A stretch of DNA of 64,000 nucleotides from Methyloglobulus sp. GTDB taxonomy: Bacteria > Pseudomonadota > Gammaproteobacteria > Methylococcales > Methylomonadaceae. The stretch is taken from NCBI GenBank assembly GCA_013141505.1, contig JABFQX010000039.1, positions 1 through 64,000 on the forward strand, in the 5' to 3' direction. The notes under the pieces are model-generated. The model did not search any database. It was given only the letters and a program-made list of their open reading frames with translations, and was not told the DNA's origin. Shown here in pieces: positions 1 through 64,000 of the stretch (position 1 is its first letter; each line of letters begins with the position of its first letter). The position numbers were made by a program, and so were the translations under genes.

Positions 1-2
1 TT

Positions 3-122
3 GCCTATCGCTTTAACCGTCGCTTTCAGCTCAAAACCCTGCCCGGACGATTGTTGGTAGCCGCTGTAGCTATCGGGCCTCGACCAGAAGCTTGGCTGCG
101 GTTAGCGGAAGATTCTTGCTAA
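3..122 (+). pseudogene. C-terminal tail of an IS transposase (IS1595/ISXO2-like), cut by the window edge
   Basis: An open frame enters from the left edge and ends in TAA. Its 39 residues read like the end of an IS1595-type transposase: a YRFNRRF motif, then RLLVAAV, then PRPEAWLRLAE. The upstream part lies outside the window, so I cannot say whether the element is intact. The stop codon directly abuts the stop codon of the convergent fic remnant, with no recognisable terminal inverted repeat between them. The junction is therefore probably a deletion or an old insertion. The family call rests on recalled motif resemblance only. Confidence 0.5.
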
Positions 123-540
123 TCAGTTCTTTTTTTGGTAGAGAAACAAAGGGAGGAGCAAATGGACTATACGCCCATTGCTGTCTTTGAAGGGATGGGT
201 CAATTCAAATTGGGCGTGAACAACGGCCAGTTGCAATAAATGATCGATGTCATCGTCATGAATATAGCACGCCCAATCGTCCAAGGCTGTTTGCAAATGT
301 AATGGCGATACCGGCACGAATGATCGACAACCTTTGGCGTCAATCCAGTTTTGTTCGCGTCTAAATTCACCGGGTTCTTTGTCTTCACCACGAACACTAT
401 CCGGTAGCAGCTTATGCATTTCACGGATTAATAACAAAGAGATAGGCCGCAAACGCAAATTCGACCACTGCGCGGCGGTCAATTCAAAAATTGAAAGTCG
501 TTCCGTCCGCTGTTGGATTTTTAAATTGGGGCGAGGATAA
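123..540 (-). pseudogene. fic (Fic/DOC AMP-transferase) remnant, truncated at both ends
   Basis: The readable part matches the centre of Fic-domain proteins: RPISLLLIREMH, then a VRGEDKEPGEFR segment, then an AVVHAQFELTHPF segment leading into the Fic motif. Intact Fic proteins of this type are about 350 residues and modify target proteins, usually by AMP transfer. Here the protein stops about ten residues after the motif, right at the transposase tail. The N-terminal inhibitory or Fic_N part is missing, replaced by unrelated sequence that runs into the next gene. The motif is also damaged: HPFKDSNGRIVH has Ser where the family has Gly and His where it has the second Arg. I read it as a dead gene. 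The open frame extends to 617, but the homologous part begins near 530. Confidence 0.6.
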
Positions 541-543
541 AGG

Positions 544-819
544 ATGGGTATGAATAACTTTGAGTACGACAACAATGGCCGGATTAGGTTTAATCCTGAT
601 ATACACGTCAACCACAATAAGCCTTGGACGACAACAGATCAAAAATACCTTATCGAAAATTACGACAGCCTAGGGCCTGAAGAAATCAGCTTTTCCCTTG
701 GCAGAACCCCTCATACCATCATGGCAAGGATATATTTTTTGAGAAAAAATGGGTTGCCAAAACCCGACAATAGGTCTTGGCATCGACGGATGAAAAATAA
801 GGATACACACCATGTTTGA
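544..819 (+). CDS. Small Myb/SANT-like helix-turn-helix protein, phage type
   Basis: A 91-residue basic protein. Its centre (about residues 28-65) has the pattern of a Myb/SANT-like or terminase-small-subunit-like helix-turn-helix: a W near the start of helix 1, then YLIENYDSLGPEEIS, then a recognition-helix-like stretch TPHTIMARIYFLRK. Such proteins occur in phage and integrative-element cargo. The stop codon overlaps the start of the next gene by 8 nt, so the two are probably translated together. A second in-frame ATG two codons downstream is an equally good start. The function is not known. Confidence 0.6.
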   Translation: MGMNNFEYDNNGRIRFNPDIHVNHNKPWTTTDQKYLIENYDSLGPEEISFSLGRTPHTIMARIYFLRKNGLPKPDNRSWHRRMKNKDTHHV

Positions 820-1012
820 AGTCATGCCCATGAAAAACCGCTCAAGCAGCAGCTTTAAAACCCGTGAAAACCTGTTTGTTGCCCGCTACCGTGACAGCCA
901 CATGACATTGCCGCAAATCGCCAATAAATACGATATCGGCAAAGAAAAAATTATTATGTTGCTACCAAAGCCCGATGTGGTCTGCCCGTACGGCAACCAT
1001 ACCCGGCTTTAG
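812..1012 (+). CDS. Small hypothetical protein with a helix-turn-helix-like centre
   Basis: A 66-residue protein that overlaps the preceding small DNA-binding protein by 8 nt. The segment MTLPQIANKYDIGKEKIIMLL (about residues 31-51) looks like a helix-turn-helix of the type that scans for a sequence or species cue (PQIANKY-DIGKEKI). I do not recognise a family. Starts at codon 1, 5 (ATG) or 7 (ATG) are all possible. It shares the strand and spacing of the phage-type genes around it. Confidence 0.45.
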   Translation: MFEVMPMKNRSSSSFKTRENLFVARYRDSHMTLPQIANKYDIGKEKIIMLLPKPDVVCPYGNHTRL

Positions 1013-1049
1013 TCGCGAACCAAGATTATTGAGCTATTGGGGAATTAAT

Positions 1050-1331
1050 ATGACAGCCGACCTGATTAATTCTGCTTTCGAAGCCCTGGGCGGCATCTTC
1101 ATTCTCGACCACTGCCGAATAGTGCTGCGCGACAAACGCGTCGCGGGAGTTAGCATTATCGCCACTGTCTTTTTTACCGCTTGGGGCTTTTGGAACCTGT
1201 TTTATTACCCCCATTTAGGGCAATGGTCGAGTTTTTGGGGCGGGGTATTTTTGGTGTTGGCCAATTGTGTTTGGGTGGGGTTGCTGGTTAGGTATCGGAA
1301 GAGTGGAACGCATCACAAAACCCAACGATAA
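1050..1331 (+). CDS. Phage-type small membrane protein
   Basis: A 93-residue protein with two hydrophobic helices (about 34-53 and 60-80) separated by a YYPHLGQWSSF turn, and a basic C-terminus. This layout, with a conserved aromatic WGFWNLFYYPHLGQW block, is one I associate with uncharacterised membrane proteins of tailed phages. I chose the ATG at 1050 because a GGGGAATT Shine-Dalgarno-like stretch sits just upstream. The longer reading frame from 975 would run through the end of the previous gene. No function can be assigned. Confidence 0.6.
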   Translation: MTADLINSAFEALGGIFILDHCRIVLRDKRVAGVSIIATVFFTAWGFWNLFYYPHLGQWSSFWGGVFLVLANCVWVGLLVRYRKSGTHHKTQR

Positions 1332-1334
1332 CCC

Positions 1335-1369
1335 TTGTTTAACTACTGGATTCCAGTACAATAACCAAC
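1335..1369 (+). promoter_or_regulatory. Toxin-antitoxin promoter with a palindromic operator
   Basis: A TTGTTT box (1335-1340) and a TACAAT box (1357-1362) are 16 bp apart, a good sigma-70 arrangement. The perfect inverted repeat TACTGGA-T-TCCAGTA (1344-1358) lies in the spacer and overlaps the -10 box, the usual position for an antitoxin operator. Transcription would begin at about 1369, one base before the toxin ATG, and there is no Shine-Dalgarno sequence. The toxin mRNA may therefore be leaderless. The boxes are seen in the sequence; their use is inferred. Confidence 0.55.
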
Positions 1370-1663
1370 ATGCGAACCGTCATTGAAACCTTAGATTTCC
1401 AAAAGCAAGCCGCCAAAGTTTGGTCAGATGACGAACGGCTGGAATTTATCGACTGGATTGCCGCCAACCCTTTGGCTGGCGATGTCATCGCTGGCGCAGA
1501 CGGTGCGCGTAAAGTCCGCTGGTCGATAGCGGGCAAAGGCAAGCGCGGCGGTGTCCGCGTTATTTATTTCAGCTTAACCGAGCAAGGCACCGTTATCCTG
1601 GTCATGATTTACAAAAAGAACGACAAGGACACCGTTAAGCCAAGCGAAATCCCAGAGGTATAA
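1370..1663 (+). CDS. RelE/HigB-type toxin of a type II toxin-antitoxin pair
   Basis: A 97-residue basic protein with the RelE/ParE fold signature: an N-terminal helix, a KVRWSIAGKGKRGGVRVIYF strand-turn block (about 48-67), and a C-terminal VILVMIYKKNDKD strand with the Lys/Asp residues typical of HigB-2-like mRNA interferases. Members cleave mRNA at the ribosome. The gene lies first in the operon, with the antitoxin 2 nt after it, the order usual for HigBA. The start ATG has no ribosome-binding site and sits at the predicted transcription start. The pair could be active, because both proteins look full length. Confidence 0.85.
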   Translation: MRTVIETLDFQKQAAKVWSDDERLEFIDWIAANPLAGDVIAGADGARKVRWSIAGKGKRGGVRVIYFSLTEQGTVILVMIYKKNDKDTVKPSEIPEV

Positions 1664-1665
1664 CC

Positions 1666-2013
1666 ATGGACATAGATAAAACAGCCGCTGCCATCGAAGC
1701 CGATGCCGGGATGGAGCTGCCCGGCCTGCGTCAATCCCTATCCGATGCCAAGGATATTATGGCAGGCCTATACGTAAAACAGGCACGTGGGCATACGCCT
1801 GAACAAATACTAACCCGCGCGGCCCGTGCTAAAACAGGCTTTTCGCAACCAGCCTTTGCCGCCCTGATTAAAACGCCGGTCGCCACCTTGCGTGATTGGG
1901 AACAAGGCAGATTCCCACCCCCGGGCGGCGTAGTATGTTTGCTGAAAATCATCTATAACCATCCCGAAATGATTGCCGAGCTTGAAAAGGTTAGTGAAGA
2001 AGCATGGACATGA
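1666..2013 (+). CDS. HigA/NadS-type antitoxin with a helix-turn-helix domain
   Basis: A 115-residue protein with a C-terminal Xre-like DNA-binding domain (about residues 53-105): TGFSQPAFAALIKTPVATL followed by RDWEQGRFPPPG, the layout of HigA/NadS antitoxins. The N-terminal half would bind the toxin encoded immediately upstream. It probably represses its own promoter through the palindrome at 1344-1358. The last codons overlap the start of the next gene. Confidence 0.82.
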   Translation: MDIDKTAAAIEADAGMELPGLRQSLSDAKDIMAGLYVKQARGHTPEQILTRAARAKTGFSQPAFAALIKTPVATLRDWEQGRFPPPGGVVCLLKIIYNHPEMIAELEKVSEEAWT

Positions 2014-2306
2014 AGCTATCGCTAATCATGCTGTTGCTGTGCTGGTCATTTTCCTGCTGTGCACAACAAGAAAAACCATTGCCTAAAACCGGATCATGCC
2101 CTGCGGGATACAGTACCAGCGGCGGCTATTGCAAGCCCACCCAAAGGGCACGGTTTGCCGTCGAAAAGCACGGTGGTTGCCCTGCTGGCTATTCGCCGAG
2201 CGGTGGGTTTTGTCTGGCGGGCAGGTCGGCACGGATAGCCGTGGTTAAATCGGGTGTTTGCCCTGCGGGTTGGCAAACGAGCGGAAATTATTGTTTAGGG
2301 GATTAA
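2004..2306 (+). CDS. Secreted protein with three CPxG(Y/W)..SG.(Y/F)C repeats
   Basis: A 100-residue protein with an N-terminal export signal (KLSLIMLLLCWSFSCCAQQ). It is built from three tandem units of about 28 residues, each with the core G-x-CPAG(Y/W)-x-(T/P)SG-x-(Y/F)C. Each unit has two cysteines, so the export protein could form one disulfide per repeat. I have seen similar CPxGY-type repeats in short exported proteins, but no function is known. Start codons at 2004 and 2010 both give a signal peptide. The cysteine after the hydrophobic stretch may make it a lipoprotein, although the lipobox is poor. The gene overlaps the antitoxin by 10 nt. Confidence 0.65.
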   Translation: MDMKLSLIMLLLCWSFSCCAQQEKPLPKTGSCPAGYSTSGGYCKPTQRARFAVEKHGGCPAGYSPSGGFCLAGRSARIAVVKSGVCPAGWQTSGNYCLGD

Positions 2307-2417
2307 GTGGCTTCCCGGGTTGTGCGCACAACCCGGAAAAATCTGAGCACGGACGAGAGCCATCCCACCGCGATCAGCGCCGGGGGTATTATAATCCATT
2401 TATTTGCGAGCAAACCA

Positions 2418-3293
2418 ATGGAAGACGCGATCAGACGCATTGTCGAAAAAAACTACCCGGAATTCACCGGAAAACTGCACCTGCCGCGCCGCGCCCAGGT
2501 GGTCAATGTGCGGGAAACACCTCATGAAGGCGCTGTTGCCGACGATTTCAGGCCACATTATGCCGTTTCCGTGCAAATGCTCGACGAGCATGGACAGCCC
2601 GACACTAAATTTCCAATCTTGCATGACGTGCCCTTATCCTTGCCTTCGGCTGGACATGAATCAGGCCAGTTTTCTTACCCTGAAAATGGCGCTCAAGTTG
2701 TCATAGGCTTTCTGGACGGATCCCCCAACAATCCTATTGTCCAAGGCATTTTGCCCCATGGGCGCAGCCTACCAAGCATAAAGCGCGGCGAAATTAAGCG
2801 CCAGCACTCGACCGGCAATAATGACGGCTTTGACAAGGACGGCAACGCCTACCGGAACACGCAAGGCAATATCAGCGAAGACAGCCTTAAACGCATCCTT
2901 TCCGCTTTAGAAAACCTAGAAACCTATACCCAATCGCTCAGGAATGTAGAAGCGGATGAAACTGACACCATCGGCGGCACCAAGACCATTAAAGCATTAG
3001 GGGCAATGCGGGTGCACTCAGGCGGCAGGACAGAGGTTTTATCCGCACAGGACACCAACATCAGGAGCAATGGTATTAATCGCCTGAGAGCGCCAAAAAC
3101 ATGGGTAGGATCTGACTCTGAGAATGTATTGGGCTTATTGAGCGAATTGATGGCACAAGTGATTAGCTTAGCAAACGTGCTAAGCACGCATACCCACCCG
3201 ACCGTTGGGGCGATTGATCAAAGCAATGCCGTCAATACGGTGAAGACAGCAACAACAGCGATTAAGGCCCGATTAGACCCCATCAAAGAGTAG
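2418..3293 (+). CDS. Phage baseplate assembly protein V (gpV-like)
   Basis: A 291-residue protein resembling the tail-spike/baseplate hub V of P2-like phages and contractile tail systems. The N-terminal half has the OB-fold block (ARVVNVRETP-like start, then SAGHESGQFSYPENGAQVVIGFLDGSPNNPIVQGIL), and the C-terminal half has the repetitive polar stretch of the needle. I chose the ATG at 2418; the longer frame from 2307 would start with an unlikely GTG abutting the previous stop. No other tail gene is visible, so this is an isolated remnant or cargo of a degraded prophage. It ends about 110 bp before the tRNA-Ser gene. Confidence 0.75.
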   Translation: MEDAIRRIVEKNYPEFTGKLHLPRRAQVVNVRETPHEGAVADDFRPHYAVSVQMLDEHGQPDTKFPILHDVPLSLPSAGHESGQFSYPENGAQVVIGFLDGSPNNPIVQGILPHGRSLPSIKRGEIKRQHSTGNNDGFDKDGNAYRNTQGNISEDSLKRILSALENLETYTQSLRNVEADETDTIGGTKTIKALGAMRVHSGGRTEVLSAQDTNIRSNGINRLRAPKTWVGSDSENVLGLLSELMAQVISLANVLSTHTHPTVGAIDQSNAVNTVKTATTAIKARLDPIKE

Positions 3294-3405
3294 TCATTGA
3301 AAAAAACAACCCTCAATACCTATAAAACCCCGGCCAAATCCACGGCCAATTGGCCGTTACCTGAGCTTTAAATATAAAATAGATATTTTAAAACAAGTGG
3401 TTAAA

Positions 3406-3493
3406 TGGCGGAGAGAGAGGGGTTCGAACCCTCGATACGTTGCCGTATACACACTTTCCAGGCGTGCGCCTTCGACCACTCGGCCATCTCTCC
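3406..3493 (-). tRNA. tRNA-Ser (anticodon GGA)
   Basis: The minus strand folds as an 88-nt class II tRNA. The acceptor arm pairs GGAGAGA with TCTCTCC, followed by G and an encoded CCA. A GGTTCGAACC T-arm and loop are present. The anticodon loop CTGGAAA has GGA in the middle, and a long variable arm is visible. The 3' end faces the accessory region at lower coordinates, the usual geometry when an element has integrated into a tRNA 3' end. The tRNA itself is intact. Confidence 0.95.
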
Positions 3494-3750
3494 AGATCTT
3501 TTGTTTTGAGTTCGCCGCAGCTTGTAGATTGATGCTCCACTTTGGCAAGCCGGCAAGAATAAGCTAGAAATCTTTTTGTTGCAATGACTTTTATGAGCGC
3601 CATGAAGAATCTTGTTATTCCTCACAAAACTGAAACCTAAACAAACCAATATTGATTGATGATGTTACATCAGGAATTTTAGTTGTCAGCGCAAAATATT
3701 CTGAAACGCATTATAGATACGGCCTTTAAATGTTTAAAATAGCTGCAGCA

Positions 3751-3822
3751 CCCTTCGACTTCGCCCGGCAATGTTCCCTGAGCGAAGAACTTGTGCTGAG
3801 AAGGGCCGAAGTAGTCGAAGGG
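3751..3822. repeat. Imperfect palindromic repeat, family A (CCCTTCGAC.. / ..GTCGAAGGG)
   Basis: The left arm CCCTTCGACTTCG faces the right arm CGAAGTAGTCGAAGGG. An inner CCCTGAGCGAA block gives the same core as the second copy at 61267-61322. The two copies differ in detail but share the CCCTTCG... CTCAGGG pattern. The gap from the tRNA to 4018 holds this repeat and nothing else I can recognise. A short frame across it is a by-product of the repeat. Confidence 0.6.
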
Positions 3823-4017
3823 AAATTAAAAGGGAATCTGACCGAGCCTTTTCGTTATTCGCTGACTATTTTTTATTGCTGGCGTTCAGGTTTTCGCCTG
3901 ATTATCTTTAATCGCTTGATGGTAAGAAATGGCTTTCTGTGAATCCAGACAATATCATTAAAATACCTGCGGACAATAATTTTGTGTATAGTCGGGTGGA
4001 AATTGGAGGAATTAGTT

Positions 4018-4278
4018 ATGAAAACAAACCAGATACCACCGATAATCTACCGATACTTACCCAAAAAACCACTTGATTTTCTGCTGTATGCCGTGTTTGC
4101 CTTGGCAGTTATCAAACTGGCCAGCCTGTATTTTAGCGTGAATCCAGATGACAGCAATTGGAACGCATTTAAAATTGAACACCACTGCAAGTTACGGACA
4201 ACCGAGTATGGCGTTCAGCGTTCAAGCTGGGATTGTGACGATGGAAAAACCTATTTTCGCTGGATGCAGCAGAGATGA
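4018..4278 (+). CDS. Hypothetical membrane-anchored protein
   Basis: An 86-residue protein with one hydrophobic helix near residues 21-40 (LDFLLYAVFALAVIKLASLYF). A polar C-terminal domain follows, containing two cysteines (HHCKL and WDCDDGKTYF) that could pair outside the membrane. The ATG at 4018 follows a strong GGAGGA ribosome-binding site 7 nt upstream, which is why I prefer it to the longer frame. I do not recognise a family. Confidence 0.55.
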   Translation: MKTNQIPPIIYRYLPKKPLDFLLYAVFALAVIKLASLYFSVNPDDSNWNAFKIEHHCKLRTTEYGVQRSSWDCDDGKTYFRWMQQR

Positions 4279-4425
4279 TCCGCTGACATTATTTGGAATC
4301 GGCTTGGCTTCACAAGTCTTTTACTTATAGCAATAAAATATTAACGATTGACAGGTAAGGCATACAAATACGGTCTCTTTTGTTGTGTTAGAAATTCGCC
4401 TTTGTAAGCCTTGCCAATAAAACAA

Positions 4426-4947
4426 TTAAGCCTTGGTCAATTTACCGCTCATTTTTGCCGACGCTACACCAAAGTAGGTACCGACTACAAAAGAAATTGA
4501 AATCACCAATAACGGGTTGCTCATAGAGATACCCAGTAATACGTCTTTATTCAATTTATCGGGTGTTTGTAACAAATACGCGAAGGTTGATGAATAGCCC
4601 AATACACTGCAAGGAATCGTCGCAAGCTGGGGAATATTGGCCGCCAAACACATCACGATAACCGCCGCACACACTGTGAAAGCAGCCATAAATGGAAAGC
4701 CAAGCGCTGTTGTCGGGGATATTTCGGTCAGCATAAGGGCAGTCGCCCACGCCATGAAGATACCAAAAATACCGCAAGTAATATTGTTGATCACGGCTTG
4801 CTGGTCGGCACCCAACAAAAAGTAAGCCGCCCAGGCAATAGTGGCCGCCCAAATAAAGAAAATACCGCTTAAAGGCCCCACTGCCAAGTAGGTTGCTACA
4901 CCCGCCAATACACCAATACTGATAGAAAGAGCTGTTAATTTATCCAC
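4426..4947 (-). CDS. DUF1097 family inner-membrane protein
   Basis: A 173-residue, very hydrophobic protein with five to six predicted membrane helices. It matches the DUF1097 (YcdZ-like) family in length and pattern: an N-terminal GVLAGVATYLAVGP helix, a central ATALMLTEISP segment and a C-terminal VVGTYFGVASAKM helix. The role of the family is unknown; some members sit near transporters or urea genes. It is transcribed alone. The upstream gap (4948-5246) has a 14-bp AT-rich inverted repeat (4968-4981 and 5083-5096) but no other gene. Confidence 0.8.
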   Translation of the reverse strand: MDKLTALSISIGVLAGVATYLAVGPLSGIFFIWAATIAWAAYFLLGADQQAVINNITCGIFGIFMAWATALMLTEISPTTALGFPFMAAFTVCAAVIVMCLAANIPQLATIPCSVLGYSSTFAYLLQTPDKLNKDVLLGISMSNPLLVISISFVVGTYFGVASAKMSGKLTKA

Positions 4948-4967
4948 GCGAATTCTCCAAAACTCAC

Positions 4968-5096
4968 CTCATTATATTTATTTCTGCCAACATCACACTG
5001 AGGTGTTTCCATGATCCTGACCTTTATACTACGGGCTGATGATTAACCCGATGCGGCGAATATAGCAGATATTACCCCATAGATAAATATAATGAG
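4968..5096. repeat. Inverted repeat, 14-bp arms about 100 bp apart
   Basis: The sequence CTCATTATATTTAT at 4968-4981 is repeated in inverted orientation at 5083-5096. The arms flank a 101-bp stretch with no gene, upstream of the DUF1097 gene. It could form a long stem or be the ends of a tiny non-autonomous element. There is no direct evidence for either. Confidence 0.35.
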
Positions 5097-5246
5097 CAAC
5101 TGCCATAAAACAGATGTGCAAATACTTAAACTAGCTTGGTTATAGTCCTTAAATTTTTTGCGGCTTATCACTTAAAAAGTGGATCAGAATCAACCAGGAA
5201 TCAAAATCGACGAGCTATTCTCACTTGAGTAAAAGCCATGCCTAAA

Positions 5247-5468
5247 CTAGATTTGAATCGAATAGCCGTACTTAAAAAACAAATCTGTTTCGTGAGCCTC
5301 TAATTTTTTCAATAATTCGCCATCATCTAGTTTTAACAGGGCTTTAAAATGTGCTTTTTCTTCTGCATCGGCAGTCGGATAGCGAGTTTCGAGATACTGG
5401 CATAATATTAAATCCAGTTCTTTACATCCCCGTCGGCATTGCCATCTTAATTTTGCCAACTCGTCCAT
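5247..5468 (-). CDS. sdhE: FAD assembly factor SdhE
   Basis: A 73-residue protein of the SdhE/YgfY family, which helps attach FAD covalently to the SdhA flavoprotein. The diagnostic RGxxE-type motif is seen as RRGCKELD (residues 12-19), and the rest is a short helical bundle. Length is slightly shorter than E. coli SdhE (88). It is the last gene of the sdhCDAB operon, 18 nt after sdhB, which fits its role with this enzyme. Confidence 0.9.
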   Translation of the reverse strand: MDELAKLRWQCRRGCKELDLILCQYLETRYPTADAEEKAHFKALLKLDDGELLKKLEAHETDLFFKYGYSIQI

Positions 5469-5486
5469 GATAATAATGGGTATCGC

Positions 5487-6266
5487 TTAGGCTTTTCGCT
5501 TCACCAAGAGCTTTTTGGTTTCCGCGATAGCTTTGGCGGGATTCAAGCCTTTAGGACAGGTATCAGTACAATTCATGATGGTATGGCAGCGATACAGTTT
5601 AAAAGCATCGTCAAGCTGGTTAAGCCGCTCATCAGTAGCCTCATCACGGCTATCCGCTAACCAGCGGTAGGCTTGTAGCAACACGGCAGGCCCTAAATAT
5701 TTATCAGAATTCCACCAATAACTTGGGCAACTGGTCGAGCAGCAAGCGCATAATACGCAGTCATAAAGGCCATCCAGCTTGTCGCGATCTTCTTTTTTTT
5801 GTAAACGTTCTGTTGCAGGCGGCGCAGTCTTGGTAGTCAACCACGGTTTTATTTCCGCATATTGGGCGTAGAAATGGCTCATGTCCGGCACTAAATCTTT
5901 GACAACATCCAAATGCGGCAACGGGTAGATTTTGATTGTATCGGGATAATCGCTAATCGCCTTGGTGCAGGCCAGCGAATTCTTGCCATTCACATTCATG
6001 GCACAAGAGCCACATACGCCTTCACGGCAGGAACGCCGGAACGTCAAACTGCTGTCGATTTCGCTTTTGATATAGATGATGGCATCCAGAACCTTGGTTC
6101 CACATAAATCGGCATCCAGTTCATAGATGTCGATGCGCGGATTTTCGCCAGTGTCTGGATCCCAGCGGTAAACTTCAACACGACGTATATTAACTGTGCC
6201 TTCGGGCGCTTTAAACGTTTTACCTTTAGTCAATACGGAGTTTTTAGGTAAGGTAAATTCAGCCAT
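5487..6266 (-). CDS. sdhB: Succinate dehydrogenase iron-sulfur subunit
   Basis: A 259-residue subunit that carries electrons from the flavin to quinone. It contains the plant-type [2Fe-2S] ligands C80, C85, C88 and C100 (CREGVCGSC... C), then the [4Fe-4S] and [3Fe-4S] cysteines in [12 protein letters not shown] (from 170) and [15 protein letters not shown]. The start ATG shares one base with the sdhA stop (TAATG), so translation is coupled. It is about 20 residues longer than E. coli SdhB, with a short N-terminal extension. Confidence 0.96.
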
Positions 6267-8050
6267 TAGTAGACCCTCTCTTTGGGCATGACCACCTCGA
6301 CTTCATCTGTCAACGTATACAAATGCACAGGCCGGTAGCCGAATGTGACCTTATCTTTATCTAACCACGTCAAGGTGTGTTTCATCCAGTTCACATCATC
6401 GCGTTTGGGGTAGTCTTCCCGTGCATGACCGCCCCTGCTTTCCTGGCGATTGCCGGCCGCAGAAATTGAGACCATCGCTTGGCACAGCAAATTGTCCAAC
6501 TCCAGGGTTTCAACTAAATCAGTATTCCAGATCAATGACTTGTCGGACACTTTGACATCGTTCAATGATTGCATGACATCCTTCATGGCAGCTATGCCCT
6601 CATCCATCGTTTTTTGCGTTCGGAACACAGCCGCCTTGTTCTGCATGGTAAGCTGCATGTTTAAGCGAATTTGCGCGGTTGGCGTGTTGCCGTCGGCATG
6701 GCGGAACTTATCAAAACGGGCTAGCGCTTTATCGCAGGCATTTTTCTGTAATGGCTTGTGTTTGGCTTTAGGCTTGATGATTTCCGCACAACGGATTGCC
6801 GCAGAACGGCCAAATACGATAAGGTCAAGCAAGGAATTAGATCCCAAACGGTTTGCCCCGTGCACCGAAACACATGCCGCCTCACCGATAGACATCAAGC
6901 CCGGAACGATCTTATCAGGATTGCCATCTGCCAACGTCACAACTTCCGCTTTATAGTTGGTCGGGATGCCGCCCATGTTGTAGTGGACTGTGGGCAATAC
7001 CGGAATTGGTTCTTTAGTCACATCAACTCCGGCGAATATTTTTGAAGTCTCGGCTATGCCCGGCAAACGCTCGTGGATAACAGCGGGATCAAGGTGCTCA
7101 ATGTGCAAATGCACATAATCTTTGCGTTCACCCACGCCACGACCTTCATTAATCTCAATCTGAATGGCACGACTGACGACATCACGAGAGGCCAGATCTT
7201 TGGCGGAAGGTGCATAACGCGCCATGAATTTTTCGCCTTCGGAGTTAGTCAGATAACCACCCTCACCTCTTGCGCCTTCCGTGATTAAACAACCCGCGCC
7301 ATAAATGCCAGTGGGGTGGAACTGGATGAATTCCATATCTTGCAAAGGCAAACCTGCACGTAATATCATCGCATTGCCGTCACCCGTGACGGTATGCGCG
7401 GAAGTGCAGGAAAAGTAGGTACGTCCATAGCCGCCAGTCGCCAACACGGTTACATGGGCTTTGAACAAATGTAGTGAACCATCATCCAGGCACCATGCCA
7501 ACACGCCACGACATTCACCGTCCTGCATAATCAAGTCCAGGACGATATACTCAATGAAGAATAGCGCGTTGTGCTTTAAAGATTGCTGGTACAAGGTATG
7601 CAATATCGCATGACCGGTCTTATCTGCTGCCGCACAGGTACGTTGGGCTTGGCCTTTACCATAATGTGTGGTCATGCCGCCAAACGCACGCTGATAAATC
7701 TTGCCATCTTCGCGTCTGGAAAAAGGGACACCGTAGTGTTCGAGTTCGATGACTGCCGGAATGGCTTCTTTGCACATGTATTCGATAGCATCCTGATCGC
7801 CCAGCCAGTCCGAGCCTTTAATGGTATCGTACATGTGAAAACGCCAGTCGTCTTCGCCCATATTACCCAGCGCGGCACTGATACCACCTTGTGCAGCAAC
7901 GGTATGGCTGCGGGTAGGAAAAACCTTGGTAAGGCAAGCCGTGCTTAAGCCTTTTTCCGCCATCCCCAGCGTCGCCCGTAAACCCGCGCCTCCTGCTCCC
8001 ACTACAATGACATCGTATTCGTGTTCGGTAATCTTATATGCTTCAGCCAT
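6266..8050 (-). CDS. sdhA: Succinate dehydrogenase flavoprotein subunit
   Basis: A 594-residue flavoprotein that oxidises succinate to fumarate. The dinucleotide-binding motif [11 protein letters not shown] is at 16-26. The His for covalent FAD attachment is H49 in [11 protein letters not shown]. The substrate-binding [21 protein letters not shown] block (near 244-264) and the [11 protein letters not shown] segment are intact. It lies second to last of the anchor/catalytic set, 22 nt after sdhD and overlapping sdhB by one base. Nothing unusual was seen. Confidence 0.97.
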
Positions 8051-8072
8051 GCGTTTGTTAATCCGTTATGCG

Positions 8073-8429
8073 TTACAGGATGCGAATCAAAAAAGCTAAG
8101 CCGATGATCGTCAAAGCTATAAAACCCAGATTAATGCCTTTGACCAATTTAGCTTGTAGTTGTTGATTAGCAACATAATCTTCAACGACAACTTGCAAGC
8201 CGATGGCAGCATGGTAAAAAACGGCAAGCAACCAGGCAATCATCGTCAACATATTTACAGGCAATTTAAGCCAATCTAGCGTTTCTTGATAAGGCGCATT
8301 CATACTCAAATTGAGAAATACCATAAACCGAAAAGATAATGGAATAAGTATGATGGCGGAAATACGTTGCATCAACCAATGCAGGGTTGCTGATTTACCA
8401 TTGTCAAACCCCAAAATTCTACTGATCAT
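8073..8429 (-). CDS. sdhD: Succinate dehydrogenase membrane anchor subunit D
   Basis: A 118-residue protein with three membrane helices. It has the weakly conserved SdhD pattern, with a His in the second helix region (VFYHAAIGLQVVVEDYV) that would be a heme b or quinone-site ligand. It follows sdhC by 2 nt and precedes sdhA. The assignment rests on length, topology and operon position more than on sequence. Confidence 0.92.
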   Translation of the reverse strand: MISRILGFDNGKSATLHWLMQRISAIILIPLSFRFMVFLNLSMNAPYQETLDWLKLPVNMLTMIAWLLAVFYHAAIGLQVVVEDYVANQQLQAKLVKGINLGFIALTIIGLAFLIRIL

Positions 8430-8431
8430 GA

Positions 8432-8809
8432 TTAAATAAAAATCCAGGCAAATAGGGTTAACAGTAAGGCTGATATCAGCTCTATCAGGGCATATTTGTG
8501 TAGGTTATCTGGCTCAAAACCCTCACCCAAATCCCACCATAAATGCCGAACGCCATGGCACAAGTGAAAGAATAGTGCGTAAACAAAGCCCAAGTAGAAT
8601 AACTTGCCAAGCCAGCCATCAGCTGAACCCTGCATCGCCATATAAGCGTTCTCACCTTGTGAGAGAGCAAATAAGATATAAAGAAAAATCAGCAACCCTG
8701 CCGACAAAAATACGCCAGTGATGCGATGGGAAATCGAGATTATACCTGTGAGCGGCAATCTGTAGACTTGTAAATGTGGCGAGGTAGGTCGGTTATTTTT
8801 GGCTGTCAT
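8432..8809 (-). CDS. sdhC: Succinate dehydrogenase cytochrome b556 subunit C
   Basis: A 125-residue three-helix anchor. The N-terminal RPTSPHLQVYRLPLTGIIS and SISHRITG motifs and the heme-ligand helix HLCHGVRHLWWD are typical of SdhC. It is the first gene of sdhCDABE. The 420 bp upstream, between this gene and the divergent methyltransferase gene, must hold the operon promoter, but I did not find a clear -35/-10 pair and see no other gene there. Confidence 0.94.
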   Translation of the reverse strand: MTAKNNRPTSPHLQVYRLPLTGIISISHRITGVFLSAGLLIFLYILFALSQGENAYMAMQGSADGWLGKLFYLGFVYALFFHLCHGVRHLWWDLGEGFEPDNLHKYALIELISALLLTLFAWIFI

Positions 8810-9231
8810 CTTTACCGTAGATAGTTGGTAATTGAAGGCTGAACGTGAGAATTAATTTTAATTCACATAATGGGGAGTATACCAACTAAACTTGATTTTG
8901 AACAATCATCACTTGCTGCCGCGATAAACACTTAAACTATCAGGCATAAGAATACTTTGATTGATAGTGCTTCATTAATCGAGCCAAGTACACCTTGAAT
9001 GCCCAAAAGTATTGAAAACAACCCTAAATAGACTCTAATTATTAACGGATGAGCCAGGTATAGTTGATACGTTTAGATCTACAGGTTTAATGTAAACCAA
9101 CCTTTCAAATAATGCGATCTAAGCAAACAACACCAATATCTTAACGATTTATGAAGCAATCCTGTGCTAGACTTCTTACAGGTAAGCAACTAAATTACCG
9201 ATGATTCTTTAGCAAAAAGTTTAATTCGCTT

Positions 9232-10047
9232 ATGAAACAATTACTATTGGGCAGTGTGTTGGGTAGGTATGCGCTTTCTTTTCGCGACACCTTTGACATA
9301 CTTCATACCGCCTACTTCAATCCAGAAAATATTGGCACACTTGCAAATGATCAATTGGCATCTAATCTAGTCACTAAGCTGTGCCAACCTAACAAAACCT
9401 TTATTGATGTCGGGGCGCATATCGGGTCTATCATTTCTGGCGTTATGGATCATGATTCGTCGATTAAAATTATCGCCATCGAAGCAATGCCCGATAAAAT
9501 TAGGAACCTGCGCCGGAAATTCCCTTCTGTAGAATTTCACGACTGTGCAGTTGGCGAAACACCAGGTGACGTTTCGTTTTTCGTCAACAAAAAGCTGTCA
9601 GGTTACAGCTCATTGATAAAACCCGAAGATAACAATAGAGGCGAGGTATCGGAAATACGTGTGCCCCTCAAAAAAGTCGATGACCTGATTACATCCAAGG
9701 ATGTCGATGTCATTAAAATAGACGTTGAAGGCGTAGAATTGGGCGTGCTCCGTGGTGCAGTCAACTTACTAAAAAACCTTCGCCCGGTGATAATGTTTGA
9801 AAGCGGCCCGCAATCGAATGACGATCTGGGCTACACCAAAGAAGCCATGCACCAGTTCCTGACCGCCAACGACTACGTTGTCCTTATTCCTATTCGGATC
9901 GCGCACAATGATCCGGGACTTTCGGAAAATCAATTCGTTGAAGCGCACCTTTACCCTCGAAGAACAACCAATTACTTCGCCGTCCCCAAAGAACGGCGCG
10001 ATGAAATTAGAGAACGGGTACGCTCGATACTGAAGCTGTCAAAATAA
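9232..10047 (+). CDS. FkbM family SAM-dependent methyltransferase
   Basis: A 271-residue protein with the FkbM methyltransferase core: SAM-binding FIDVGAHIGS at residues 57-66, an acidic IAIEAMPD strand end, and the IKIDVEGVELGVLRGA motif near 161-176. Family members O-methylate sugars or lipids, often in surface polysaccharides or antibiotics. No polysaccharide genes are adjacent; the gene stands alone, divergent from sdh. The substrate cannot be told from sequence. Confidence 0.88.
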   Translation: MKQLLLGSVLGRYALSFRDTFDILHTAYFNPENIGTLANDQLASNLVTKLCQPNKTFIDVGAHIGSIISGVMDHDSSIKIIAIEAMPDKIRNLRRKFPSVEFHDCAVGETPGDVSFFVNKKLSGYSSLIKPEDNNRGEVSEIRVPLKKVDDLITSKDVDVIKIDVEGVELGVLRGAVNLLKNLRPVIMFESGPQSNDDLGYTKEAMHQFLTANDYVVLIPIRIAHNDPGLSENQFVEAHLYPRRTTNYFAVPKERRDEIRERVRSILKLSK

Positions 10048-10081
10048 GTTTATTTGCAGCCTCGAGCATTTCGGTCTGGAA

Positions 10082-10396
10082 TTATTTAATAAACGAGCAG
10101 CAATAATCAGTCGGCGTATGTATTTTTACCGTAAATTTTGCATTTGCCGGTACATCGAATGATTCGCCGCCGGTTATTTTTTGCCACTGCTCAGTATCTG
10201 GCAATAAGACATCCAGATCGCCGTCCATAATCTCCATCACTTCTTTATCAGCGGTGTTGAATGTGTATTCGCCCGGTAACATAAAGCCCAATGTTTTTAG
10301 GGTGCCGTCGGCAAATTTAATGGTTCGGCTACTGACATTGCCATCGAAATAAACATTCGCTTTTTTGACGACGGATACCTCTTTAAATTCTGACAT
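10082..10396 (-). CDS. ppnP: Pyrimidine/purine nucleoside phosphorylase PpnP
   Basis: A 104-residue cupin-fold protein of the PpnP (YaiE, DUF1255) family, which splits nucleosides with phosphate to give a free base and ribose-1-phosphate. The N-terminal KANVYFDGNVSSRTI, the GVMLPGEY-like turn (LGFMLPGEYTF) and the C-terminal DYCCSF end match the family along its full length (E. coli 94 residues). It is a single-gene unit, convergent with the FkbM gene. Confidence 0.93.
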   Translation of the reverse strand: MSEFKEVSVVKKANVYFDGNVSSRTIKFADGTLKTLGFMLPGEYTFNTADKEVMEIMDGDLDVLLPDTEQWQKITGGESFDVPANAKFTVKIHTPTDYCCSFIK

Positions 10397-10455
10397 TATT
10401 TTTTCCTGATTATGCTATGTGTTGTAGATCAAAACGGCGCACATCATAACAGATT

Positions 10456-11067
10456 TTATTGCCCAGCAATCCCTATACCGCCCCTGAATATCGCGAAAAA
10501 TTTAGGTGCAGTTACTGAATTAGCACTATTTTCATGTAGCTGGACTTGATAATCTTCTGGGGCTAAAGAAAGACACCAATTTTTGACGTTATCCGTTTCC
10601 ACCTCGCCACCCGAATGACCGGGATAAGCCAACACAGTGATGATGCCATTGCTTGCTAGCAATTCCCGCGCGTCATTTAATGCCGTCAACGTCGAATATG
10701 TTTGGGTAATGACCTGTTTATTACTCCCTGGCAGGTAGCCCAGATTAAACATGATCGCGCTGATTTTGCGATGATAATGGGTAGGAATATTTTTCTTCAT
10801 GTTGGCATGGCTATCCACGAACAGGCTTACGTTTTCACCGGAAGCACTGTTTTGCAAGATAGATTTTGCAGTGACGATGGCCGTTTCCTGTATATCGAAA
10901 CCAAATACTTTACCTGTCGCCCCAACTAATGTCGACAGTAAAAGCGTGTCATGACCATTACCTACTGTTGCATCAATCACAATATCGCCAGGGTTTACCC
11001 TTTCCCTGACCAGACTGTGCGCCAGTTTAACCAGCGAAATGCCCGGATTAAAAACGCTGGATATCAC
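10456..11067 (-). CDS. mnmM: MnmM/YtqB-type tRNA methyltransferase
   Basis: A class I SAM methyltransferase of the YtqB/MnmM family (rRNA_methylase domain), which adds the terminal methyl group to 5-aminomethyl-(2-thio)uridine in tRNA. Visible motifs are DATVGNGHDTLLL (SAM loop), the family-specific FNLGYLPGSNK, and a YPGHSGGEVE segment. The gene overlaps the end of the upstream FAD oxidoreductase. I place the start at a GTG at 11067, which gives a 203-residue protein and a 20-bp overlap. The longer frame to 11160 would add an unconserved tail entirely inside the neighbour. The pairing suggests both act on the wobble base. Confidence 0.78.
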   Translation of the reverse strand: MISSVFNPGISLVKLAHSLVRERVNPGDIVIDATVGNGHDTLLLSTLVGATGKVFGFDIQETAIVTAKSILQNSASGENVSLFVDSHANMKKNIPTHYHRKISAIMFNLGYLPGSNKQVITQTYSTLTALNDARELLASNGIITVLAYPGHSGGEVETDNVKNWCLSLAPEDYQVQLHENSANSVTAPKFFAIFRGGIGIAGQ

Positions 11068-12091
11068 AGGCGGATGGCAGCGGAATTTGGTTGAGTAAAT
11101 AGTCGGCAAACCGCTGGCAATACCACGGAATTTGCAAACTACCTTTAGCGCCAAAACCATTAAAAATGGCTATCCTGCTATCTTGAGGATGCGTGCCGAG
11201 AAAAGGGTATTTGTCCAGTGTGCAGGGACGAACACCAGCATGATGATTAATGACGGTTGCTTGAGCCAATTCAGAACCCGACAATTCAAGGTTTCTTAAC
11301 AAGATATCTTTGCCACCTTCACTGGGCAGGGTATCTATAAATTCACGATCAAATGTCGCACCCATTCGAATAGTATGAGAATTCACAGGCAGTAACCAAT
11401 TACCGTAATTAAGCATGGCATCCGGCAAGGCCAATGTGTGGGCAAACGTCAGTATCTCACCCTTAGCAAGTCGAAAAGGCAAACCGGAAAACCAGGGGTT
11501 TTGACTGCCATAATAACCCTCACAAAAAATAAGTTTCTTTGCGGTAATATCTTGCCACCGCAACGTAGCGCCTAGTTCAACAGATTGGTAATCAACCACA
11601 CTTTGTCGATAACAATTCATACCCATAAAGAATTTTTTTAGCTGCTCGAGCAAAGGTATCGTTAGCAAATGCCCAGTTTGTTTTTGCTCCATCACTCCAA
11701 ACCGTGTCGGAAAGCCCACAATTGCACTATTTGACATATTGACCTGCCCCAAGTAAGGTAGATACTCAACTTGCTGTTGTCTTAATAGGCAATGGTTTAA
11801 TTCTGAATGATTACCAAAAATGCGGAGCATCGGTTTTTTGCAATAAAACACCTTCTTGAAAAATGCCGCCAACTGGTCGTAGAAAAGCTGCGCCGTTGGC
11901 AATAACGTATCAGCTTCAGCCGTTTTAACGAAGCGTTTGCCGGTGATGGGATTGATAATACCCGCTGCAATCAACGACGCATTGTCTTTGCCATTATCGA
12001 CAACGACAACTTTACAATCGCGCCGCAACAATTCCCAAGCCAGCAAACTACCTGCAAGCCCTTGACCAACGATGAGGAAATCTGTTTTCAT
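11048..12091 (-). CDS. FAD-dependent oxidoreductase, DAO superfamily, MnmC oxidase-like
   Basis: A 347-residue flavoenzyme with an N-terminal FAD-binding motif DFLIVGQGLAGSLLAWEL and the C-terminal GVRPCTLDKYPFLG and FNGFGAKGSLQIPW blocks typical of the oxidase domain of MnmC and of glycine-oxidase-like enzymes. MnmC's oxidase removes the carboxymethyl group from cmnm5-uridine. The gene overlaps the MnmM-type methyltransferase gene, so the two could do the work of a bifunctional MnmC. The ATG at 12091 is preferred; a TTG four codons upstream is possible. An amino-acid oxidase role cannot be excluded. Confidence 0.75.
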   Translation of the reverse strand: MKTDFLIVGQGLAGSLLAWELLRRDCKVVVVDNGKDNASLIAAGIINPITGKRFVKTAEADTLLPTAQLFYDQLAAFFKKVFYCKKPMLRIFGNHSELNHCLLRQQQVEYLPYLGQVNMSNSAIVGFPTRFGVMEQKQTGHLLTIPLLEQLKKFFMGMNCYRQSVVDYQSVELGATLRWQDITAKKLIFCEGYYGSQNPWFSGLPFRLAKGEILTFAHTLALPDAMLNYGNWLLPVNSHTIRMGATFDREFIDTLPSEGGKDILLRNLELSGSELAQATVINHHAGVRPCTLDKYPFLGTHPQDSRIAIFNGFGAKGSLQIPWYCQRFADYLLNQIPLPSACDIQRF

Positions 12092-12358
12092 GGCAAATGT
12101 CAAGTGACCTATTTCACACTAATCGAGTGGAATAATTCACAGAAAAGAATCCTGAATATCATTAGATTAATGCATAGAGCGGCATCGAAAAAATACTGAA
12201 TGATTGCCCATTAAAACACAAATAATGTTTATGTCGGTAAATGCCAGCCATGGGCCACTCCACGGACATAGTTGAGTTACGCTTACTTAAACGTCCGTAA
12301 TGGTGTCGTCAATAACTGAAAACTGTACTAAATAACGTGCATTTGAGGTAACAATATT

Positions 12359-14140
12359 ATGAAAATTCTACTGCTTTCATCAGCTTACAACGGCATGACC
12401 CAACGGATTCATGTTGAATTGGCTCAACGTGGACATACAGTGTCCATTGAAATTGCCATCAACGAACACACGATGCTAGAAGGCGTGCAACTGTTTAATC
12501 CTGACATTATTATCTGCCCTTATTTACGGCATCGTATTCCTGAAAGTATTTGGCGACATTGGCTGTGCATTGTCGTCCATCCAGGTATTAAAGGTGATAG
12601 AGGCCCATCCTCACTGGACTGGGCCATACAAACCCAAGAACGGGAATGGGGTGTAACGGCGTTGCAGGCCGTCGAGGAAATGGATGCCGGCGATATTTGG
12701 GCAACCGCCACCTTTGAAATTCGACCCGGGGCAACCAAAAGCAGTATTTACACGGTAGAGGTGATCGAAGCGGGCGTTAAAGTGGTATTGGCAACGCTGG
12801 AAAAATTCCAAGATGGCCGGTTTAAACCTGAGCCTTTAGATTACCATCGACCGGATGTGCGTGGTCAGCTTCGACCCACCATGCTGCAAGTTGATCGCCG
12901 TATTGATTGGCTGCTGGATTCCACGGATACCATTCTGGCTAAAATAAATGCCGCCGATGGCAGCCCCGGTGTCCTCGATAGAATTCTTGGCCATGACTAT
13001 TACCTGTACGGGGCCACTCAAGATGACACCCTGTTTGGTGTAGCGGGGGAACTCATCGCCACCCGCTTGGGCGCGGTGTGCCGAGCAACCGTTGATAGTG
13101 CAATATGGCTGTCACATCTAAAACAAAAAGCGATTAATGGCGAAAAACACTACATAAAATTGCCTGCTACTCAAGTGTTGGGTGAAAAGATCAAGGCTTT
13201 ACCGGAGATTCCCGCTAGCATTAGCGAAGGCATCGGAAATACCTTCCGGGAAATCTGGTATGTGGAAAGTAACGCAGTCGGCTATCTGCATTTTGATTTT
13301 CATAATGGTGCTATGAGTACCGCGCAATGCCTGCGCTTACGTGATGCCATTTTAGTGGTGCAAAAAAGGTCGACCAAGGTTCTGGTTTTAATGGGTGGTC
13401 GAACAAGTTGGTCAAATGGGGTTCATTTAAATATCATTGAAGCTGCGGACAATCCTGCCGAAGAATCCTGGCGCAACATCAATGCCATCGACGATTTAAT
13501 TTTGGCAATCCTCAGTATCACCACAAAAATGACCGTTGCCGCCGTACATGGCAATGCTGGGGCGGGCGGCGTGCCTTTCGCGCTGGCCTGCGACAAAGTG
13601 TGTGTACGCTCAGGTGTCATATTTAATCCGCACTACAAAGGCATGGGCTTGTATGGTTCGGAATACTGGACTTATTCATTGCCCAAGCGTATTGGTTATG
13701 AAAAAGCACTGGAAATAACCGAAAACTGTATGCCGATGGGCATGGCGGAAGCCCAGGCTATCGGTTTGATCGATTTCATCATCCCGGACATGTTTGAGGC
13801 TTTCGATAGCAAAATAAAAACGATGGTTGAAGCACTTGCCCAAAGCAACGATTACGACAAATTACTTCATCATAAGATTTCAAGGCGTCAACATGACGAG
13901 TTTATTAAACCGCTATCCTATTATCGTCAGGAAGAACTGATCCGAATTCGGGAAGATTTTTACAAGCATGACACGCCTTATAACCCAGCACGTAAGCAGT
14001 TTGTTTATAAAATACCGACACAAGAAACACCTGAACGTCTCGCATTGCACCGCCAGGGTATGCACTACTTGGATAATAATTTATTACGAGCAAATCAAGA
14101 AAATGGCAGCCGAACGGCTTTAACTGGTCGCAGAGCCTGA
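12359..14140 (+). CDS. hypX: Hydrogenase maturation protein HypX (HoxX)
   Basis: A 593-residue two-domain enzyme. The N-terminal formyltransferase-like half has HPGIKGDRGPSSLDWAI (near 73-89), and the C-terminal enoyl-CoA hydratase-like half has TSWSNGVHLNIIEA (near 347), SWRNINAIDDL and VHGNAGAGGVPFALACD. HypX takes formyl from N10-formyl-tetrahydrofolate and releases CO for the Fe site of aerobic [NiFe]-hydrogenases. Length agrees with the family. No hydrogenase or other hyp gene is nearby, so it is an orphan here. The gene is preceded by a gap of about 250 bp with no recognised signal. Confidence 0.9.
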   Translation: MKILLLSSAYNGMTQRIHVELAQRGHTVSIEIAINEHTMLEGVQLFNPDIIICPYLRHRIPESIWRHWLCIVVHPGIKGDRGPSSLDWAIQTQEREWGVTALQAVEEMDAGDIWATATFEIRPGATKSSIYTVEVIEAGVKVVLATLEKFQDGRFKPEPLDYHRPDVRGQLRPTMLQVDRRIDWLLDSTDTILAKINAADGSPGVLDRILGHDYYLYGATQDDTLFGVAGELIATRLGAVCRATVDSAIWLSHLKQKAINGEKHYIKLPATQVLGEKIKALPEIPASISEGIGNTFREIWYVESNAVGYLHFDFHNGAMSTAQCLRLRDAILVVQKRSTKVLVLMGGRTSWSNGVHLNIIEAADNPAEESWRNINAIDDLILAILSITTKMTVAAVHGNAGAGGVPFALACDKVCVRSGVIFNPHYKGMGLYGSEYWTYSLPKRIGYEKALEITENCMPMGMAEAQAIGLIDFIIPDMFEAFDSKIKTMVEALAQSNDYDKLLHHKISRRQHDEFIKPLSYYRQEELIRIREDFYKHDTPYNPARKQFVYKIPTQETPERLALHRQGMHYLDNNLLRANQENGSRTALTGRRA

Positions 14141-14219
14141 GCCTTCTAACCAATTATATCAATCATGCTTGTTCAGTGATTTGTTAGAAATTTGCGAACT
14201 TAAATACACGCCTAAAAAA

Positions 14220-14250
14220 AATCCCGGTACTTGTTACAAGTACCGGGATT
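14220..14250 (-). terminator. Intrinsic terminator reading leftwards
   Basis: A perfect 14-bp stem (AATCCCGGTACTTG, 14220-14233; its complement 14237-14250) with a 3-nt loop. On the minus strand it is followed by a run of T (A-run 14214-14220 on the plus strand), the layout of a rho-independent terminator. No convincing minus-strand gene lies directly upstream, so what it ends is unclear. It may also slow rightward transcription from hypX. Confidence 0.6.
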
Positions 14251-14278
14251 GACAGATCAAACATATCAGGAGGATTAA

Positions 14279-14314
14279 ATGTTTGTAGAGGTATGCCGTC
14301 GCATGAAGAGCTAA
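14279..14314 (+). CDS. Possible 11-codon leader peptide
   Basis: A very short frame (MFVEVCRRMKS) begins 6 nt after a perfect AGGAGG ribosome-binding site. It ends in TAA immediately before the ATG of a second small frame. The strong start signal is what draws attention; the sequence gives no clue to function. It could be a leader peptide that couples translation of the next frame. Confidence 0.3.
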   Translation: MFVEVCRRMKS

Positions 14315-14470
14315 ATGAGTTGCCTAAACTACAGGCTAAACCAGCAACTCGTGACAAAACAAAATCATGGTGAAACAAAGCGAAATAAAAATTGTGTCTG
14401 TACACCAAAACACACGTTTCTAAGGCTTCATCCCAACACGCTTGGTTTAAGAGGTTTAGTTTTAAGTTAA
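14315..14470 (+). CDS. Possible small protein of 51 residues, coupled to the leader frame
   Basis: The frame starts at an ATG joined to the preceding stop (TAAATG) and runs to TAA. The product is basic, with Cys-Val-Cys near its centre (KNCVCTPKHTF), and I recognise no family. A second AGGAGG occurs just after its stop without a good ATG following. Translation by coupling is plausible, but coding potential is not proven and it could be chance. Confidence 0.25.
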   Translation: MSCLNYRLNQQLVTKQNHGETKRNKNCVCTPKHTFLRLHPNTLGLRGLVLS

Positions 14471-14672
14471 TGCTTAGGAGGTAAAAACAAAAAATAATCA
14501 ACTTGGTGCATAGTATATACATGCCTATATTAGTTAACAATATAGTAAATAATTAACTAATTGTTTCCTTATGATAAACATATATCTCCAAAATAGATCC
14601 TGACAGAAATTTTACGCCGCACTCAAAACTGTAACGGTCAACAAAAACCGAACACTTTCTCCGGTAGCCTTC

Positions 14673-14866
14673 CTAAAATGCACGTTCAAATTCCAAAGGT
14701 GATTGGTAGCCTATTTTGAGTGTGTACGTTTCCCATTGTAAAAAACCAAATAGTCAAGGATACATAGTTTTACTGCACACTTAGTGCGGAATTTTTCGTA
14801 ATTCAGTTGTTCATGCTTCAGGCTGCGGAAGAACCGTTCCGTAAGTGGATTATCCCAGCAATTAAG
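14673..14866 (-). pseudogene. IS3-family (IS150-like) transposase C-terminal remnant
   Basis: Read on the minus strand, the segment encodes CWDNPLTERFFRSLKHEQ, then LNYEKFRTKCAV, then ILDYLVFYNGKRTHS. This is the conserved end of the integrase core (the DDE glutamate E with RFFRSLKHE) of IS3-type transposases. The final IGYQSPLEFERAF block is present but one base out of frame, so a frameshift precedes the stop at 14673. The first three quarters of the protein are missing. A GTGTTCGGTTTTTGTTGACC-like end lies just beyond and may be a terminal repeat. Confidence 0.7.
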
Positions 14867-14975
14867 ATAGGACTATTGCCTCATAATCTTGTGAGGTGAC
14901 TATCTAAGAACCTGTTCAAGCAATACCTGATCGGAAATGAGAACTTTTTAATTGTAATTAAAGGGAACGGCAATA

Positions 14976-15365
14976 ATGAAAACCTGGACTGTACTGTTTT
15001 TTATTCTTATTTTGAGTCATACGAAATTTTTATTGGCAGGTGAAGTGATGAAGTTAACTGAGAACGATTCCGGCAAAACCATTGAACTGAAGGTCGGCGA
15101 CGATCTCGAAGTTGTATTAGCTGGCAACCCAACCACAGGTTATGTTTGGGAAGTTAGTTCGCTGGATTCGACAATTTTGAAGTTGATAAAACGGCTTTTA
15201 TCGCCGACGATAACGTAATTGGCTCCGGCGGTAGAAGTGTTGAAGCTTCATGCAATAGCCGAAGGTACAAGCGATACGGGACTGATATTCCATAGGCCCT
15301 TTGAACGAAATGTTCCCCCGCTTAAGACGTTTTCAGCAATCGTTATTGTAGAAATAAGTAGCACA
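14976..15365 (+). pseudogene. Chagasin/I42-family cysteine protease inhibitor with two frameshifts
   Basis: A signal peptide (KTWTVLFFILILSHTKFLLAG) is followed by the inhibitor signature DDLEVVLAGNPTTGYVWEV, the NPTTGY loop of chagasin-type inhibitors. The match then moves to another frame (ADDNVIGSGG, near 15208-15228) and back to the first frame (VLKLHAIAEGTSD, then HRPFERNVPPLKTF). A stop codon in the first frame at 15216-15218 divides the two parts. One change of reading frame near 15178 and a compensating one near 15232 would restore the whole protein. It is either a decayed gene or an assembly error; the IS remnant next door favours decay. Confidence 0.7.
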
Positions 15366-15422
15366 GTAAATCACTCTTGTTCAGCATTGAACTTGAGAAC
15401 ATCTAACTTCCTTAAAATCTAA

Positions 15423-15764
15423 AAAAGCCGACTTATCATTTAATAAGCCCGCACGTTAGCATTTACACCTTGTCTTCTTACCCCGGACTTTCATTTATCA
15501 GAGGTAATTAGAATCGTGACCGTCCGCTATGACACCAGTGCCGTCCATAATTTCGGCTTGTAAAAAGAGAAAAAACACGGACGTGCGTCGAGAAAAGGTA
15601 TCCGATAGGCTAAATTCAGAATGTCTGGTTTGGGGAAGCCGAAGTATGTCCCTGATCGTAAGTTGACTATGCTGGCCGGCAATTGGTGGCGGGCTTCATA
15701 AAGATATGGCGTTTGTATCGTGGCTACGGTTGATGTGTGCAATGCTGCAATCACCAACCTTACA
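15423..15764. other. Gap with no recognised gene
   Basis: The 340 bp between the inhibitor remnant and the end of glk contain short open frames on both strands. None resembles a known family, and none has a convincing ribosome-binding site. It appears to be decayed sequence next to the IS3-type scar. Confidence 0.5.
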
Positions 15765-16736
15765 TTAATCAAAATAGTGAATAGCACCCATTAAAGGTGT
15801 GCGTTGATTTAATGACAGTTTGATCGAAACCGTATCAAGTAAAGGCAAATATCGGCCTTTAGCGTTAAACGCTTGTAAAAAACCGCCACTTGTCATTACA
15901 GGAAGGATTTTGGGGGCAATTCCGCCACCAATAAAAACTCCACCTAGTGCAAGTGACTTTAATACTAAATTGCCTGCTTCCGCACCATAAAGCTCAACAA
16001 ACAACCTGACAGCTTCGGCACATAAAGGATCTGCACCCGACACGCCCAAATGAGAGATGATGGCATTTCTGTCTATGTCGCTGTTTATGTCAGGAACATC
16101 AGCACAGGGTGGGGCGAACCCCTCGTTACAGAGGAAATCATACAGGTGGCTGAAACCTATGCCGGATATGAGACGTTCACAACTGACATGATCCGGGTAT
16201 ATTTTTCTAAGATATACCAACAGCTTGTCCTGTTGTGCGTTTTGTGGGGCGAAATCACAATGGCCGCCTTCGGTAGCCATTGGATGATGTTTGCTGCCAT
16301 CCCAATACAAAATCGCCTCGCCCAAACCTGTCCCAGCAGCGATGACCGCAATATTGCCTGCTTGAGTTTCGGCATTAGGGTTTAACTCGACCAGCTCGTG
16401 TTCGGGCAAATGTAACATGCCTATCGCCATGGCCTCCAGGTCGTTCAAGAGTTTTACCCGACCTGTCCCCAACTTATTTTTAAGCTTTTCAGCATCCAGC
16501 AACCACGACAAGTTAGTCATTTGACAGCGTTGATTGACGACTGGGCCGGCTATACCGATACAAGCTGATGAGACCTTATGTCCGGGCGGTAGAAATTTGT
16601 CCAGAATATCATCAAATTGACTGAATTCGTGGCTTGCGAAGGTTTGTTCCTTAATGCTTGCTGTCGAACCATCAGCTTCTCTGGTTAGCAGTTCAAGCAC
16701 TGTTTTGGTTCCACCTATGTCACCCGCTAACATCAT
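15765..16736 (-). CDS. glk: Glucokinase
   Basis: A 323-residue ROK-unlike, E. coli Glk-type glucokinase that phosphorylates glucose with ATP. The phosphate-binding LAGDIGGTKT is at the N-terminus. LLNDLEAMA carries the catalytic Asp near residue 98. AAGTGLGEAIL and the ATEGGHCDFAP substrate-site block follow in order. Its first codons overlap the end of the large GH15-like gene by 17 bp, so the two genes form one operon. The pair would link glucan handling to glucose phosphorylation. Confidence 0.93.
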   Translation of the reverse strand: MMLAGDIGGTKTVLELLTREADGSTASIKEQTFASHEFSQFDDILDKFLPPGHKVSSACIGIAGPVVNQRCQMTNLSWLLDAEKLKNKLGTGRVKLLNDLEAMAIGMLHLPEHELVELNPNAETQAGNIAVIAAGTGLGEAILYWDGSKHHPMATEGGHCDFAPQNAQQDKLLVYLRKIYPDHVSCERLISGIGFSHLYDFLCNEGFAPPCADVPDINSDIDRNAIISHLGVSGADPLCAEAVRLFVELYGAEAGNLVLKSLALGGVFIGGGIAPKILPVMTSGGFLQAFNAKGRYLPLLDTVSIKLSLNQRTPLMGAIHYFD

Positions 16737-19700
16737 ATTCGGTCTCCTTTTTTTGGGGTATATGTTTGTTATTATTGTCCAGTAAATGTATCAAAGCATC
16801 CAGGTAACAATTTGCAGCTTTGTGCGGTGGTAAGTGATAAAAAAACTGCCATGCCTGCGCCTCGTCATTTTCGTAATTTTTGTTAGCTTTCAAATAAGGC
16901 TTTTGCCAAGTCATTTTAACAGCATGTTCAATAAGGATATCCGTCGATAAAGTGTCATCAATATGTAAAGTGCCGTTATCACGGAATAGTGTAGCGATTG
17001 CCACTAAGGCTTCTACCGTTAATTGTCGATGGACAGGCGCTTGAATTTTGTTAAGCAAGTGATTGACATGGAGCTTGAAACTTTGTTCTCCAACAGTCAT
17101 CTGCGCCTGAATGGCTTCGCTGTCCAGCCGTCTTTTGCTATTTAGTTTTTCACCTATAACCAAGCCTTTACATTGTCGAAGTATATCCCAAACGCTGGCA
17201 AAAAAAGCGTCGTTCTCCCTGCCTATGCTGCCACGCAATTCACGCCACTGATACCAATTTTCAGCCTCTCCACGATCTTTAGCATCCATCGCTTTTGTAA
17301 ATATGGCTATTTTTAAGCCAAGGGTATCACCATCATAGTGTAGTGTTTCCAATAAATTAGGCTGGCTTTCCAAATTACTGTAGTCTTTTATTGTTTGATG
17401 TACTTTTCTAGATAATTCATAAGGCGATAAAGACATGATTTCGTTAAAAGCTTGGTCTGCCGTGTAGTTTAAATCAGCCCGGTTTAGTTCACGTTTTTGT
17501 CTGGCAATGATTAATTGAAGAATATGCCCCACTCTTACGGTGTGTATATCAGCAAACAATTCAGGATTCGTTTTAATCAACATACCTAAATAGAGTATCA
17601 GTTCTTGAACAATGATTTGTTCATTACCCTCGTTAGTATTGAATGTACGAATAATTTGCAGAATTTCTGAGGAGTCGGCTGGCCTCGTCAAGGTTGACTT
17701 GCCGCTGTATACCAAACCAACAGACAAAGCATGTTGACGAACCAGTATCTCAGTTGCCGCCTGCTCCAGATTGATATCGTATTTGCCCAGTAAACCGGCA
17801 CAGCGCCTGACGATATACCAAACATGTTGATCGCCTGCACGCTCATAAATTTCTTCTAGCAAATCGCGTACGCAAGCAACGCTGCAACCCATCGCTGTTA
17901 GGCCGGTATTGTAATCTAGCCCATGACGACTGTTCAGTAGCAACAATACTTCGAGTTGTGCATAAAGATTCGGGTTGGTTTTTAGTTGCTTGATGAGGAC
18001 ATCATCTGGACTGATTTCCCACTCCGTCAATATCAGGGTATCCACGGGCACTGGCGGATGAGTGTCTATTGGTAATATCTGAAAAAAGCGCCGCTCGGCT
18101 TCCTCCCAGGAGGCGGCAGAGAATTGAAAATCATGCAAATAATCGATTTTTTCATAGCTTGCCGTTTCAGCAAAATCGGAAAGCAAGCCTAATTGAACCG
18201 AAATGCCTTGGCTAAAGCCGCTTTGCAGCTCTTTAATAAAATCAATGAGGACTTCACGGTTTTGGCTACCCAACATATTCTGTTTTATGGACATAACAAA
18301 CAGGGGATTATTTGATCTGTCCCACTGTCTATAGATATACGAAAACTCCAAACGTAGCCGCTCAATAAGTAAGCGGTTATCCATCGCCAGATAAAAGCCT
18401 TTCTGATTGAGGCACTGTGGCAAAAAAACCAGACGTTCACCAGATAACACATAGATTTTGGACGTTGCCAATGTCCTAAGTTGTCGCAGCGGGCGGCCTG
18501 TCAAACCGATACGATCATTTCTGCCGACATGAGTATAAGCCTCGGCAAGTTCTATCGCTTCCCTAACCTGCGTAGGCACTATTTCAGCAAGCATTTGTGT
18601 ATCGATGCCTTCAGCCAGCAAATGGTTCTGCACAGTTTCGTCCTGTGCCAACAATGCGATGTGCAGTTTGCACTCTTGTTTCTTAACAACTTTGTATCGA
18701 CCCAACGGATCTATGTCGTCTATATCCAGTAAACCATCCTGAATAAGGCTACCCAGTATAAAAAGGCTTTGCGCCCAGACCAGAGGAATATTTTCATTCG
18801 GCACGCGTTCCTGACTATGCGGGTTTGCTTTTTCTTTTACAATCGAATCTTTTGGGACTGCATACAGTTCCGGCAGTAAAAGTTGACCATGTTGCTCAAC
18901 TAGCAAACTTTCCAGTTTATTACGATATTGTGTAGCGGCTTCGGTGTTGCCGGTAAACAGGCTGTTAAGTAGCAAATAAGTGAAAAATAACGGCCATTCA
19001 CATTCAATGTCTTTGAATTGTTTAAGTTCATGAGGATCATAATGAAGTCGATAAACATCTTCTATGGCTGTTTGGTGACCATCCAGCAAAAATCGCTTGC
19101 AGCCATAACGACCTTCAAGCTTTTCGCAAATAACGGTTTCCGTATTTTTTCGGATACTTTGATTATCAACCGCGAAAGCAGGAAATCCGGTGATACTGAG
19201 CACTGCGGAATCAACCTCCTTGGAAATCGATTCTCTGGGTAAAATCGATTCCAGCGTAATGCGGGTACGGGCAATGTCGTCACTGATAACATGAACAACA
19301 GATGCCTGTCCGCCGTCTTTACCAAACAAGTTAAATCCCGACATGGCTTCCAGTGCTGCTTTTGCCATGCCGACAGAACTGGCGTTTAACTCTGCTATGC
19401 CATGATTGGTCTTATTGCCACGCTCCCAGATTCCATAGTCAGGAATCCGATACGTTCGACTGATATAGTGCACCAGATTTTGCACAAAATTGACTTCATC
19501 AATCGTAAATACAATACGTAATCTCGATGCTGTCATTTGCGCCAACATCAACAGAAATAAAGAGGTGGCATCCAACTGTAGATGCCCCCATTCATGGTCA
19601 CCTACGACACTTTCCCCTGTTCTGGTGTCGTACTTGGCATGCAAAGCATCGAGCGGGTTCTGTGACTGCTTGAATTTTTCAACTTTGGGTGCTTGTCGCA

Positions 19701-19992
19701 TCATTGCGGTTAATAACCCGCGCATTAGCTTAACAACGCTTTGCTCCAGCAGGTAGATGCGTCCTTGATTTTCTTCGGCACGGCGATAAGCAAGAGCCAA
19801 TCCCCAAGCGGCCAGAATACTATAAACGTTATCCCTTACCCAGGCATCAGTATAGTTACCGTGGGTATTGACCGCTGTACTAGCAGGCAACAAACCACTG
19901 ATCCAATGCTGTCTGTTAAGGATGATGTCCTGGACTTGCAGGAAGTAAGTGTCAAGTTTGTCATGTGGATCATTCAGTTTCATGTTGTGCAA
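16720..19992 (-). CDS. GH15-like protein of the phosphorylase-kinase regulatory-subunit type
   Basis: A 1090-residue protein. The N-terminal third resembles the glucoamylase-like (GH15) domain of phosphorylase b kinase alpha/beta subunits: HWISGLLPASTAVNTHGN, DAWVRDNVYSILAAWG, a GDHEWGHLQLDATSLFLLML block, then IPDYGIWERGNKTNHG. The remaining two thirds are helical and unlike standard glucoamylases. Bacterial homologues are common but lack a defined function; a glucan-binding or hydrolytic role is inferred. It has no signal peptide, so it should be cytoplasmic. It overlaps glk, supporting a role in storage-glucan use. The 390 bp upstream, shared with a divergent gene, must hold promoters but shows no clear box. 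Confidence 0.8.
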   Translation of the reverse strand: MHNMKLNDPHDKLDTYFLQVQDIILNRQHWISGLLPASTAVNTHGNYTDAWVRDNVYSILAAWGLALAYRRAEENQGRIYLLEQSVVKLMRGLLTAMMRQAPKVEKFKQSQNPLDALHAKYDTRTGESVVGDHEWGHLQLDATSLFLLMLAQMTASRLRIVFTIDEVNFVQNLVHYISRTYRIPDYGIWERGNKTNHGIAELNASSVGMAKAALEAMSGFNLFGKDGGQASVVHVISDDIARTRITLESILPRESISKEVDSAVLSITGFPAFAVDNQSIRKNTETVICEKLEGRYGCKRFLLDGHQTAIEDVYRLHYDPHELKQFKDIECEWPLFFTYLLLNSLFTGNTEAATQYRNKLESLLVEQHGQLLLPELYAVPKDSIVKEKANPHSQERVPNENIPLVWAQSLFILGSLIQDGLLDIDDIDPLGRYKVVKKQECKLHIALLAQDETVQNHLLAEGIDTQMLAEIVPTQVREAIELAEAYTHVGRNDRIGLTGRPLRQLRTLATSKIYVLSGERLVFLPQCLNQKGFYLAMDNRLLIERLRLEFSYIYRQWDRSNNPLFVMSIKQNMLGSQNREVLIDFIKELQSGFSQGISVQLGLLSDFAETASYEKIDYLHDFQFSAASWEEAERRFFQILPIDTHPPVPVDTLILTEWEISPDDVLIKQLKTNPNLYAQLEVLLLLNSRHGLDYNTGLTAMGCSVACVRDLLEEIYERAGDQHVWYIVRRCAGLLGKYDINLEQAATEILVRQHALSVGLVYSGKSTLTRPADSSEILQIIRTFNTNEGNEQIIVQELILYLGMLIKTNPELFADIHTVRVGHILQLIIARQKRELNRADLNYTADQAFNEIMSLSPYELSRKVHQTIKDYSNLESQPNLLETLHYDGDTLGLKIAIFTKAMDAKDRGEAENWYQWRELRGSIGRENDAFFASVWDILRQCKGLVIGEKLNSKRRLDSEAIQAQMTVGEQSFKLHVNHLLNKIQAPVHRQLTVEALVAIATLFRDNGTLHIDDTLSTDILIEHAVKMTWQKPYLKANKNYENDEAQAWQFFYHLPPHKAANCYLDALIHLLDNNNKHIPQKKETEYDVSG

Positions 19993-20386
19993 TGCATCGA
20001 TTTTCTAGTAAATACTTTAAAGTCATAAGAAAATAATAAGCAGGTATTGTGCCATTATTCTTGTTACTAACAGTTGCGGCTTGATGTAGACTGCTTTCAT
20101 TTTGCGTAGATACAGAAATTAGCCAACAATGAAGATAAAGGCCGCTTTGTGGATACTGAGCATAAAGCGTTAAGTAAGCCGGACGACTAGCCAGAATATA
20201 AATTAAGCTGTGCTGTCTAGTAAACCTTTGGGCAGCTTAAAGACCAATTTCACTTGCCATGCAGATTGGGTTGTTGTTTTTGAATTGAAAACACAACATG
20301 GAACGTTTTGTGCTTAAGTATTACTTACAAGATTCGCAAAAGAACTTTGTCGTTACAAAAACCACCGGGTAATTAGGAATAAAATT

Positions 20387-23300
20387 ATGACCATTCGTGT
20401 CGCCATTCGCCACAAAACCATATACAGCTTCGATAGGCCTGTAACTTTGTTACCACATGTATTTCGATTACGTCCTGCGGTACACAGTAGAACGCCAATA
20501 AAGGCTTATACTTTGCGTATTGAGCCGAAAAATCATTTTATCAATTGGCAACAAGACCCTTTTGGCAACCTACTTGCGCGGGTGGTATTTCCTGAAAAAT
20601 GCCGAAAACTCAGCGTTGAGGTTGAAGTCATCGCCGATATGACGGTGATCAATCCCTTTGATTTTTTCGTTGAGGATTATGCCGAAAACTATCCATTTAA
20701 CTACGATTCACTCACCCTCAAAGAACTGCAACCCTATCTGGAAATAGCTGAAAAAGGCCCGTTATTAAAAAAATGGGTAAAAGATTTCGATATCAGCAAA
20801 CGATCTATCAATGATTTTTTAGTTGATATTAATCGCACCGTTTTTGCAGCGATCAGCTATAACATTCGTATGGAAGTGGGTATCCAAAGTTGTGAAGAAA
20901 CGCTGAAAATACGCAGTGGTTCATGCCGGGATTCGGCATGGTTATTGGTGCAGATACTCCGTCATCTTGGGCTGGCCGCTCGTTTTGTATCCGGTTATCT
21001 GGTGCAGCTGACTGCCGATATAAAATCGCTAGACGGGCCATCAGGACCTGAACACGATTTCACCGATTTACACGCCTGGACTGAGGTTTATATCCCAGGC
21101 GCTGGCTGGATAGGGCTTGATCCCACCTCCGGATTATTGACGGGTGAAGGGCATATTCCACTAGCGTGCACACCCGATCCGGCCAGTGCTGCACCCGTAA
21201 CCGGCGGCACTGACAAGTGTGAAGTGGAATTTGAATTTAGCAATACAGTGGAACGTTTGCACGAAGATCCGCGTGTCACCAAGCCCTATACCGATGAACA
21301 GTGGTATCACATTGATGCCTTAGGTCAGGCTGTCGATAAACAATTAATAGCGGACGATGTCCGGCTGACTATGGGGGGTGAACCTACCTTTGTATCGGTC
21401 GATGATATGGAGGGCGATGAGTGGAACACGCACGCTGATGGTGCAAATAAGCGTGAACGCGCACAACAATTGACCATTCGTTTACGTGATGCGTTTGCAA
21501 AGGGGGCTATGCTGCATTATGGTCAAGGCAAGTGGTATCCAGGTGAGCCTTTGCCACGTTGGCAATACGGTATTTTTTGGCGTAAAGATGGATCGTCGGT
21601 CTGGCGTAATCCAACGTTGCTTGCCGACATTACCAAGGATTATGGCCATACGGTAAAACAGGCTCAAAAATTTATTCAGCAACTGAGCCAACATTTAGGT
21701 GTTAATACTAAATATATAAATACCGCATTTGAAGACAGTTTTTATTATCTCTGGCAAGAAGGCATCCTGCCTGAGAATATTAATCCTCTAAAAAGCAATC
21801 TCAAAGACCCGATTGAACGCAAGGCCTTAACCAAACTATTGGATACCGGTTTAGATCATCCCGCAGGATTTGCTTTACCGATCAAGTGGAACTGGCACGG
21901 ACAATGTTGGAAAAGTGGCCCCTGGGATTTTCGACGTGGTGCGATGTTCCTGATTCCGGGTAATTCGCCTATGGGTATGCGTTTACCCTTAGCCAGCCTG
22001 CCTTGGGTGGCGCCTGATAAACGTGATAATCAGGAACCACAAAGCTTGTTCGAAGAGTTGCCGGAACTGGGTGACTATCATGGTGAGGTGGCTCGCCGTT
22101 ACAGCCACATCGAAGCCAAAGGTAAGGAACATCCAGAAATTATCGAACAAGATGTGGGTGATGACACAGTTACAGAAGTTGAAGTGCCTCATACGGCGCT
22201 TTGTGTGGAAGCACGGGAAGGCCGGCTTTATATCTTTATGCCGCCGTTGACTTTGTTAGAACATTATCTTGAACTGGTCGCGGCTATTGAAGCAACCGCC
22301 GAAAGTCTGGCACTGCCCGTCGTACTGGAGGGCTATGAGCCGCCTCGTGATTATCGCATCGAACGATTAATGGTGACACCTGATCCCGGTGTTATCGAAG
22401 TGAATATTCATCCGTCCAAAACATGGCAGGAGTTGGTGGAAAAAACCACTATCCTTTATGAACTGGCGCACCAAACTAGATTAGGTACCGAAAAATTTAT
22501 GCAGGATGGCCGCCATACGGGTACTGGCGGCGGCAACCATATCACCATGGGCGCGGAAATGCCGACTGACAGTCCCTTGCTGCGGCGGCCTGATTTATTA
22601 CGCAGCTTGATTACTTACTGGCAACATCACCCTGGCTTGTCGTATTTGTTTTCAGGCATGTTTATCGGCCCGACCAGCCAAGCGCCACGCGTTGATGAAG
22701 GCCGTGATGAAAAACTCTATGAACTTGAAATCGCCTTTCAACAAATACCTGAAGGCGAAGTCCCTGAGCCATGGCTGGTTGACCGATTATTACGGCATTT
22801 ATTGACGGATATAACCGGCAACACACACCGTTCTGAGTTCTGTATTGATAAGCTTTACTCACCTGATAGTTCGACCGGAAGGCTCGGTATTCTCGAGCTG
22901 CGATCCTTTGAAATGCCGCCCCATGCCCGCATGTCATTGGTACAAACGCTATTATTGCGCTCACTGATTGCCTGGTTCTGGCGCGAACCTTATAGACATG
23001 ATTTAGTGCGCTGGGGAACTGAGCTGCATGACCGTTTTATGCTACCGCATTATGTCCGCGAAGATATGAAACAGGTGACCAAAGACTTGCAGCGGGCAGG
23101 TTATACTTTTGAACTGGAATGGCTAGAACCATTTTTTGAATTTCGCTTTCCCCGCTACGGTAATACCTTGGTTGACGGTATCGATATGGAATTGCGCTTT
23201 GCGATTGAACCCTGGCATGTGTTAGGCGAGGAAGTCAGCAGTACCGGTACTGCACGATATGTGGACTCATCGGTAGAGCGACTACAGGTTTCAGTATCCG

Positions 23301-23785
23301 GATTCACCGAAGGACGCTATATCATAAGCTGTAATGGCAGACGCCTACCTATGCGTAGCACTGGCCGTAAAGGTGAATTTGTTGCCGGTGTGCGTTACCG
23401 GGCATGGCAGCCTCCCTCGGCATTGCACCCCACTATTGCACCGCATACCCCACTAATTTTTGACATAGTTGATAGCTGGAATGGACATTCAGTGGGGGGG
23501 TGCACCTATTATGTTGCCCACCCCGGTGGCCGTAGTTATGATGATTTTCCTGTTAATGATTATGCAGCCGAAACCCGGCGCATGACGCGTTTTTGGGATT
23601 ATGGCCATACGCCAGGGGTTATGATTCGACCACCACGAGCTATGACTCTAGCAGCAGCTTCCGATGAACCGCTGTTGGAAAGATTTAGCATTACGGACAC
23701 AGTGCCCAGGGCTATGGCTCCGCCCCCAGAAGAGTTAAGCGAAGAGTATCCGTATACCTTGGACTTACGTCATCGCAATCGTTAA
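20387..23785 (+). CDS. Transglutaminase fused to DUF2126 putative amidoligase
   Basis: A 1132-residue protein. Residues about 1-270 form a bacterial transglutaminase-like unit with a beta N-terminal domain and the triad C180 (SGSCRDSAWLL), H229 (DLHAWTEV) and D245 (LDPTSG). Residues about 320-1120 are DUF2126, a family classed as a putative glutamine-synthetase-fold COOH-NH2 ligase. Its LTMGGEPTFVSVDD start and GTGGGNHITMGAEMP block are visible. One half could make an amide and the other could break or transfer one. It heads a rightward cluster of related enzymes. A GGAAT-type ribosome-binding site lies upstream of the ATG. Confidence 0.88.
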   Translation: MTIRVAIRHKTIYSFDRPVTLLPHVFRLRPAVHSRTPIKAYTLRIEPKNHFINWQQDPFGNLLARVVFPEKCRKLSVEVEVIADMTVINPFDFFVEDYAENYPFNYDSLTLKELQPYLEIAEKGPLLKKWVKDFDISKRSINDFLVDINRTVFAAISYNIRMEVGIQSCEETLKIRSGSCRDSAWLLVQILRHLGLAARFVSGYLVQLTADIKSLDGPSGPEHDFTDLHAWTEVYIPGAGWIGLDPTSGLLTGEGHIPLACTPDPASAAPVTGGTDKCEVEFEFSNTVERLHEDPRVTKPYTDEQWYHIDALGQAVDKQLIADDVRLTMGGEPTFVSVDDMEGDEWNTHADGANKRERAQQLTIRLRDAFAKGAMLHYGQGKWYPGEPLPRWQYGIFWRKDGSSVWRNPTLLADITKDYGHTVKQAQKFIQQLSQHLGVNTKYINTAFEDSFYYLWQEGILPENINPLKSNLKDPIERKALTKLLDTGLDHPAGFALPIKWNWHGQCWKSGPWDFRRGAMFLIPGNSPMGMRLPLASLPWVAPDKRDNQEPQSLFEELPELGDYHGEVARRYSHIEAKGKEHPEIIEQDVGDDTVTEVEVPHTALCVEAREGRLYIFMPPLTLLEHYLELVAAIEATAESLALPVVLEGYEPPRDYRIERLMVTPDPGVIEVNIHPSKTWQELVEKTTILYELAHQTRLGTEKFMQDGRHTGTGGGNHITMGAEMPTDSPLLRRPDLLRSLITYWQHHPGLSYLFSGMFIGPTSQAPRVDEGRDEKLYELEIAFQQIPEGEVPEPWLVDRLLRHLLTDITGNTHRSEFCIDKLYSPDSSTGRLGILELRSFEMPPHARMSLVQTLLLRSLIAWFWREPYRHDLVRWGTELHDRFMLPHYVREDMKQVTKDLQRAGYTFELEWLEPFFEFRFPRYGNTLVDGIDMELRFAIEPWHVLGEEVSSTGTARYVDSSVERLQVSVSGFTEGRYIISCNGRRLPMRSTGRKGEFVAGVRYRAWQPPSALHPTIAPHTPLIFDIVDSWNGHSVGGCTYYVAHPGGRSYDDFPVNDYAAETRRMTRFWDYGHTPGVMIRPPRAMTLAAASDEPLLERFSITDTVPRAMAPPPEELSEEYPYTLDLRHRNR

Positions 23786-23839
23786 TTGCAAATGCAAACT
23801 TACCCAAGCATTACACACCAAATCTGGAGATTTATTTAA

Positions 23840-25144
23840 ATGACCGATAAATTAAAACCGCTAACTCCGGCAACCCTAAAATTGGATGATCAGGCCTATT
23901 CATTGCCTACTTACATGGGTGTTGAGGGTGAGAAAGCCATTGATATTACCAAGCTACGCAGCCAAACCGGTTACATAACCCTGGATGATGGTTATGGCAA
24001 TACCGGCGCTTGTGAAAGCGCTATTACTTATATAGACGGAGAAAAAGGCATACTTCGTTATCGCGGCTATCCTATTGAAGAACTGGCTGAAAACTCCCGT
24101 TTTACTGAAGTCGCTTATTTGTTGCTGCATGGCGACTTGCCCAATAATGAGCAATTATTGCAGTTTTCAACACAACTGAATGAATCATCGATTATTCATG
24201 AAGACATGCACCATTTTTTCAATGGCTTTCCCAGGGGTTCTCATCCCATGGGCATTCTAGCCACAATGGTTGCGTCTTTATCTACTTTTTATCCAGTCCC
24301 CAATCAGCTCGATGAAGCGACAGAAATACAAATTGTCGCTAACCTAATTTCCCAGGTACGGACTATAGCAGCGTTTTCTTACAAAAAATCCATTGGTGAA
24401 CCGCTGATTTATCCCTCCTATAACCTTAAATATGTGCGTAACTTTCTCACCATGATGTTTGCATCCCCGGTGCGTGATTATCAACTGGATGATGATATTG
24501 TACGGGCTATCGACATGTTTCTGATTCTCCACGCAGACCACGAACAAAACTGTAGCACCTCTTCAGTGCGGACTGCAGGCTCCAGTTTGGCTAATGTGTA
24601 TGCCGTCGCTTCGGCAGGTATTTGTGCATTATGGGGGCCGCGCCACGGCGGTGCAAATCAGGAGGTTATAAAAATGCTTGAGCAGATACACGCCGACGGT
24701 GGCGATGGCACCGAGTTTATTAATCAAGCTAAAGACAAGAACTCAACAAGCCGACTGATGGGCTTTGGTCATCGGGTCTATAAGAACTTTGACCCACGCG
24801 CCATGGTATTAAAAAAACATTGTGACAAATTGTTGAATAAACCCGGTATTTCTGACCCATTATTTGATATTGCCAGACGTTTGGAAGAAATCGCGTTGAA
24901 AGACGACTACTTCATTTCCAGAAAACTGTATCCCAATGTCGATTTTTACTCTGGATTGATACTCCGCGCAGCCGGTATCCCTACCAATATGTTTACCGTT
25001 TTATTTGCCATTGGCCGTATGCCTGGTTGGTTAGCGCATTGGCGCGAAATGATTCATGGTGACAACGTCACCATTTACCGACCTCGCCAGATCTATGTCG
25101 GGGAGCCATTGCGCCACTATAAGGATATTGACCATCGGACATGA
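23840..25144 (+). CDS. gltA: Citrate synthase
   Basis: A 434-residue type II hexameric-type citrate synthase, which joins acetyl-CoA and oxaloacetate. Conserved blocks are ILRYRGYPIEELAE, the HADHEQNCSTSSVR active-site His segment, WGPRHGGANQEV, the MGFGHRVYKNFDPRA motif, and NVDFYSGLIL with the catalytic Asp. The gene begins 54 nt after the DUF2126 fusion and precedes the ATP-grasp fusion, all on one strand. A primary metabolic gene thus lies inside the amidoligase cluster, possibly by chance. Confidence 0.96.
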   Translation: MTDKLKPLTPATLKLDDQAYSLPTYMGVEGEKAIDITKLRSQTGYITLDDGYGNTGACESAITYIDGEKGILRYRGYPIEELAENSRFTEVAYLLLHGDLPNNEQLLQFSTQLNESSIIHEDMHHFFNGFPRGSHPMGILATMVASLSTFYPVPNQLDEATEIQIVANLISQVRTIAAFSYKKSIGEPLIYPSYNLKYVRNFLTMMFASPVRDYQLDDDIVRAIDMFLILHADHEQNCSTSSVRTAGSSLANVYAVASAGICALWGPRHGGANQEVIKMLEQIHADGGDGTEFINQAKDKNSTSRLMGFGHRVYKNFDPRAMVLKKHCDKLLNKPGISDPLFDIARRLEEIALKDDYFISRKLYPNVDFYSGLILRAAGIPTNMFTVLFAIGRMPGWLAHWREMIHGDNVTIYRPRQIYVGEPLRHYKDIDHRT

Positions 25145-25266
25145 AACAGAGCGGTTTTTTTCAAGAATCTCCTCGGTGAAGATAGGTGATTTTCGTGACA
25201 TCTTACATTTCCATGTGCGGGATAAGGCGTAACAAGCTGACAATGAACAAAAATTTGGGATAATTC

Positions 25267-27837
25267 GTGCCAGATACCAACAATTCTACCAATGATATTG
25301 GTGCACAATATTACGCAACCCGGCTCGGCATCTACGATGAGATGTACGCGACTGAAAATAAAGCGTTACCGCACTGGGAACGCTTTATGGGTGCGCTTGA
25401 CGCAATGGGCAGTGAAAAACTTGAGCTGCGTCGCCGGGAAGCGCAACGCTTATTGCGTGAAAATGGTGTTACCTACAATGTCTATGGAGATTCGCAAAAA
25501 CTTACCCGGCCTTGGCGGCTAGACCCTGTCCCATTATTAATCAGCAGCGAAGAATGGCTGATCATTGAAGCCGGGCTTAAGCAACGCGCTGAGCTGCTTA
25601 ACTTGATCCTTAAAGACATTTACGGCAAACAAAGCCTATTGAAAAAAGGTTTGTTGCCTAGTGAACTGATATTTGGCCATGAAGGTTTTTTGCATCCCTG
25701 CGTCGGTGCATTACCTTACCAGAAGCAACATCTGACTATTTATTCGACCAATCTTGCCAGAGGCCCTAACGGACATATGTGGGTATTGGATGATCGTACC
25801 CAAGCGCCTTCCGGTTCAGGGTATGCTTTGGAAAATCGAACAGTGATGACGAGGGTACTGCCTGATATTTTTCGTGAAACACAAGTGCATCGGCTGTCCG
25901 GTTTTTTTAAGGCAATGCGGAAGGGACTCGCTAATATTGCACCCCATAATAAAGAAGATCCTCGCATCGTCGTACTAACGCCCGGACCACTCAATGAAAC
26001 CTATTTTGAACATGCTTATTTAGCTGCTTATCTTGGCTTTACTCTAGTCCAAGGCGGCGATCTGACGGTAAGGGATGGACGAGTGTGGCTTAAATCATTG
26101 GAAGGCCTGCAAGCTGTTGATGTTATTTTGCGCCGCGTTGACGATTCATTCTGCGATCCACTGGAACTGCTAAGCGCTTCACAGTTAGGTGTGACAGGTC
26201 TATTGGAAGTCGTTCGACGCGGTAACATTGCAATTGCCAATCCATTAGGCAGCAGCATTTTAGAAAACCCCGGCTTATTGGCTTTCTTGCCGAGGTTAGC
26301 CCGTTACTTTTTAAATGAGGAGCTTAAGCTGTCTTCGGTTGCTACCTGGTGGTGCGGACAGCGCCGCGAGTGTGATTTCGTCTTACAAAATCTTGATAGA
26401 TTGGTCATTAAACGTATTAATCGTAGCCTGGGGGATCATGCCGTATTTGCCGGTGCCTTAAGCAGTAAAGACAAAGACAACCTTCGCAATCAAATCATCG
26501 CTAAACCGCATTGTTTCATAGGCCAGGAACAGGTCAGCTTTTCCACTCTACCGGCGTTTATCAATCAGCACATAGAACCACGTAACGCCGTTTTACGCAA
26601 CTTTGTGGTTGCAAGTGGGGATGAATATGTCGTGATGCCAGGGGGACTTACCCGTGTTGCCCGTGAAAAAGATAATTTTATCGTTTCCAATCAGGCCGGT
26701 GGCATTAGCAAAGACACCTGGGTATTAGCATCAGAACCTGATAAGCCAGTCAGTTTATGGACTCAACCAAAACGTAATCAACTGATTGATGCAATCACCG
26801 AACCGTTGACAAGCCGCGCTGCAGACAATCTATTTTGGGTTGGCCGACATCTTGAACGTGTGGAAGCTATCTCACGACTTCTACGCACAGTATTACTAAA
26901 ACTAAGTGAAACGCGTGAATTCAAAGATCCTATTGACAATCAGTGTCTTTCGGTATTTTTGCGCACATTGACCCAGGTTAGCGGCACTTATCCGGGCTTT
27001 GTAAAAGGCGATGGGCAACTTCTGAAAACACCACAGAAAGAGCTGCTCTCGCTGGCAAAAGACACTCATCGCAAAGGCTCACTGACGGCGAATATAGAGG
27101 CTTTTGTGCAAGCAGCGTTCAGCATTCGAGATTTATGGTCGCAAGATACCTGGCGCAGTGTTGATAATATTCAACGCCGATGGCAACTACGGGTCATCAA
27201 TAACGAAATCAATGTCGAACAGTTACAGACCCATCTGGATGATTTAATTATCGGCATTGTTGCATTTACCGGGTTAACCAGCGAGAGCATGACACGTGAA
27301 GCCGCCTGGTTGATGCTGGACAGTGGGCGACGGCTGGAACGAGCGATGGGTCTCATTGCTTTGCTCCGGTCAACTTTGGCGATAAGGCATGATGATGCTC
27401 TACAAAGCCAGGTTCTTGAAGCGGTCTTGGTTTCAACTGACAGTTTAACGATTTATCAGCGCCGCTACCGTTCTTTTATCCAGTTGCCGATGGTGCTGGA
27501 ATTACTGTTACTGGACGAATCCCATCCCCGCTCGCTGGCTTACCAGTTATATCAGTTATCCGCCCATATAAGTGCCTTGCCGAGGACAAAAAGCCAAAGT
27601 CATCTCAGTGAAGAAGAGCGTTTAATTTTAAAAGCTTACACTGACTTACGCCTGTGCAACGTGCTTGAATTAACCCAGATTAATGACAATGAAGGTATTT
27701 ACACTGATTTTGACCGCGTGCTATCGAGTATGGCTGACTTGTTACTGCGACTTGCAGACGTTATTGCCGATGCCTATTTCAGCCACTCTCAGACTTCGCA
27801 GCTGATGATACTCAATACTCCGGAGGACGAACTGTGA
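25267..27837 (+). CDS. Circularly permuted ATP-grasp fused to an alpha-E domain
   Basis: An 856-residue fusion. Residues about 25-490 are a circularly permuted ATP-grasp (COG2308, DUF404/DUF407), with RPWRLDPVPLLI, HEGFLHPCVG, YALENRTVMTRVLPDIF, LTPGPLNETYFEHAYLA and the VMPGGLTRVA end. Residues about 515-850 are an alpha-E (DUF403) helical domain opening with RAADNLFWVGRHLERVEAI. ATP-grasp enzymes form amide or peptide bonds through acyl-phosphates; alpha-E has no known activity. The start is GTG. The stop overlaps the next GTG start (GTGA), so the transglutaminase downstream is translationally coupled. A second, split copy of both modules is at 34794-37177. Confidence 0.9.
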   Translation: MPDTNNSTNDIGAQYYATRLGIYDEMYATENKALPHWERFMGALDAMGSEKLELRRREAQRLLRENGVTYNVYGDSQKLTRPWRLDPVPLLISSEEWLIIEAGLKQRAELLNLILKDIYGKQSLLKKGLLPSELIFGHEGFLHPCVGALPYQKQHLTIYSTNLARGPNGHMWVLDDRTQAPSGSGYALENRTVMTRVLPDIFRETQVHRLSGFFKAMRKGLANIAPHNKEDPRIVVLTPGPLNETYFEHAYLAAYLGFTLVQGGDLTVRDGRVWLKSLEGLQAVDVILRRVDDSFCDPLELLSASQLGVTGLLEVVRRGNIAIANPLGSSILENPGLLAFLPRLARYFLNEELKLSSVATWWCGQRRECDFVLQNLDRLVIKRINRSLGDHAVFAGALSSKDKDNLRNQIIAKPHCFIGQEQVSFSTLPAFINQHIEPRNAVLRNFVVASGDEYVVMPGGLTRVAREKDNFIVSNQAGGISKDTWVLASEPDKPVSLWTQPKRNQLIDAITEPLTSRAADNLFWVGRHLERVEAISRLLRTVLLKLSETREFKDPIDNQCLSVFLRTLTQVSGTYPGFVKGDGQLLKTPQKELLSLAKDTHRKGSLTANIEAFVQAAFSIRDLWSQDTWRSVDNIQRRWQLRVINNEINVEQLQTHLDDLIIGIVAFTGLTSESMTREAAWLMLDSGRRLERAMGLIALLRSTLAIRHDDALQSQVLEAVLVSTDSLTIYQRRYRSFIQLPMVLELLLLDESHPRSLAYQLYQLSAHISALPRTKSQSHLSEEERLILKAYTDLRLCNVLELTQINDNEGIYTDFDRVLSSMADLLLRLADVIADAYFSHSQTSQLMILNTPEDEL

Positions 27838-28775
27838 AATACCGCATTACTCACACCACACTCTATTCTTACAGTCAGTCGGTAGGGTTATGCCAGAATG
27901 AGGCCAGATTACAACCACGCAATTTTTGGCGGCAACACTGTGACAACAGTCGCTTTGATATTAATCCAGCGCCATCCGATTTCCACGAGCGGATTGATTT
28001 TTTCGGCAATCGCGTTGCATATTTTGCTATCCAGCAACCTCACACTCAATTGATCGTTACCGCAATCAGTGAAGTGACGGTATTCCCCAAACAAAACACA
28101 CTGGATTTGTTTAATCAAATGTCCTGGGAACAAGTACGCGGCCTGTTACAAGAACACCCACAGCCAGGACAAGGACAATCACAAAGCCAGCAAAGCCAAA
28201 GCCAATTTCAAAACCAGGATCAGGCTCTTGAAATAGTGGATGCCCGGCAATACGTACTTGACTCACCCATGGTGACCATTACAAAGGAACTCGCTGATTA
28301 TGCCCAAAGTTCATTCTTGCCTAATCGCTCGCTGGTGGATCTCGTGCATGACTTAATGCAGCGTATTTACAAGGATTTCACCTATGACCCGACATTCACG
28401 ACTATTGCTACGCCTTTATCCGAAGTCCTTCGCTTTCGTCGGGGCGTTTGTCAGGATTTTGCACACTTGGCTATTGGTTGTTTGCGTGCCTATGGTATGG
28501 CCGCTCGCTACATCAGCGGTTATGTTGAAACATTGCCTGAACCCGGCAAACAACGCCTGGTTGGGGCTGATGCCTCACATGCCTGGTTTTCAGTTTATAT
28601 CCCCGGTACCGGCTGGCTGGACTTTGACCCGACCAATAATACCGTACCACTTGACCAACATATCACGCTAGCGTGGGGGCGAGATTACTCCGATGTCACG
28701 CCGCTTAAAGGCATTGCTTTCGGCGGTGGTCAGCATACGCTGTCGGTGTCGGTGGATGTATTGAGACTGGAATAA
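27834..28775 (+). CDS. Transglutaminase-like protein with a Gln/Ser-rich insert
   Basis: A 313-residue cytoplasmic protein with the N-terminal beta domain (YRITHTTLYSYSQSV) and the transglutaminase triad C206 (GVCQDFAHLAIG), H249 (DASHAWFSV) and D264 (DFDPTNNT). Residues about 111-130 are a Gln/Ser-rich low-complexity stretch between the two domains. It starts at GTG inside the stop of the ATP-grasp fusion, after an excellent CGGAGGA site. Members of this family act as peptidases or amidases as often as true transglutaminases; the substrate is unknown. Confidence 0.9.
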   Translation: MKYRITHTTLYSYSQSVGLCQNEARLQPRNFWRQHCDNSRFDINPAPSDFHERIDFFGNRVAYFAIQQPHTQLIVTAISEVTVFPKQNTLDLFNQMSWEQVRGLLQEHPQPGQGQSQSQQSQSQFQNQDQALEIVDARQYVLDSPMVTITKELADYAQSSFLPNRSLVDLVHDLMQRIYKDFTYDPTFTTIATPLSEVLRFRRGVCQDFAHLAIGCLRAYGMAARYISGYVETLPEPGKQRLVGADASHAWFSVYIPGTGWLDFDPTNNTVPLDQHITLAWGRDYSDVTPLKGIAFGGGQHTLSVSVDVLRLE

Positions 28776-28854
28776 AAGTGCACGGCTAAAGGTGAATAAA
28801 GGCACAAATCTTTCACTTTTCGCTTTAAACAATTTTTAACTTAATGGAGTTTAT

Positions 28855-29550
28855 ATGTCTACTATTCATCTGATTGGGGGCGAAAAAGGCGGTGTGGGCA
28901 AATCGGTTGTAGCACGTTTACTGGCGCAGTATATGATCGACCATGAATTACCTTTTATCGGTTTCGATACGGACAGATCACATGGTTCGCTACTGCGTTT
29001 TTATAGCGACTATGCCTCACCTACGGTTATCGACAATTACCAAAGCCTGGATACCATTATAGAAACTGCTTCAGCACAGCCAGAGCAACGCATTTTGGTT
29101 GATCTTGCGGCACAAACCCATCATCCATTGGCACGGTGGATTGAGGAGTCGGGCGTACTCGAATTGGCAGAAGAGCTGGGGATTTCCATCTGTTATTGGA
29201 ATGTCATGGATTCGGGAAAAGATTGTGTGGATTTGCTGGGCAAATTGCTCGACCAATTCGGATCCCGACTTAATTATATTTTGGTACAGAACCAGATTCG
29301 TGATGAACATTTTAATATCCTGGAATTTTCGGGCGTGAAAAATCGGGCGTTGGATTTGAATGCAAAGATCATTACGCTAAAACGTCTTCATGCGCCGGTA
29401 ATGACCAAAATAGACGGTAACAGCTACAGTTTTTGGGCTGCAAAAAACAAAGATGTCGAAAATCTCAATGCCTTGGGCTTACTTGAAAGGCAACGAGTAA
29501 AAATTTGGCTAAATCATGCATATAAAGAAATAGATACACTGAATGTTTGA
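28855..29550 (+). CDS. ParA/MinD-type P-loop ATPase
   Basis: A 231-residue deviant Walker A ATPase. The motif GGEKGGVGKS occupies residues 8-17, and the FDTDRSHGS and LVDLAAQT segments correspond to switch/Walker B regions. It does not look like plasmid ParA or septum-site MinD along its length, and no partner ParB or MinE-like gene is adjacent. It sits between two transglutaminase genes on the same strand, with a good GGAG ribosome-binding site. It may power or position something in this system, but that is inference. Confidence 0.75.
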   Translation: MSTIHLIGGEKGGVGKSVVARLLAQYMIDHELPFIGFDTDRSHGSLLRFYSDYASPTVIDNYQSLDTIIETASAQPEQRILVDLAAQTHHPLARWIEESGVLELAEELGISICYWNVMDSGKDCVDLLGKLLDQFGSRLNYILVQNQIRDEHFNILEFSGVKNRALDLNAKIITLKRLHAPVMTKIDGNSYSFWAAKNKDVENLNALGLLERQRVKIWLNHAYKEIDTLNV

Positions 29551-29681
29551 AATACGTTGTTGTGAGAATATAAGCTATAAATCGGCCCAAGCTAACGCTA
29601 ACCTTGATCTCTAGCTTACGAATCACGACCAGCATGCCTTTTTTTGGCAATTATGGGTTTCTTTAAACAAGGTCTATCCAC

Positions 29682-30485
29682 ATGAAATTGAACGTAAGTT
29701 GTAATCTACATTTTCAGGTAATTGAAGAGACCGCTTTAATTTTTATGCTGCGCCCTTTCAGGGGTGTTCAGCAATGGATAAACCGCGAGGTTTATACGAT
29801 TGATTCTGCTATGCCGATCATTGAAAGTACCGACAGCTTTGGAAATTCGTGCCAGCACCTGCTTGCACCTGTCGGAAATTTTTCGATTCAAACCTCGGCT
29901 GAGGTCATAGTTAGCGATGGCGTTGATGTTGCACCGGGGGCATATTTTGTTGAAATACAGCATCTTCCTAACGAAGTGCTGCCCTTTCTGCTGCCCAGCC
30001 GTTATTGTGAATCTGACCGATTTGGCGTTATTGCCCAAGAAATAACCTTGGAAGCGCTACCCGGCTACGATCAAGTCAGCATGATTACTGATTGGGTTCG
30101 CAATTCTATACAATATTTACCGGGTTCCAGTGAATTCCCACTCTCCGCTGTTGAGGTGCATAACCGTGGTAATGGTGTGTGCCGGGATCTTGCTCAGCTT
30201 GCCATAGCGCTCTGCCGCAGCATCAGTATACCTGCACGGCTGGTTGTTGGTTACCTGCATAATCTGCAACCTATGGATTTACACGCCTGGTTTGAGGCCT
30301 ACGTTGGCGGTCGATGGTATACATTTGACCCCACACAAAGTGACTTACATGGCGGCAGGGTCATTATTGCTTTTGGGCGCGATGCAGCGGATGTCTCTAT
30401 ATTTCATCAGTTCGGTTCAGGTTGTCTATTGAACAACATGGACGTTCGGGTTGATTTACTGGATAATTCAGCCTTCTTAAGATGA
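29682..30485 (+). CDS. Transglutaminase-like protein (third copy)
   Basis: A 267-residue protein with the transglutaminase triad C167 (NGVCRDLAQLAIALC), H201 (MDLHAWFEA) and D216 (TFDPTQSD). It is the smallest of the three transglutaminase-like proteins in this cluster and diverges in the N-terminal beta domain. It lies 22 nt upstream of the Anbu gene, so these two are very probably co-transcribed. In other genomes a transglutaminase is a regular neighbour of Anbu. Confidence 0.88.
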   Translation: MKLNVSCNLHFQVIEETALIFMLRPFRGVQQWINREVYTIDSAMPIIESTDSFGNSCQHLLAPVGNFSIQTSAEVIVSDGVDVAPGAYFVEIQHLPNEVLPFLLPSRYCESDRFGVIAQEITLEALPGYDQVSMITDWVRNSIQYLPGSSEFPLSAVEVHNRGNGVCRDLAQLAIALCRSISIPARLVVGYLHNLQPMDLHAWFEAYVGGRWYTFDPTQSDLHGGRVIIAFGRDAADVSIFHQFGSGCLLNNMDVRVDLLDNSAFLR

Positions 30486-30507
30486 TTACAACAACGGCTA
30501 AACGTTC

Positions 30508-31263
30508 ATGACATATTGTATTGCTGCTTCTATAAACGAAGGACTTATCCTGGTTTCTGATTCAAGAACCAATGCCGGTATCGATAATGTCAGTACGCAT
30601 GGCAAAATGCATGCGTTTTTGACGAAAGATGACCGTAAAATTGTATTGCTTTGTGCAGGGAATCTTGCCACAACTCAGGCGGTTTTGGAGCAATTGCATC
30701 GTGATAACATCAAAAATGCGCAAACTAACCTTAATAATGTGGAATGCTTATCTGAAGCCGCCGCCTACTTAGGTCATGTTAGTTTGGAAAAACAAAAACA
30801 ACATGTCAACTCTGAAGGCCAATCTGCCTTTAATCCCTCAGCAACTTTTATTTTAGCCGGACAGATTAATGGTGAACCACACGGTGCGTATATGATTTAC
30901 CCTGAAGGTAATAGCATTACCAGTTCCGCTAATACACCTTTTTTACAAATTGGTGAAAGTAAATACGGTAAACCCATACTCGACCGCTTCCTTAAATTGG
31001 GGACTTCAATTGACGAAGCGGCACGTTGTTGCTTGGTGTCAATGGACTCTACCATACGAAGTAATGCGAGTGTTGGAGCACCGGTTGATATGCTAATTTA
31101 CCGTAAAGACAGCTTCAGCTTTAATGAATATTACTGTTTTGATGATGATAATGACTATTTGCTGCAACTTAGGCGTAGTTGGGAAACGAAACTGCGTGAA
31201 GCAATTGCAGCTTTACCTAGCCTAGACAAACAGACCGTAAGGCCAATGCCGATTAGACTGTAA
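30508..31263 (+). CDS. Anbu, proteasome-type peptidase (COG3484)
   Basis: A 251-residue protein of the Anbu family, a bacterial relative of the proteasome beta subunit and HslV. After removal of Met1, the expected catalytic residues fall in register: Thr1 (from MTYCIAA), Asp17 (in LVSDSRTNAG) and Lys32 (in STHGKMHAF). Family structures form open helical or ring assemblies and lack an obvious unfoldase partner; their substrate is unknown. Here the gene closes a cluster of amide-forming and transglutaminase-type enzymes, which suggests it processes their product. Confidence 0.92.
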   Translation: MTYCIAASINEGLILVSDSRTNAGIDNVSTHGKMHAFLTKDDRKIVLLCAGNLATTQAVLEQLHRDNIKNAQTNLNNVECLSEAAAYLGHVSLEKQKQHVNSEGQSAFNPSATFILAGQINGEPHGAYMIYPEGNSITSSANTPFLQIGESKYGKPILDRFLKLGTSIDEAARCCLVSMDSTIRSNASVGAPVDMLIYRKDSFSFNEYYCFDDDNDYLLQLRRSWETKLREAIAALPSLDKQTVRPMPIRL

Positions 31264-31714
31264 GGCATTAACTTGAAATGCCACTCGAAGACGATTTTGT
31301 CATCTCGGCCTAGTATTAATAGTTTCATAAGTACTTGCGTTTTTCCTGCTTAAGGAAATGTTATTGCCCTGCCTTGCGAAGTTTAATGTACCTGTGGCAA
31401 CTCAAGAAACTACTGATGCTATAAATTCGCCGTTGCCAACTCAATGGCAATTTTGAATTAGATTAACGCCCTTCACTGCAATAAAATATTTCTAAACTGA
31501 TTACCCACCCTGATAGCTTTCAAAAACCAGATAGACGATATTTGGTGGTCTGCCGCAACTAACCCCTAACTTGAAAATAGGCACAAAACGCCTGCATTTG
31601 GTTGTGAAATTTCATTTATGACAATTATCTAGTGCTAACAATAAACCCTCAAGATCTTGCTAACCTTCAGTCTTAGCAATTCTCATAATTTAACCTTCAC
31701 CGCTGAATTCCTGA

Positions 31715-31731
31715 GGTACCCAATTGGTGCA
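31715..31731 (+). promoter_or_regulatory. NtrC-like enhancer half site
   Basis: The sequence GGTACCCAATTGGTGCA has a perfect TTGGTGCA right half and a degenerate left half of the NtrC consensus (GCACC-N-GGTGC type). It lies about 150 bp upstream of the sigma-54 promoter, a normal distance for an enhancer. A second dyad (GGTGCAAA/TTTGCAC) overlaps it at its right end. Activation by NtrC is inferred. Confidence 0.35.
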
Positions 31732-31881
31732 AAAGTTAACGTGTTTGCACATTTGTTAAGCATATAAGTCAATTATCCTTAATAATTAGTTGATGAAGCG
31801 AATATCAATTAAATTATTTACACCCAATAAGCAATTGTAATTAATAGTAAATATAACAATTACCTGAATAGGTTAATAGAA

Positions 31882-31899
31882 TGGCATAACTTATGCTTT
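31882..31899 (+). promoter_or_regulatory. Sigma-54 promoter
   Basis: TGGCATAACTTATGCTTT has the invariant GG and GC of RpoN promoters exactly 10 nt apart (31883-31884 and 31895-31896). Transcription would start near 31908, about 60 nt before the small membrane protein gene. The box is almost identical to the one before nrtA on the other strand (57789-57807), which makes a chance match unlikely. The rest of the 700 bp between the Anbu gene and this promoter holds nothing I can recognise. Confidence 0.65.
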
Positions 31900-31966
31900 A
31901 TCTAAATTATGCGTCTGTTTGTTCGATGCTAATTAATTTGTTTACTGCCATTCTTGGAGTGTAACC

Positions 31967-32110
31967 ATGAGTACCGTATATAAAGATATTTTGATTGGAT
32001 TGTTGTTCATCACTGGGATATGGGGCTTTGTTTCCGGCGAGTTCATAGCTTCAACCGTATTATTTGCAGGTGCCGCTATCTACAGCAATATGGTAAAGCG
32101 TATCAACTAA
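31967..32110 (+). CDS. Small membrane protein of 47 residues
   Basis: A single hydrophobic protein with a short charged N-terminus (MSTVYKD), two close hydrophobic stretches (ILIGLLFITGIWGFVSG, then IASTVLFAGAAIY) and a basic end (NMVKRIN). A GGAG site lies 10 nt upstream of the ATG. It is the first gene behind the sigma-54 promoter and is followed by a terminator before glnN. Homologues are unknown to me. Its position suggests a nitrogen-regulated membrane peptide. Confidence 0.6.
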   Translation: MSTVYKDILIGLLFITGIWGFVSGEFIASTVLFAGAAIYSNMVKRIN

Positions 32111-32182
32111 ACTTTCCATCTATCCTCTAGTTGTGTTGTTCTTTCAAGCAGAACCCTCCTCATGTTTTTGCTTGGTTTGTTC

Positions 32183-32215
32183 CCTCCCTTTGTAACAACA
32201 TTGGGAGGCTTTTTT
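32183..32215 (+). terminator. Intrinsic terminator between the small membrane gene and glnN
   Basis: CCTCCC (32183-32188) pairs with GGGAGG (32203-32208) and is followed by CTTTTTT. The stem is short but GC-rich and directly precedes a T-run, as expected for a terminator. It separates the small gene from glnN, so glnN is either reached by read-through or has its own promoter in the next 110 bp. Confidence 0.6.
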
Positions 32216-32323
32216 GCTCAGTAAATTTTGACTATTAACCTACCTCGTTTAAGCAGAATTTTCGTTGAGTTATTGCTACTTAAAAATTCATTGAATTATC
32301 AATATCCAATAAGGAAAGTTAAG

Positions 32324-34498
32324 ATGACTGGAAATACCGCACGTGCTCAGGCTGTTCAAGCTATCGTCAATCGTCAACTGATGCCTGCTAAAACACCAGA
32401 ATCGCTCAGTAGCTTATGGGCGAGCGATGTATTTACGTTAGCCAAAATGAAAGAAAGCCTACCTAAAGAAGTCTTTAAATCGGTGAAGAAAACCATTGAA
32501 GCGGGTGCTGAACTGGATGTATCGATTGCCGATGTGGTGGCATTGGCGATGAAAGATTGGGCGCTTTCCAAAGGGGCGCTGTATTACGCGCACGTCTTCT
32601 ACCCCTTAACCAATGCGACGGCGGAAAAACACGATAGCTTTATCTCCGTGCAAAGCGATGGTTCTGTCATCTCTGAGTTCAGCGGCAAAGTGCTGGTACA
32701 AGGTGAACCGGATGGCTCGTCTTTCCCTAATGGTGGCATACGCTCCACCTTTGAGGCGCGCGGTTATACCGCTTGGGACGTAACCAGCCCCGCTTACATC
32801 ATGACCACCGATAACGGTGCCACCCTATGCATTCCCACGGTTTTCGTATCTTGGACGGGCGAAGCGCTGGATAAGAAAACGCCATTATTACGCGCCAATG
32901 CCGCCATGAACAAAGCCGCCCATCGCGTCTTGTCCATTTTGGGGCATACTGATATTGCGCCGGTTAACTCCAGTTGCGGCGCCGAACAGGAATATTTTCT
33001 GGTCGATGCCAATTTTGTCAACAGCCGTCCGGATTTACTGTTGTCTGGGCGGACGTTGTTTGGCGCATCAGCCGCGAAAGGCCAACAATTTGATGACCAT
33101 TACTTTGGCGCAATCCCTGAGCGCGTCCAGGTTTATATGCAGGATGTTGAAGAGCAGTTATATCGTTTAGGTATCCCCGCCAAGACCCGACACAACGAAG
33201 TCGCACCAGGTCAGTTTGAGATAGCGCCGTTCTTTGAATCCGCCAACGTCGCCACTGACCACCAACAACTGTTAATGACGGTCTTGAAAAACACCGCCAA
33301 AAAACACGGTTTGGTTTGTTTGCTGCATGAAAAACCGTTCAAAGGCATTAACGGCTCCGGCAAGCATGTCAATTGGTCAGTCGGCAATTCTACGCAAGGT
33401 AACTTGCTGGATCCCGGTAATACCCCACATGCCAATACGCAATTCCTGTTATTCTGCGGCGCGGTTATCCGTGGTGTGCATAAGTATGGCCCGTTGCTGC
33501 GCGCCGCTATCGCTTCGGCAAGTAATGACCACCGTTTAGGCGCGAATGAAGCGCCACCAGCAATCATTTCGGTTTACTTAGGCTCACAGCTTGATAATGT
33601 GTTTGAGCAAATCAGTAAAGGCAAAATAACAGGATCCTTGGATGCGGGTGTGATGGATTTAGGCATCAATACCCTGCCCACCTTCAATAAAGACGCAGGT
33701 GACAGGAACCGTACCTCGCCTTTCGCTTTTACCGGCAACCGGTTTGAGTTCCGAGCGGTGGGCTCCGGGCAATCGGTGGCAGGGCCACTGGTGGTGATGA
33801 ACACCATGCTGGCCGATTCACTCAATTGGGTTGCGGATGCGCTGGCAAGCAAATTGGCGGCTGGCACTGACCTTGATTCCGCGATTCTTCTTACATTGAA
33901 GGAGTTGATCGACCAACACGGTGCAGTTGTATTCAGCGGCAACGGCTATTCTGCCGAATGGCACAAGATGGCGGTCGAGGAGCGTGGTTTAGCCAACCTT
34001 AAGACCGCCGCCGATGCAATACCGGTGCTAAAAGAGCCTTATGTTGAAAAGCTCTTCCACGAACTTGGCGTATTGTCACCTGTTGAGCTTGCCAGCCGTT
34101 TTGAAATCTATGCCGAGCAATACATTCTGGCAATTGAAGTGGAAGCCAAGCTGGTGGTCAGCATGGCAAAAATCGGCATTTATCCAGCCGCTGTCAAATA
34201 CCTGTCTGAGCTATCTTCAACGCTTAGCAGCCTAAAAAGTAACGGTATCGAGCTGGGAAATGAACCTTTGGCAGAGATTACAAAACTGCTGACAGCAATG
34301 ATGGCAACTGTCACTAAACTCAGTGCCGCTATCAGTCAACATGATTTTTCAACTATCGAAGAACATATGCAGTTCTGTGCAAAAACTATCCGTCCACTCA
34401 TGGATGAGGTTCGTCAATATGCCGATGCGCTTGAAGGCGAAATAGCCGATGAATTGTGGCCTTATCCAACCTACCAAGAAATGCTGTTCATCAAATAG
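32324..34498 (+). CDS. glnN: Type III glutamine synthetase (GlnN)
   Basis: A 724-residue GSIII enzyme, which makes glutamine from glutamate, ammonia and ATP. It has the long N-terminal GSIII extension, then the catalytic core with [29 protein letters not shown], the [19 protein letters not shown]/Glu site and [20 protein letters not shown]. The ATG at 32324 follows AAGGAAAG. A start at 32228 would add an unconserved N-terminus. This enzyme is usually an alternative to GSI (glnA) used in low nitrogen. It sits downstream of a sigma-54 promoter and ends the rightward half of the amidoligase region. Confidence 0.93.
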
Positions 34499-34515
34499 CG
34501 CGGCAGCCACAGTGC

Positions 34516-34549
34516 AATGTCAGGCTATTCTCATGAATAGCCTGACATT
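34516..34549 (+). terminator. Strong stem-loop after glnN
   Basis: A perfect 15-bp stem (AATGTCAGGCTATTC, 34516-34530, and its complement 34535-34549) with the loop TCAT, 17 nt after the glnN stop. The T-tract after it is weak, so it may act as a bidirectional terminator or 3' mRNA stabiliser between the convergent glnN and alpha-E genes. Confidence 0.6.
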
Positions 34550-34793
34550 AATTGAGTTTGATGGAAGGTTTATTGCTTCTAAACGAAGCGCATTAATGGT
34601 TTGCCAGTTCAAGCCATTAATGTTTTTGTGTTCCTATTCTTGTTGCAAGCAGTGAGATCAAGCTTGATTTGGCTATGCTGGTCTATAGATTAGGCCTCGT
34701 GAAGTTTTAATTTTCCGTTCACCCTTGTGCCCTTTCGGTACAAACGGTTTCAAACATTAAAAGGCCGAATCAATTAGCTTTCAACTATTGCCC

Positions 34794-35726
34794 TTAATGA
34801 GCAGCCAAGAACCAAGTTGACGCTATCTGGTTATGAGTAACACCTAATCTGACTTGAATATCATCCAATAACTTATGCAATTGTACTGGGGTTATATGAT
34901 AGATATCGGTTGCCATTAAGGAAGATAACAGTGTTGCTAAATTATCGGTTAACACTTCTGACCGCGGAAGACGTTTTATGTAGGCTTCAACTTCATTAAT
35001 GCAATGCACAACCGAACGAGGAAAATCGGGATCTTTGAGCAAGTAATCCAGTACATCCCCACTCCTGATACGATGCCGTCCGTGTTTTCTGTACATGAGC
35101 AAGGCGCTTAAAGATTTCAGTACATTCATCCACATGGCATTTTCGTATTGGCGCGTTTTATCGCTACGGTCATCCGCCAAGATCACTGACGCAATATCGA
35201 GTATACGCGTGGTCATATCGGCTCGCTCAATACTCCGTCCTAAACGGATAAAGCGGAGCGCATCGTCGTGGCTCATGGCACCCGATAAGAAGCCAGTGAA
35301 ACATTGGCAACCCCGCATGATCTCGTTCAATATTAACACCCTGCCCCGGCGGTTGGCGGCAGTATCCACATTATTCTTGGCAAACAAGTACATTTCATTG
35401 ACCTGCTGCCAAGCCTCGTCGGGCATGAGCTCGCGGGATGTGCGTATATTCTCGCGGGCGGCATTCAAACAAGAAAACAACGAACCTGGATTGGCAGTGT
35501 CTGTTAACAGGAAGCTCATCGTATTTTGTTCGTTGGGAATCTCATAAAGTTTAAGGAATGCTTGTTCTGCGCCGAAAATAGTCAGCAAATTTCGCCAACT
35601 GACTTCCACGCCCATCGGCATATCAAACATGAGATTCATGTAAACACTCAGCAACCTTGCTGTATTTTCAGTCCGTTCCAGGTATCTGGCTAGCCAATAT
35701 AAGCGTTCCGCTGATCGAGATAACAT
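34794..35726 (-). CDS. Alpha-E domain protein (DUF403)
   Basis: A 310-residue all-helical protein of the alpha-E family (COG2307), recognised by its opening MLSRSAERLYWLARYLERTENTAR, a conserved GxAMSHDDALRFIRLGRSIERAD block and many Arg/Glu pairs. Its biochemical role is unknown; it almost always pairs with the circularly permuted ATP-grasp. The start ATG lies 2 nt after the ATP-grasp stop, with AGGGA upstream. It is a free-standing version of the module fused in the 25267-27837 protein. Confidence 0.9.
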   Translation of the reverse strand: MLSRSAERLYWLARYLERTENTARLLSVYMNLMFDMPMGVEVSWRNLLTIFGAEQAFLKLYEIPNEQNTMSFLLTDTANPGSLFSCLNAARENIRTSRELMPDEAWQQVNEMYLFAKNNVDTAANRRGRVLILNEIMRGCQCFTGFLSGAMSHDDALRFIRLGRSIERADMTTRILDIASVILADDRSDKTRQYENAMWMNVLKSLSALLMYRKHGRHRIRSGDVLDYLLKDPDFPRSVVHCINEVEAYIKRLPRSEVLTDNLATLLSSLMATDIYHITPVQLHKLLDDIQVRLGVTHNQIASTWFLAAH

Positions 35727-35728
35727 TT

Positions 35729-37177
35729 TTACGTCCCTGTATTGATGATCCAAGTATCTTTGCTGCCGCCGCCTTGTGAAGAATTGACGACCAAAGAGCC
35801 TTTTTTTAAGGCTACACGAGTCAAGCCGCCAGCAGTCACAAAGCTATTTTCGCCTTGCAAAATAAATGGGCGTAAGTCAATATGGCGTGGCTCCAAGTGA
35901 TTGTCACATAATGTTGGACACGTTGAAAGTGCCAACGTAGGTTGACCAATGTAATTACGTGGTTGGTCTTTTATAATTTTACGGAACTCTTCAATTTCTT
36001 TTTTAGTGGCATGTGGGCCTACCAGCATCCCATAACCACCCGACTCATTGGCTGGCTTTACCACCAGCTCATCCAGGTGCGCCAAGACATAGACTAGCTG
36101 TTCAGGATCACTGCACAAGTAAGTCGGGACATTGGGCAGGATAGGCTCCTCATTGAGATAATACCGGATCATTTCTGGTACATAGGTATAGACAACCTTA
36201 TCGTCGGCAACACCTGAACCGGGTGCGTTTGCCAAGGATACATTACCAGCCTTCCAAGCCCTTAAAAGACCTCTGACACCCAACATGGAATCTTTACGGA
36301 ACACCTCAGGGTCGAGAAATTGGTCATCGATCCTGCGATAAATGACATCGACTTTTTCCATGCCGTTGATAGTACGCATGTACACGCAATCATCGTCCTG
36401 CACCAACAAATCGGCACCTTCAACCAACTCTGCACCAATTTGTTGCGCTAAAAAGGCATGTTCAAAATAGGCCGAGTTGTAAATTCCCGGGGTCAGTACC
36501 GCGATGCGCGGGATATCACTATGCTCGGGCGCAATAGATACCAACATTTCTAACAAATGGGCCGAATAATCGTCAACAGGCAGTACATCCAGATCTTGAA
36601 GTAATTCTGGAAAAACCTTTTTGGTTATCACACGGTTTTCGATCATGTACGACACGCCGGATGGAACGCGCAAGTTATCTTCGAGTACGTATAAGGTACC
36701 ATCCTTGTCCCTGACTAAATCACTGCCACAAATATTCGCCCAAGTTCCAAATCTGGGCTGCATACCCACACATTCTTTGAGGAAATTGGTTGAACTACTA
36801 ATAATACTTGCCGGAATCAAACCCTCTTTAATAAACAATTGTTCGTTATATATATCATTGATAAAACAATTTAAGGCTTTAAGCCGTTGCTTTAACCCTT
36901 CTTCTACACGTAGCCATTCTCTGTATTCGATAATGCGAGGAATAATATCGAACGGCCATGCCCTATCGATATTGCCTTCGTCACTATAGACCGTAAAGGT
37001 TATGCCCATTTCCATGATCGCTAAATCAGCCGCCGTTTTTCTAACGTCCAATGCCTCACGGTCAAGCGTACCCAAATAACTACTTAAGCGGGAACTGGAA
37101 GGTCTCGCTTGGTTTTCAGAGCATCGCATTTCATCGTATGCCTCAGTGACCATGTAGTTGTCCCATAATGAAGCCAT
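35729..37177 (-). CDS. Circularly permuted ATP-grasp protein (COG2308)
   Basis: A 482-residue putative ATP-dependent carboxylate-amine ligase: MASLWDNYMVTEAYDEM at the start, RAWPFDIIPRII, VLEDNLRVPSGVSYMIENR, the LTPGIYNSAYFEHAFLA block, and VKPANESGGYGMLVGP, the nucleotide-binding loop. The C-terminus has a VTAGGLTRVAL segment like the fused copy. The ATG at 37177 follows a GAGGG site; upstream codons are not conserved. It is co-transcribed with the alpha-E gene and faces the glnN side of the cluster. Confidence 0.92.
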   Translation of the reverse strand: MASLWDNYMVTEAYDEMRCSENQARPSSSRLSSYLGTLDREALDVRKTAADLAIMEMGITFTVYSDEGNIDRAWPFDIIPRIIEYREWLRVEEGLKQRLKALNCFINDIYNEQLFIKEGLIPASIISSSTNFLKECVGMQPRFGTWANICGSDLVRDKDGTLYVLEDNLRVPSGVSYMIENRVITKKVFPELLQDLDVLPVDDYSAHLLEMLVSIAPEHSDIPRIAVLTPGIYNSAYFEHAFLAQQIGAELVEGADLLVQDDDCVYMRTINGMEKVDVIYRRIDDQFLDPEVFRKDSMLGVRGLLRAWKAGNVSLANAPGSGVADDKVVYTYVPEMIRYYLNEEPILPNVPTYLCSDPEQLVYVLAHLDELVVKPANESGGYGMLVGPHATKKEIEEFRKIIKDQPRNYIGQPTLALSTCPTLCDNHLEPRHIDLRPFILQGENSFVTAGGLTRVALKKGSLVVNSSQGGGSKDTWIINTGT

Positions 37178-37222
37178 CAAGCGTACCCTCTTTAAAATGC
37201 GAAAAAACAAGGTGACTTGCAT

Positions 37223-38000
37223 TCTCTTATATTCTCTTCGCTGTTGTAAAAAAATGGCGCTTACTCTTTTACTTAAGAAAGCGCCTTAGTAGGTACAACA
37301 CACGATGAAAGCAAGTTACAAATCCTATTAATAGGAATAAAGCATGATGTGTGCCATCCTTATAAAGACATTCCATTCTCGAATAGGATTAGTTAAATTT
37401 ACCAGCCATTAGCGTGTGTTTTATACGAAGACAGTTTGCTAAATTACTAGCCCTTGTTACCTCATAATATACCCATATTACATATTGTTATGAATCAATT
37501 GCTGCCGTTTTGTCATAGTGTGATCTAGATTTTCGACACCATAAAGATACCTCGAGGTTTAGCAACCACTTTCTCTGCCATTAATTGTTTTATGTAGCGT
37601 ATGGGTCGGCATTGTTTCTTGAGTGACACCTGTTTTCTTGAACAACCAATGCAACAACCTGAAACCACCTCTCTAAATTAGTGCAGCGCCACATATTTAC
37701 GCACTATTTTAGTGCAAATAGAATTTATATGTCGTGCCGAACACTTACCTCATGCCTCTTACTTCCGCTCATGTCCAAATTGAAAAATCATCGGCGATCC
37801 TTGGTTGTGAATAATGATTTGTTTTCTGGATTCTATATTGTCTGGCGTTTGGTTTTAAGCCCATCGTTATCCGTGCTGTGCGAAAAACTCCAGAACTTAA
37901 GCCTGCCTACGGTGAACCTGGCTTTCTTAAGATTGCTGTTGGTCAGATCTTGAACAGGTTCTAAGGACGAACGATTGTTTTGGCGTGGAACGTATAAAGC
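37223..38000. other. Gap with no confident gene
   Basis: This 780-bp gap holds a small palindrome (TCCTATTAATAGGA near 37322) and weak open frames. One short rightward frame near 37800-37960 would, after a frame change, read as continuous polar sequence ending GQILNRF, but I recognise no family. No RNA gene was found. Confidence 0.4.
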
Positions 38001-40652
38001 TCAGAGCAAACTTTTACTCGCCACCTCATAGACATCCCTCGAAATGGCAGGGCTGTTCATCACCCGCTCCAACTGGGCTTTCATGAGCTGTTGCCGGGCA
38101 TTGTCAAAGCGTCGCCATGATGTCAAAGGCCCCAACATACGGGAGGCCACTTGCGGGTTGAGAATATTCAGCGCGATAACCTTATCCGCGAGAAACTCAT
38201 AACCTTGCCCGTTAAGCGCATGAAAATGCAAAGGATTCGCTTGGCTGAATGCGCCTATCACCGCCCGGACGCGGTTGGGTATACTCAGATCAAACGCGGG
38301 GTGGCTCGTTAATGACAACACGGTAGCAAAGGTATCCAGCATCGGACTTGACGCTTGAATGGCAAACCATTTATCAATGACCAAGGCTTCAGATTGCCAC
38401 TGTTGGTAAAATTTTGACAAACATTGCTGTTTTGCTGGATGTGGGTAATTAACAATATTTGCCAGTGCAGCAATCTGATCGGTCATGTTCTTGGCATTAT
38501 TGAATTGCTGCTCAGCCCACTGCTGAGACTGCTCGTTTTCCAGCCGACCCAGAAAACTCAAGCACACATTTTTAATACGCCTACGGCCAATTGCACCAGA
38601 ATCGAATTGACCTGATTCATCACGGTGATTACTTAAATAGAGCGCCTCAAGTTCCGCTTTCGATTGCTCGGCAAGGATGCGGATAACGAACTCCCTGGCT
38701 TTGTGAATGGCCTCTACATCCACGACCTGCATTTGCTCCGCCAGATAGATTTCTGACGGCAGGCTTAACAGCAAAGATAAATAGGACAAGTCAGCCCACG
38801 GTTGCGCCAAAACCTGTTTGAAGGCAGTTGTCATGATCGGCGCTAAGCGTAGGGTTCGCCCTTGCTGCACATCAACAATCAGGTCTGAGATAATTTGACC
38901 TGCCAGTTGCTGCCCCGCTTCCCAGCGATTAAAGGTATCGCTATCGTAACTTAACAGAAACGCCAATTCTTCAAGGCTGCGCTCCATCACCAATTTAACC
39001 GGTGCAGAAAAATTTCTCAGGATGGATATGACTGGTTTTTCCGTCAAGTCCGTAAAGGTAAACGATTGTTCTGATGCAGTAAGCTGTAGGATTAACTCAT
39101 CTTTATCATCATCCTGGTCTTGCAATTTACATTTGATAGCTGCACCCTGGTTATCAAGAAGACCGACGGTGATAGGAATATGCAACGGCTCTTTAATGTT
39201 CTGCCCTGGCGTTGCCGGACAGCTTTGCTTAATGGTTAACGCTAAACTCTGGCTACCCGCATCATACGCTTGTTCAACATGGATTTTGGGCGTGCCGGCC
39301 TGACTGTACCAACGGCGAAATTGCGAGAGATTAATGGCGTTTGCATCTTCCATCGATTTGACAAAATCATCACAGGTGACAGCTTGCCCGTCATGTCGTT
39401 GGAAATAGCAGTCACAACCTTTACGAAAGCCCTCTGCACCCAGCAAAGTATGTAGCATCCGTACGACTTCCGCACCTTTTTCATAGACGGTCAAGGTATA
39501 GAAGTTGTTGATTTCCATATAAGCATCGGGGCGTATCGGATGTGCCATTGGACCCGCATCCTCAGCAAATTGACGGGTCCTGAGCATGTTGACATCTTCG
39601 ATGCGTTTGACGGCTTTAGACGTGCGGTCGCCAGTAAATTCCTGATCGCGAAACACCGTAAAGCCCTCTTTCAGGCTAAGCTGAAACCAGTCCCGGCAGG
39701 TTATGCGGTTGCCTGTCCAATTATGAAAATATTCATGGCCGATAACGCCTTCTATATGTTCATAATCCGAGTCAGTAGCGGTATCAGGGCGGGCGAGCAC
39801 AAATTTGGTATTAAAAATATTTAAACCCTTGTTTTCCATAGCGCCCATATTGAAATGCCCGACAGCAACGATCATATACAGGTCGAGATCATATTCACGT
39901 CCGTAGACTTGCTCATCCCAGTGCATGGCATTTTTTAGGGATTGCATGGCATGTGAGCATTTGTCGATATCGTGTTTTTCAACGAAAATCTGCAATCCGA
40001 CTTTACGGCCAGATAATGTGACATAACTGTCTTGCAAACATTCCAACTGCCCAGCAACCAAAGCAAATAAATAGCACGGCTTATTGAAGGGGTCTTCCCA
40101 CGTTACCCAGTGTTTGTTATCGGCAGTCTCGCCCTGAGCAATAAGGTTGCCATTGGACAGCAATACCGGATAGCGATCTTTATCACCTTCCAAGGTAGTC
40201 GTAAATTTCGCCATGACATCAGGGCGATCAAGAAAATAAGTGATTTTCCTGAAACCCTCCGCCTCACATTGGGTACACAACATGCCATTTGATAAATACA
40301 AACCTTCCAAAGCCGTATTGGCTTTGGGATTGATTTCATTTTCAATGGTCAAGGTAAATGGGCGCTGTTGCGGAACATTATGGATAATCATGGCTTCCGG
40401 CGTTATCTGGTAATCGCTTTCGGTCAAGACATGATCGTCGTTCAGCACAATACTGATCAGTTTGAGATTCTCTCCAGCCAGGATCAATACTGTTTCGGAT
40501 GATTGGCTTTCGGGGTTGCGGGTCATGGAAAGCCTGGATAAAACCCGCGTGTTCTGCTCATCCAACGTAAAGTTAAGATCAACGGTGTGGATAACATACT
40601 CAGGTACTGCGTAATCTTTTAAGTAAACCGTTTGAGGGTTGGCATCGCGCAT
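38001..40652 (-). CDS. pepN: Aminopeptidase N
   Basis: An 883-residue M1-family zinc aminopeptidase, cytoplasmic, which removes N-terminal amino acids from peptides. The exopeptidase motif GAMENKGLN is at 270-278, the zinc site HEYFHNW at 306-312, and the third ligand is E329 in LKEGFTVFRD. Length fits E. coli PepN (870). The start overlaps the stop of the DUF423 gene. It could process peptides made or released by the neighbouring amidoligase/Anbu system, but its usual role is general peptide turnover. Confidence 0.95.
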   Translation of the reverse strand: MRDANPQTVYLKDYAVPEYVIHTVDLNFTLDEQNTRVLSRLSMTRNPESQSSETVLILAGENLKLISIVLNDDHVLTESDYQITPEAMIIHNVPQQRPFTLTIENEINPKANTALEGLYLSNGMLCTQCEAEGFRKITYFLDRPDVMAKFTTTLEGDKDRYPVLLSNGNLIAQGETADNKHWVTWEDPFNKPCYLFALVAGQLECLQDSYVTLSGRKVGLQIFVEKHDIDKCSHAMQSLKNAMHWDEQVYGREYDLDLYMIVAVGHFNMGAMENKGLNIFNTKFVLARPDTATDSDYEHIEGVIGHEYFHNWTGNRITCRDWFQLSLKEGFTVFRDQEFTGDRTSKAVKRIEDVNMLRTRQFAEDAGPMAHPIRPDAYMEINNFYTLTVYEKGAEVVRMLHTLLGAEGFRKGCDCYFQRHDGQAVTCDDFVKSMEDANAINLSQFRRWYSQAGTPKIHVEQAYDAGSQSLALTIKQSCPATPGQNIKEPLHIPITVGLLDNQGAAIKCKLQDQDDDKDELILQLTASEQSFTFTDLTEKPVISILRNFSAPVKLVMERSLEELAFLLSYDSDTFNRWEAGQQLAGQIISDLIVDVQQGRTLRLAPIMTTAFKQVLAQPWADLSYLSLLLSLPSEIYLAEQMQVVDVEAIHKAREFVIRILAEQSKAELEALYLSNHRDESGQFDSGAIGRRRIKNVCLSFLGRLENEQSQQWAEQQFNNAKNMTDQIAALANIVNYPHPAKQQCLSKFYQQWQSEALVIDKWFAIQASSPMLDTFATVLSLTSHPAFDLSIPNRVRAVIGAFSQANPLHFHALNGQGYEFLADKVIALNILNPQVASRMLGPLTSWRRFDNARQQLMKAQLERVMNSPAISRDVYEVASKSLL

Positions 40653-41041
40653 TATTGGTACCTGCTGGGTTTTTTATTATTGACGGAAAGACAGACAAAC
40701 AACCATGCCAGCAAGAAACAAACGCCACCTACCGGCGTTATCATCCCCAACCAGCGCAGGTCTGTGAGAGCTAAGGCATAAAGGCTACCAGAAAACAGCA
40801 AGATACCTACAAACATTAACCAACCTGCCCACGGTACGAGCTTTGCTTCGGGCTGTTGCTGGTGAAATAAGCCTATTCCAAACAAGCCTAGCGAATGCCA
40901 CATTTGATAGGTAACGCCGGTCTGGTAAATAGCGAGTGCTTCTGGGCTCAAAATCGCTTTTAATGCATGAGCGCCGAAAGCACCGACACCGACACCGATC
41001 ATGGCGCTGAACGAACCCAGCAATAAAAATACTGATCTCAA
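40652..41041 (-). CDS. DUF423 family membrane protein
   Basis: A 129-residue protein with four hydrophobic helices, typical of DUF423 (YgdD-like) proteins: MRSVFLLLGSFSAMIGVGVGAFGAHALK at the start, an IYQTGVTYQMWHSLGL block and a C-terminal TPVGGVCFLLAWL helix. The function of the family is unknown. It lies 1 nt after moaB and overlaps pepN by one base, so the three form one operon. Confidence 0.88.
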   Translation of the reverse strand: MRSVFLLLGSFSAMIGVGVGAFGAHALKAILSPEALAIYQTGVTYQMWHSLGLFGIGLFHQQQPEAKLVPWAGWLMFVGILLFSGSLYALALTDLRWLGMITPVGGVCFLLAWLFVCLSVNNKKPSRYQ

Positions 41042-41042
41042 G

Positions 41043-41564
41043 TCATCTCTCCATCAATCGGGGCATGAGTTGCACCAGGTTGCAAGGCCGCGTACGGAAA
41101 TCCAGTTGGTCTTTAATCAAACTGTCCCAGGCTGTTCGACATGCATTTGATGAACCGGGCAAGCAAAAAATATACGTCCCGTTGGCGACACCAGCGACTG
41201 CACGTGATTGGATGGTCGATGTAAGGATGTCCTTGTAAGACAGCATTCGGAAGGTTTCACCAAAGCCATCCAGGACTTTATCGAGCAACGGAATAACGGC
41301 TTCGGGCGTACCGTCCCGTCCCGTCACGCCAGTCCCGCCTGTGCTGATGATGACATTAACACTATCTTTAGCAATCCAATTTGAGATGACTGCCCGTATT
41401 TGGTAGATATCGTCCGGCACGATGGTTTTTTCAAACAACTCATGTCCGGCGGCGACAAGGCATTCGACCAAAGCAGACCCGGATATATCATCAACCTCAG
41501 TCCGGGTATCAGATACAACCAGAATAGCGATTGTTAAAGGAATGAAGTGCTTCTCAATACTCAC
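41043..41564 (-). CDS. moaB: Molybdenum cofactor biosynthesis protein MoaB
   Basis: A 173-residue MoaB/Mog-fold protein. The characteristic ISTGGTGVTGRDGTPEAV motif spans residues 73-90 and binds molybdopterin, which MoaB/Mog-type proteins adenylylate before molybdate insertion. Length agrees with E. coli MoaB (170). It starts the pepN operon. The cofactor would be needed for a nitrate reductase, which fits the nitrate transporter further along, but no reductase gene is in the window. Confidence 0.92.
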   Translation of the reverse strand: MSIEKHFIPLTIAILVVSDTRTEVDDISGSALVECLVAAGHELFEKTIVPDDIYQIRAVISNWIAKDSVNVIISTGGTGVTGRDGTPEAVIPLLDKVLDGFGETFRMLSYKDILTSTIQSRAVAGVANGTYIFCLPGSSNACRTAWDSLIKDQLDFRTRPCNLVQLMPRLMER

Positions 41565-41665
41565 ATTTAATCTTAGCTTTGTGATGGGTGGGAGTATTAA
41601 ATAATCAAAATGCCCGAGGATACAAGTTATTTCACCCGTATCCCCAAGGCATTCGCTTAAATAGG

Positions 41666-43039
41666 TCAGTTTAACATTGCGAAAAAGGCTTCCTGTCCAC
41701 GCTGAATATTCAACAGTAAACCTGAATTGGCTTCGGCAGCTTGCTTGAATTCTTCAATATTTCTTACCCTAAACTGATTTGCCGACACGATAACATCACC
41801 GGGACGTAAGCCTACCCGCCAGGCATACGATGCGGTATTAATTTTTTCAATGAGGATCCCTTCAACCTGATCTTTATCGGTATTACTCAGGATCGTACCG
41901 GCCAATTTGGTATGTACTTTCTCGCCAGCCAGTTGAGGATGCTCTTGTTTGCCTATGACGGCGGTGGTTTCTTTTTTATCCTCGCCGCGATAATACTCAA
42001 TGCTGACCTTATCCCCAACTTGGAGCAAACCGATGATATTGCGTAGATCATGGCTATTTTTTATCCCTTTACCATTGGCGGACACCACGATATCACCTAA
42101 AGCCAGCCCCGCTTTCTCGGCTGGGGAGTTATTTTCAATCCGGCTAATGGCAGCACCTTGCATTTCTTTCAGATTGAACGCTTTGACCAGTTCCGGCGTT
42201 AAATCTTGAGTGGTAACACCCAATAACCCACGTTGGACTTTGCCATGTTTGACCAGGGATTCTTTGATGGTCATGACCATATTCGATGGAATGGCGAAGC
42301 CGATACCGACATTGCCGCCACTAGGTGCCAATATGGCTGTGTTCATGCCTATAAATTCACCGCGCAGGTTTACCAACGCACCGCCGGAATTGCCCGGATT
42401 GATGGATGCATCGGTTTGAATAAAGTCTTCGTAACCTTCAATGCCCAAACCTGAACGACCTAGGGCGCTGACGATGCCAGACGTTACCGTTTGCCCTAGG
42501 CCGAAAGGATTACCAATCGCAACCACAAAATCGCCAACTTTTAGCTGACTAGAATCAGCAATGGGGAGTTCAGTCAAATTATTTGCAGGGATACGGATAA
42601 TTGCCACATCGGCTTCCGGGTCAGTGCCGATCAACTCGGCATCCAACTGCCGTCCATCAGTTAGTGTCACCTTGATTTTATCCGCTTTATCAATGACATG
42701 ATTATTGGTCAACACATAACCTTGATCACTGTCTATAATTACCCCGGAACCTAAACTGTTTTGCTGTTGCTGTGGCCGGGATTGTTGTCTTGGCACGTTA
42801 AAAAAATGCCGAAAATATGGATCTTGCAATAACGGGTTCTCAGCCGCCTGTATTTTAGTCGAGGTAGAAATGTTAACCACTGCAGGCATACTGCGCTCCA
42901 GCATGGGCGCTAAAGACGGCATAGCCTGATTTTCGGTGAACGCAGGCAGGCCAATTGCCAGACTTATTGCGCTAAAAGCGAGATTGACAGATAAAAGACC
43001 AAAAAAAATCAGTAGTTTTACTAATCGAGTAGGTGTCAT
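41666..43039 (-). CDS. Do-family periplasmic serine endoprotease (DegP/DegQ-type)
   Basis: A 457-residue trypsin-like protease with an N-terminal signal anchor (LLIFFGLLSVNLAFSAISLAIG) and a catalytic triad visible as H in VLTNNHVID, D in PEADVAIIRI and S in NPGNSGGA (118, 148, 222 counting from a TTG four codons upstream). Two PDZ domains follow (near 250-340 and 370-450). It would degrade misfolded envelope proteins. I favour the ATG at 43039. DegP, DegQ and DegS types cannot be separated with confidence from sequence; two PDZ domains exclude DegS. Confidence 0.92.
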   Translation of the reverse strand: MTPTRLVKLLIFFGLLSVNLAFSAISLAIGLPAFTENQAMPSLAPMLERSMPAVVNISTSTKIQAAENPLLQDPYFRHFFNVPRQQSRPQQQQNSLGSGVIIDSDQGYVLTNNHVIDKADKIKVTLTDGRQLDAELIGTDPEADVAIIRIPANNLTELPIADSSQLKVGDFVVAIGNPFGLGQTVTSGIVSALGRSGLGIEGYEDFIQTDASINPGNSGGALVNLRGEFIGMNTAILAPSGGNVGIGFAIPSNMVMTIKESLVKHGKVQRGLLGVTTQDLTPELVKAFNLKEMQGAAISRIENNSPAEKAGLALGDIVVSANGKGIKNSHDLRNIIGLLQVGDKVSIEYYRGEDKKETTAVIGKQEHPQLAGEKVHTKLAGTILSNTDKDQVEGILIEKINTASYAWRVGLRPGDVIVSANQFRVRNIEEFKQAAEANSGLLLNIQRGQEAFFAMLN

Positions 43040-43169
43040 CGTTGTTTCCAAGAGTTGTTAAAAGCAGGTTATAGACAATGTGGGTTTAAAAATGTTTAAA
43101 ACAAGGGTTGTTGTAGGTATAGTCAATGAAGGCGATTAGTGAATAATAGGTTCCATAAAGGATATATCA

Positions 43170-44474
43170 ATGGCAGTGCCCATTAATTCTGACGAAGCCC
43201 GCACCCTTCGTAAACTAATTCCGATTGCATCGTTCTCGAACTCGGCATTTGCCCAGTTATGTGCTGATATCAAGCTGGAACTGGTGCAAGATGCGGCTAT
43301 TTTCAAAAAGGGCGACACCAATACTGATCTAGTGTACTTACTAAACGGTAGCGTCAGTTTACAAGCTGACAATTTTCTTGTTGAAGTCATTACGTCCGAA
43401 AATGAATCCGCAAAATTTGCCTTAGCCCACCAGATTCCCAGAAAAATTGATGCTGTCGCCAACGGCAAAGCACTTATCGTGCGTCTGGCAGCAGAACTGG
43501 TTAATAATCGCCCAACCGACAATTTTGCTGAAGAAAAAAGTTATACCATTACTGAAGACGCAGATGAAGATTCTGATGACTGGATGTCAGTTCTACTGCG
43601 ATCACCTATTTTTCAAGACCTTCCCGCAGCCAATCTACAGAAGATCCTGATATCTTTGAAAACCAGCCACTTTGAACAAGGCCAAGCCATCATTGCCAAT
43701 GGTAAGGAAATAAACCATTTCTACTTCATAACAAAAGGACAATGCTTACTCTCCCGTCCAGGTACGGCAGAAATGCGGATTGGCCTGGGTGAAAGTTTTG
43801 GTGAAGAGTATCTGATGACTGATCGTCATGCCAAAGAAACGATTACCGCACTTTCAGATGTGCATCTAATTCAACTAGAGAAGAGCCATTTTCTAACACA
43901 AATCAAAATCCCGTTACTAAAGTTTATTTCGTATGAGGAGTTGCCGGATGCGTTAAATGATAATGGAATATTGCTGGATATTAGATTGCCGCAACATTAC
44001 GAAAGCAATCACCTCAATGACAGCGTAAACATACCGTTAGCTGCGCTGCGGATGCGTCTTGCAGAAATCCCTCAAGACAAACACATTATTATTGTTTGCG
44101 GAAATGGTAAAGCGAGTGAAGCGGCAGCATTTCTGTTAATCAACAATAAATACAATGCATCAATATTAAAAGACGGCATGAGCCTAGAGGAAACTGACGA
44201 CGCTTTGGAAGCACATGAGCCAAGAACAAATCAGGACAACTACCGATCGGAACCCACTGATGCCAAAGCTGTAAATAGCAACAGCACCGAGCTTGAAACC
44301 GAGCTAGATAGATTAAAAAATGAAACCGCCGTATTACGGCAAGCTAATCGCGAACTTAAAGAGCAATACGCACTATTACGGGCAGAGAAAACACAGGCCG
44401 AAAATCAGTGCCATAAATTAACTCAGCAGCTGGAAAAACTGAAAGAGATTTTAAACAGGCTAACCAAGAGCTGA
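43170..44474 (+). CDS. Cyclic-nucleotide-binding, rhodanese and coiled-coil protein
   Basis: A 434-residue soluble protein. Two cyclic-nucleotide-binding-like folds are seen (about 15-115, degenerate, and 145-245, with GLGESFGEEYLM as a phosphate-cassette-like block). A rhodanese domain (about 258-345) follows, with LLDIRLPQHYESNH and the active-site loop VCGNGKAS carrying the catalytic Cys. A long coiled coil (about 370-432) ends the protein. This would couple a nucleotide-type signal to sulfur transfer or to a partner protein. It is divergent from the Do protease gene, and the sulfide:quinone oxidoreductase gene follows about 500 bp later. Confidence 0.82.
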   Translation: MAVPINSDEARTLRKLIPIASFSNSAFAQLCADIKLELVQDAAIFKKGDTNTDLVYLLNGSVSLQADNFLVEVITSENESAKFALAHQIPRKIDAVANGKALIVRLAAELVNNRPTDNFAEEKSYTITEDADEDSDDWMSVLLRSPIFQDLPAANLQKILISLKTSHFEQGQAIIANGKEINHFYFITKGQCLLSRPGTAEMRIGLGESFGEEYLMTDRHAKETITALSDVHLIQLEKSHFLTQIKIPLLKFISYEELPDALNDNGILLDIRLPQHYESNHLNDSVNIPLAALRMRLAEIPQDKHIIIVCGNGKASEAAAFLLINNKYNASILKDGMSLEETDDALEAHEPRTNQDNYRSEPTDAKAVNSNSTELETELDRLKNETAVLRQANRELKEQYALLRAEKTQAENQCHKLTQQLEKLKEILNRLTKS

Positions 44475-44751
44475 CAAAACAAGACTATGATCTCTTTATT
44501 AAATTAAAAATAAGGTTATTGCTTACTAAATCTTTTGCGGCTGATAAAGAAATACACCCCGTTTCAAATGTTTCATTTTGTTTCAAATAAGCATATTTAC
44601 GTTTCACAGAAACAAAAATCCTTTTAGTTAGCCTGTAATCAACCCTTTTTTTTGACCAGATAACCATATTAAAACAATTAGTTAATATAACGCACTTATT
44701 TTGGCTCATATATTGCTTAAATAATACAGTTCAGTTGCACGTGCAGCCTTC

Positions 44752-44895
44752 ATGAAGGCACAAGACTATACCAAAAAACTGTCTTGGCTGACGGCTATGA
44801 AACTTTGCAGAAAGCATAAAAACTTGAAACATGTTGACTGCCCACTAATTTTAGGTAAAAAGATACGCGTGCTTATCGAAGATCGAGCCACTTAA
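44752..44895 (+). CDS. Possible small basic protein or remnant
   Basis: A 47-codon frame with a basic product (TAMKLCRKHKNLKHVDC at its centre) lies in the otherwise empty 510 bp between the rhodanese protein and the sulfide:quinone oxidoreductase. No ribosome-binding site is visible. The composition is more protein-like than random, but no family is recognised; it may be a fragment of something lost. Confidence 0.22.
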   Translation: MKAQDYTKKLSWLTAMKLCRKHKNLKHVDCPLILGKKIRVLIEDRAT

Positions 44896-44988
44896 GCATG
44901 TACCGCCATTTTTGCGGACGGCCGATGAATAACTGCTTTACCCATCGGGATAACCCCGAACTACATATAACTATAAACTGGAGGATTC

Positions 44989-46236
44989 ATGTCACAACAC
45001 TTTACTTTACTCATCGTCGGCGGCGGCGCTGCGGGCGTTTCCGTCGCCAACAATATGCGTCGGCAAAATCCAACGATAGCCATCGGTTTGGTCGAACCGT
45101 CTGAAAAACATTATTATCAGCCCGGCTTCACTATTATTGGCGGCGGCGCTTACACACTAAAGCAAGCCACCCGTAACGAAAAAGATCTCATCCATCCCAG
45201 CGTCACCTGGCTAAAAGAGTATGCCGATACTTTTCAACCCGATACCAATAGCGTTACTTTGCGCTCCGGGGCAACGGTTAGCTATGACTATCTGGTCGTC
45301 TGCCCTGGCTTACAACTGGATTGGGACAAGATCAAAGGTTTAAAAGAAACCTTAGGCAAGAATAATGTCTGCAGCAATTACTCGGTCGATCATGTCGAGT
45401 ATACCTGGACGACCATCCAGTCACTGCAATCAGGAACGGCACTATTTACCCAACCACCCATGCCGATCAAATGTGCTGGTGCGCCGCAAAAAATCATGTA
45501 CTTGGCTGCCGACCGGTTTCGCAAGAAAGGCATTCTGGATAAATTCAACATCGAATTCTTCACGGCAACCCCCGGCATGTTCGGTATCCCTTTTTTCGCT
45601 AAAGCACTGAATAAAGTGGTCGCCGATTATGGGATTAAGCCCAATTTTAACAGTAACTTGATTGCCGTCGATGGAGAAAACAAAACCGCCACTTTTGAAG
45701 TGACCGAAGGTGATAAAAAAACTCAAATTACCAAAAAATTTGACATGATCCATATCACCCCGCCGCAAAGTGCTCCGGACTTTATCAAAAAAAGTCCATT
45801 AGCAAATGCAGCCGGTTGGGTCGATGTGCATCCGAAAACCTTGCAACACAACAAATACAGCAATATCTTTGGTCTAGGTGATGCCACGTCAACACCGAAC
45901 GCCAAAACTGCCGCCGCCGTGCGTAAGCAAGTGCCGATTGTGGTTGATAACATCCTCAATATCATGAATGCCAAGGCGGTTGCAGAAAAATACGACGGTT
46001 ATGGCTCCTGCCCATTGACCACCTCGCTCAGCACCGTGATGCTGGCTGAATTTGCTTACGATGGCAAGGTTACACCGTCATTTCCTTTGCTTGACCCAAG
46101 AGCAAACCGCTTTATATGGTGGCTAGGTAAAACCTTCGGTTTCCCTTGGTTATATTGGCAAATTATGATCAAAGGTTACCGAATAGATATTCCAAACAAG
46201 GAATCGTATGCCAAAAGTTTTTTGAACAAAGAATAG
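44989..46236 (+). CDS. Sulfide:quinone oxidoreductase, type II-like
   Basis: A 415-residue membrane-associated flavoprotein: FAD motif LLIVGGGAAGVSVA (7-20), the QPGFTIIGGG block, NIFGLGDATSTPNAKTAAAVRKQ near 292-314, and a C-terminal amphipathic end for quinone access. The two redox cysteines needed to take up sulfide sulfur are C162 (MPIKCAGAPQK) and C341 (GYGSCPLTTS), the spacing of type II (mitochondrial-type) SQR. It would oxidise sulfide and pass electrons to ubiquinone. A GGAGG site precedes the ATG. The next gene is a SulP anion transporter. Confidence 0.88.
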   Translation: MSQHFTLLIVGGGAAGVSVANNMRRQNPTIAIGLVEPSEKHYYQPGFTIIGGGAYTLKQATRNEKDLIHPSVTWLKEYADTFQPDTNSVTLRSGATVSYDYLVVCPGLQLDWDKIKGLKETLGKNNVCSNYSVDHVEYTWTTIQSLQSGTALFTQPPMPIKCAGAPQKIMYLAADRFRKKGILDKFNIEFFTATPGMFGIPFFAKALNKVVADYGIKPNFNSNLIAVDGENKTATFEVTEGDKKTQITKKFDMIHITPPQSAPDFIKKSPLANAAGWVDVHPKTLQHNKYSNIFGLGDATSTPNAKTAAAVRKQVPIVVDNILNIMNAKAVAEKYDGYGSCPLTTSLSTVMLAEFAYDGKVTPSFPLLDPRANRFIWWLGKTFGFPWLYWQIMIKGYRIDIPNKESYAKSFLNKE

Positions 46237-46276
46237 CTGTTCATTAATAAAACATTTAATCACTTCGTGGATTGAA

Positions 46277-46306
46277 ATCGTTCCCACACGTTCGCGTGGG
46301 AACGAT
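46277..46306. repeat. Palindromic repeat, ATCGTTCCCAC..GTGGGAACGAT
   Basis: Two nearly perfect arms of 12-14 bp around the loop TTCG. No T-run follows on either strand, so it is a dispersed palindromic unit rather than a terminator. Similar TCGTTCCCACG-type sequences are a frequent intergenic repeat in related bacteria, from memory. It lies in the short gap between sqr and the SulP gene. Confidence 0.55.
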
Positions 46307-46343
46307 GCAGCATTAAAGAATAAATAACACACACGTCATACCA

Positions 46344-48101
46344 ATGACACAGCACAATATCAGGAATATACGTTTGCCAAGCCTTAAATCCAATCAGCAT
46401 CAAATCGCACACTATTTTCCTATAATCCAATGGCTGAAAAACTATTCTCGGGAAGATTTTAATGGCGACCTATTCGCAGGAATAATTACAGCCATATTAT
46501 TGGTTCCACAGGGCATTGCTTACGCCATCCTTGCCGGACTTCAACCCGAAATGGGCTTGTACGCCAGCATACTGCCGACAGCCTGCTACGCATTGCTAGG
46601 CACCAGCAGAACCTTATCCGTAGGGCCTGTTTCTATTGCCGCTATCATGATCGCCAGCGCATTGTCCGCACCTGAAATTATCGCTTTGGGCGATGCTTCC
46701 CAAAGTGCAGTTATCTTGGCTGCTGAAAGCGGCCTTATGATGTTGCTGATGGCCGTGTTACGCATGGGCAACCTGATCAATTTTATCAGCCATCCGGTAC
46801 TGGCTGGCTTCACCAGCGGCGCGGCCTTGCTGATTATCGGCAGCCAAATAACGCAACTGGCCGACCTAAAAACACCCTCTTGTGGATTGGCTCTCGACTG
46901 TTATCAGAATTATTTACACGGCTATAACATCATCACATTAACCATTGGCATGACCACGCTCAGTGTCCTGATTTTTTTCGGAAAACCACTCACTACCCTG
47001 CTGAAAAAAGCGCAATTACCGCTGACCTTGATAACCGCAATCAGCAAATGCGGGCCTTTATTGGCGATTTTTCTAGCGACACTCGCTGTCACTTATTACG
47101 ATCTGCATCTACAGAAAGGTGTCGCAGTGGTGGGAGCTGTACCGGCTGGATTCCCTTCACTGAACCTGAATTTTATTAGCTTAGAAAAATGGCGACTTTT
47201 ACTGCCCAGTTCTATCTTTATTGCCCTGATCGCTTACGTAGAAAGTGTTGCAATCGCTAAAGTGACCGCTAACCTGCGAGGCGAAAAAATCATCCCTAAT
47301 CAGGAACTGATTGCATTGGGCGCTGCTAACCTCGCTACCGCCGTTTCCGGCGGCATGGCTGTCGCCGGTGGTTTCAGCCGAACCATGGTGAATTTCTCTG
47401 CGGGTGCACGCACCCAAATGGCGATGTTGATCGCAGCCGGTATTCTCGCAGTAGCGGTGACTTTCTTCAGCGACTGGTTCGCCGACATCCCAAAAGCGGC
47501 ATTGGCCGCCATTATTATCGTCGCTGTTTTTCGCCTGGTTCGGATTAGGCACATTATCCATACCTGGAATTATGATCGCGGCGATGGTATCGCTGAACTT
47601 GTCACCCTGTTGGGCGTGCTGGTACTCGGCATCGAAAAAGGCATTTCTTTAGGCATTATCCTCACGTTGGCAAGTCAACTCCGGAAAACCAGCCAACCGC
47701 ATATTGCCGTCGTGGGTCGGATACCGGAAACCGAACATTATCGGAATATCAAGCGACATGCCGTGGAAACCTGGCATCATTTGTTATTGGTGCGTATTGA
47801 CGAAAGCCTGACCTTCACCAACATTAGTTATGTGGAAGATTACCTGGCCGATGAATTGAATCGACAACCCAATATCAAACATGTGGTGCTGATCTTTACC
47901 TCGGTCAGCGACATAGACGCTACCGCCCTCGAAGCACTGGAAAAAATCAACGAAGGCTTACAACGCTCAGGGAAAACGCTTAATATTTCCGAAGCCAAAG
48001 GCCCTGTGCTGGATAAATTGCACAAAACCGATTTTATTGCCCAACTCAAACCCGGCAAAGTGTTCTTCCGTACTGAAGATGCTGCCAAGGAATTGGGCTA
48101 A
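46344..48101 (+). CDS. SulP family anion transporter
   Basis: A 585-residue inner-membrane transporter of the SLC26/SulP family. The conserved N-terminal GDLFAGIITAILLVPQGIAYAILAGLQPEMGLYAS block is followed by about 12 helices. A cytoplasmic STAS domain (about 440-560) contains LVRIDESLTFTNI and VSDIDATALEALEKI. Substrates of the family include sulfate, bicarbonate and chloride. Location after sqr suggests export or uptake of sulfur oxyanions, but bicarbonate cannot be excluded. A first Met in a short alternative frame is not preferred. Confidence 0.88.
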   Translation: MTQHNIRNIRLPSLKSNQHQIAHYFPIIQWLKNYSREDFNGDLFAGIITAILLVPQGIAYAILAGLQPEMGLYASILPTACYALLGTSRTLSVGPVSIAAIMIASALSAPEIIALGDASQSAVILAAESGLMMLLMAVLRMGNLINFISHPVLAGFTSGAALLIIGSQITQLADLKTPSCGLALDCYQNYLHGYNIITLTIGMTTLSVLIFFGKPLTTLLKKAQLPLTLITAISKCGPLLAIFLATLAVTYYDLHLQKGVAVVGAVPAGFPSLNLNFISLEKWRLLLPSSIFIALIAYVESVAIAKVTANLRGEKIIPNQELIALGAANLATAVSGGMAVAGGFSRTMVNFSAGARTQMAMLIAAGILAVAVTFFSDWFADIPKAALAAIIIVAVFRLVRIRHIIHTWNYDRGDGIAELVTLLGVLVLGIEKGISLGIILTLASQLRKTSQPHIAVVGRIPETEHYRNIKRHAVETWHHLLLVRIDESLTFTNISYVEDYLADELNRQPNIKHVVLIFTSVSDIDATALEALEKINEGLQRSGKTLNISEAKGPVLDKLHKTDFIAQLKPGKVFFRTEDAAKELG

Positions 48102-48452
48102 ATCTAAAAATAAATTTTGGAAACACTATGTGCTACAGGAAAAACACAGCTATCCTTATGTACATAATAGGTTAAGCTTTCACATTAACCTGTGAAAATA
48201 TTAAAAATTTCGACCTTCTAAGCAGCCACCCGAGAACCTATCCAGATAACTGAAATACATTCGCCCTTTAATGGATTGAACACCAGAATTTTGTTGCCCC
48301 TACGCCTCGATGTACGGTAGATTGGTCGAAAATTAAAAACCAGCCACTAAAAACAAACTCACACCCCGTAACCCGTGACCAACATGCACTTGATATTCGG
48401 TTGGCTCAACCATACAACAAAATCCTCGCAACCCACACAACACAAAAAATAA
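48102..48452. other. Gap with no recognised gene
   Basis: About 350 bp separate the SulP gene from the flippase gene. I see no open frame with a good ribosome-binding site, no RNA gene and no clear terminator. A promoter for the polysaccharide genes may lie here. Confidence 0.45.
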
Positions 48453-49802
48453 ATGCAAACAAAGCCAAAAACTTTAAAAAAGCGTGCTTTTGCAGCAGGC
48501 AGGTGGGTCTTGGTCGGCCACCTTTTATCCCAGCTCATCCGTTTTGGCGGCAACCTAATCTTAACCCGTTTATTGGCTCCCGAAATGTTCGGCGTTATGG
48601 CGATTGTAAATGTCATCTTGATGGGGCTGAGTATGGTTTCGGATATTGGCCTTGCACAAAATATAGTACAAAGCAAAAGAGGCGAAGAACCTGCCTTTAT
48701 CAATACGGCATGGACTATCCAAATTTTACGCGGAATAATGATTTTTTTGTTTGTGTTATTGGCTAGTGTTGCACTCTATCAAGCGAACAAGTTTGACCTG
48801 ATTCCCAAAACCATGGTTTATGCCAACAAAGACCTGCCCTTCTTATTAGGCATGATATCGCTGGGATCCTTCATAGCCGGCTTTAATTCAATACACTTAC
48901 TTCTGTTGAATAGACGGCTAATGTTAGGTAAGTCTGTTTTTATTGAGGTTACTAGTCAAATATTGGGCTTAGCGGTCATTATTGATATCGCCTATCATGA
49001 AAAAACCATTTACGCCTTGGCTTCAGGAAGCGTCATAACATCCATGACCAAACTTTTTCTTTCCCACCTGCTGATTAAAGACCGGTGTCGCTTTGCTTGG
49101 GACAAGGAAACAGTGGAGAACATCGCCCATTTTGGAAGATGGGTATTGCTCTCGTCCATTTTAGGTTTTTTGTTTGCCCAGGGTGACCGCTTACTATTGG
49201 GATCTTTTATTACACCCGAACAACTTGGCGTATACACAGTGGCATTTTTCCTCGCCAATGCCGTTAAAGATGTGCTGAGCAAACTACTTTCTACTGTGTT
49301 CTACCCTGTTTTGAGCGACACGATAAGAAACAGGCCCGAACGGCTTAAAGATATTTACTATAAAATTCGCCACCGCATTGATGCCGTAGCCATGTTTTCA
49401 TCCGGTTTTCTATACACCGCAGGTGACCGAATCATCAGCCTCCTATACGATGACAGGTATAACGAAGCAGGTTGGATGCTGCAAATCCTAGCGTTGTCTA
49501 TGGCTAGCACAGGCTTTACCCTAGCCGGGCAATGTTTCTTGGCACATGGGCGCTCGTCTATCGTCACCTTGCTGGTCGGATGCCAAACGCTTACGCTATA
49601 TGCCACAGTACCCTTGGCCTATATGGAATATGGCTTGCGTGGCGCAATTTGGGCAATCGCCTGCACGCCTCTTATACGTTTGGTTATTTCCGGAATACTG
49701 ATGAAAACTTACTTTTTTTTCCATTTTGGCAAAGAATTTTTAATGTTGCCTATGCTATTCTTAGGCGGGATTCTAGGCAAGATAGTGACAGGTAATTATT
49801 AA
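48453..49802 (+). CDS. Polysaccharide/oligosaccharide flippase family protein
   Basis: A 449-residue inner-membrane protein of the MOP/Wzx type with about 12 helices. Recognisable family features are the N-terminal GRWVLVGHLLSQLIRFGGNLILTRLLAP start, the STVFYPVLSD segment and PLAYMEYGLRGAIWA. It would move lipid-linked sugar chains across the membrane. It is the first gene of a set followed by a sulfotransferase whose ATG joins the flippase stop (TAAATG), and a glycosyltransferase. Confidence 0.85.
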   Translation: MQTKPKTLKKRAFAAGRWVLVGHLLSQLIRFGGNLILTRLLAPEMFGVMAIVNVILMGLSMVSDIGLAQNIVQSKRGEEPAFINTAWTIQILRGIMIFLFVLLASVALYQANKFDLIPKTMVYANKDLPFLLGMISLGSFIAGFNSIHLLLLNRRLMLGKSVFIEVTSQILGLAVIIDIAYHEKTIYALASGSVITSMTKLFLSHLLIKDRCRFAWDKETVENIAHFGRWVLLSSILGFLFAQGDRLLLGSFITPEQLGVYTVAFFLANAVKDVLSKLLSTVFYPVLSDTIRNRPERLKDIYYKIRHRIDAVAMFSSGFLYTAGDRIISLLYDDRYNEAGWMLQILALSMASTGFTLAGQCFLAHGRSSIVTLLVGCQTLTLYATVPLAYMEYGLRGAIWAIACTPLIRLVISGILMKTYFFFHFGKEFLMLPMLFLGGILGKIVTGNY

Positions 49803-50771
49803 ATGAGTAGGCTACCGGATTTTATTATCGTAGGGGGCGCAAAATGCGGCACCACGACTTTATACAAAATGTTGACCAAGCATCCCAAGGTGTTTATGTG
49901 TACCCCAAAAGAGCCTGAATTTTTTGCCCGGGATGACATCTATCAGAAAGGGCTAACTTGGTATTCCAATCTATTCGCGCCAGCAAAAGAACAACAATTA
50001 TGCGGTGAGGCATCGACATTATATTCATTGACCACCCTTTTTCCTCATACCGTATCTAGAATGCACCAGGCTATTCCAGATGCGAAATTGATTTATATAG
50101 TCAGGGAACCCGTATACCGCGCTTATTCTTACTATACGCAATTGGTCAAAAACTACCAAAACAGCACCAGAAACTTCCATGTCAACAGAACTTTCGACGA
50201 GTTCCTGTTCCCGGACAATCACCCTAACCGCTGTGATAGAGATAAGTTTTTTGCCCCGTACGATATACATTTACCGGACGATCCAAGAACTGTACTTGAC
50301 GGTAGCCGTTATATGACACATATCAAAAATTATTTAAATGCTTATGACAGCAAACAACTATTGTTAATCGACTTCCAGGATTTAGTGGAAAAACCTGACG
50401 CAGCGCTAAAAAGTATCTGTGATTTTTTAAATCTGGATATTAACGATATGACAAACGAGAAAGAAGTTCGGGAAAATATCTCAAGTGAACACTTTGATCG
50501 TATAGACAAGGAAATTGCGCGACAAAATTTTGTCGCTAACGTAAAAAGTTTTTCACTTGGCAAAAAACTTATCGAAATGATGCCCAAAATTATAAAAAAT
50601 CGACTGCTTGATTTTTATACCACATTATTTAAAAAGCATAGTGACCAGCCAAGGCCAGCCAAAATGAGCAACGAGGCCGAAAGCTATTTGTATAATAGTT
50701 TCAAAGATGAAGTTGTAGAATTGGAAAAATACTGGAAACGCGATTTATCATCTTGGAAACAAAGAACCTGA
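49803..50771 (+). CDS. Sulfotransferase, heparan-sulfate type
   Basis: A 322-residue cytoplasmic sulfotransferase. The PAPS-binding loop is IVGGAKCGTTTLYKML (9-24), and the 3'-phosphate-binding REPVYRAYSYYTQL is near 100. It probably sulfates a carbohydrate, since it sits between a flippase and a glycosyltransferase. Start and stop are directly joined to the flippase stop, giving tight coupling. A fucose- or glycolipid-type acceptor is possible; none can be named. Confidence 0.85.
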   Translation: MSRLPDFIIVGGAKCGTTTLYKMLTKHPKVFMCTPKEPEFFARDDIYQKGLTWYSNLFAPAKEQQLCGEASTLYSLTTLFPHTVSRMHQAIPDAKLIYIVREPVYRAYSYYTQLVKNYQNSTRNFHVNRTFDEFLFPDNHPNRCDRDKFFAPYDIHLPDDPRTVLDGSRYMTHIKNYLNAYDSKQLLLIDFQDLVEKPDAALKSICDFLNLDINDMTNEKEVRENISSEHFDRIDKEIARQNFVANVKSFSLGKKLIEMMPKIIKNRLLDFYTTLFKKHSDQPRPAKMSNEAESYLYNSFKDEVVELEKYWKRDLSSWKQRT

Positions 50772-50778
50772 AACAGTA

Positions 50779-51864
50779 ATGAAGATTACATTTGTCGTAC
50801 CAACGCTGAACTTGTCAGGTGGCCTAAGAGTAATTGCAGTATATGCAAACCTCCTTGCCGAAAAGGGGCATCAAGTCAGTGTAATATCCCCAGGCCAAAA
50901 ACAGCCAAGCCTTAAGGAAAAATTCAAAGCCCTCGTCAAATGGCGCAATTTCGCCATAAAAAACACTTTCGATGCGTCTTTTTTTAACAACCCTGCGGTT
51001 AACATAATGTTATTGGATACCTATAGGCCAGTTGCGGCAAATGACGTACCTGACGGTGACATAATAATTGCGACTTACTGGAACACCGCAGAATGGATTG
51101 CTGACTTCCCTGCATCTAAGGGTAAAAAAATTTATTTCATTCAACACTATGAAATTCATCCTTGGCTACCCGTTGACCGCGTTAAGGCGACATTGCAGCT
51201 ACCCTTCAAAAAGATTGCTGTAGCTCAGTGGATTACTGATATTTTAGCTAGCGAATACGGTGATAACGACATTACAACCGTACCCAACGGGGTTGACTCA
51301 GGCCAATTTCATAGCCCAATGAGGAATAAACAACCAATACCCACTGTAGGTGTGATGTACTCATCCAAAACTTTTAAAGGTCTTGATATTGCTTTAGAGG
51401 CATTAATAACCGCAAAAAAAACCATTCCAAACCTAAAACTGATCGCTTTTGGCTCCGAGCAACCTTCGCAAAGATTACCTTTGCCCGAAAACGCCCAATT
51501 TTATTTCAGACCCGGTCAAGAAGAACTTAGGGATTTATATGGGAGCTGTGATGCTTGGTTATTTTCTAGCCGCTTCGAAGGGTTTGGTCTACCTATTTTA
51601 GAAGCTATGGCCTGTCGTACCCCAGTTATTGCAACCGGTGCCGGAGCGGCACCTGAATTGGTAAACCATACCAATGGTTTTCTTGTTGAAGTCAATGATG
51701 CGGCCAAAATGGCAGATGCAATAATTAAAATAGCGACTATACCCAATGATGAATGGTTACATCTTTCTCAAAACGCTTATAAGACCTCATTGAAACATTC
51801 ATGGTCGGAGTCGATAGACCATTTTGAGCGGGCTTTGCTCGATTTCGGGTCTGTTAATAAGTGA
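50779..51864 (+). CDS. Glycosyltransferase family 4
   Basis: A 361-residue GT4-type glycosyltransferase. It has an N-terminal sugar-transferase domain (MKITFVVPTLNLSGGLRV), and the C-terminal nucleotide-sugar domain has VPNGVDSGQF and the FEGFGLPILEAMACRTPVI E-x7-E block near 270. It would add a sugar to the surface glycan. It lies 7 nt after the sulfotransferase and ends the three-gene set. The sugar donor cannot be read from sequence. Confidence 0.88.
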   Translation: MKITFVVPTLNLSGGLRVIAVYANLLAEKGHQVSVISPGQKQPSLKEKFKALVKWRNFAIKNTFDASFFNNPAVNIMLLDTYRPVAANDVPDGDIIIATYWNTAEWIADFPASKGKKIYFIQHYEIHPWLPVDRVKATLQLPFKKIAVAQWITDILASEYGDNDITTVPNGVDSGQFHSPMRNKQPIPTVGVMYSSKTFKGLDIALEALITAKKTIPNLKLIAFGSEQPSQRLPLPENAQFYFRPGQEELRDLYGSCDAWLFSSRFEGFGLPILEAMACRTPVIATGAGAAPELVNHTNGFLVEVNDAAKMADAIIKIATIPNDEWLHLSQNAYKTSLKHSWSESIDHFERALLDFGSVNK

Positions 51865-51922
51865 ATCCCCCGTCGAGCCAGCGGAGGATTAACTCTTATT
51901 ACCACCCATATCTCAAGTGTCA

Positions 51923-51947
51923 ATAAAAGCGGGGAACCCGCTATTTA
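51923..51947 (-). terminator. Terminator for the nrt/porin operon
   Basis: AGCGGG and CCCGCT (51928-51942) form a GC-rich stem with the loop GAA, followed on the minus strand by TTTTATTG. It lies 14 nt after the porin stop, between the convergent glycosyltransferase and porin genes. It probably ends transcription of the nitrate operon and may slow the other direction too. Confidence 0.6.
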
Positions 51948-51960
51948 CTCGCCTCACATT

Positions 51961-53268
51961 CTAAAAACTGATATTACCTTGTAACCAGATTTTTTGGGTG
52001 TCGGTATTGAATTTATCGGCATTGTAATAAGCATATTTAGCCAATAGCGAGTAATGTTTGCCGAACTTCCATAGTGCTTGAACATCCCATTCATCACCGT
52101 AATGCAGGTTGCCGGTATCGTCACTGTAATCGTGATACACACCCGTTAAGATAAGGTTGCCTCGGTCAAGTAAGACATGCGCGGTCGCGAAAACATCACG
52201 AATACCGTTATCAGGCGTAACTAAAAATAAATCAGCCCAACCTTGGAAAGCGTGGTTAGTCCCCAATGGGGTATCGAAGGTTTTATTCTTGCCCTTGCCG
52301 TCCAGTTGTTCCATCGCACCTTGGAAGGTAAAGTTGTACGCCGTAAAGCCACCCATTAAGTTGATTCGGTCTGCTTCGTAATTGGTTTTACCGTGACCAT
52401 AATCCTGTTGATGCGCCCATTCAGCTGTATAAACCAAGCCATAATTGTCGCTAATTTTGTAGGAATCCCCCGGTTTCATATAATTGGTAAAGCGTAGGCC
52501 ATACGTTTCGCTGGATTTTTCTATCGTGGTTGGTTCGTTAGCTTCAGTGTAATCCAGCCAATAACCATAACCGATAATATTCCCATAATCTCCGATCTTG
52601 TAGCTGACATTGACGATAGGCGCATTGATATTCTCGGTCGTACCCGTGAAAGTTTGCACGTTACCGATATAACCGGCATTAATGACCAAACCGAACAATT
52701 GCTGATTAGTGTGGGTAATCAGCACTGAATCGTAGGTTGTTTCCATTTGCCGCCAACCGACATTGCCAATATAACGATCATCGTCGAATTTGATGCGCTG
52801 CCGACCGCCCTTAATAACAGTATCGGGAATCCCGTTATAACTGATCCATAATTGATTGAGCTCGCTCTGTTCTGGATCCGCTATGGTTGAAAAGCCTTTG
52901 TTGCCGTTACGGGTGCTATTGAAATCTTCCTGCATGGCAAGGTTGCCTTCATATTCCGCATAGCCTTGGAAGCCATAAAAAACGGGGGACAACAACCCTG
53001 CCCTTAACCTTACTGTATTGCCATTGGCGGTATCAGGCTGTTTTGCCAAGGGCAACAATTTGCCTCCGACTGGCTTATCGAGAACACCGTCTTGATTGAC
53101 ATTTTCATAACGGTAATTTAGGTCAATCTTTACTGCGCCGTTGTTACCGTAATGATAAAAATTGAGCGCATCTTCAACCGACTGGGTAATACCGCCCGCA
53201 TATGCAGACGGACAAGCAAGCGCCAACAGCAGCGGGGTTTTTAATACAGATTGGTAATATTTAGGCAT
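51961..53268 (-). CDS. Alginate-export-type outer membrane porin
   Basis: A 435-residue outer-membrane beta-barrel with a signal peptide (PKYYQSVLKTPLLLALACPSAYA) and a C-terminal aromatic strand (KIWLQGNISF). Recurrent patterns such as LNYRYENV, LSPVFYGFQGYAEYEGN and a WDVQALWKFGKHYSLLAKYAYY end fit the alginate-export porin family. I chose the ATG at 53268, which follows AAGGGG; a TTG six codons upstream is less likely. It is the last gene of the nitrate operon, so it may let nitrate through the outer membrane. Confidence 0.78.
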   Translation of the reverse strand: MPKYYQSVLKTPLLLALACPSAYAGGITQSVEDALNFYHYGNNGAVKIDLNYRYENVNQDGVLDKPVGGKLLPLAKQPDTANGNTVRLRAGLLSPVFYGFQGYAEYEGNLAMQEDFNSTRNGNKGFSTIADPEQSELNQLWISYNGIPDTVIKGGRQRIKFDDDRYIGNVGWRQMETTYDSVLITHTNQQLFGLVINAGYIGNVQTFTGTTENINAPIVNVSYKIGDYGNIIGYGYWLDYTEANEPTTIEKSSETYGLRFTNYMKPGDSYKISDNYGLVYTAEWAHQQDYGHGKTNYEADRINLMGGFTAYNFTFQGAMEQLDGKGKNKTFDTPLGTNHAFQGWADLFLVTPDNGIRDVFATAHVLLDRGNLILTGVYHDYSDDTGNLHYGDEWDVQALWKFGKHYSLLAKYAYYNADKFNTDTQKIWLQGNISF

Positions 53269-53335
53269 AAAGATTCCCCTTGGCAAACTAGGCCAATTTT
53301 TAAAATGTTGATTTGAAATTTAATTTATTTAGGCG

Positions 53336-55144
53336 TTAATGCGTATGCTCGCAGTCAGACAAAAACCGCAAAATACTTTCCCGATAGCGGTAATAATCAG
53401 GATGGCTCAATAAGGCTTTGCGCGAACGTGGCCTGGGCAAATCAATGGTTTCAATTGTGCCTATTTTCGCGTGCGGGCCGTTGGTCATCATAATCACCCG
53501 GTCGGCAAGCAAAATCGCTTCATCCACGTCATGGGTCACTATCAGCGCGGTAACATGGGTGCGTTCCCATACTTCCATCAGTACTTCCTGTAATTCCCAA
53601 CGGGTCAGCGAATCCAACATCCCGAAAGGTTCATCCAGCAACAACAATTTGGGCGACAAGGCAAAAGCGCGGGCAATGCCCACGCGTTGTTTCATGCCAT
53701 TGGATAATGAACCGGCTTTCTTCTTGAGGGAATCAGCCAAACCGACGCGAGTAAGATAATACTCGACAATATCTTCCCGTTCCGTTTGCGTGGCATGGGG
53801 ATAAACCTTATCGACGCCGAGCATGACATTCTCAAACGCCGTCAACCAGGGGAATAAACTAGGCGCTTGAAAGACCACGCCTCGATCAGGCCCTGCACCA
53901 TCGACCTGCTTGTTGTCCAAAAATACCGCGCCTTCGGAAATCGTATTTAAACCCGCCGCCATTGATAATACGGTCGATTTACCGCAACCGGAGTGACCGA
54001 TAATAGAGATAAACTCGCCTTTTTTGATCTTGATGTCAAAGCCGTCCACGACCTTAATCGAGCTATTGCCGTCCGGGGTAGGATAGGTTTTGGAAACCTG
54101 GGAAAACTCAAGGTAGCGTAGTTTATTCCGGTCTGTTTCCTCTTTAACAGGAGCTGGCTTCAATGCAGAACGGTCGAGCTTCCAATCATTGCTGGTGTTT
54201 GGGCGAACATCCGGCAAGGCAGTTTGTGCCTGCCCTTCCGTTTTGCTTTTTTCCATGCCTATAGCCATCAAATACTGTGTGATGTCGGCACGTATTTTTT
54301 TAAAAGACTCGCTATGGTTAAGTTCGGTACGATTTCTAGGGCGTTCTATATCAATAACAAAATCTGGACCCAGCGTCGCATTGGGGCCTGGATTTAGCGG
54401 AATCACCCTATCTGCCATATAGATAGCTTCATCAACATCATTGGTAATCAGGATAACGGTTTTCTTTTCCTGCTCCCAAATGTGCAAGATTTCATCTTGT
54501 AACATCCCGCGTGTCAGTGCATCGAGCGCACTCAGCGGTTCGTCAAGCAACAAAATATCGGGATTAGCGGCCAGCGCCCTGGCAACATTCACTCGTTGCC
54601 GCATACCACCGGATAACTCAGCAGGTTTTTTGTTCGTCGCCGCACCAAGGTTAACCATTTTCACGTATTTTTCAGTATGGGCTTTGCGTTGTGCCGCCGG
54701 CCAATCTTTAAAGATTTCATCAACCGCTAGCGCCACGTTTTCAAAAACAGTCAGCCAAGGCATTAACGAATAGTTTTGAAATACAACGCCCCGATCTGGC
54801 CCGGGTGAATTAATCGACTTATTTTCTTTGAGAACCTCTCCTGAATCCGGCTGAATCAAGCCCGCTATGGCTGAAATCAAGGTGGTTTTACCACTTCCAG
54901 AAAAGCCTACGATGGCAATAAACTCGCCTGGTTTAATACGCAGATTGATGTTGTTCAATACCGAAGTCTTAGCACTGCCTTCGCCGTATGATTTGCACAG
55001 GTTTTTTAACTCCAGTAATGGCATAGTTGCCGATTTATCAGCGTGTTCCAAGGAAACTACCTTCGCATGTTCAGATGAAAAAGGGATGATGTTGCCGGTT
55101 GATTTACTTTCAGCAGTTTCCGTTTTGTTGATTGCTAGACCCAT
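53336..55144 (-). CDS. Nitrate ABC transporter double ATPase (NrtC/NrtD-type)
   Basis: A 602-residue protein with two ABC ATPase domains in tandem. Walker A motifs are GFSGSGKTT (near 80) and GHSGCGKS (near 383), each with a LSGGMRQRVNVARAL- or LSNGMKQRVGIARAF-type signature and a Walker B ILLLDEP or LLLLDEP. Domain 1 has Asn in place of the H-loop His (ITNDVDEA, near 235), while domain 2 has ITHDVDEA-type VTHDVDEA. The two domains are not close copies; they resemble paralogous NrtC/NrtD-like units. It powers the permease encoded just upstream. The ATG follows GGGGAA. Confidence 0.88.
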   Translation of the reverse strand: MGLAINKTETAESKSTGNIIPFSSEHAKVVSLEHADKSATMPLLELKNLCKSYGEGSAKTSVLNNINLRIKPGEFIAIVGFSGSGKTTLISAIAGLIQPDSGEVLKENKSINSPGPDRGVVFQNYSLMPWLTVFENVALAVDEIFKDWPAAQRKAHTEKYVKMVNLGAATNKKPAELSGGMRQRVNVARALAANPDILLLDEPLSALDALTRGMLQDEILHIWEQEKKTVILITNDVDEAIYMADRVIPLNPGPNATLGPDFVIDIERPRNRTELNHSESFKKIRADITQYLMAIGMEKSKTEGQAQTALPDVRPNTSNDWKLDRSALKPAPVKEETDRNKLRYLEFSQVSKTYPTPDGNSSIKVVDGFDIKIKKGEFISIIGHSGCGKSTVLSMAAGLNTISEGAVFLDNKQVDGAGPDRGVVFQAPSLFPWLTAFENVMLGVDKVYPHATQTEREDIVEYYLTRVGLADSLKKKAGSLSNGMKQRVGIARAFALSPKLLLLDEPFGMLDSLTRWELQEVLMEVWERTHVTALIVTHDVDEAILLADRVIMMTNGPHAKIGTIETIDLPRPRSRKALLSHPDYYRYRESILRFLSDCEHTH

Positions 55145-55157
55145 GACAGCTTCCCCA

Positions 55158-56174
55158 TTAAAGTGCGCGACCAAAAGAGAAAATGTTTTGCAAGGTTTGC
55201 ATCACACGGTCGAGGATAAAACCGATCACACCGATGGTCAGTACAGCCACCATAATGCGGCCTAATGAATCCGAACTGCCGTTTTGGAATTCATCCCAAA
55301 CAAACTTGCCCAAACCCGGATTTTGCGCGAGCATTTCAGCCGCTATCAACACCATCCAGCCCACACCCAAAGACAAACGCATACCGGTAAAAATATAGGG
55401 CAACGCTGAAGGAATAATGATTTTGCTGATTTGAGTACCCCAACTTAGGCGCAAGACTTTGCCAACATTCACCAGATCTTTATCAATAGACGCCACACCC
55501 ACTGCCGTGTTGATTAAGGTGGGCCAAAGTGAACATAAGGTCACAGTAATCGCTGATGTGATAAAAGACTTTTCAAACCAGGAGTCATCAGTCGTAACAT
55601 AAGCCGCACTGACCACCAACGTAACAATGGGCAGCCAAGCCAAGGGCGAAACCGGCTTAAAAATCTGAATGAGCGGATTGATGGCTGTGTTGATGATGGG
55701 GCTCATCCCGCATACTAAACCAAGCGGAACGGCCACTAATGTCGCCAGAATAAAACCGGTAAATACCGTAAACAAACTGGTGCCGATTTGATCGACATAT
55801 GTATTTTTGCCATTGTAAGGACGTATCTTTACCTCAGCAGTGGGGTTTTCCAGTTTTTCTTTTTTGACGCGCTCCTCCTGACGGAGGTAATAATCGGCTT
55901 CTTTTTTTTTCTCCGTGTTGTGTTCATCCAGCAATCCCAAAGCCTCTTCCCAAACCGCAGACGGCCCAGGTATAGTGCCAAGACTGGTATGAACCTTTGA
56001 GGCGGAAAAACTCCAAGCTCCCAAAAAAAACAGGATGGCAATGAGAGGTACGCCCATAATCAAAAAAAGCTGACGAATCTGGATGGTCGGATTTTCCCCG
56101 GCAGCAATTTTAACCAGCGGCACAAACCAAGTCAGGCCGCTCAAGTTTAAAAATTTAATGAGTTGGTTACTCAT
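55158..56174 (-). CDS. nrtB: Nitrate ABC transporter permease NrtB
   Basis: A 338-residue inner-membrane permease with about six helices. Family features are SFSASKVHTSLGTIPGP near the start, then FTGFILATLVAVPLGLVCGMSP, and an EAA-like cytoplasmic loop (RLSWGTQISKIIIPSALPYIFTGMRLSLGVGW). It has a charged insert (about residues 80-110, rich in Lys and Glu) that is longer than in cyanobacterial NrtB. It would transport nitrate, or cyanate or nitrite, taken up by NrtA. The ATG at 56174 follows AAGG. It shares the operon with nrtA and the ATPase. Confidence 0.88.
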   Translation of the reverse strand: MSNQLIKFLNLSGLTWFVPLVKIAAGENPTIQIRQLFLIMGVPLIAILFFLGAWSFSASKVHTSLGTIPGPSAVWEEALGLLDEHNTEKKKEADYYLRQEERVKKEKLENPTAEVKIRPYNGKNTYVDQIGTSLFTVFTGFILATLVAVPLGLVCGMSPIINTAINPLIQIFKPVSPLAWLPIVTLVVSAAYVTTDDSWFEKSFITSAITVTLCSLWPTLINTAVGVASIDKDLVNVGKVLRLSWGTQISKIIIPSALPYIFTGMRLSLGVGWMVLIAAEMLAQNPGLGKFVWDEFQNGSSDSLGRIMVAVLTIGVIGFILDRVMQTLQNIFSFGRAL

Positions 56175-56203
56175 AGTATTCACCTTAATTTAAAATCAGC
56201 TTT

Positions 56204-56230
56204 TGCAAGGTGCATACAGCGCACCTTGCA
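56204..56230 (-). other. Intercistronic stem-loop between nrtA and nrtB
   Basis: A perfect 10-bp inverted repeat (TGCAAGGTGC, 56204-56213, and GCACCTTGCA, 56221-56230) with a 7-nt loop lies in the nrtA-nrtB gap. There is no T-run, so it is unlikely to be a terminator. Such stems often protect the upstream message and raise the binding-protein yield relative to the permease. Confidence 0.55.
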
Positions 56231-56245
56231 GGATTGTTTTGACGA

Positions 56246-57643
56246 TCAATCAACAATTTTGCCGCTTGCAACTTTTTGTTTGCCTTTCAGGCCAATCGTA
56301 AACTTGCTCAAGTAGTCGTTAGGCTTGGTTCCGTCAAATGCGATGCCATCAATGAAGTCACTTGAAGGTACTTTAAAACCACTTTCGCTGTCAGCAGGGA
56401 AATCACTGGCTTTAGCTTTGCCTTCGGCGACCAAGGCTTTAGCTGCTGTCATGTAAACATCTGGACGATAGACCTGTTTGGCAATGTCCATGTACCAGGA
56501 ATCCGGTTTGGCTTCGTTAATCATGCCCCAACGGCGCATTTGCGTTAAAAACCATACCGCGTCACTGTAATAAGGGTAAGAACCGTTATGGCGGAAGAAC
56601 ACGTTGAAATCCGGCAAGTCGCGTTTATCGCCTTTTTCATATTCAAATGTGCCGTTCATGCTGTTGGCAATCACGTCATAATCGGCACCGACATATTGTT
56701 TTTGCGACAACATTTCCACGCCTTCATTGCGGTTCTTGTTGCCTTCCGCATCTAACCACATGGAAGCCCGGATCAACGCTTTTACAATGGCAACATGCGT
56801 TTTGGGATTTTTCTCGGCAAACTCTTTAGTCACACCAAAAATTTTCTCAGCACTGTTTTTCATCAACTCATAATCGCTGATGACGGGAACACCGACCCCT
56901 TTAAATACGGCTTGCTGGTTCCAGGGTTCGCCCACACAGTAACCAACAATCGTGCCAGAATCCATGGTCGCAGGCATTTGTGGCGGCGGTGTCACCGAAA
57001 GCATGGCATCAGCCAGGAGTTGCCCTGAGGTATCTTTGGGCGGCTCATAAAATCCGGGATTAATACCACCGGCTGCCAACCAGTAGCGCAACTTTAAATT
57101 ATGGGTACCAACCGGAAAAGTCATCGCCATATTAAAGGGCTTACCTTCGGCTTTATATTTTTCCAGGACGGGTTTTAAGGTATCCGCTTTGATGGGATGG
57201 GTCGGCTTGCCGCCTGCCATCGGCACTTGTGGTTTCATCTGTTTCCAGACATCATTTGATACCGTGATAGCATCACCATTCAGGGTCATGGTAAAAGCAC
57301 TGACAATATCCGCTTTAGTGCCGTAACCGATGGCCGTACCGAGCGGTAGCGGCGCAAGCATATGGGCGCCATCCAGCTCGCCGCTGACCACCCTGTCCAG
57401 CAAAACCTTCCAATTGGCCTGCGCTTCAAGCTGTACGGAGAGCCCTTCTTCGTCGAAAAAGCCTTTCTCGAATGCGACGGCTAACGGTGCCATGTCGGTT
57501 AACTTAATAAAACCCAGTTTCAGGCTCTCTTTCTCCAGCTTCTCGGCCGCACTTACAGACACAGAAAACGCCAAAGTTGTCACCGCAATGACCGACGAAA
57601 CGGCTTTCGTCATATTGGATAAGGAAAATTGTTTAAGCATCAT
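56246..57643 (-). CDS. nrtA: Nitrate ABC transporter substrate-binding protein NrtA
   Basis: A 465-residue periplasmic binding protein of the NrtA/CmpA/SsuA-type. A signal peptide is present (SNMTKAVSSVIAVTTLAFSVSVSAA). LKLGFIKLTDMAPLAVAFEKGFFDEEGL, ELDGAHMLAPLPLGTAIGYGTK and GYCVGEPWNQQAVFKGVG are conserved NrtA blocks. It captures nitrate and delivers it to NrtB. It is not a lipoprotein here, so it would be soluble. The first ATG choice is 57643 (or the next codon). It heads the operon, behind a regulated leader with a terminator. Confidence 0.9.
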   Translation of the reverse strand: MMLKQFSLSNMTKAVSSVIAVTTLAFSVSVSAAEKLEKESLKLGFIKLTDMAPLAVAFEKGFFDEEGLSVQLEAQANWKVLLDRVVSGELDGAHMLAPLPLGTAIGYGTKADIVSAFTMTLNGDAITVSNDVWKQMKPQVPMAGGKPTHPIKADTLKPVLEKYKAEGKPFNMAMTFPVGTHNLKLRYWLAAGGINPGFYEPPKDTSGQLLADAMLSVTPPPQMPATMDSGTIVGYCVGEPWNQQAVFKGVGVPVISDYELMKNSAEKIFGVTKEFAEKNPKTHVAIVKALIRASMWLDAEGNKNRNEGVEMLSQKQYVGADYDVIANSMNGTFEYEKGDKRDLPDFNVFFRHNGSYPYYSDAVWFLTQMRRWGMINEAKPDSWYMDIAKQVYRPDVYMTAAKALVAEGKAKASDFPADSESGFKVPSSDFIDGIAFDGTKPNDYLSKFTIGLKGKQKVASGKIVD

Positions 57644-57671
57644 GGATTGTCCTATTTGTAAAATTTTCACC

Positions 57672-57724
57672 AAAAAAAAGCGTCGATAAATAGCGTGGAA
57701 TCTTCCACGTAATTTATGCGACGC
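57672..57724 (-). terminator. Leader terminator (attenuator) before nrtA
   Basis: Read on the minus strand, GCGTCG pairs with CGACGC at the base (57719-57724 with 57680-57685). ATAAAT/ATTTAT pairs inside it and CGTGGAA/TTCCACG at the tip, and eight T follow (57672-57679). This is a long, strong intrinsic terminator only 28 nt before the nrtA ATG, with no gene before it in the same transcript. It must be controlled if nrtA is to be expressed. Confidence 0.75.
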
Positions 57725-57736
57725 CTTTGTCGAATT

Positions 57737-57778
57737 GCTCAACGATGAGCTGAAACCGAGACTCCATCATCAGAGTCT
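57737..57778 (-). promoter_or_regulatory. Two small hairpins, ANTAR-type antiterminator candidate
   Basis: Two stem-loops precede the terminator. The first (57759-57778) has an AGACTC/GAGTCT stem with an inner T-G pair and the loop GATGAT. The second (57737-57750) has a GCTC/GAGC stem and the hexaloop ATCGTT, with A at position 1 and G at position 4, as in known ANTAR-binding hairpins. The first loop has only G at 4, so the match is partial. An ANTAR protein such as NasT or NasR could bind here, but none is encoded in the window. Confidence 0.45.
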
Positions 57779-57788
57779 TTGTAACAGA

Positions 57789-57807
57789 TAAAGCATATTT
57801 TATGCCA
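57789..57807 (-). promoter_or_regulatory. Sigma-54 promoter of the nrt operon
   Basis: On the minus strand, TGGCATAAAATATGCTTT has GG and GC exactly 10 nt apart, an RpoN promoter almost identical to the one at 31882-31899. Transcription would begin near 57782, giving a leader of about 140 nt with the hairpins and terminator. A TGCACCA half site (57957-57963), an NtrC-like element, lies about 150 bp upstream of the -24 box. Confidence 0.65.
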
Positions 57808-58077
57808 GCATTAAAACTAGCCTTAATTTTATATTTTATTACTTAGTAATCAATAATATGACATTATTTTTCGCAACCACTCAGACATTTTTTTAGAAGA
57901 TTTATCGGTGTAAGACTTGAGAGATTGCGCTTTGATTGTGCAATGACGTGAGGTTTTGCACCATTTAGGAACTTTGTCTGTGTTTTTTAGATGAAAGGTG
58001 TCGCTAAAGCGACGATTTGATTAAATGCCAGTTCGCGCACTAGCTAACCCACCGTACGAGATCAGCCAAAACAAGAA

Positions 58078-58157
58078 AGTAGGTTGGCGGTGAGCTTGCG
58101 AACCTCAACAAAATATACTCAAAAACATTGGGGTTCGTACCTCATCACCAACCTACT
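58078..58157. repeat. Long imperfect palindromic repeat (GTAGGTTGG type)
   Basis: The arms AGTAGGTTGGCGGTGAG... and ...CTCATCACCAACCTACT pair over about 28 bp with a few mismatches. GTAGGTTGG-type palindromes are known as dispersed intergenic repeats in several proteobacteria. The right arm ends in the stop codon of the GH26 gene. The rest of the 58,000-58,155 and 57,808-57,900 gap shows nothing further that I recognise. Confidence 0.6.
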
Positions 58158-59241
58158 AACGCCCTATAAATTGAGCATCAGTCAGCAACCTTGGGTTTTC
58201 TTGGTTTGCCGAAATAAATCGGGAATCAGCTACACCGTTGCGATAGCTTGAATAAGCCTTGTATATTTTTTTCTGATATAAATATCGACTATCGCCGTTA
58301 AGGCCGCCAAATGAATCCCAGTCAACTTCCTTGTGAGTATTAAATAGGCATACCAGCTTGATGTCTTGCACCAAAGCATATGATAAAAATTGTTTAAACC
58401 AAAGTGATTTAGTTTTAACGTTATTTCCAGCTGAAGTACGCGACGTTGAACCAAACTCGGTAATGGCAACCGGTTTTTTCGAGATTGTTCTGATTCTTTT
58501 CAACATTGTTCCAAACACCTGTTCCGGCATCCTCCAGTGTGACCAAGATTGACTTGCACCCCAATTGAAGCCGTCAATAGCGACCCAATCAACAAATGCA
58601 TGTCCAGGGTAATATTGCTCCGCCCGATAATTGCCTACGTCGCGGTTATTAACGCACCAAACCCATTGAACATGAGTAAAATCCAAGCCTTTAGAATCGA
58701 ATATATCGACCACGTGTCGCCACATATCAATAAAGTCTATTGGATTGTTGCTATTGTTTTTGGCGCTCCATGGGAACCAATTGCCGTTCATCTCGTGTGC
58801 CAATCGAATATAAACTCTACGATCATCTCCCGTATCGTAAATGCCGTCTTCGCCACTTAAAAAAACCTTCAACTGCTCGGCCCAACGTTCGATGTAATCA
58901 TCGTGCAAACCTTTGGCAATCCGAACCTCAACGTTTGCAGGCGTATTTTTTCCGTGGGTATAGGGCATCCAGGTAATCAGGGGGACATTGCCGTTTTGCC
59001 ATATGGTCGGAAGCTGACGAATGAACAAATTGTCCATAACGGCTGTTGAATAAGACCAATCCGTAAACAAATTAACAACGGCATGGCGCTTACCTTGCCA
59101 ACTTTCCATCGCACGCACTTGATTCATATTCCAACCTTGGTTGCCGTAATAAACACCTAGTAAAGTGGAAGATTGAATCGCAGGTGATAACGTTATAAGC
59201 AAAGCTATAGTTATCAGTTTAGGGCAAAGGATTTTCGGCAT
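58156..59241 (-). CDS. Glycoside hydrolase family 26 protein (beta-mannanase-like)
   Basis: A 361-residue exported protein with a signal peptide (MPKILCPKLITIALLITLSPA). The GH26 acid/base Glu appears in YIRLAHEMNGNWFPW (near 150) and the nucleophile Glu in VAITEFGSTSR (near 268). A WVWCVNNRD strand between them is also typical. GH26 enzymes cut beta-mannan or related glycans. No carbohydrate-binding module is attached. It is transcribed alone and ends in a palindromic repeat. Confidence 0.82.
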   Translation of the reverse strand: MPKILCPKLITIALLITLSPAIQSSTLLGVYYGNQGWNMNQVRAMESWQGKRHAVVNLFTDWSYSTAVMDNLFIRQLPTIWQNGNVPLITWMPYTHGKNTPANVEVRIAKGLHDDYIERWAEQLKVFLSGEDGIYDTGDDRRVYIRLAHEMNGNWFPWSAKNNSNNPIDFIDMWRHVVDIFDSKGLDFTHVQWVWCVNNRDVGNYRAEQYYPGHAFVDWVAIDGFNWGASQSWSHWRMPEQVFGTMLKRIRTISKKPVAITEFGSTSRTSAGNNVKTKSLWFKQFLSYALVQDIKLVCLFNTHKEVDWDSFGGLNGDSRYLYQKKIYKAYSSYRNGVADSRFISANQENPRLLTDAQFIGR

Positions 59242-59588
59242 GTTATAGATTAAGGGTCACTTTAAGAAGTGACGACTATATGCGACTTAGCCTAAAAGCA
59301 AAAGCCACATTCGCCGAATTTGTGATCGGTTTAACTCTCTAACTCTTGAAAATGTGAGGTATTGCAGAAAGTAGGGGAAACAGAGTTTGGCTACTCTCGG
59401 TTTCACTGCATTGTATCGAGGCGGTTTGTTGATCGGGCATTCAATTGAAGGGCAAGTTTATGCCTTAAATCTTTAACTTAAAATAAGAACGTCACGATGG
59501 CTTTCAACCGGCCTTGCTCGATAACTGGGATGGCGAGCGAGTAGCTTGAATGGAGCTTGCAGAATCTGGGCATTCGTGGCTTCGATGA

Positions 59589-59615
59589 CCCGTATTCCGT
59601 TGCACTTCATACGGG
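59589..59615. repeat. Short palindromic repeat, CCCGTAT..ATACGGG
   Basis: A 7-bp perfect stem with a 13-nt loop (TCCGTTGCACTTC). The surrounding 59,242-59,663 gap is otherwise without a gene. A short minus-strand frame across it reads as VARMKCNGIRVIEA, a translation pattern I associate with a dispersed repeat in proteobacteria rather than with a protein. Confidence 0.45.
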
Positions 59616-59663
59616 CTACCTTGCTACCTTGCTGTTTATCCAATCCTTTAGCCTGCGCCATTA

Positions 59664-60148
59664 ATGTTCCATATCGCCCTCTTTGAACCGCAAGTGCCGC
59701 CCAATACCGGCAATATTATCCGTTTGGTGGCAAACAACGGTTGCTGCCTGCACTTGATCGAGCCGATGGGTTTTGATTTACAGGAAAAAAACCTGCGCCG
59801 TGCGGGACTTGATTACCATGACCTGAGCAACGTTGCCAAGCACCCCATTATGCGGCGTTTGTTGCCGCTATCGGCAATGCCAGGATTTTTGCCTGCACCA
59901 CCAAAGGCTTGCAATCCTACGACAAAACCGCCTTCCAAGCAGGCGACGTGCTGCTCTTTGGCCCTGAAACGGCGGGCCTGCCGCCTGAAATCCTGGACGA
60001 TATTCCCCCGGAACGCCACCTGAGAATTCCGATGATGCCGAATAACCGGAGCCTCAACCTGTCCAACGCCGTCGCCATCATCAGCTACGAAGCCTGGCGA
60101 CAGCTTGAATTTGCCGGTTCACAGGGCAAGCAAATAATAGCCCCATAA
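59664..60148 (+). pseudogene. trmL: trmL tRNA 2'-O-methyltransferase with a single frameshift
   Basis: TrmL methylates the 2'-OH of nucleotide 34 in certain leucine tRNAs. The first frame has the SPOUT-family start [33 protein letters not shown] and [10 protein letters not shown], then leaves alignment. The second frame, 1 nt shifted near a CCCC run at about 59845-59848, resumes with YAAFVAAIG, a [18 protein letters not shown] block, [13 protein letters not shown] and RSLNLSNAVAIISYEAWRQ. Adding one base would give 161 residues, close to E. coli TrmL (157). A mutation in the homopolymer or an assembly error could cause it. Confidence 0.85.
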
Positions 60149-60360
60149 AAGTTACGCAGTGACGGCAGGGCGTAACTCTGGGTTCAAATGAGTCATATTC
60201 GGCATAAAAGTCCGAATAAACGAGGCGGTCACGCCTTTGAACAGATTGCTCTGTGTACTGGTGTGCGAACAGCAATCCGGACACATTCGGCGCAGTAACG
60301 AACGCAACAGAGAAAGCTGAAGTTCAACTTAAAAAATCAATGCGATAACTTGAATATTCC

Positions 60361-60870
60361 CTATTTTGTCTTACTTGACTGGTCGGAAGAAACTTTACTT
60401 TTAGTAGGCTTAGTTTCAATCTTGACCTGAGCCGTGCCATCGCCTTTCATATCGAGTTTTTTAGCGGCCGCACCGGAAAGGTCGATGACACGACCATCGG
60501 CATAGGGGCCACGGTCATTAATCCTGACATCAACTTTCTTGCCATTCTCAAGATTGGTCACTTTAGCTTTGGTTCCCATCGGCAAAGTCGGGTGGGCGGC
60601 CGTCATCTCTTTTTGGTCGTAAATTTCGCCATTGGCGGTCTCCTTACCTTGAAATCCGGGGCCGTACCAAGATGCCTCACCGACCTCTTTTTTAGCAGGT
60701 TTGGTAACCACACTCCCTGTCTGTTGCTGCGTTTGTTTGCTTTGCTCGCCCGAATCTTTGGAGCCACAGCCGGAAACTGCCAAGGCACCAACCAAGGTAA
60801 CTTGTAAGGTACCGACAAGCCATTTATGTGGCGTTATGGCGCTGCAGATCTTAACCATATGATTTAACAT
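60361..60870 (-). CDS. rlpA: RlpA-like lipoprotein with a double-psi barrel
   Basis: A 169-residue predicted lipoprotein. It has an export signal ending in a lipobox (VSGC, Cys at about 35). A DPBB domain follows, with VGEASWYGPGFQGKETANGE, AAHPTLPMGTKAKVTN and VRINDRGPYADGRVIDLS, the full RlpA signature. RlpA is a septal-ring lytic transglycosylase or structural factor that acts on peptidoglycan without stem peptides. It lacks the usual C-terminal SPOR domain, and the C-terminus is Lys-rich. I chose the ATG at 60870. Confidence 0.85.
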   Translation of the reverse strand: MLNHMVKICSAITPHKWLVGTLQVTLVGALAVSGCGSKDSGEQSKQTQQQTGSVVTKPAKKEVGEASWYGPGFQGKETANGEIYDQKEMTAAHPTLPMGTKAKVTNLENGKKVDVRINDRGPYADGRVIDLSGAAAKKLDMKGDGTAQVKIETKPTKSKVSSDQSSKTK

Positions 60871-60930
60871 GTCATTTCCTATCGGGTAAATTAGATGCTT
60901 GGGTTGCCAGGCACACAACCCAAGTATCAT

Positions 60931-61266
60931 TGGGTATTTCCAGCGCTCATTTCACGCCGTAGCGTTACGTTACCCCTAATCTATCGGGTAGGTCTGTACG
61001 ATAGCGTACAAATAGCGGAGATTTGTTAGATTGTGGGGGATTTATATCTTGCTGCCCGATATAACTTAACTTATGAAAACAGCAGCATGTTCGTGTAAGC
61101 AGCATCAAAAATCGGCAACCGCTCCTGTGCATTTTTAGCCGCTACTTTGGGCCAAAGTACGTTCGTAAATATCTTTATCAACCCGATAACACTCACATGA
61201 AGCGGCTTCCAAACTGGCGCGATCAAGAATAGCGATGTCTCCGCGTATGAAGCTTCAACCTCCCTT
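60931..61266. other. Gap before the repeat, no gene
   Basis: About 335 bp upstream of rlpA contain no convincing open frame, RNA gene or promoter box. It leads into the palindromic repeat at the end of acnB. Confidence 0.4.
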
Positions 61267-61322
61267 CCCTTGGCTCCGCTCAGGGAGCGCTACGGTTTCG
61301 TTCCCTGAGCGGAGCCGAAGGG
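61267..61322. repeat. Palindromic repeat, family A (second copy)
   Basis: CCCTTGGCTCCGCTCAGGGA (61267-61286) faces TCCCTGAGCGGAGCCGAAGGG on the right (61302-61322), a 20-bp stem with one bulge and a 15-nt loop. It is the better-preserved relative of the repeat at 3751-3822. Its place after the acnB stop may also give a terminating stem. Confidence 0.7.
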
Positions 61323-61385
61323 CGAAATCTTACTTCAATCTTTAGGCCGACGCCATAAAGAAGCCTTTCAATGGCGTTTAACTCG

Positions 61386-63947
61386 CTATGGCTGGGACAT
61401 AGCCTCTTTTTGATAGCTATCCATTTGATTAAAATTGAGATAACGATAGGTGTCGTCTGCCGTTTCATCGATAACTCTAGCATACTGCATGTATTCCTCG
61501 ACGGTCGGAATCCTGCCGAGCAAGGAACATACCGCCGCCAGTTCCGCCGATGACAGGAACACATTCGCCCCATTTCCCAAGCGATTGGGGAAATTTCGGG
61601 TGGAGGTGGAAACTACCGTCGCGCCTTCTTTTACCCGTGCCTGATTGCCCATGCACAGCGAGCAACCCGGCATTTCCATACGCGCCCCGGCTTTGCCGAA
61701 TGAGCCGTAATAACCTTCTTCTATCAACTGGCTTTGATCCATCTTGGTTGGCGGCGCGACCCACAACCGGGTAGGAAGATCGCCTTTGTGTTTGTCGAGC
61801 AATTTACCTGCCGCACGGAAATGACCAATGTTGGTCATACAGGAGCCTAAAAACACTTCGTCAATTTTGGTACCGGCAACTTTCGACAGTGGCTTGATGT
61901 CGTCGGGATCATTCGGACAAGCGAGCAACGGCTCCTTGATTTCATCCATGTCGATTTCGATGATTTCATAATATTCCGCATCGGCATCTGGTTCCATTAA
62001 TACCGGATTTGCCAACCAGGCTTCCATATTCTTGATGCGGCGTTCAATGGTACGAACATCACCGTAGCCTTCGGCGATCATCCATTTTAATAAGGCGACG
62101 TTAGAAGCTATGTATTCGATGATCGGCTCTTTATTCAGCCGGATCGTACAACCTCCCGCCGAACGTTCCGCCGACGCATCCGACAATTCAAACGCCTGCT
62201 CCACCTTTAAATCCGGCAATCCTTCGATTTCAAGGATTCGACCGGAGTAAACGTTCTTTTTGCCTTTTTTATCCAACGTTAACAAACCGCGCTTTAAGGC
62301 GGCATAAGGGATGGCATTGACCATATCGCGCAAGGTTATTCCCGGCTGCATTTTGCCCTTAAAGCGGACTAACACAGATTCGGGCATATCCAGCGGCATA
62401 ACGCCCGTCGCCGCCGCAAATGCCACCAAGCCGGAACCGGCAGGAAAACTAATGCCAAGCGGGAAACGGGTATGCGAATCCCCACCCGTGCCGACAGTAT
62501 CCGGCAGCAACATACGATTTAACCAAGAGTGGATAATGCCGTCGCCCGGACGTAACGACACCCCGCCCCGGTTCATGATGAAATCCGGCAAGCTGTGGTG
62601 CATGGTGACATCCACCGGTTTAGGATAAGCGGCGGTATGGCAGAAGGATTGCAGCACCAAATCGGCGGAGAAGCCTAAACAGGCCAAATCTTTGAGTTCG
62701 TCACGGGTCATTGGTCCCGTGGTATCTTGCGAGCCTACGGTCGTCATATAAGGTTCGCAGTAAGTATTGGGGCGCACACCCGCCACACCGCACGCCTTGC
62801 CGACCATTTTTTGCGCCAGTGTAAAACCTTTGGTGCTGGCTGCAACATCACCTGCAAGTTTGAAAACGGTTGAAGCACCCAACCCTAAAAACTTACGGGC
62901 GCGTTCGGTTAAGCCACGGCCAATAATCAATGGAATTCGCCCGCCCGCCCGTACTTCGTCTAATAAGACATCGGTTTTTAATTCAAAATGGCAAACAACA
63001 TCATCACTATCATGGCGTTTCACCACACCTTCGTACGGGTAAATGTCGATTACGTCGCCCATCGCCATCTGCGCCACATCGCACTCAAACGGCAACGCAC
63101 CGGAATCTTCCATCGTGTTGAAGAAAATCGGCGCAATCTTGCCGCCGATACACACGCCCCCTTCCCTTTTGTTGGGAATGTGCGGGATGTCGTTACCCAT
63201 ATACCAAAGCACCGAGTTGGTTGCCGATTTACGCGACGAGCCGGTGCCGACCACATCGCCGACATAAGCCACCGGAAAGCCTTTTAGTTTCAGTTCCGTG
63301 ATTTGCTGCTCGGCGTTGGTAATCCCTTCGCGCGGCATTTTCAGCATGGCTTTGGCGTGGAGCGGAATGTCTGGCCGCGACCACGCATCCGGCGCGGGCG
63401 ACAGGTCATCGGTATTGGTTTCGCCAGTCACCTTAAACACCGTTACGGTTAATTGCTTCGGCATGTCCGGCTTAGCCGTAAACCACTCCGCATCCGCCCA
63501 AGACTGGATAACCTGCTTGGCAAAGGCATTACCTGCATCCGCCTTTTCCTGCACGTCATGGAAGGCATCGAAGATCAGCAAAGTATGCGACAAACCTTGC
63601 GCGGCAATCGCCGCCCTGTCCTTGTTGTCCAGCAACTCAATCAGCGGCGCGACATTGTACCCGCCGAGCATCGTGCCCAATAACTCGGTGGCTTTTGCTG
63701 ATGACAAAATGGGCGAATTGACTTCGCCTTTCGCCACTGCCGCGAGAAATCCGGCTTTAACATAAGCCGCTTCATCGACTCCTGCCGAAATACGGTTGGC
63801 AAGCAAATCCAAGATAAAATCTTCTTCGCCCTTCGGCGGATTTTTGATGAGTTCAATTAGCGCTGCGGTTTGACTAGCATCGAGCGGTTTAGGGGGAACG
63901 CCTTCGGCGGCGCGTTCAGCAACTTGATTCTGATAGTGTTCTAACAT
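61386..63947 (-). CDS. acnB: Bifunctional aconitate hydratase B / 2-methylisocitrate dehydratase
   Basis: An 853-residue AcnB that interconverts citrate and isocitrate, and is also able to act on methylisocitrate. [25 protein letters not shown] begins the protein like E. coli AcnB. The [4Fe-4S] ligands are in [12 protein letters not shown] and [10 protein letters not shown], and [25 protein letters not shown] carries active-site residues. I chose the ATG at 63947, as in other AcnB proteins. The upstream gene is outside the window. With sdh and gltA it gives three citric-acid-cycle steps in the window. Confidence 0.96.
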
Positions 63948-64000
63948 AAGGGAATCCACAAAAAGTGTAAAAATTAAACAATTTTCTTTAATGATTAATG

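Follow-up and report, generated by a model that had tools for sequence, protein, structure and literature searches.

The window, a stretch of 64,000 nt from a Methyloglobulus genome (GCA_013141505.1, contig JABFQX010000039.1, positions 1 to 64,000), probably encodes a nitrogen-promoted message with two products upstream of glnN, namely a WatS-type membrane peptide from its 5′ part and a trans-acting small RNA from its 3′ part, with read-through into glnN. Sequence comparison supports both the coding gene and its promoter sequence, as well as the RNA element and the existence of peptide-less RNAs behind WatR-type promoter sequences. We are evenly divided on a wider proposal, according to which an undescribed family of WatR-controlled anti-Shine-Dalgarno RNAs exists in Methylomonadaceae, with the WatS genes as its protein-coding form, one branch re-promoted to NtrC/sigma-54 and taking over glnN, and 'WatS5' perhaps representing the non-coding form.

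A conserved gene for a small membrane peptide

The initial annotation had described a 47-residue gene with a good ribosome-binding site, and such a gene is present on the forward strand at 31967–32110, where the start codon ATG at 31967 is preceded at a distance of 7 nt by the Shine-Dalgarno sequence GGAG (31956–31959). Conservation in close relatives, on which the annotation had staked this gene, was found almost throughout the family: 36 of the 37 Methylomonadaceae genomes (own genome counted) contained relatives of the peptide, with one to six matches per positive genome. Among 24 genomes from other families of the order there was one marginal match (E 0.06, with an internal stop), and a class-wide draw of 274 genomes yielded the own genome and one genome of the same family only. 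The ratio dN/dS ranged from 0.04 to 0.71 and was thus below 1 in all 45 estimable pairs (55 pairs from 11 copies, the remaining 10 giving no estimate). Because of these relatives and ratios we regard the open reading frame as beyond chance; judged by sequence comparison, it is a conserved gene under purifying selection. A scan of genome contigs returned 304 relatives, and among the best 80 of these the nearest belonged to Methyloglobulus and to other Methylococcaceae/Methylobacter records, names from which we take the family to be Methylomonadaceae; relatives occur also in records named Methylomonas (L123, H2). Two further relatives are plasmid-borne, in Methylobacter sp. YRD-M1 (NZ_CP091426.1, 21796–21921) and Methylomonas sp. 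AM2-LC (CP157006.1, 234459–234575).

The alignment of the family comprises 61 distinct copies of 44–58 aa, with starts picked by script. AlphaFold2, supplied with this 61-row alignment, predicted a hairpin of two helices (residues 3–23 and 26–46) at a mean pLDDT of 90, and this model together with the purifying selection argues for a translated small membrane peptide, as had been claimed. Searches of Pfam and NCBIfam yielded no model covering the window peptide, and a PDB fold search gave nothing below E 4.8. In a Pfam search with the 61 peptides, 13 members matched DUF6949 (best E 0.0007, weaker names following), which we did not adopt because short hydrophobic segments give loose matches. 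A hydrophobic type I toxin was also considered and was dropped on the regulated promoters and the purifying selection.

Relation to WatS peptides and WatR

The passages on Methylomonas DH-1 in PMC10355033 describe a LysR-type regulator, WatR, which binds ATTGTT-N11-AACAA and controls the previously unannotated genes watS1–5. WatS1–4 are about 50 residues long, are homologous to one another and have a predicted membrane segment, and watS5 is the one smORF not homologous to them (PMC10355033). In the wider proposal made here, WatS5 may be a non-coding form mistaken for a gene. A western blot showed T7-tagged WatS1, the influence of this peptide on acetate tolerance requires the WatABO pump, and tuning of this RND efflux pump was proposed, direct pump binding not being shown in those passages (PMC10355033). 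This published proposal lends support to the earlier guess that the peptide could tune a transporter.

Many of the family copies listed here carry the sequence ATTGTTTCY-N5-RGAAACAAT, or part of it, followed by a TTGTAT / TATAGT promoter, and this WatR-type pattern of operator plus promoter fits 79 of the 126 peptide copies. By its sequence, the operator at most peptide copies is the published WatR motif. A watR-like gene was detected in 26 of the 28 family genomes searched, the own genome included (a LysR gene on G000:C49, 77% identical to the query), and in 11 of 18 others at 42–60% identity. At two loci (L038, L046) a LysR gene is followed by a protein read as a methyltransferase and by a further protein of 130–155 residues, an order that we take for the watR-smtM-rstM operon. 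Across the own genome, the operator pattern with one mismatch allowed gave 47 sites vs 46 in the control; this count is therefore uninformative, and only sites at known units were used.

The window peptide probably belongs to the WatS family, to whose DH-1 members WatS1–4 it was compared by description. This placement follows from its length, copy number and family restriction, and from its paralogs, which have WatR-type operators and are linked to watR. Ahead of the window copy itself there is no WatR operator. Because a sigma-54 promoter replaces the WatR-type one, we treat this copy as a paralog with another promoter and not as a WatR target.

Predicted nitrogen promoter of the peptide gene

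The predicted sigma-54 element TGGCATAACTTATGCT (31882–31897, forward strand) agrees with the consensus at 9 of 12 positions, with GG and GC intact. About 130–155 bp upstream of it, at 31725–31750 on the same strand, lie the NtrC-like half-sites TGGTGCAA (31725–31732) and TTGCAC (31745–31750), which form invariant columns in all six aligned loci; half-sites of this kind we take to be NtrC-binding. The window and five other loci (L086, L028, L024, L023, L126) align over ~280 bp and share TGGTGCAA, TTGCAC and the GG/GC sigma-54 element. The combination of a GG-N10-GC element with upstream NtrC-like sites, both as predicted sites, and its conservation at the five other loci support control of the peptide gene by nitrogen via sigma-54, in keeping with the initial annotation. 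This support extends to the window copy but not to most of the family, in which WatR-type promoters prevail by pattern: sigma-54 elements scoring at least 8 were found by pattern at 10 of the 126 copies, one of which (L022) was discounted since a WatR-type promoter is present there too.

A conserved RNA element at the 3′ end of the message

Behind the peptide gene lies a conserved RNA element of 99 nt (32118–32216, forward strand), a putative anti-Shine-Dalgarno small RNA, which as a training copy scores 76.3 bits to our model R1. Its parts are a CCUCC stretch left unpaired, a hairpin whose loop reads CUCCUCA, and a terminator. In the window, hairpin 1 (32145–32174) is formed by CAAGCA...TGCTTG and exposes CCCTCCTCAT in its loop (32154–32163), and the Rho-independent terminator CCTCCC...GGGAGG-C-TTTTTT (32183–32215), supported by folding and covariation, makes up the last part. 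The gene's own terminator, as annotated, is thus present and folds as stated, but the conserved structured RNA of which it is one part had been overlooked. The terminator is absent from a simple terminator scan because its loop exceeds the 3–8 nt allowed.

By pattern search, the element was found downstream of 80 of the 126 peptide copies; one of these (L035) was set on the wrong hairpin, and model R1 finds copies that the pattern missed. An alignment of 71 sequences, leaving out L035, L121 and near-duplicates, contains two helices with 15 pairs, 11 of which show changes on both sides: in helix 1, one pair changed in this way in 13 of the 71 sequences and another in 1, and in helix 2 (the terminator) all nine pairs did. 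Helix 1 is paired in 100% of cells. In total, 96.8% of cells are paired vs a shuffle mean of 87.6%, with 0 of 500 shuffles as high and 34.6–42.8% for slid versions of the structure, the structure having come from the same 71-sequence alignment. Conservation extends to unpaired positions, with six of the seven letters of the CUCCUCA loop at 90% or above and the CCUCCU stretch before hairpin 1 at 70% or above, both complementary to Shine-Dalgarno sequences. The peptide-linked copy of the window has a degenerate UCCUCU in place of the first CCUCC stretch; therefore the loop alone is intact there.

The exposed CCUCC-type motif, the structured RNA and the Rho-independent terminator occur together here, as expected by sequence for a trans-acting anti-Shine-Dalgarno sRNA. 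We read the element as such an RNA, combined with a peptide gene in some copies; it appears to represent a new family of small regulatory RNAs, other members of which occur where the peptide is missing. Rfam gave no match to 31200–32500 at E up to 1, and at 17 other loci no family reached the cut-off; the three sub-threshold NsiR1 matches at these loci, which fall within its 3′ half, and a single mir-460 match were taken as chance.

Peptide-less copies of the RNA

At E up to 0.01 (approximate values, from a short calibration), model R1 had 57 matches in 61 genomes, many of them training sequences. R1-positive genomes numbered 35 of 37 in Methylomonadaceae vs 0 of 24 in other families of the order, and 2 of 274 in the class-wide draw (the own genome plus another family member). 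A family peptide precedes the RNA on the same strand at 34 of the 57 matches and is missing at 23, which are independent of R1 because the model was trained exclusively on peptide loci. We read 21 of these 23 copies (G004:C21 and G006:C172 were left out), and none had an intact family peptide ahead of the RNA. A WatR-type operator plus promoter within 330 nt was found at 17 of the 21, vs 0 of 2776 control windows, so that these copies have a predicted promoter of their own, independent of a coding gene. The predicted transcripts of peptide-less copies measure 97–292 nt, and the distance from the −10 sequence to the element is 43 nt in L208 and 6 nt in L217. Among the four copies without an operator match, three are near-misses by eye and the fourth (L223) is probably a false match.

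One peptide-less copy lies in the window itself, on the reverse strand (14214–14316; 43.4 bits, E 1.4e-7), and took no part in model building. Within 1.5 kb, a tblastn search for the peptide family gave no hit at E up to 1. On the same strand, at 14512–14581, it has a WatR-type operator (14561–14581, one mismatch) and a promoter ending in TATACT (14517–14512). At another locus (L206), a profile search detected a 20-residue remnant of the peptide end, followed by a stop codon, before an intact RNA (E 0.022; best of 1260 shuffled frames, E 0.099), which suggests that in at least one case a unit has lost the reading frame but retained the RNA. The other peptide-less copies gave nothing better than the shuffles (L222, E 0.18).

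Units adjoining watR were compared in 14 genomes, where eight consist of peptide and RNA, five of RNA only (G009, G012, G017, G023, G024) and one of peptide only (G027); next to watR, the RNA is thus kept in 13 of the 14 genomes and the peptide in 9. Conversely, 51 of 85 peptide matches lack an element within 250 nt at the chosen cut-off, and behind the 57-residue type of peptide stands another, plain terminator, these copies scoring at most 27.8 bits to R1. That peptide and RNA come and go separately is the main argument for two functions; it is weakened by the 51 peptides without element and by the degenerate first motif of the window copy.

A second RNA layout, approximately UUCAURUACCUCCUCGUAGUGUGAAA plus terminator, was seen at L214, L215, L216, L220 and L063 with low R1 scores. 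Three of its four peptide-less copies have the WatR-type promoter pattern, and a sibling RNA family is possible.

Probable read-through into glnN

The gene following the element is glnN (32324–34498, forward strand; PF12437, PF18318, PF00120), encoding a type III glutamine synthetase, matches to which were present in 12 of the 61 genomes, one of them broken. Copies of the peptide upstream of glnN, which the initial annotation had suggested looking for, were found in all four Methyloglobulus genomes in which glnN was found (the genus has 8 genomes in the set) and at L086, in a record named Methylobacter sp. KS41, but not in seven other genera with intact glnN; the RNA element is likewise absent from these seven loci.

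The seven intact glnN genes without an upstream peptide have close variants of TGGTTCAATTATTGCT 57–66 bp ahead of the start, and the corresponding glnN promoter of the window, TCGTTGAGTTATTGCT (32262–32277, forward strand), is a decayed sigma-54 element. The proximal GG is lost in all four loci that possess the upstream sigma-54 site (window, L086, L028, L024) and kept in all eight that do not. At L031, on a 3.4-kb contig with differing upstream sequence, the peptide is present, its sigma-54 site is absent and the glnN element is kept. This reciprocal loss and retention suggests, from the four promoter sequences, that transcripts from the upstream promoter now reach glnN because the terminator leaks, although a further promoter for glnN is conceivable. 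A terminator does stand before glnN, as annotated, but with glnN's own promoter decayed it probably separates the two genes incompletely.

One glnN gene that appears broken by internal stops (G016:C98, L172) has kept a strong sigma-54 element, TGGCTCGATTATTGCT. The surroundings of the peptide locus (25267–31263 and 34794–37222) encode circularly permuted ATP-grasp/alpha-E and transglutaminase-like proteins and, at 30508–31263, a product with a weak match to a proteasome subunit (PF00227, below cut-off), while beyond glnN there is a second alpha-E + ATP-grasp pair; these flanking genes look like what we take to be an Anbu-type peptidase gene group.

Search for targets of the RNA

The exact pattern CACCAGGAGG-N4-9-ATG matched 20 times in the 61 genomes, vs 3 times with the reversed-pattern control. 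Seven of these matches fall on the element itself, in the opposite reading direction, and the rest lie at unrelated genes or short frames. The sole long perfect pairing involves an urtA-like start region in G031 (G031:C58, L273), where 15 nt, counted by eye, are perfectly complementary to the RNA element of the same genome. This pairing was not seen in other genomes in a rough comparison, in which a simple rule picked several starts inside the gene, and the one exact-pattern scan of the 61 genomes brought up no conserved target.

Proposed mechanism and alternatives

In the reading that we favour, nitrogen limitation would lead NtrC and sigma-54 to transcribe the peptide/RNA message. Its 5′ part would be translated into the 47-residue WatS-type helical hairpin, which may reside in the inner membrane and adjust a transporter, as proposed for WatS1. 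The 3′ part (32118–32216) would constitute a small RNA ending in its own terminator. This RNA would either remain the 3′ end of the message or be set free by processing, and its exposed CCUCC stretch and CUCCUCA loop could pair with the ribosome-binding sites of other mRNAs and lower their translation. Part of the polymerases would pass the terminator into glnN, such that glutamine synthetase would increase along with the peptide and the RNA. As the most likely history, an acid-stress unit controlled by WatR would have been copied and then re-promoted for nitrogen limitation.

A hairpin ahead of a terminator is a common mRNA-stabilising layout, and with 34 of the 57 matches located behind a family peptide, the peptide alone could matter, the 3′ element acting as terminator and protective hairpin for a short message without any regulation of mRNAs. 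We give this a minor chance, as the loop letters and the CCUCC stretch are conserved while stem pairs change on both sides, 23 of the 57 matches have no family peptide ahead and copies of the 57-aa type manage with a plain terminator. Even less probable is a cis attenuator of glnN, for which the loop sequence CCCTCC would compete with the terminator arm for GGGAGG: both sequences are able to pair with GGGAGG and glnN has lost its own sigma-54 promoter, but the next gene is convergent at many loci, the element is found at 0 of 7 glnN loci of other genera, and read-through suffices without a switch. The motif is complementary to Shine-Dalgarno sequences generally, including the GGAG of the peptide gene, so that the RNA might also act in cis on its own peptide through CCUCC; we rate this lowest, since the RNA is kept in copies that have no intact peptide reading frame and 51 of 85 peptide matches lack the element at the cut-off used.

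The comparative case for the two-product message names an RNA sequence, a likely promoter, a likely regulator and cultured hosts. If it is true, a single transcription unit exists as peptide only, RNA only or both, which would make its functions separable, and a stress-response unit was re-wired from weak-acid to nitrogen control and captured a glutamine synthetase gene.

Comparison with known systems

Among the literature matches listed, with most subscription journals outside the search, there was no native small RNA from gammaproteobacterial methanotrophs; the passages of PMC7720504 concern a synthetic sRNA only. NsiR1 (RF02399) scores 25–26.5 bits to three other copies of the element, at a gathering score of 39, and to none in the window stretch, a likeness most likely due to similar terminator hairpins. 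NfeR1/alpha-r14 of Sinorhizobium resembles the element in its anti-Shine-Dalgarno CCUCC motifs in unpaired regions and in having its transcription linked both to nitrogen (NtrC) and to a regulator of the LysR type, but it is alphaproteobacterial, has three hairpins each with CCUCCUCCC, is repressed by NtrC and, in the passages on it, is not said to embed a peptide (PMC10746234). The window element had no Rfam match at E up to 1 and the loop consensus is CUCCUCA, not CCUCCUCCC, which places it outside the alpha-r14/cuckoo family. In layout only, the message is similar to CcaF1-CcsR1-4 of Rhodobacter sphaeroides, where a small-protein gene is cotranscribed with small RNAs from one promoter up to an end terminator; there, the protein is a 71-aa DUF1127 RNA-binding protein and four RNAs stand in a row (PMC10253847).

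On the side of the peptide, the model proposed for WatS is AcrZ of Escherichia coli, a small protein of the membrane whose binding to an RND pump changes the specificity of the pump (PMC10355033); its likeness to the window peptide is one of description. In the main text of PMC10355033, a search for sRNA or 3′ UTR found neither term, and 'small RNA' occurs in reference titles only. The WatS1–4 peptides of DH-1 and the window peptide are alike in their length of about 50 aa, a predicted membrane segment, several copies per genome and in having been previously unannotated, although that paper predicts one membrane segment where AlphaFold2 gives two helices for the window peptide. What distinguishes the window copy from the WatS genes described there are its sigma-54 and NtrC-like sites, its position before glnN and the RNA element at its 3′ end.
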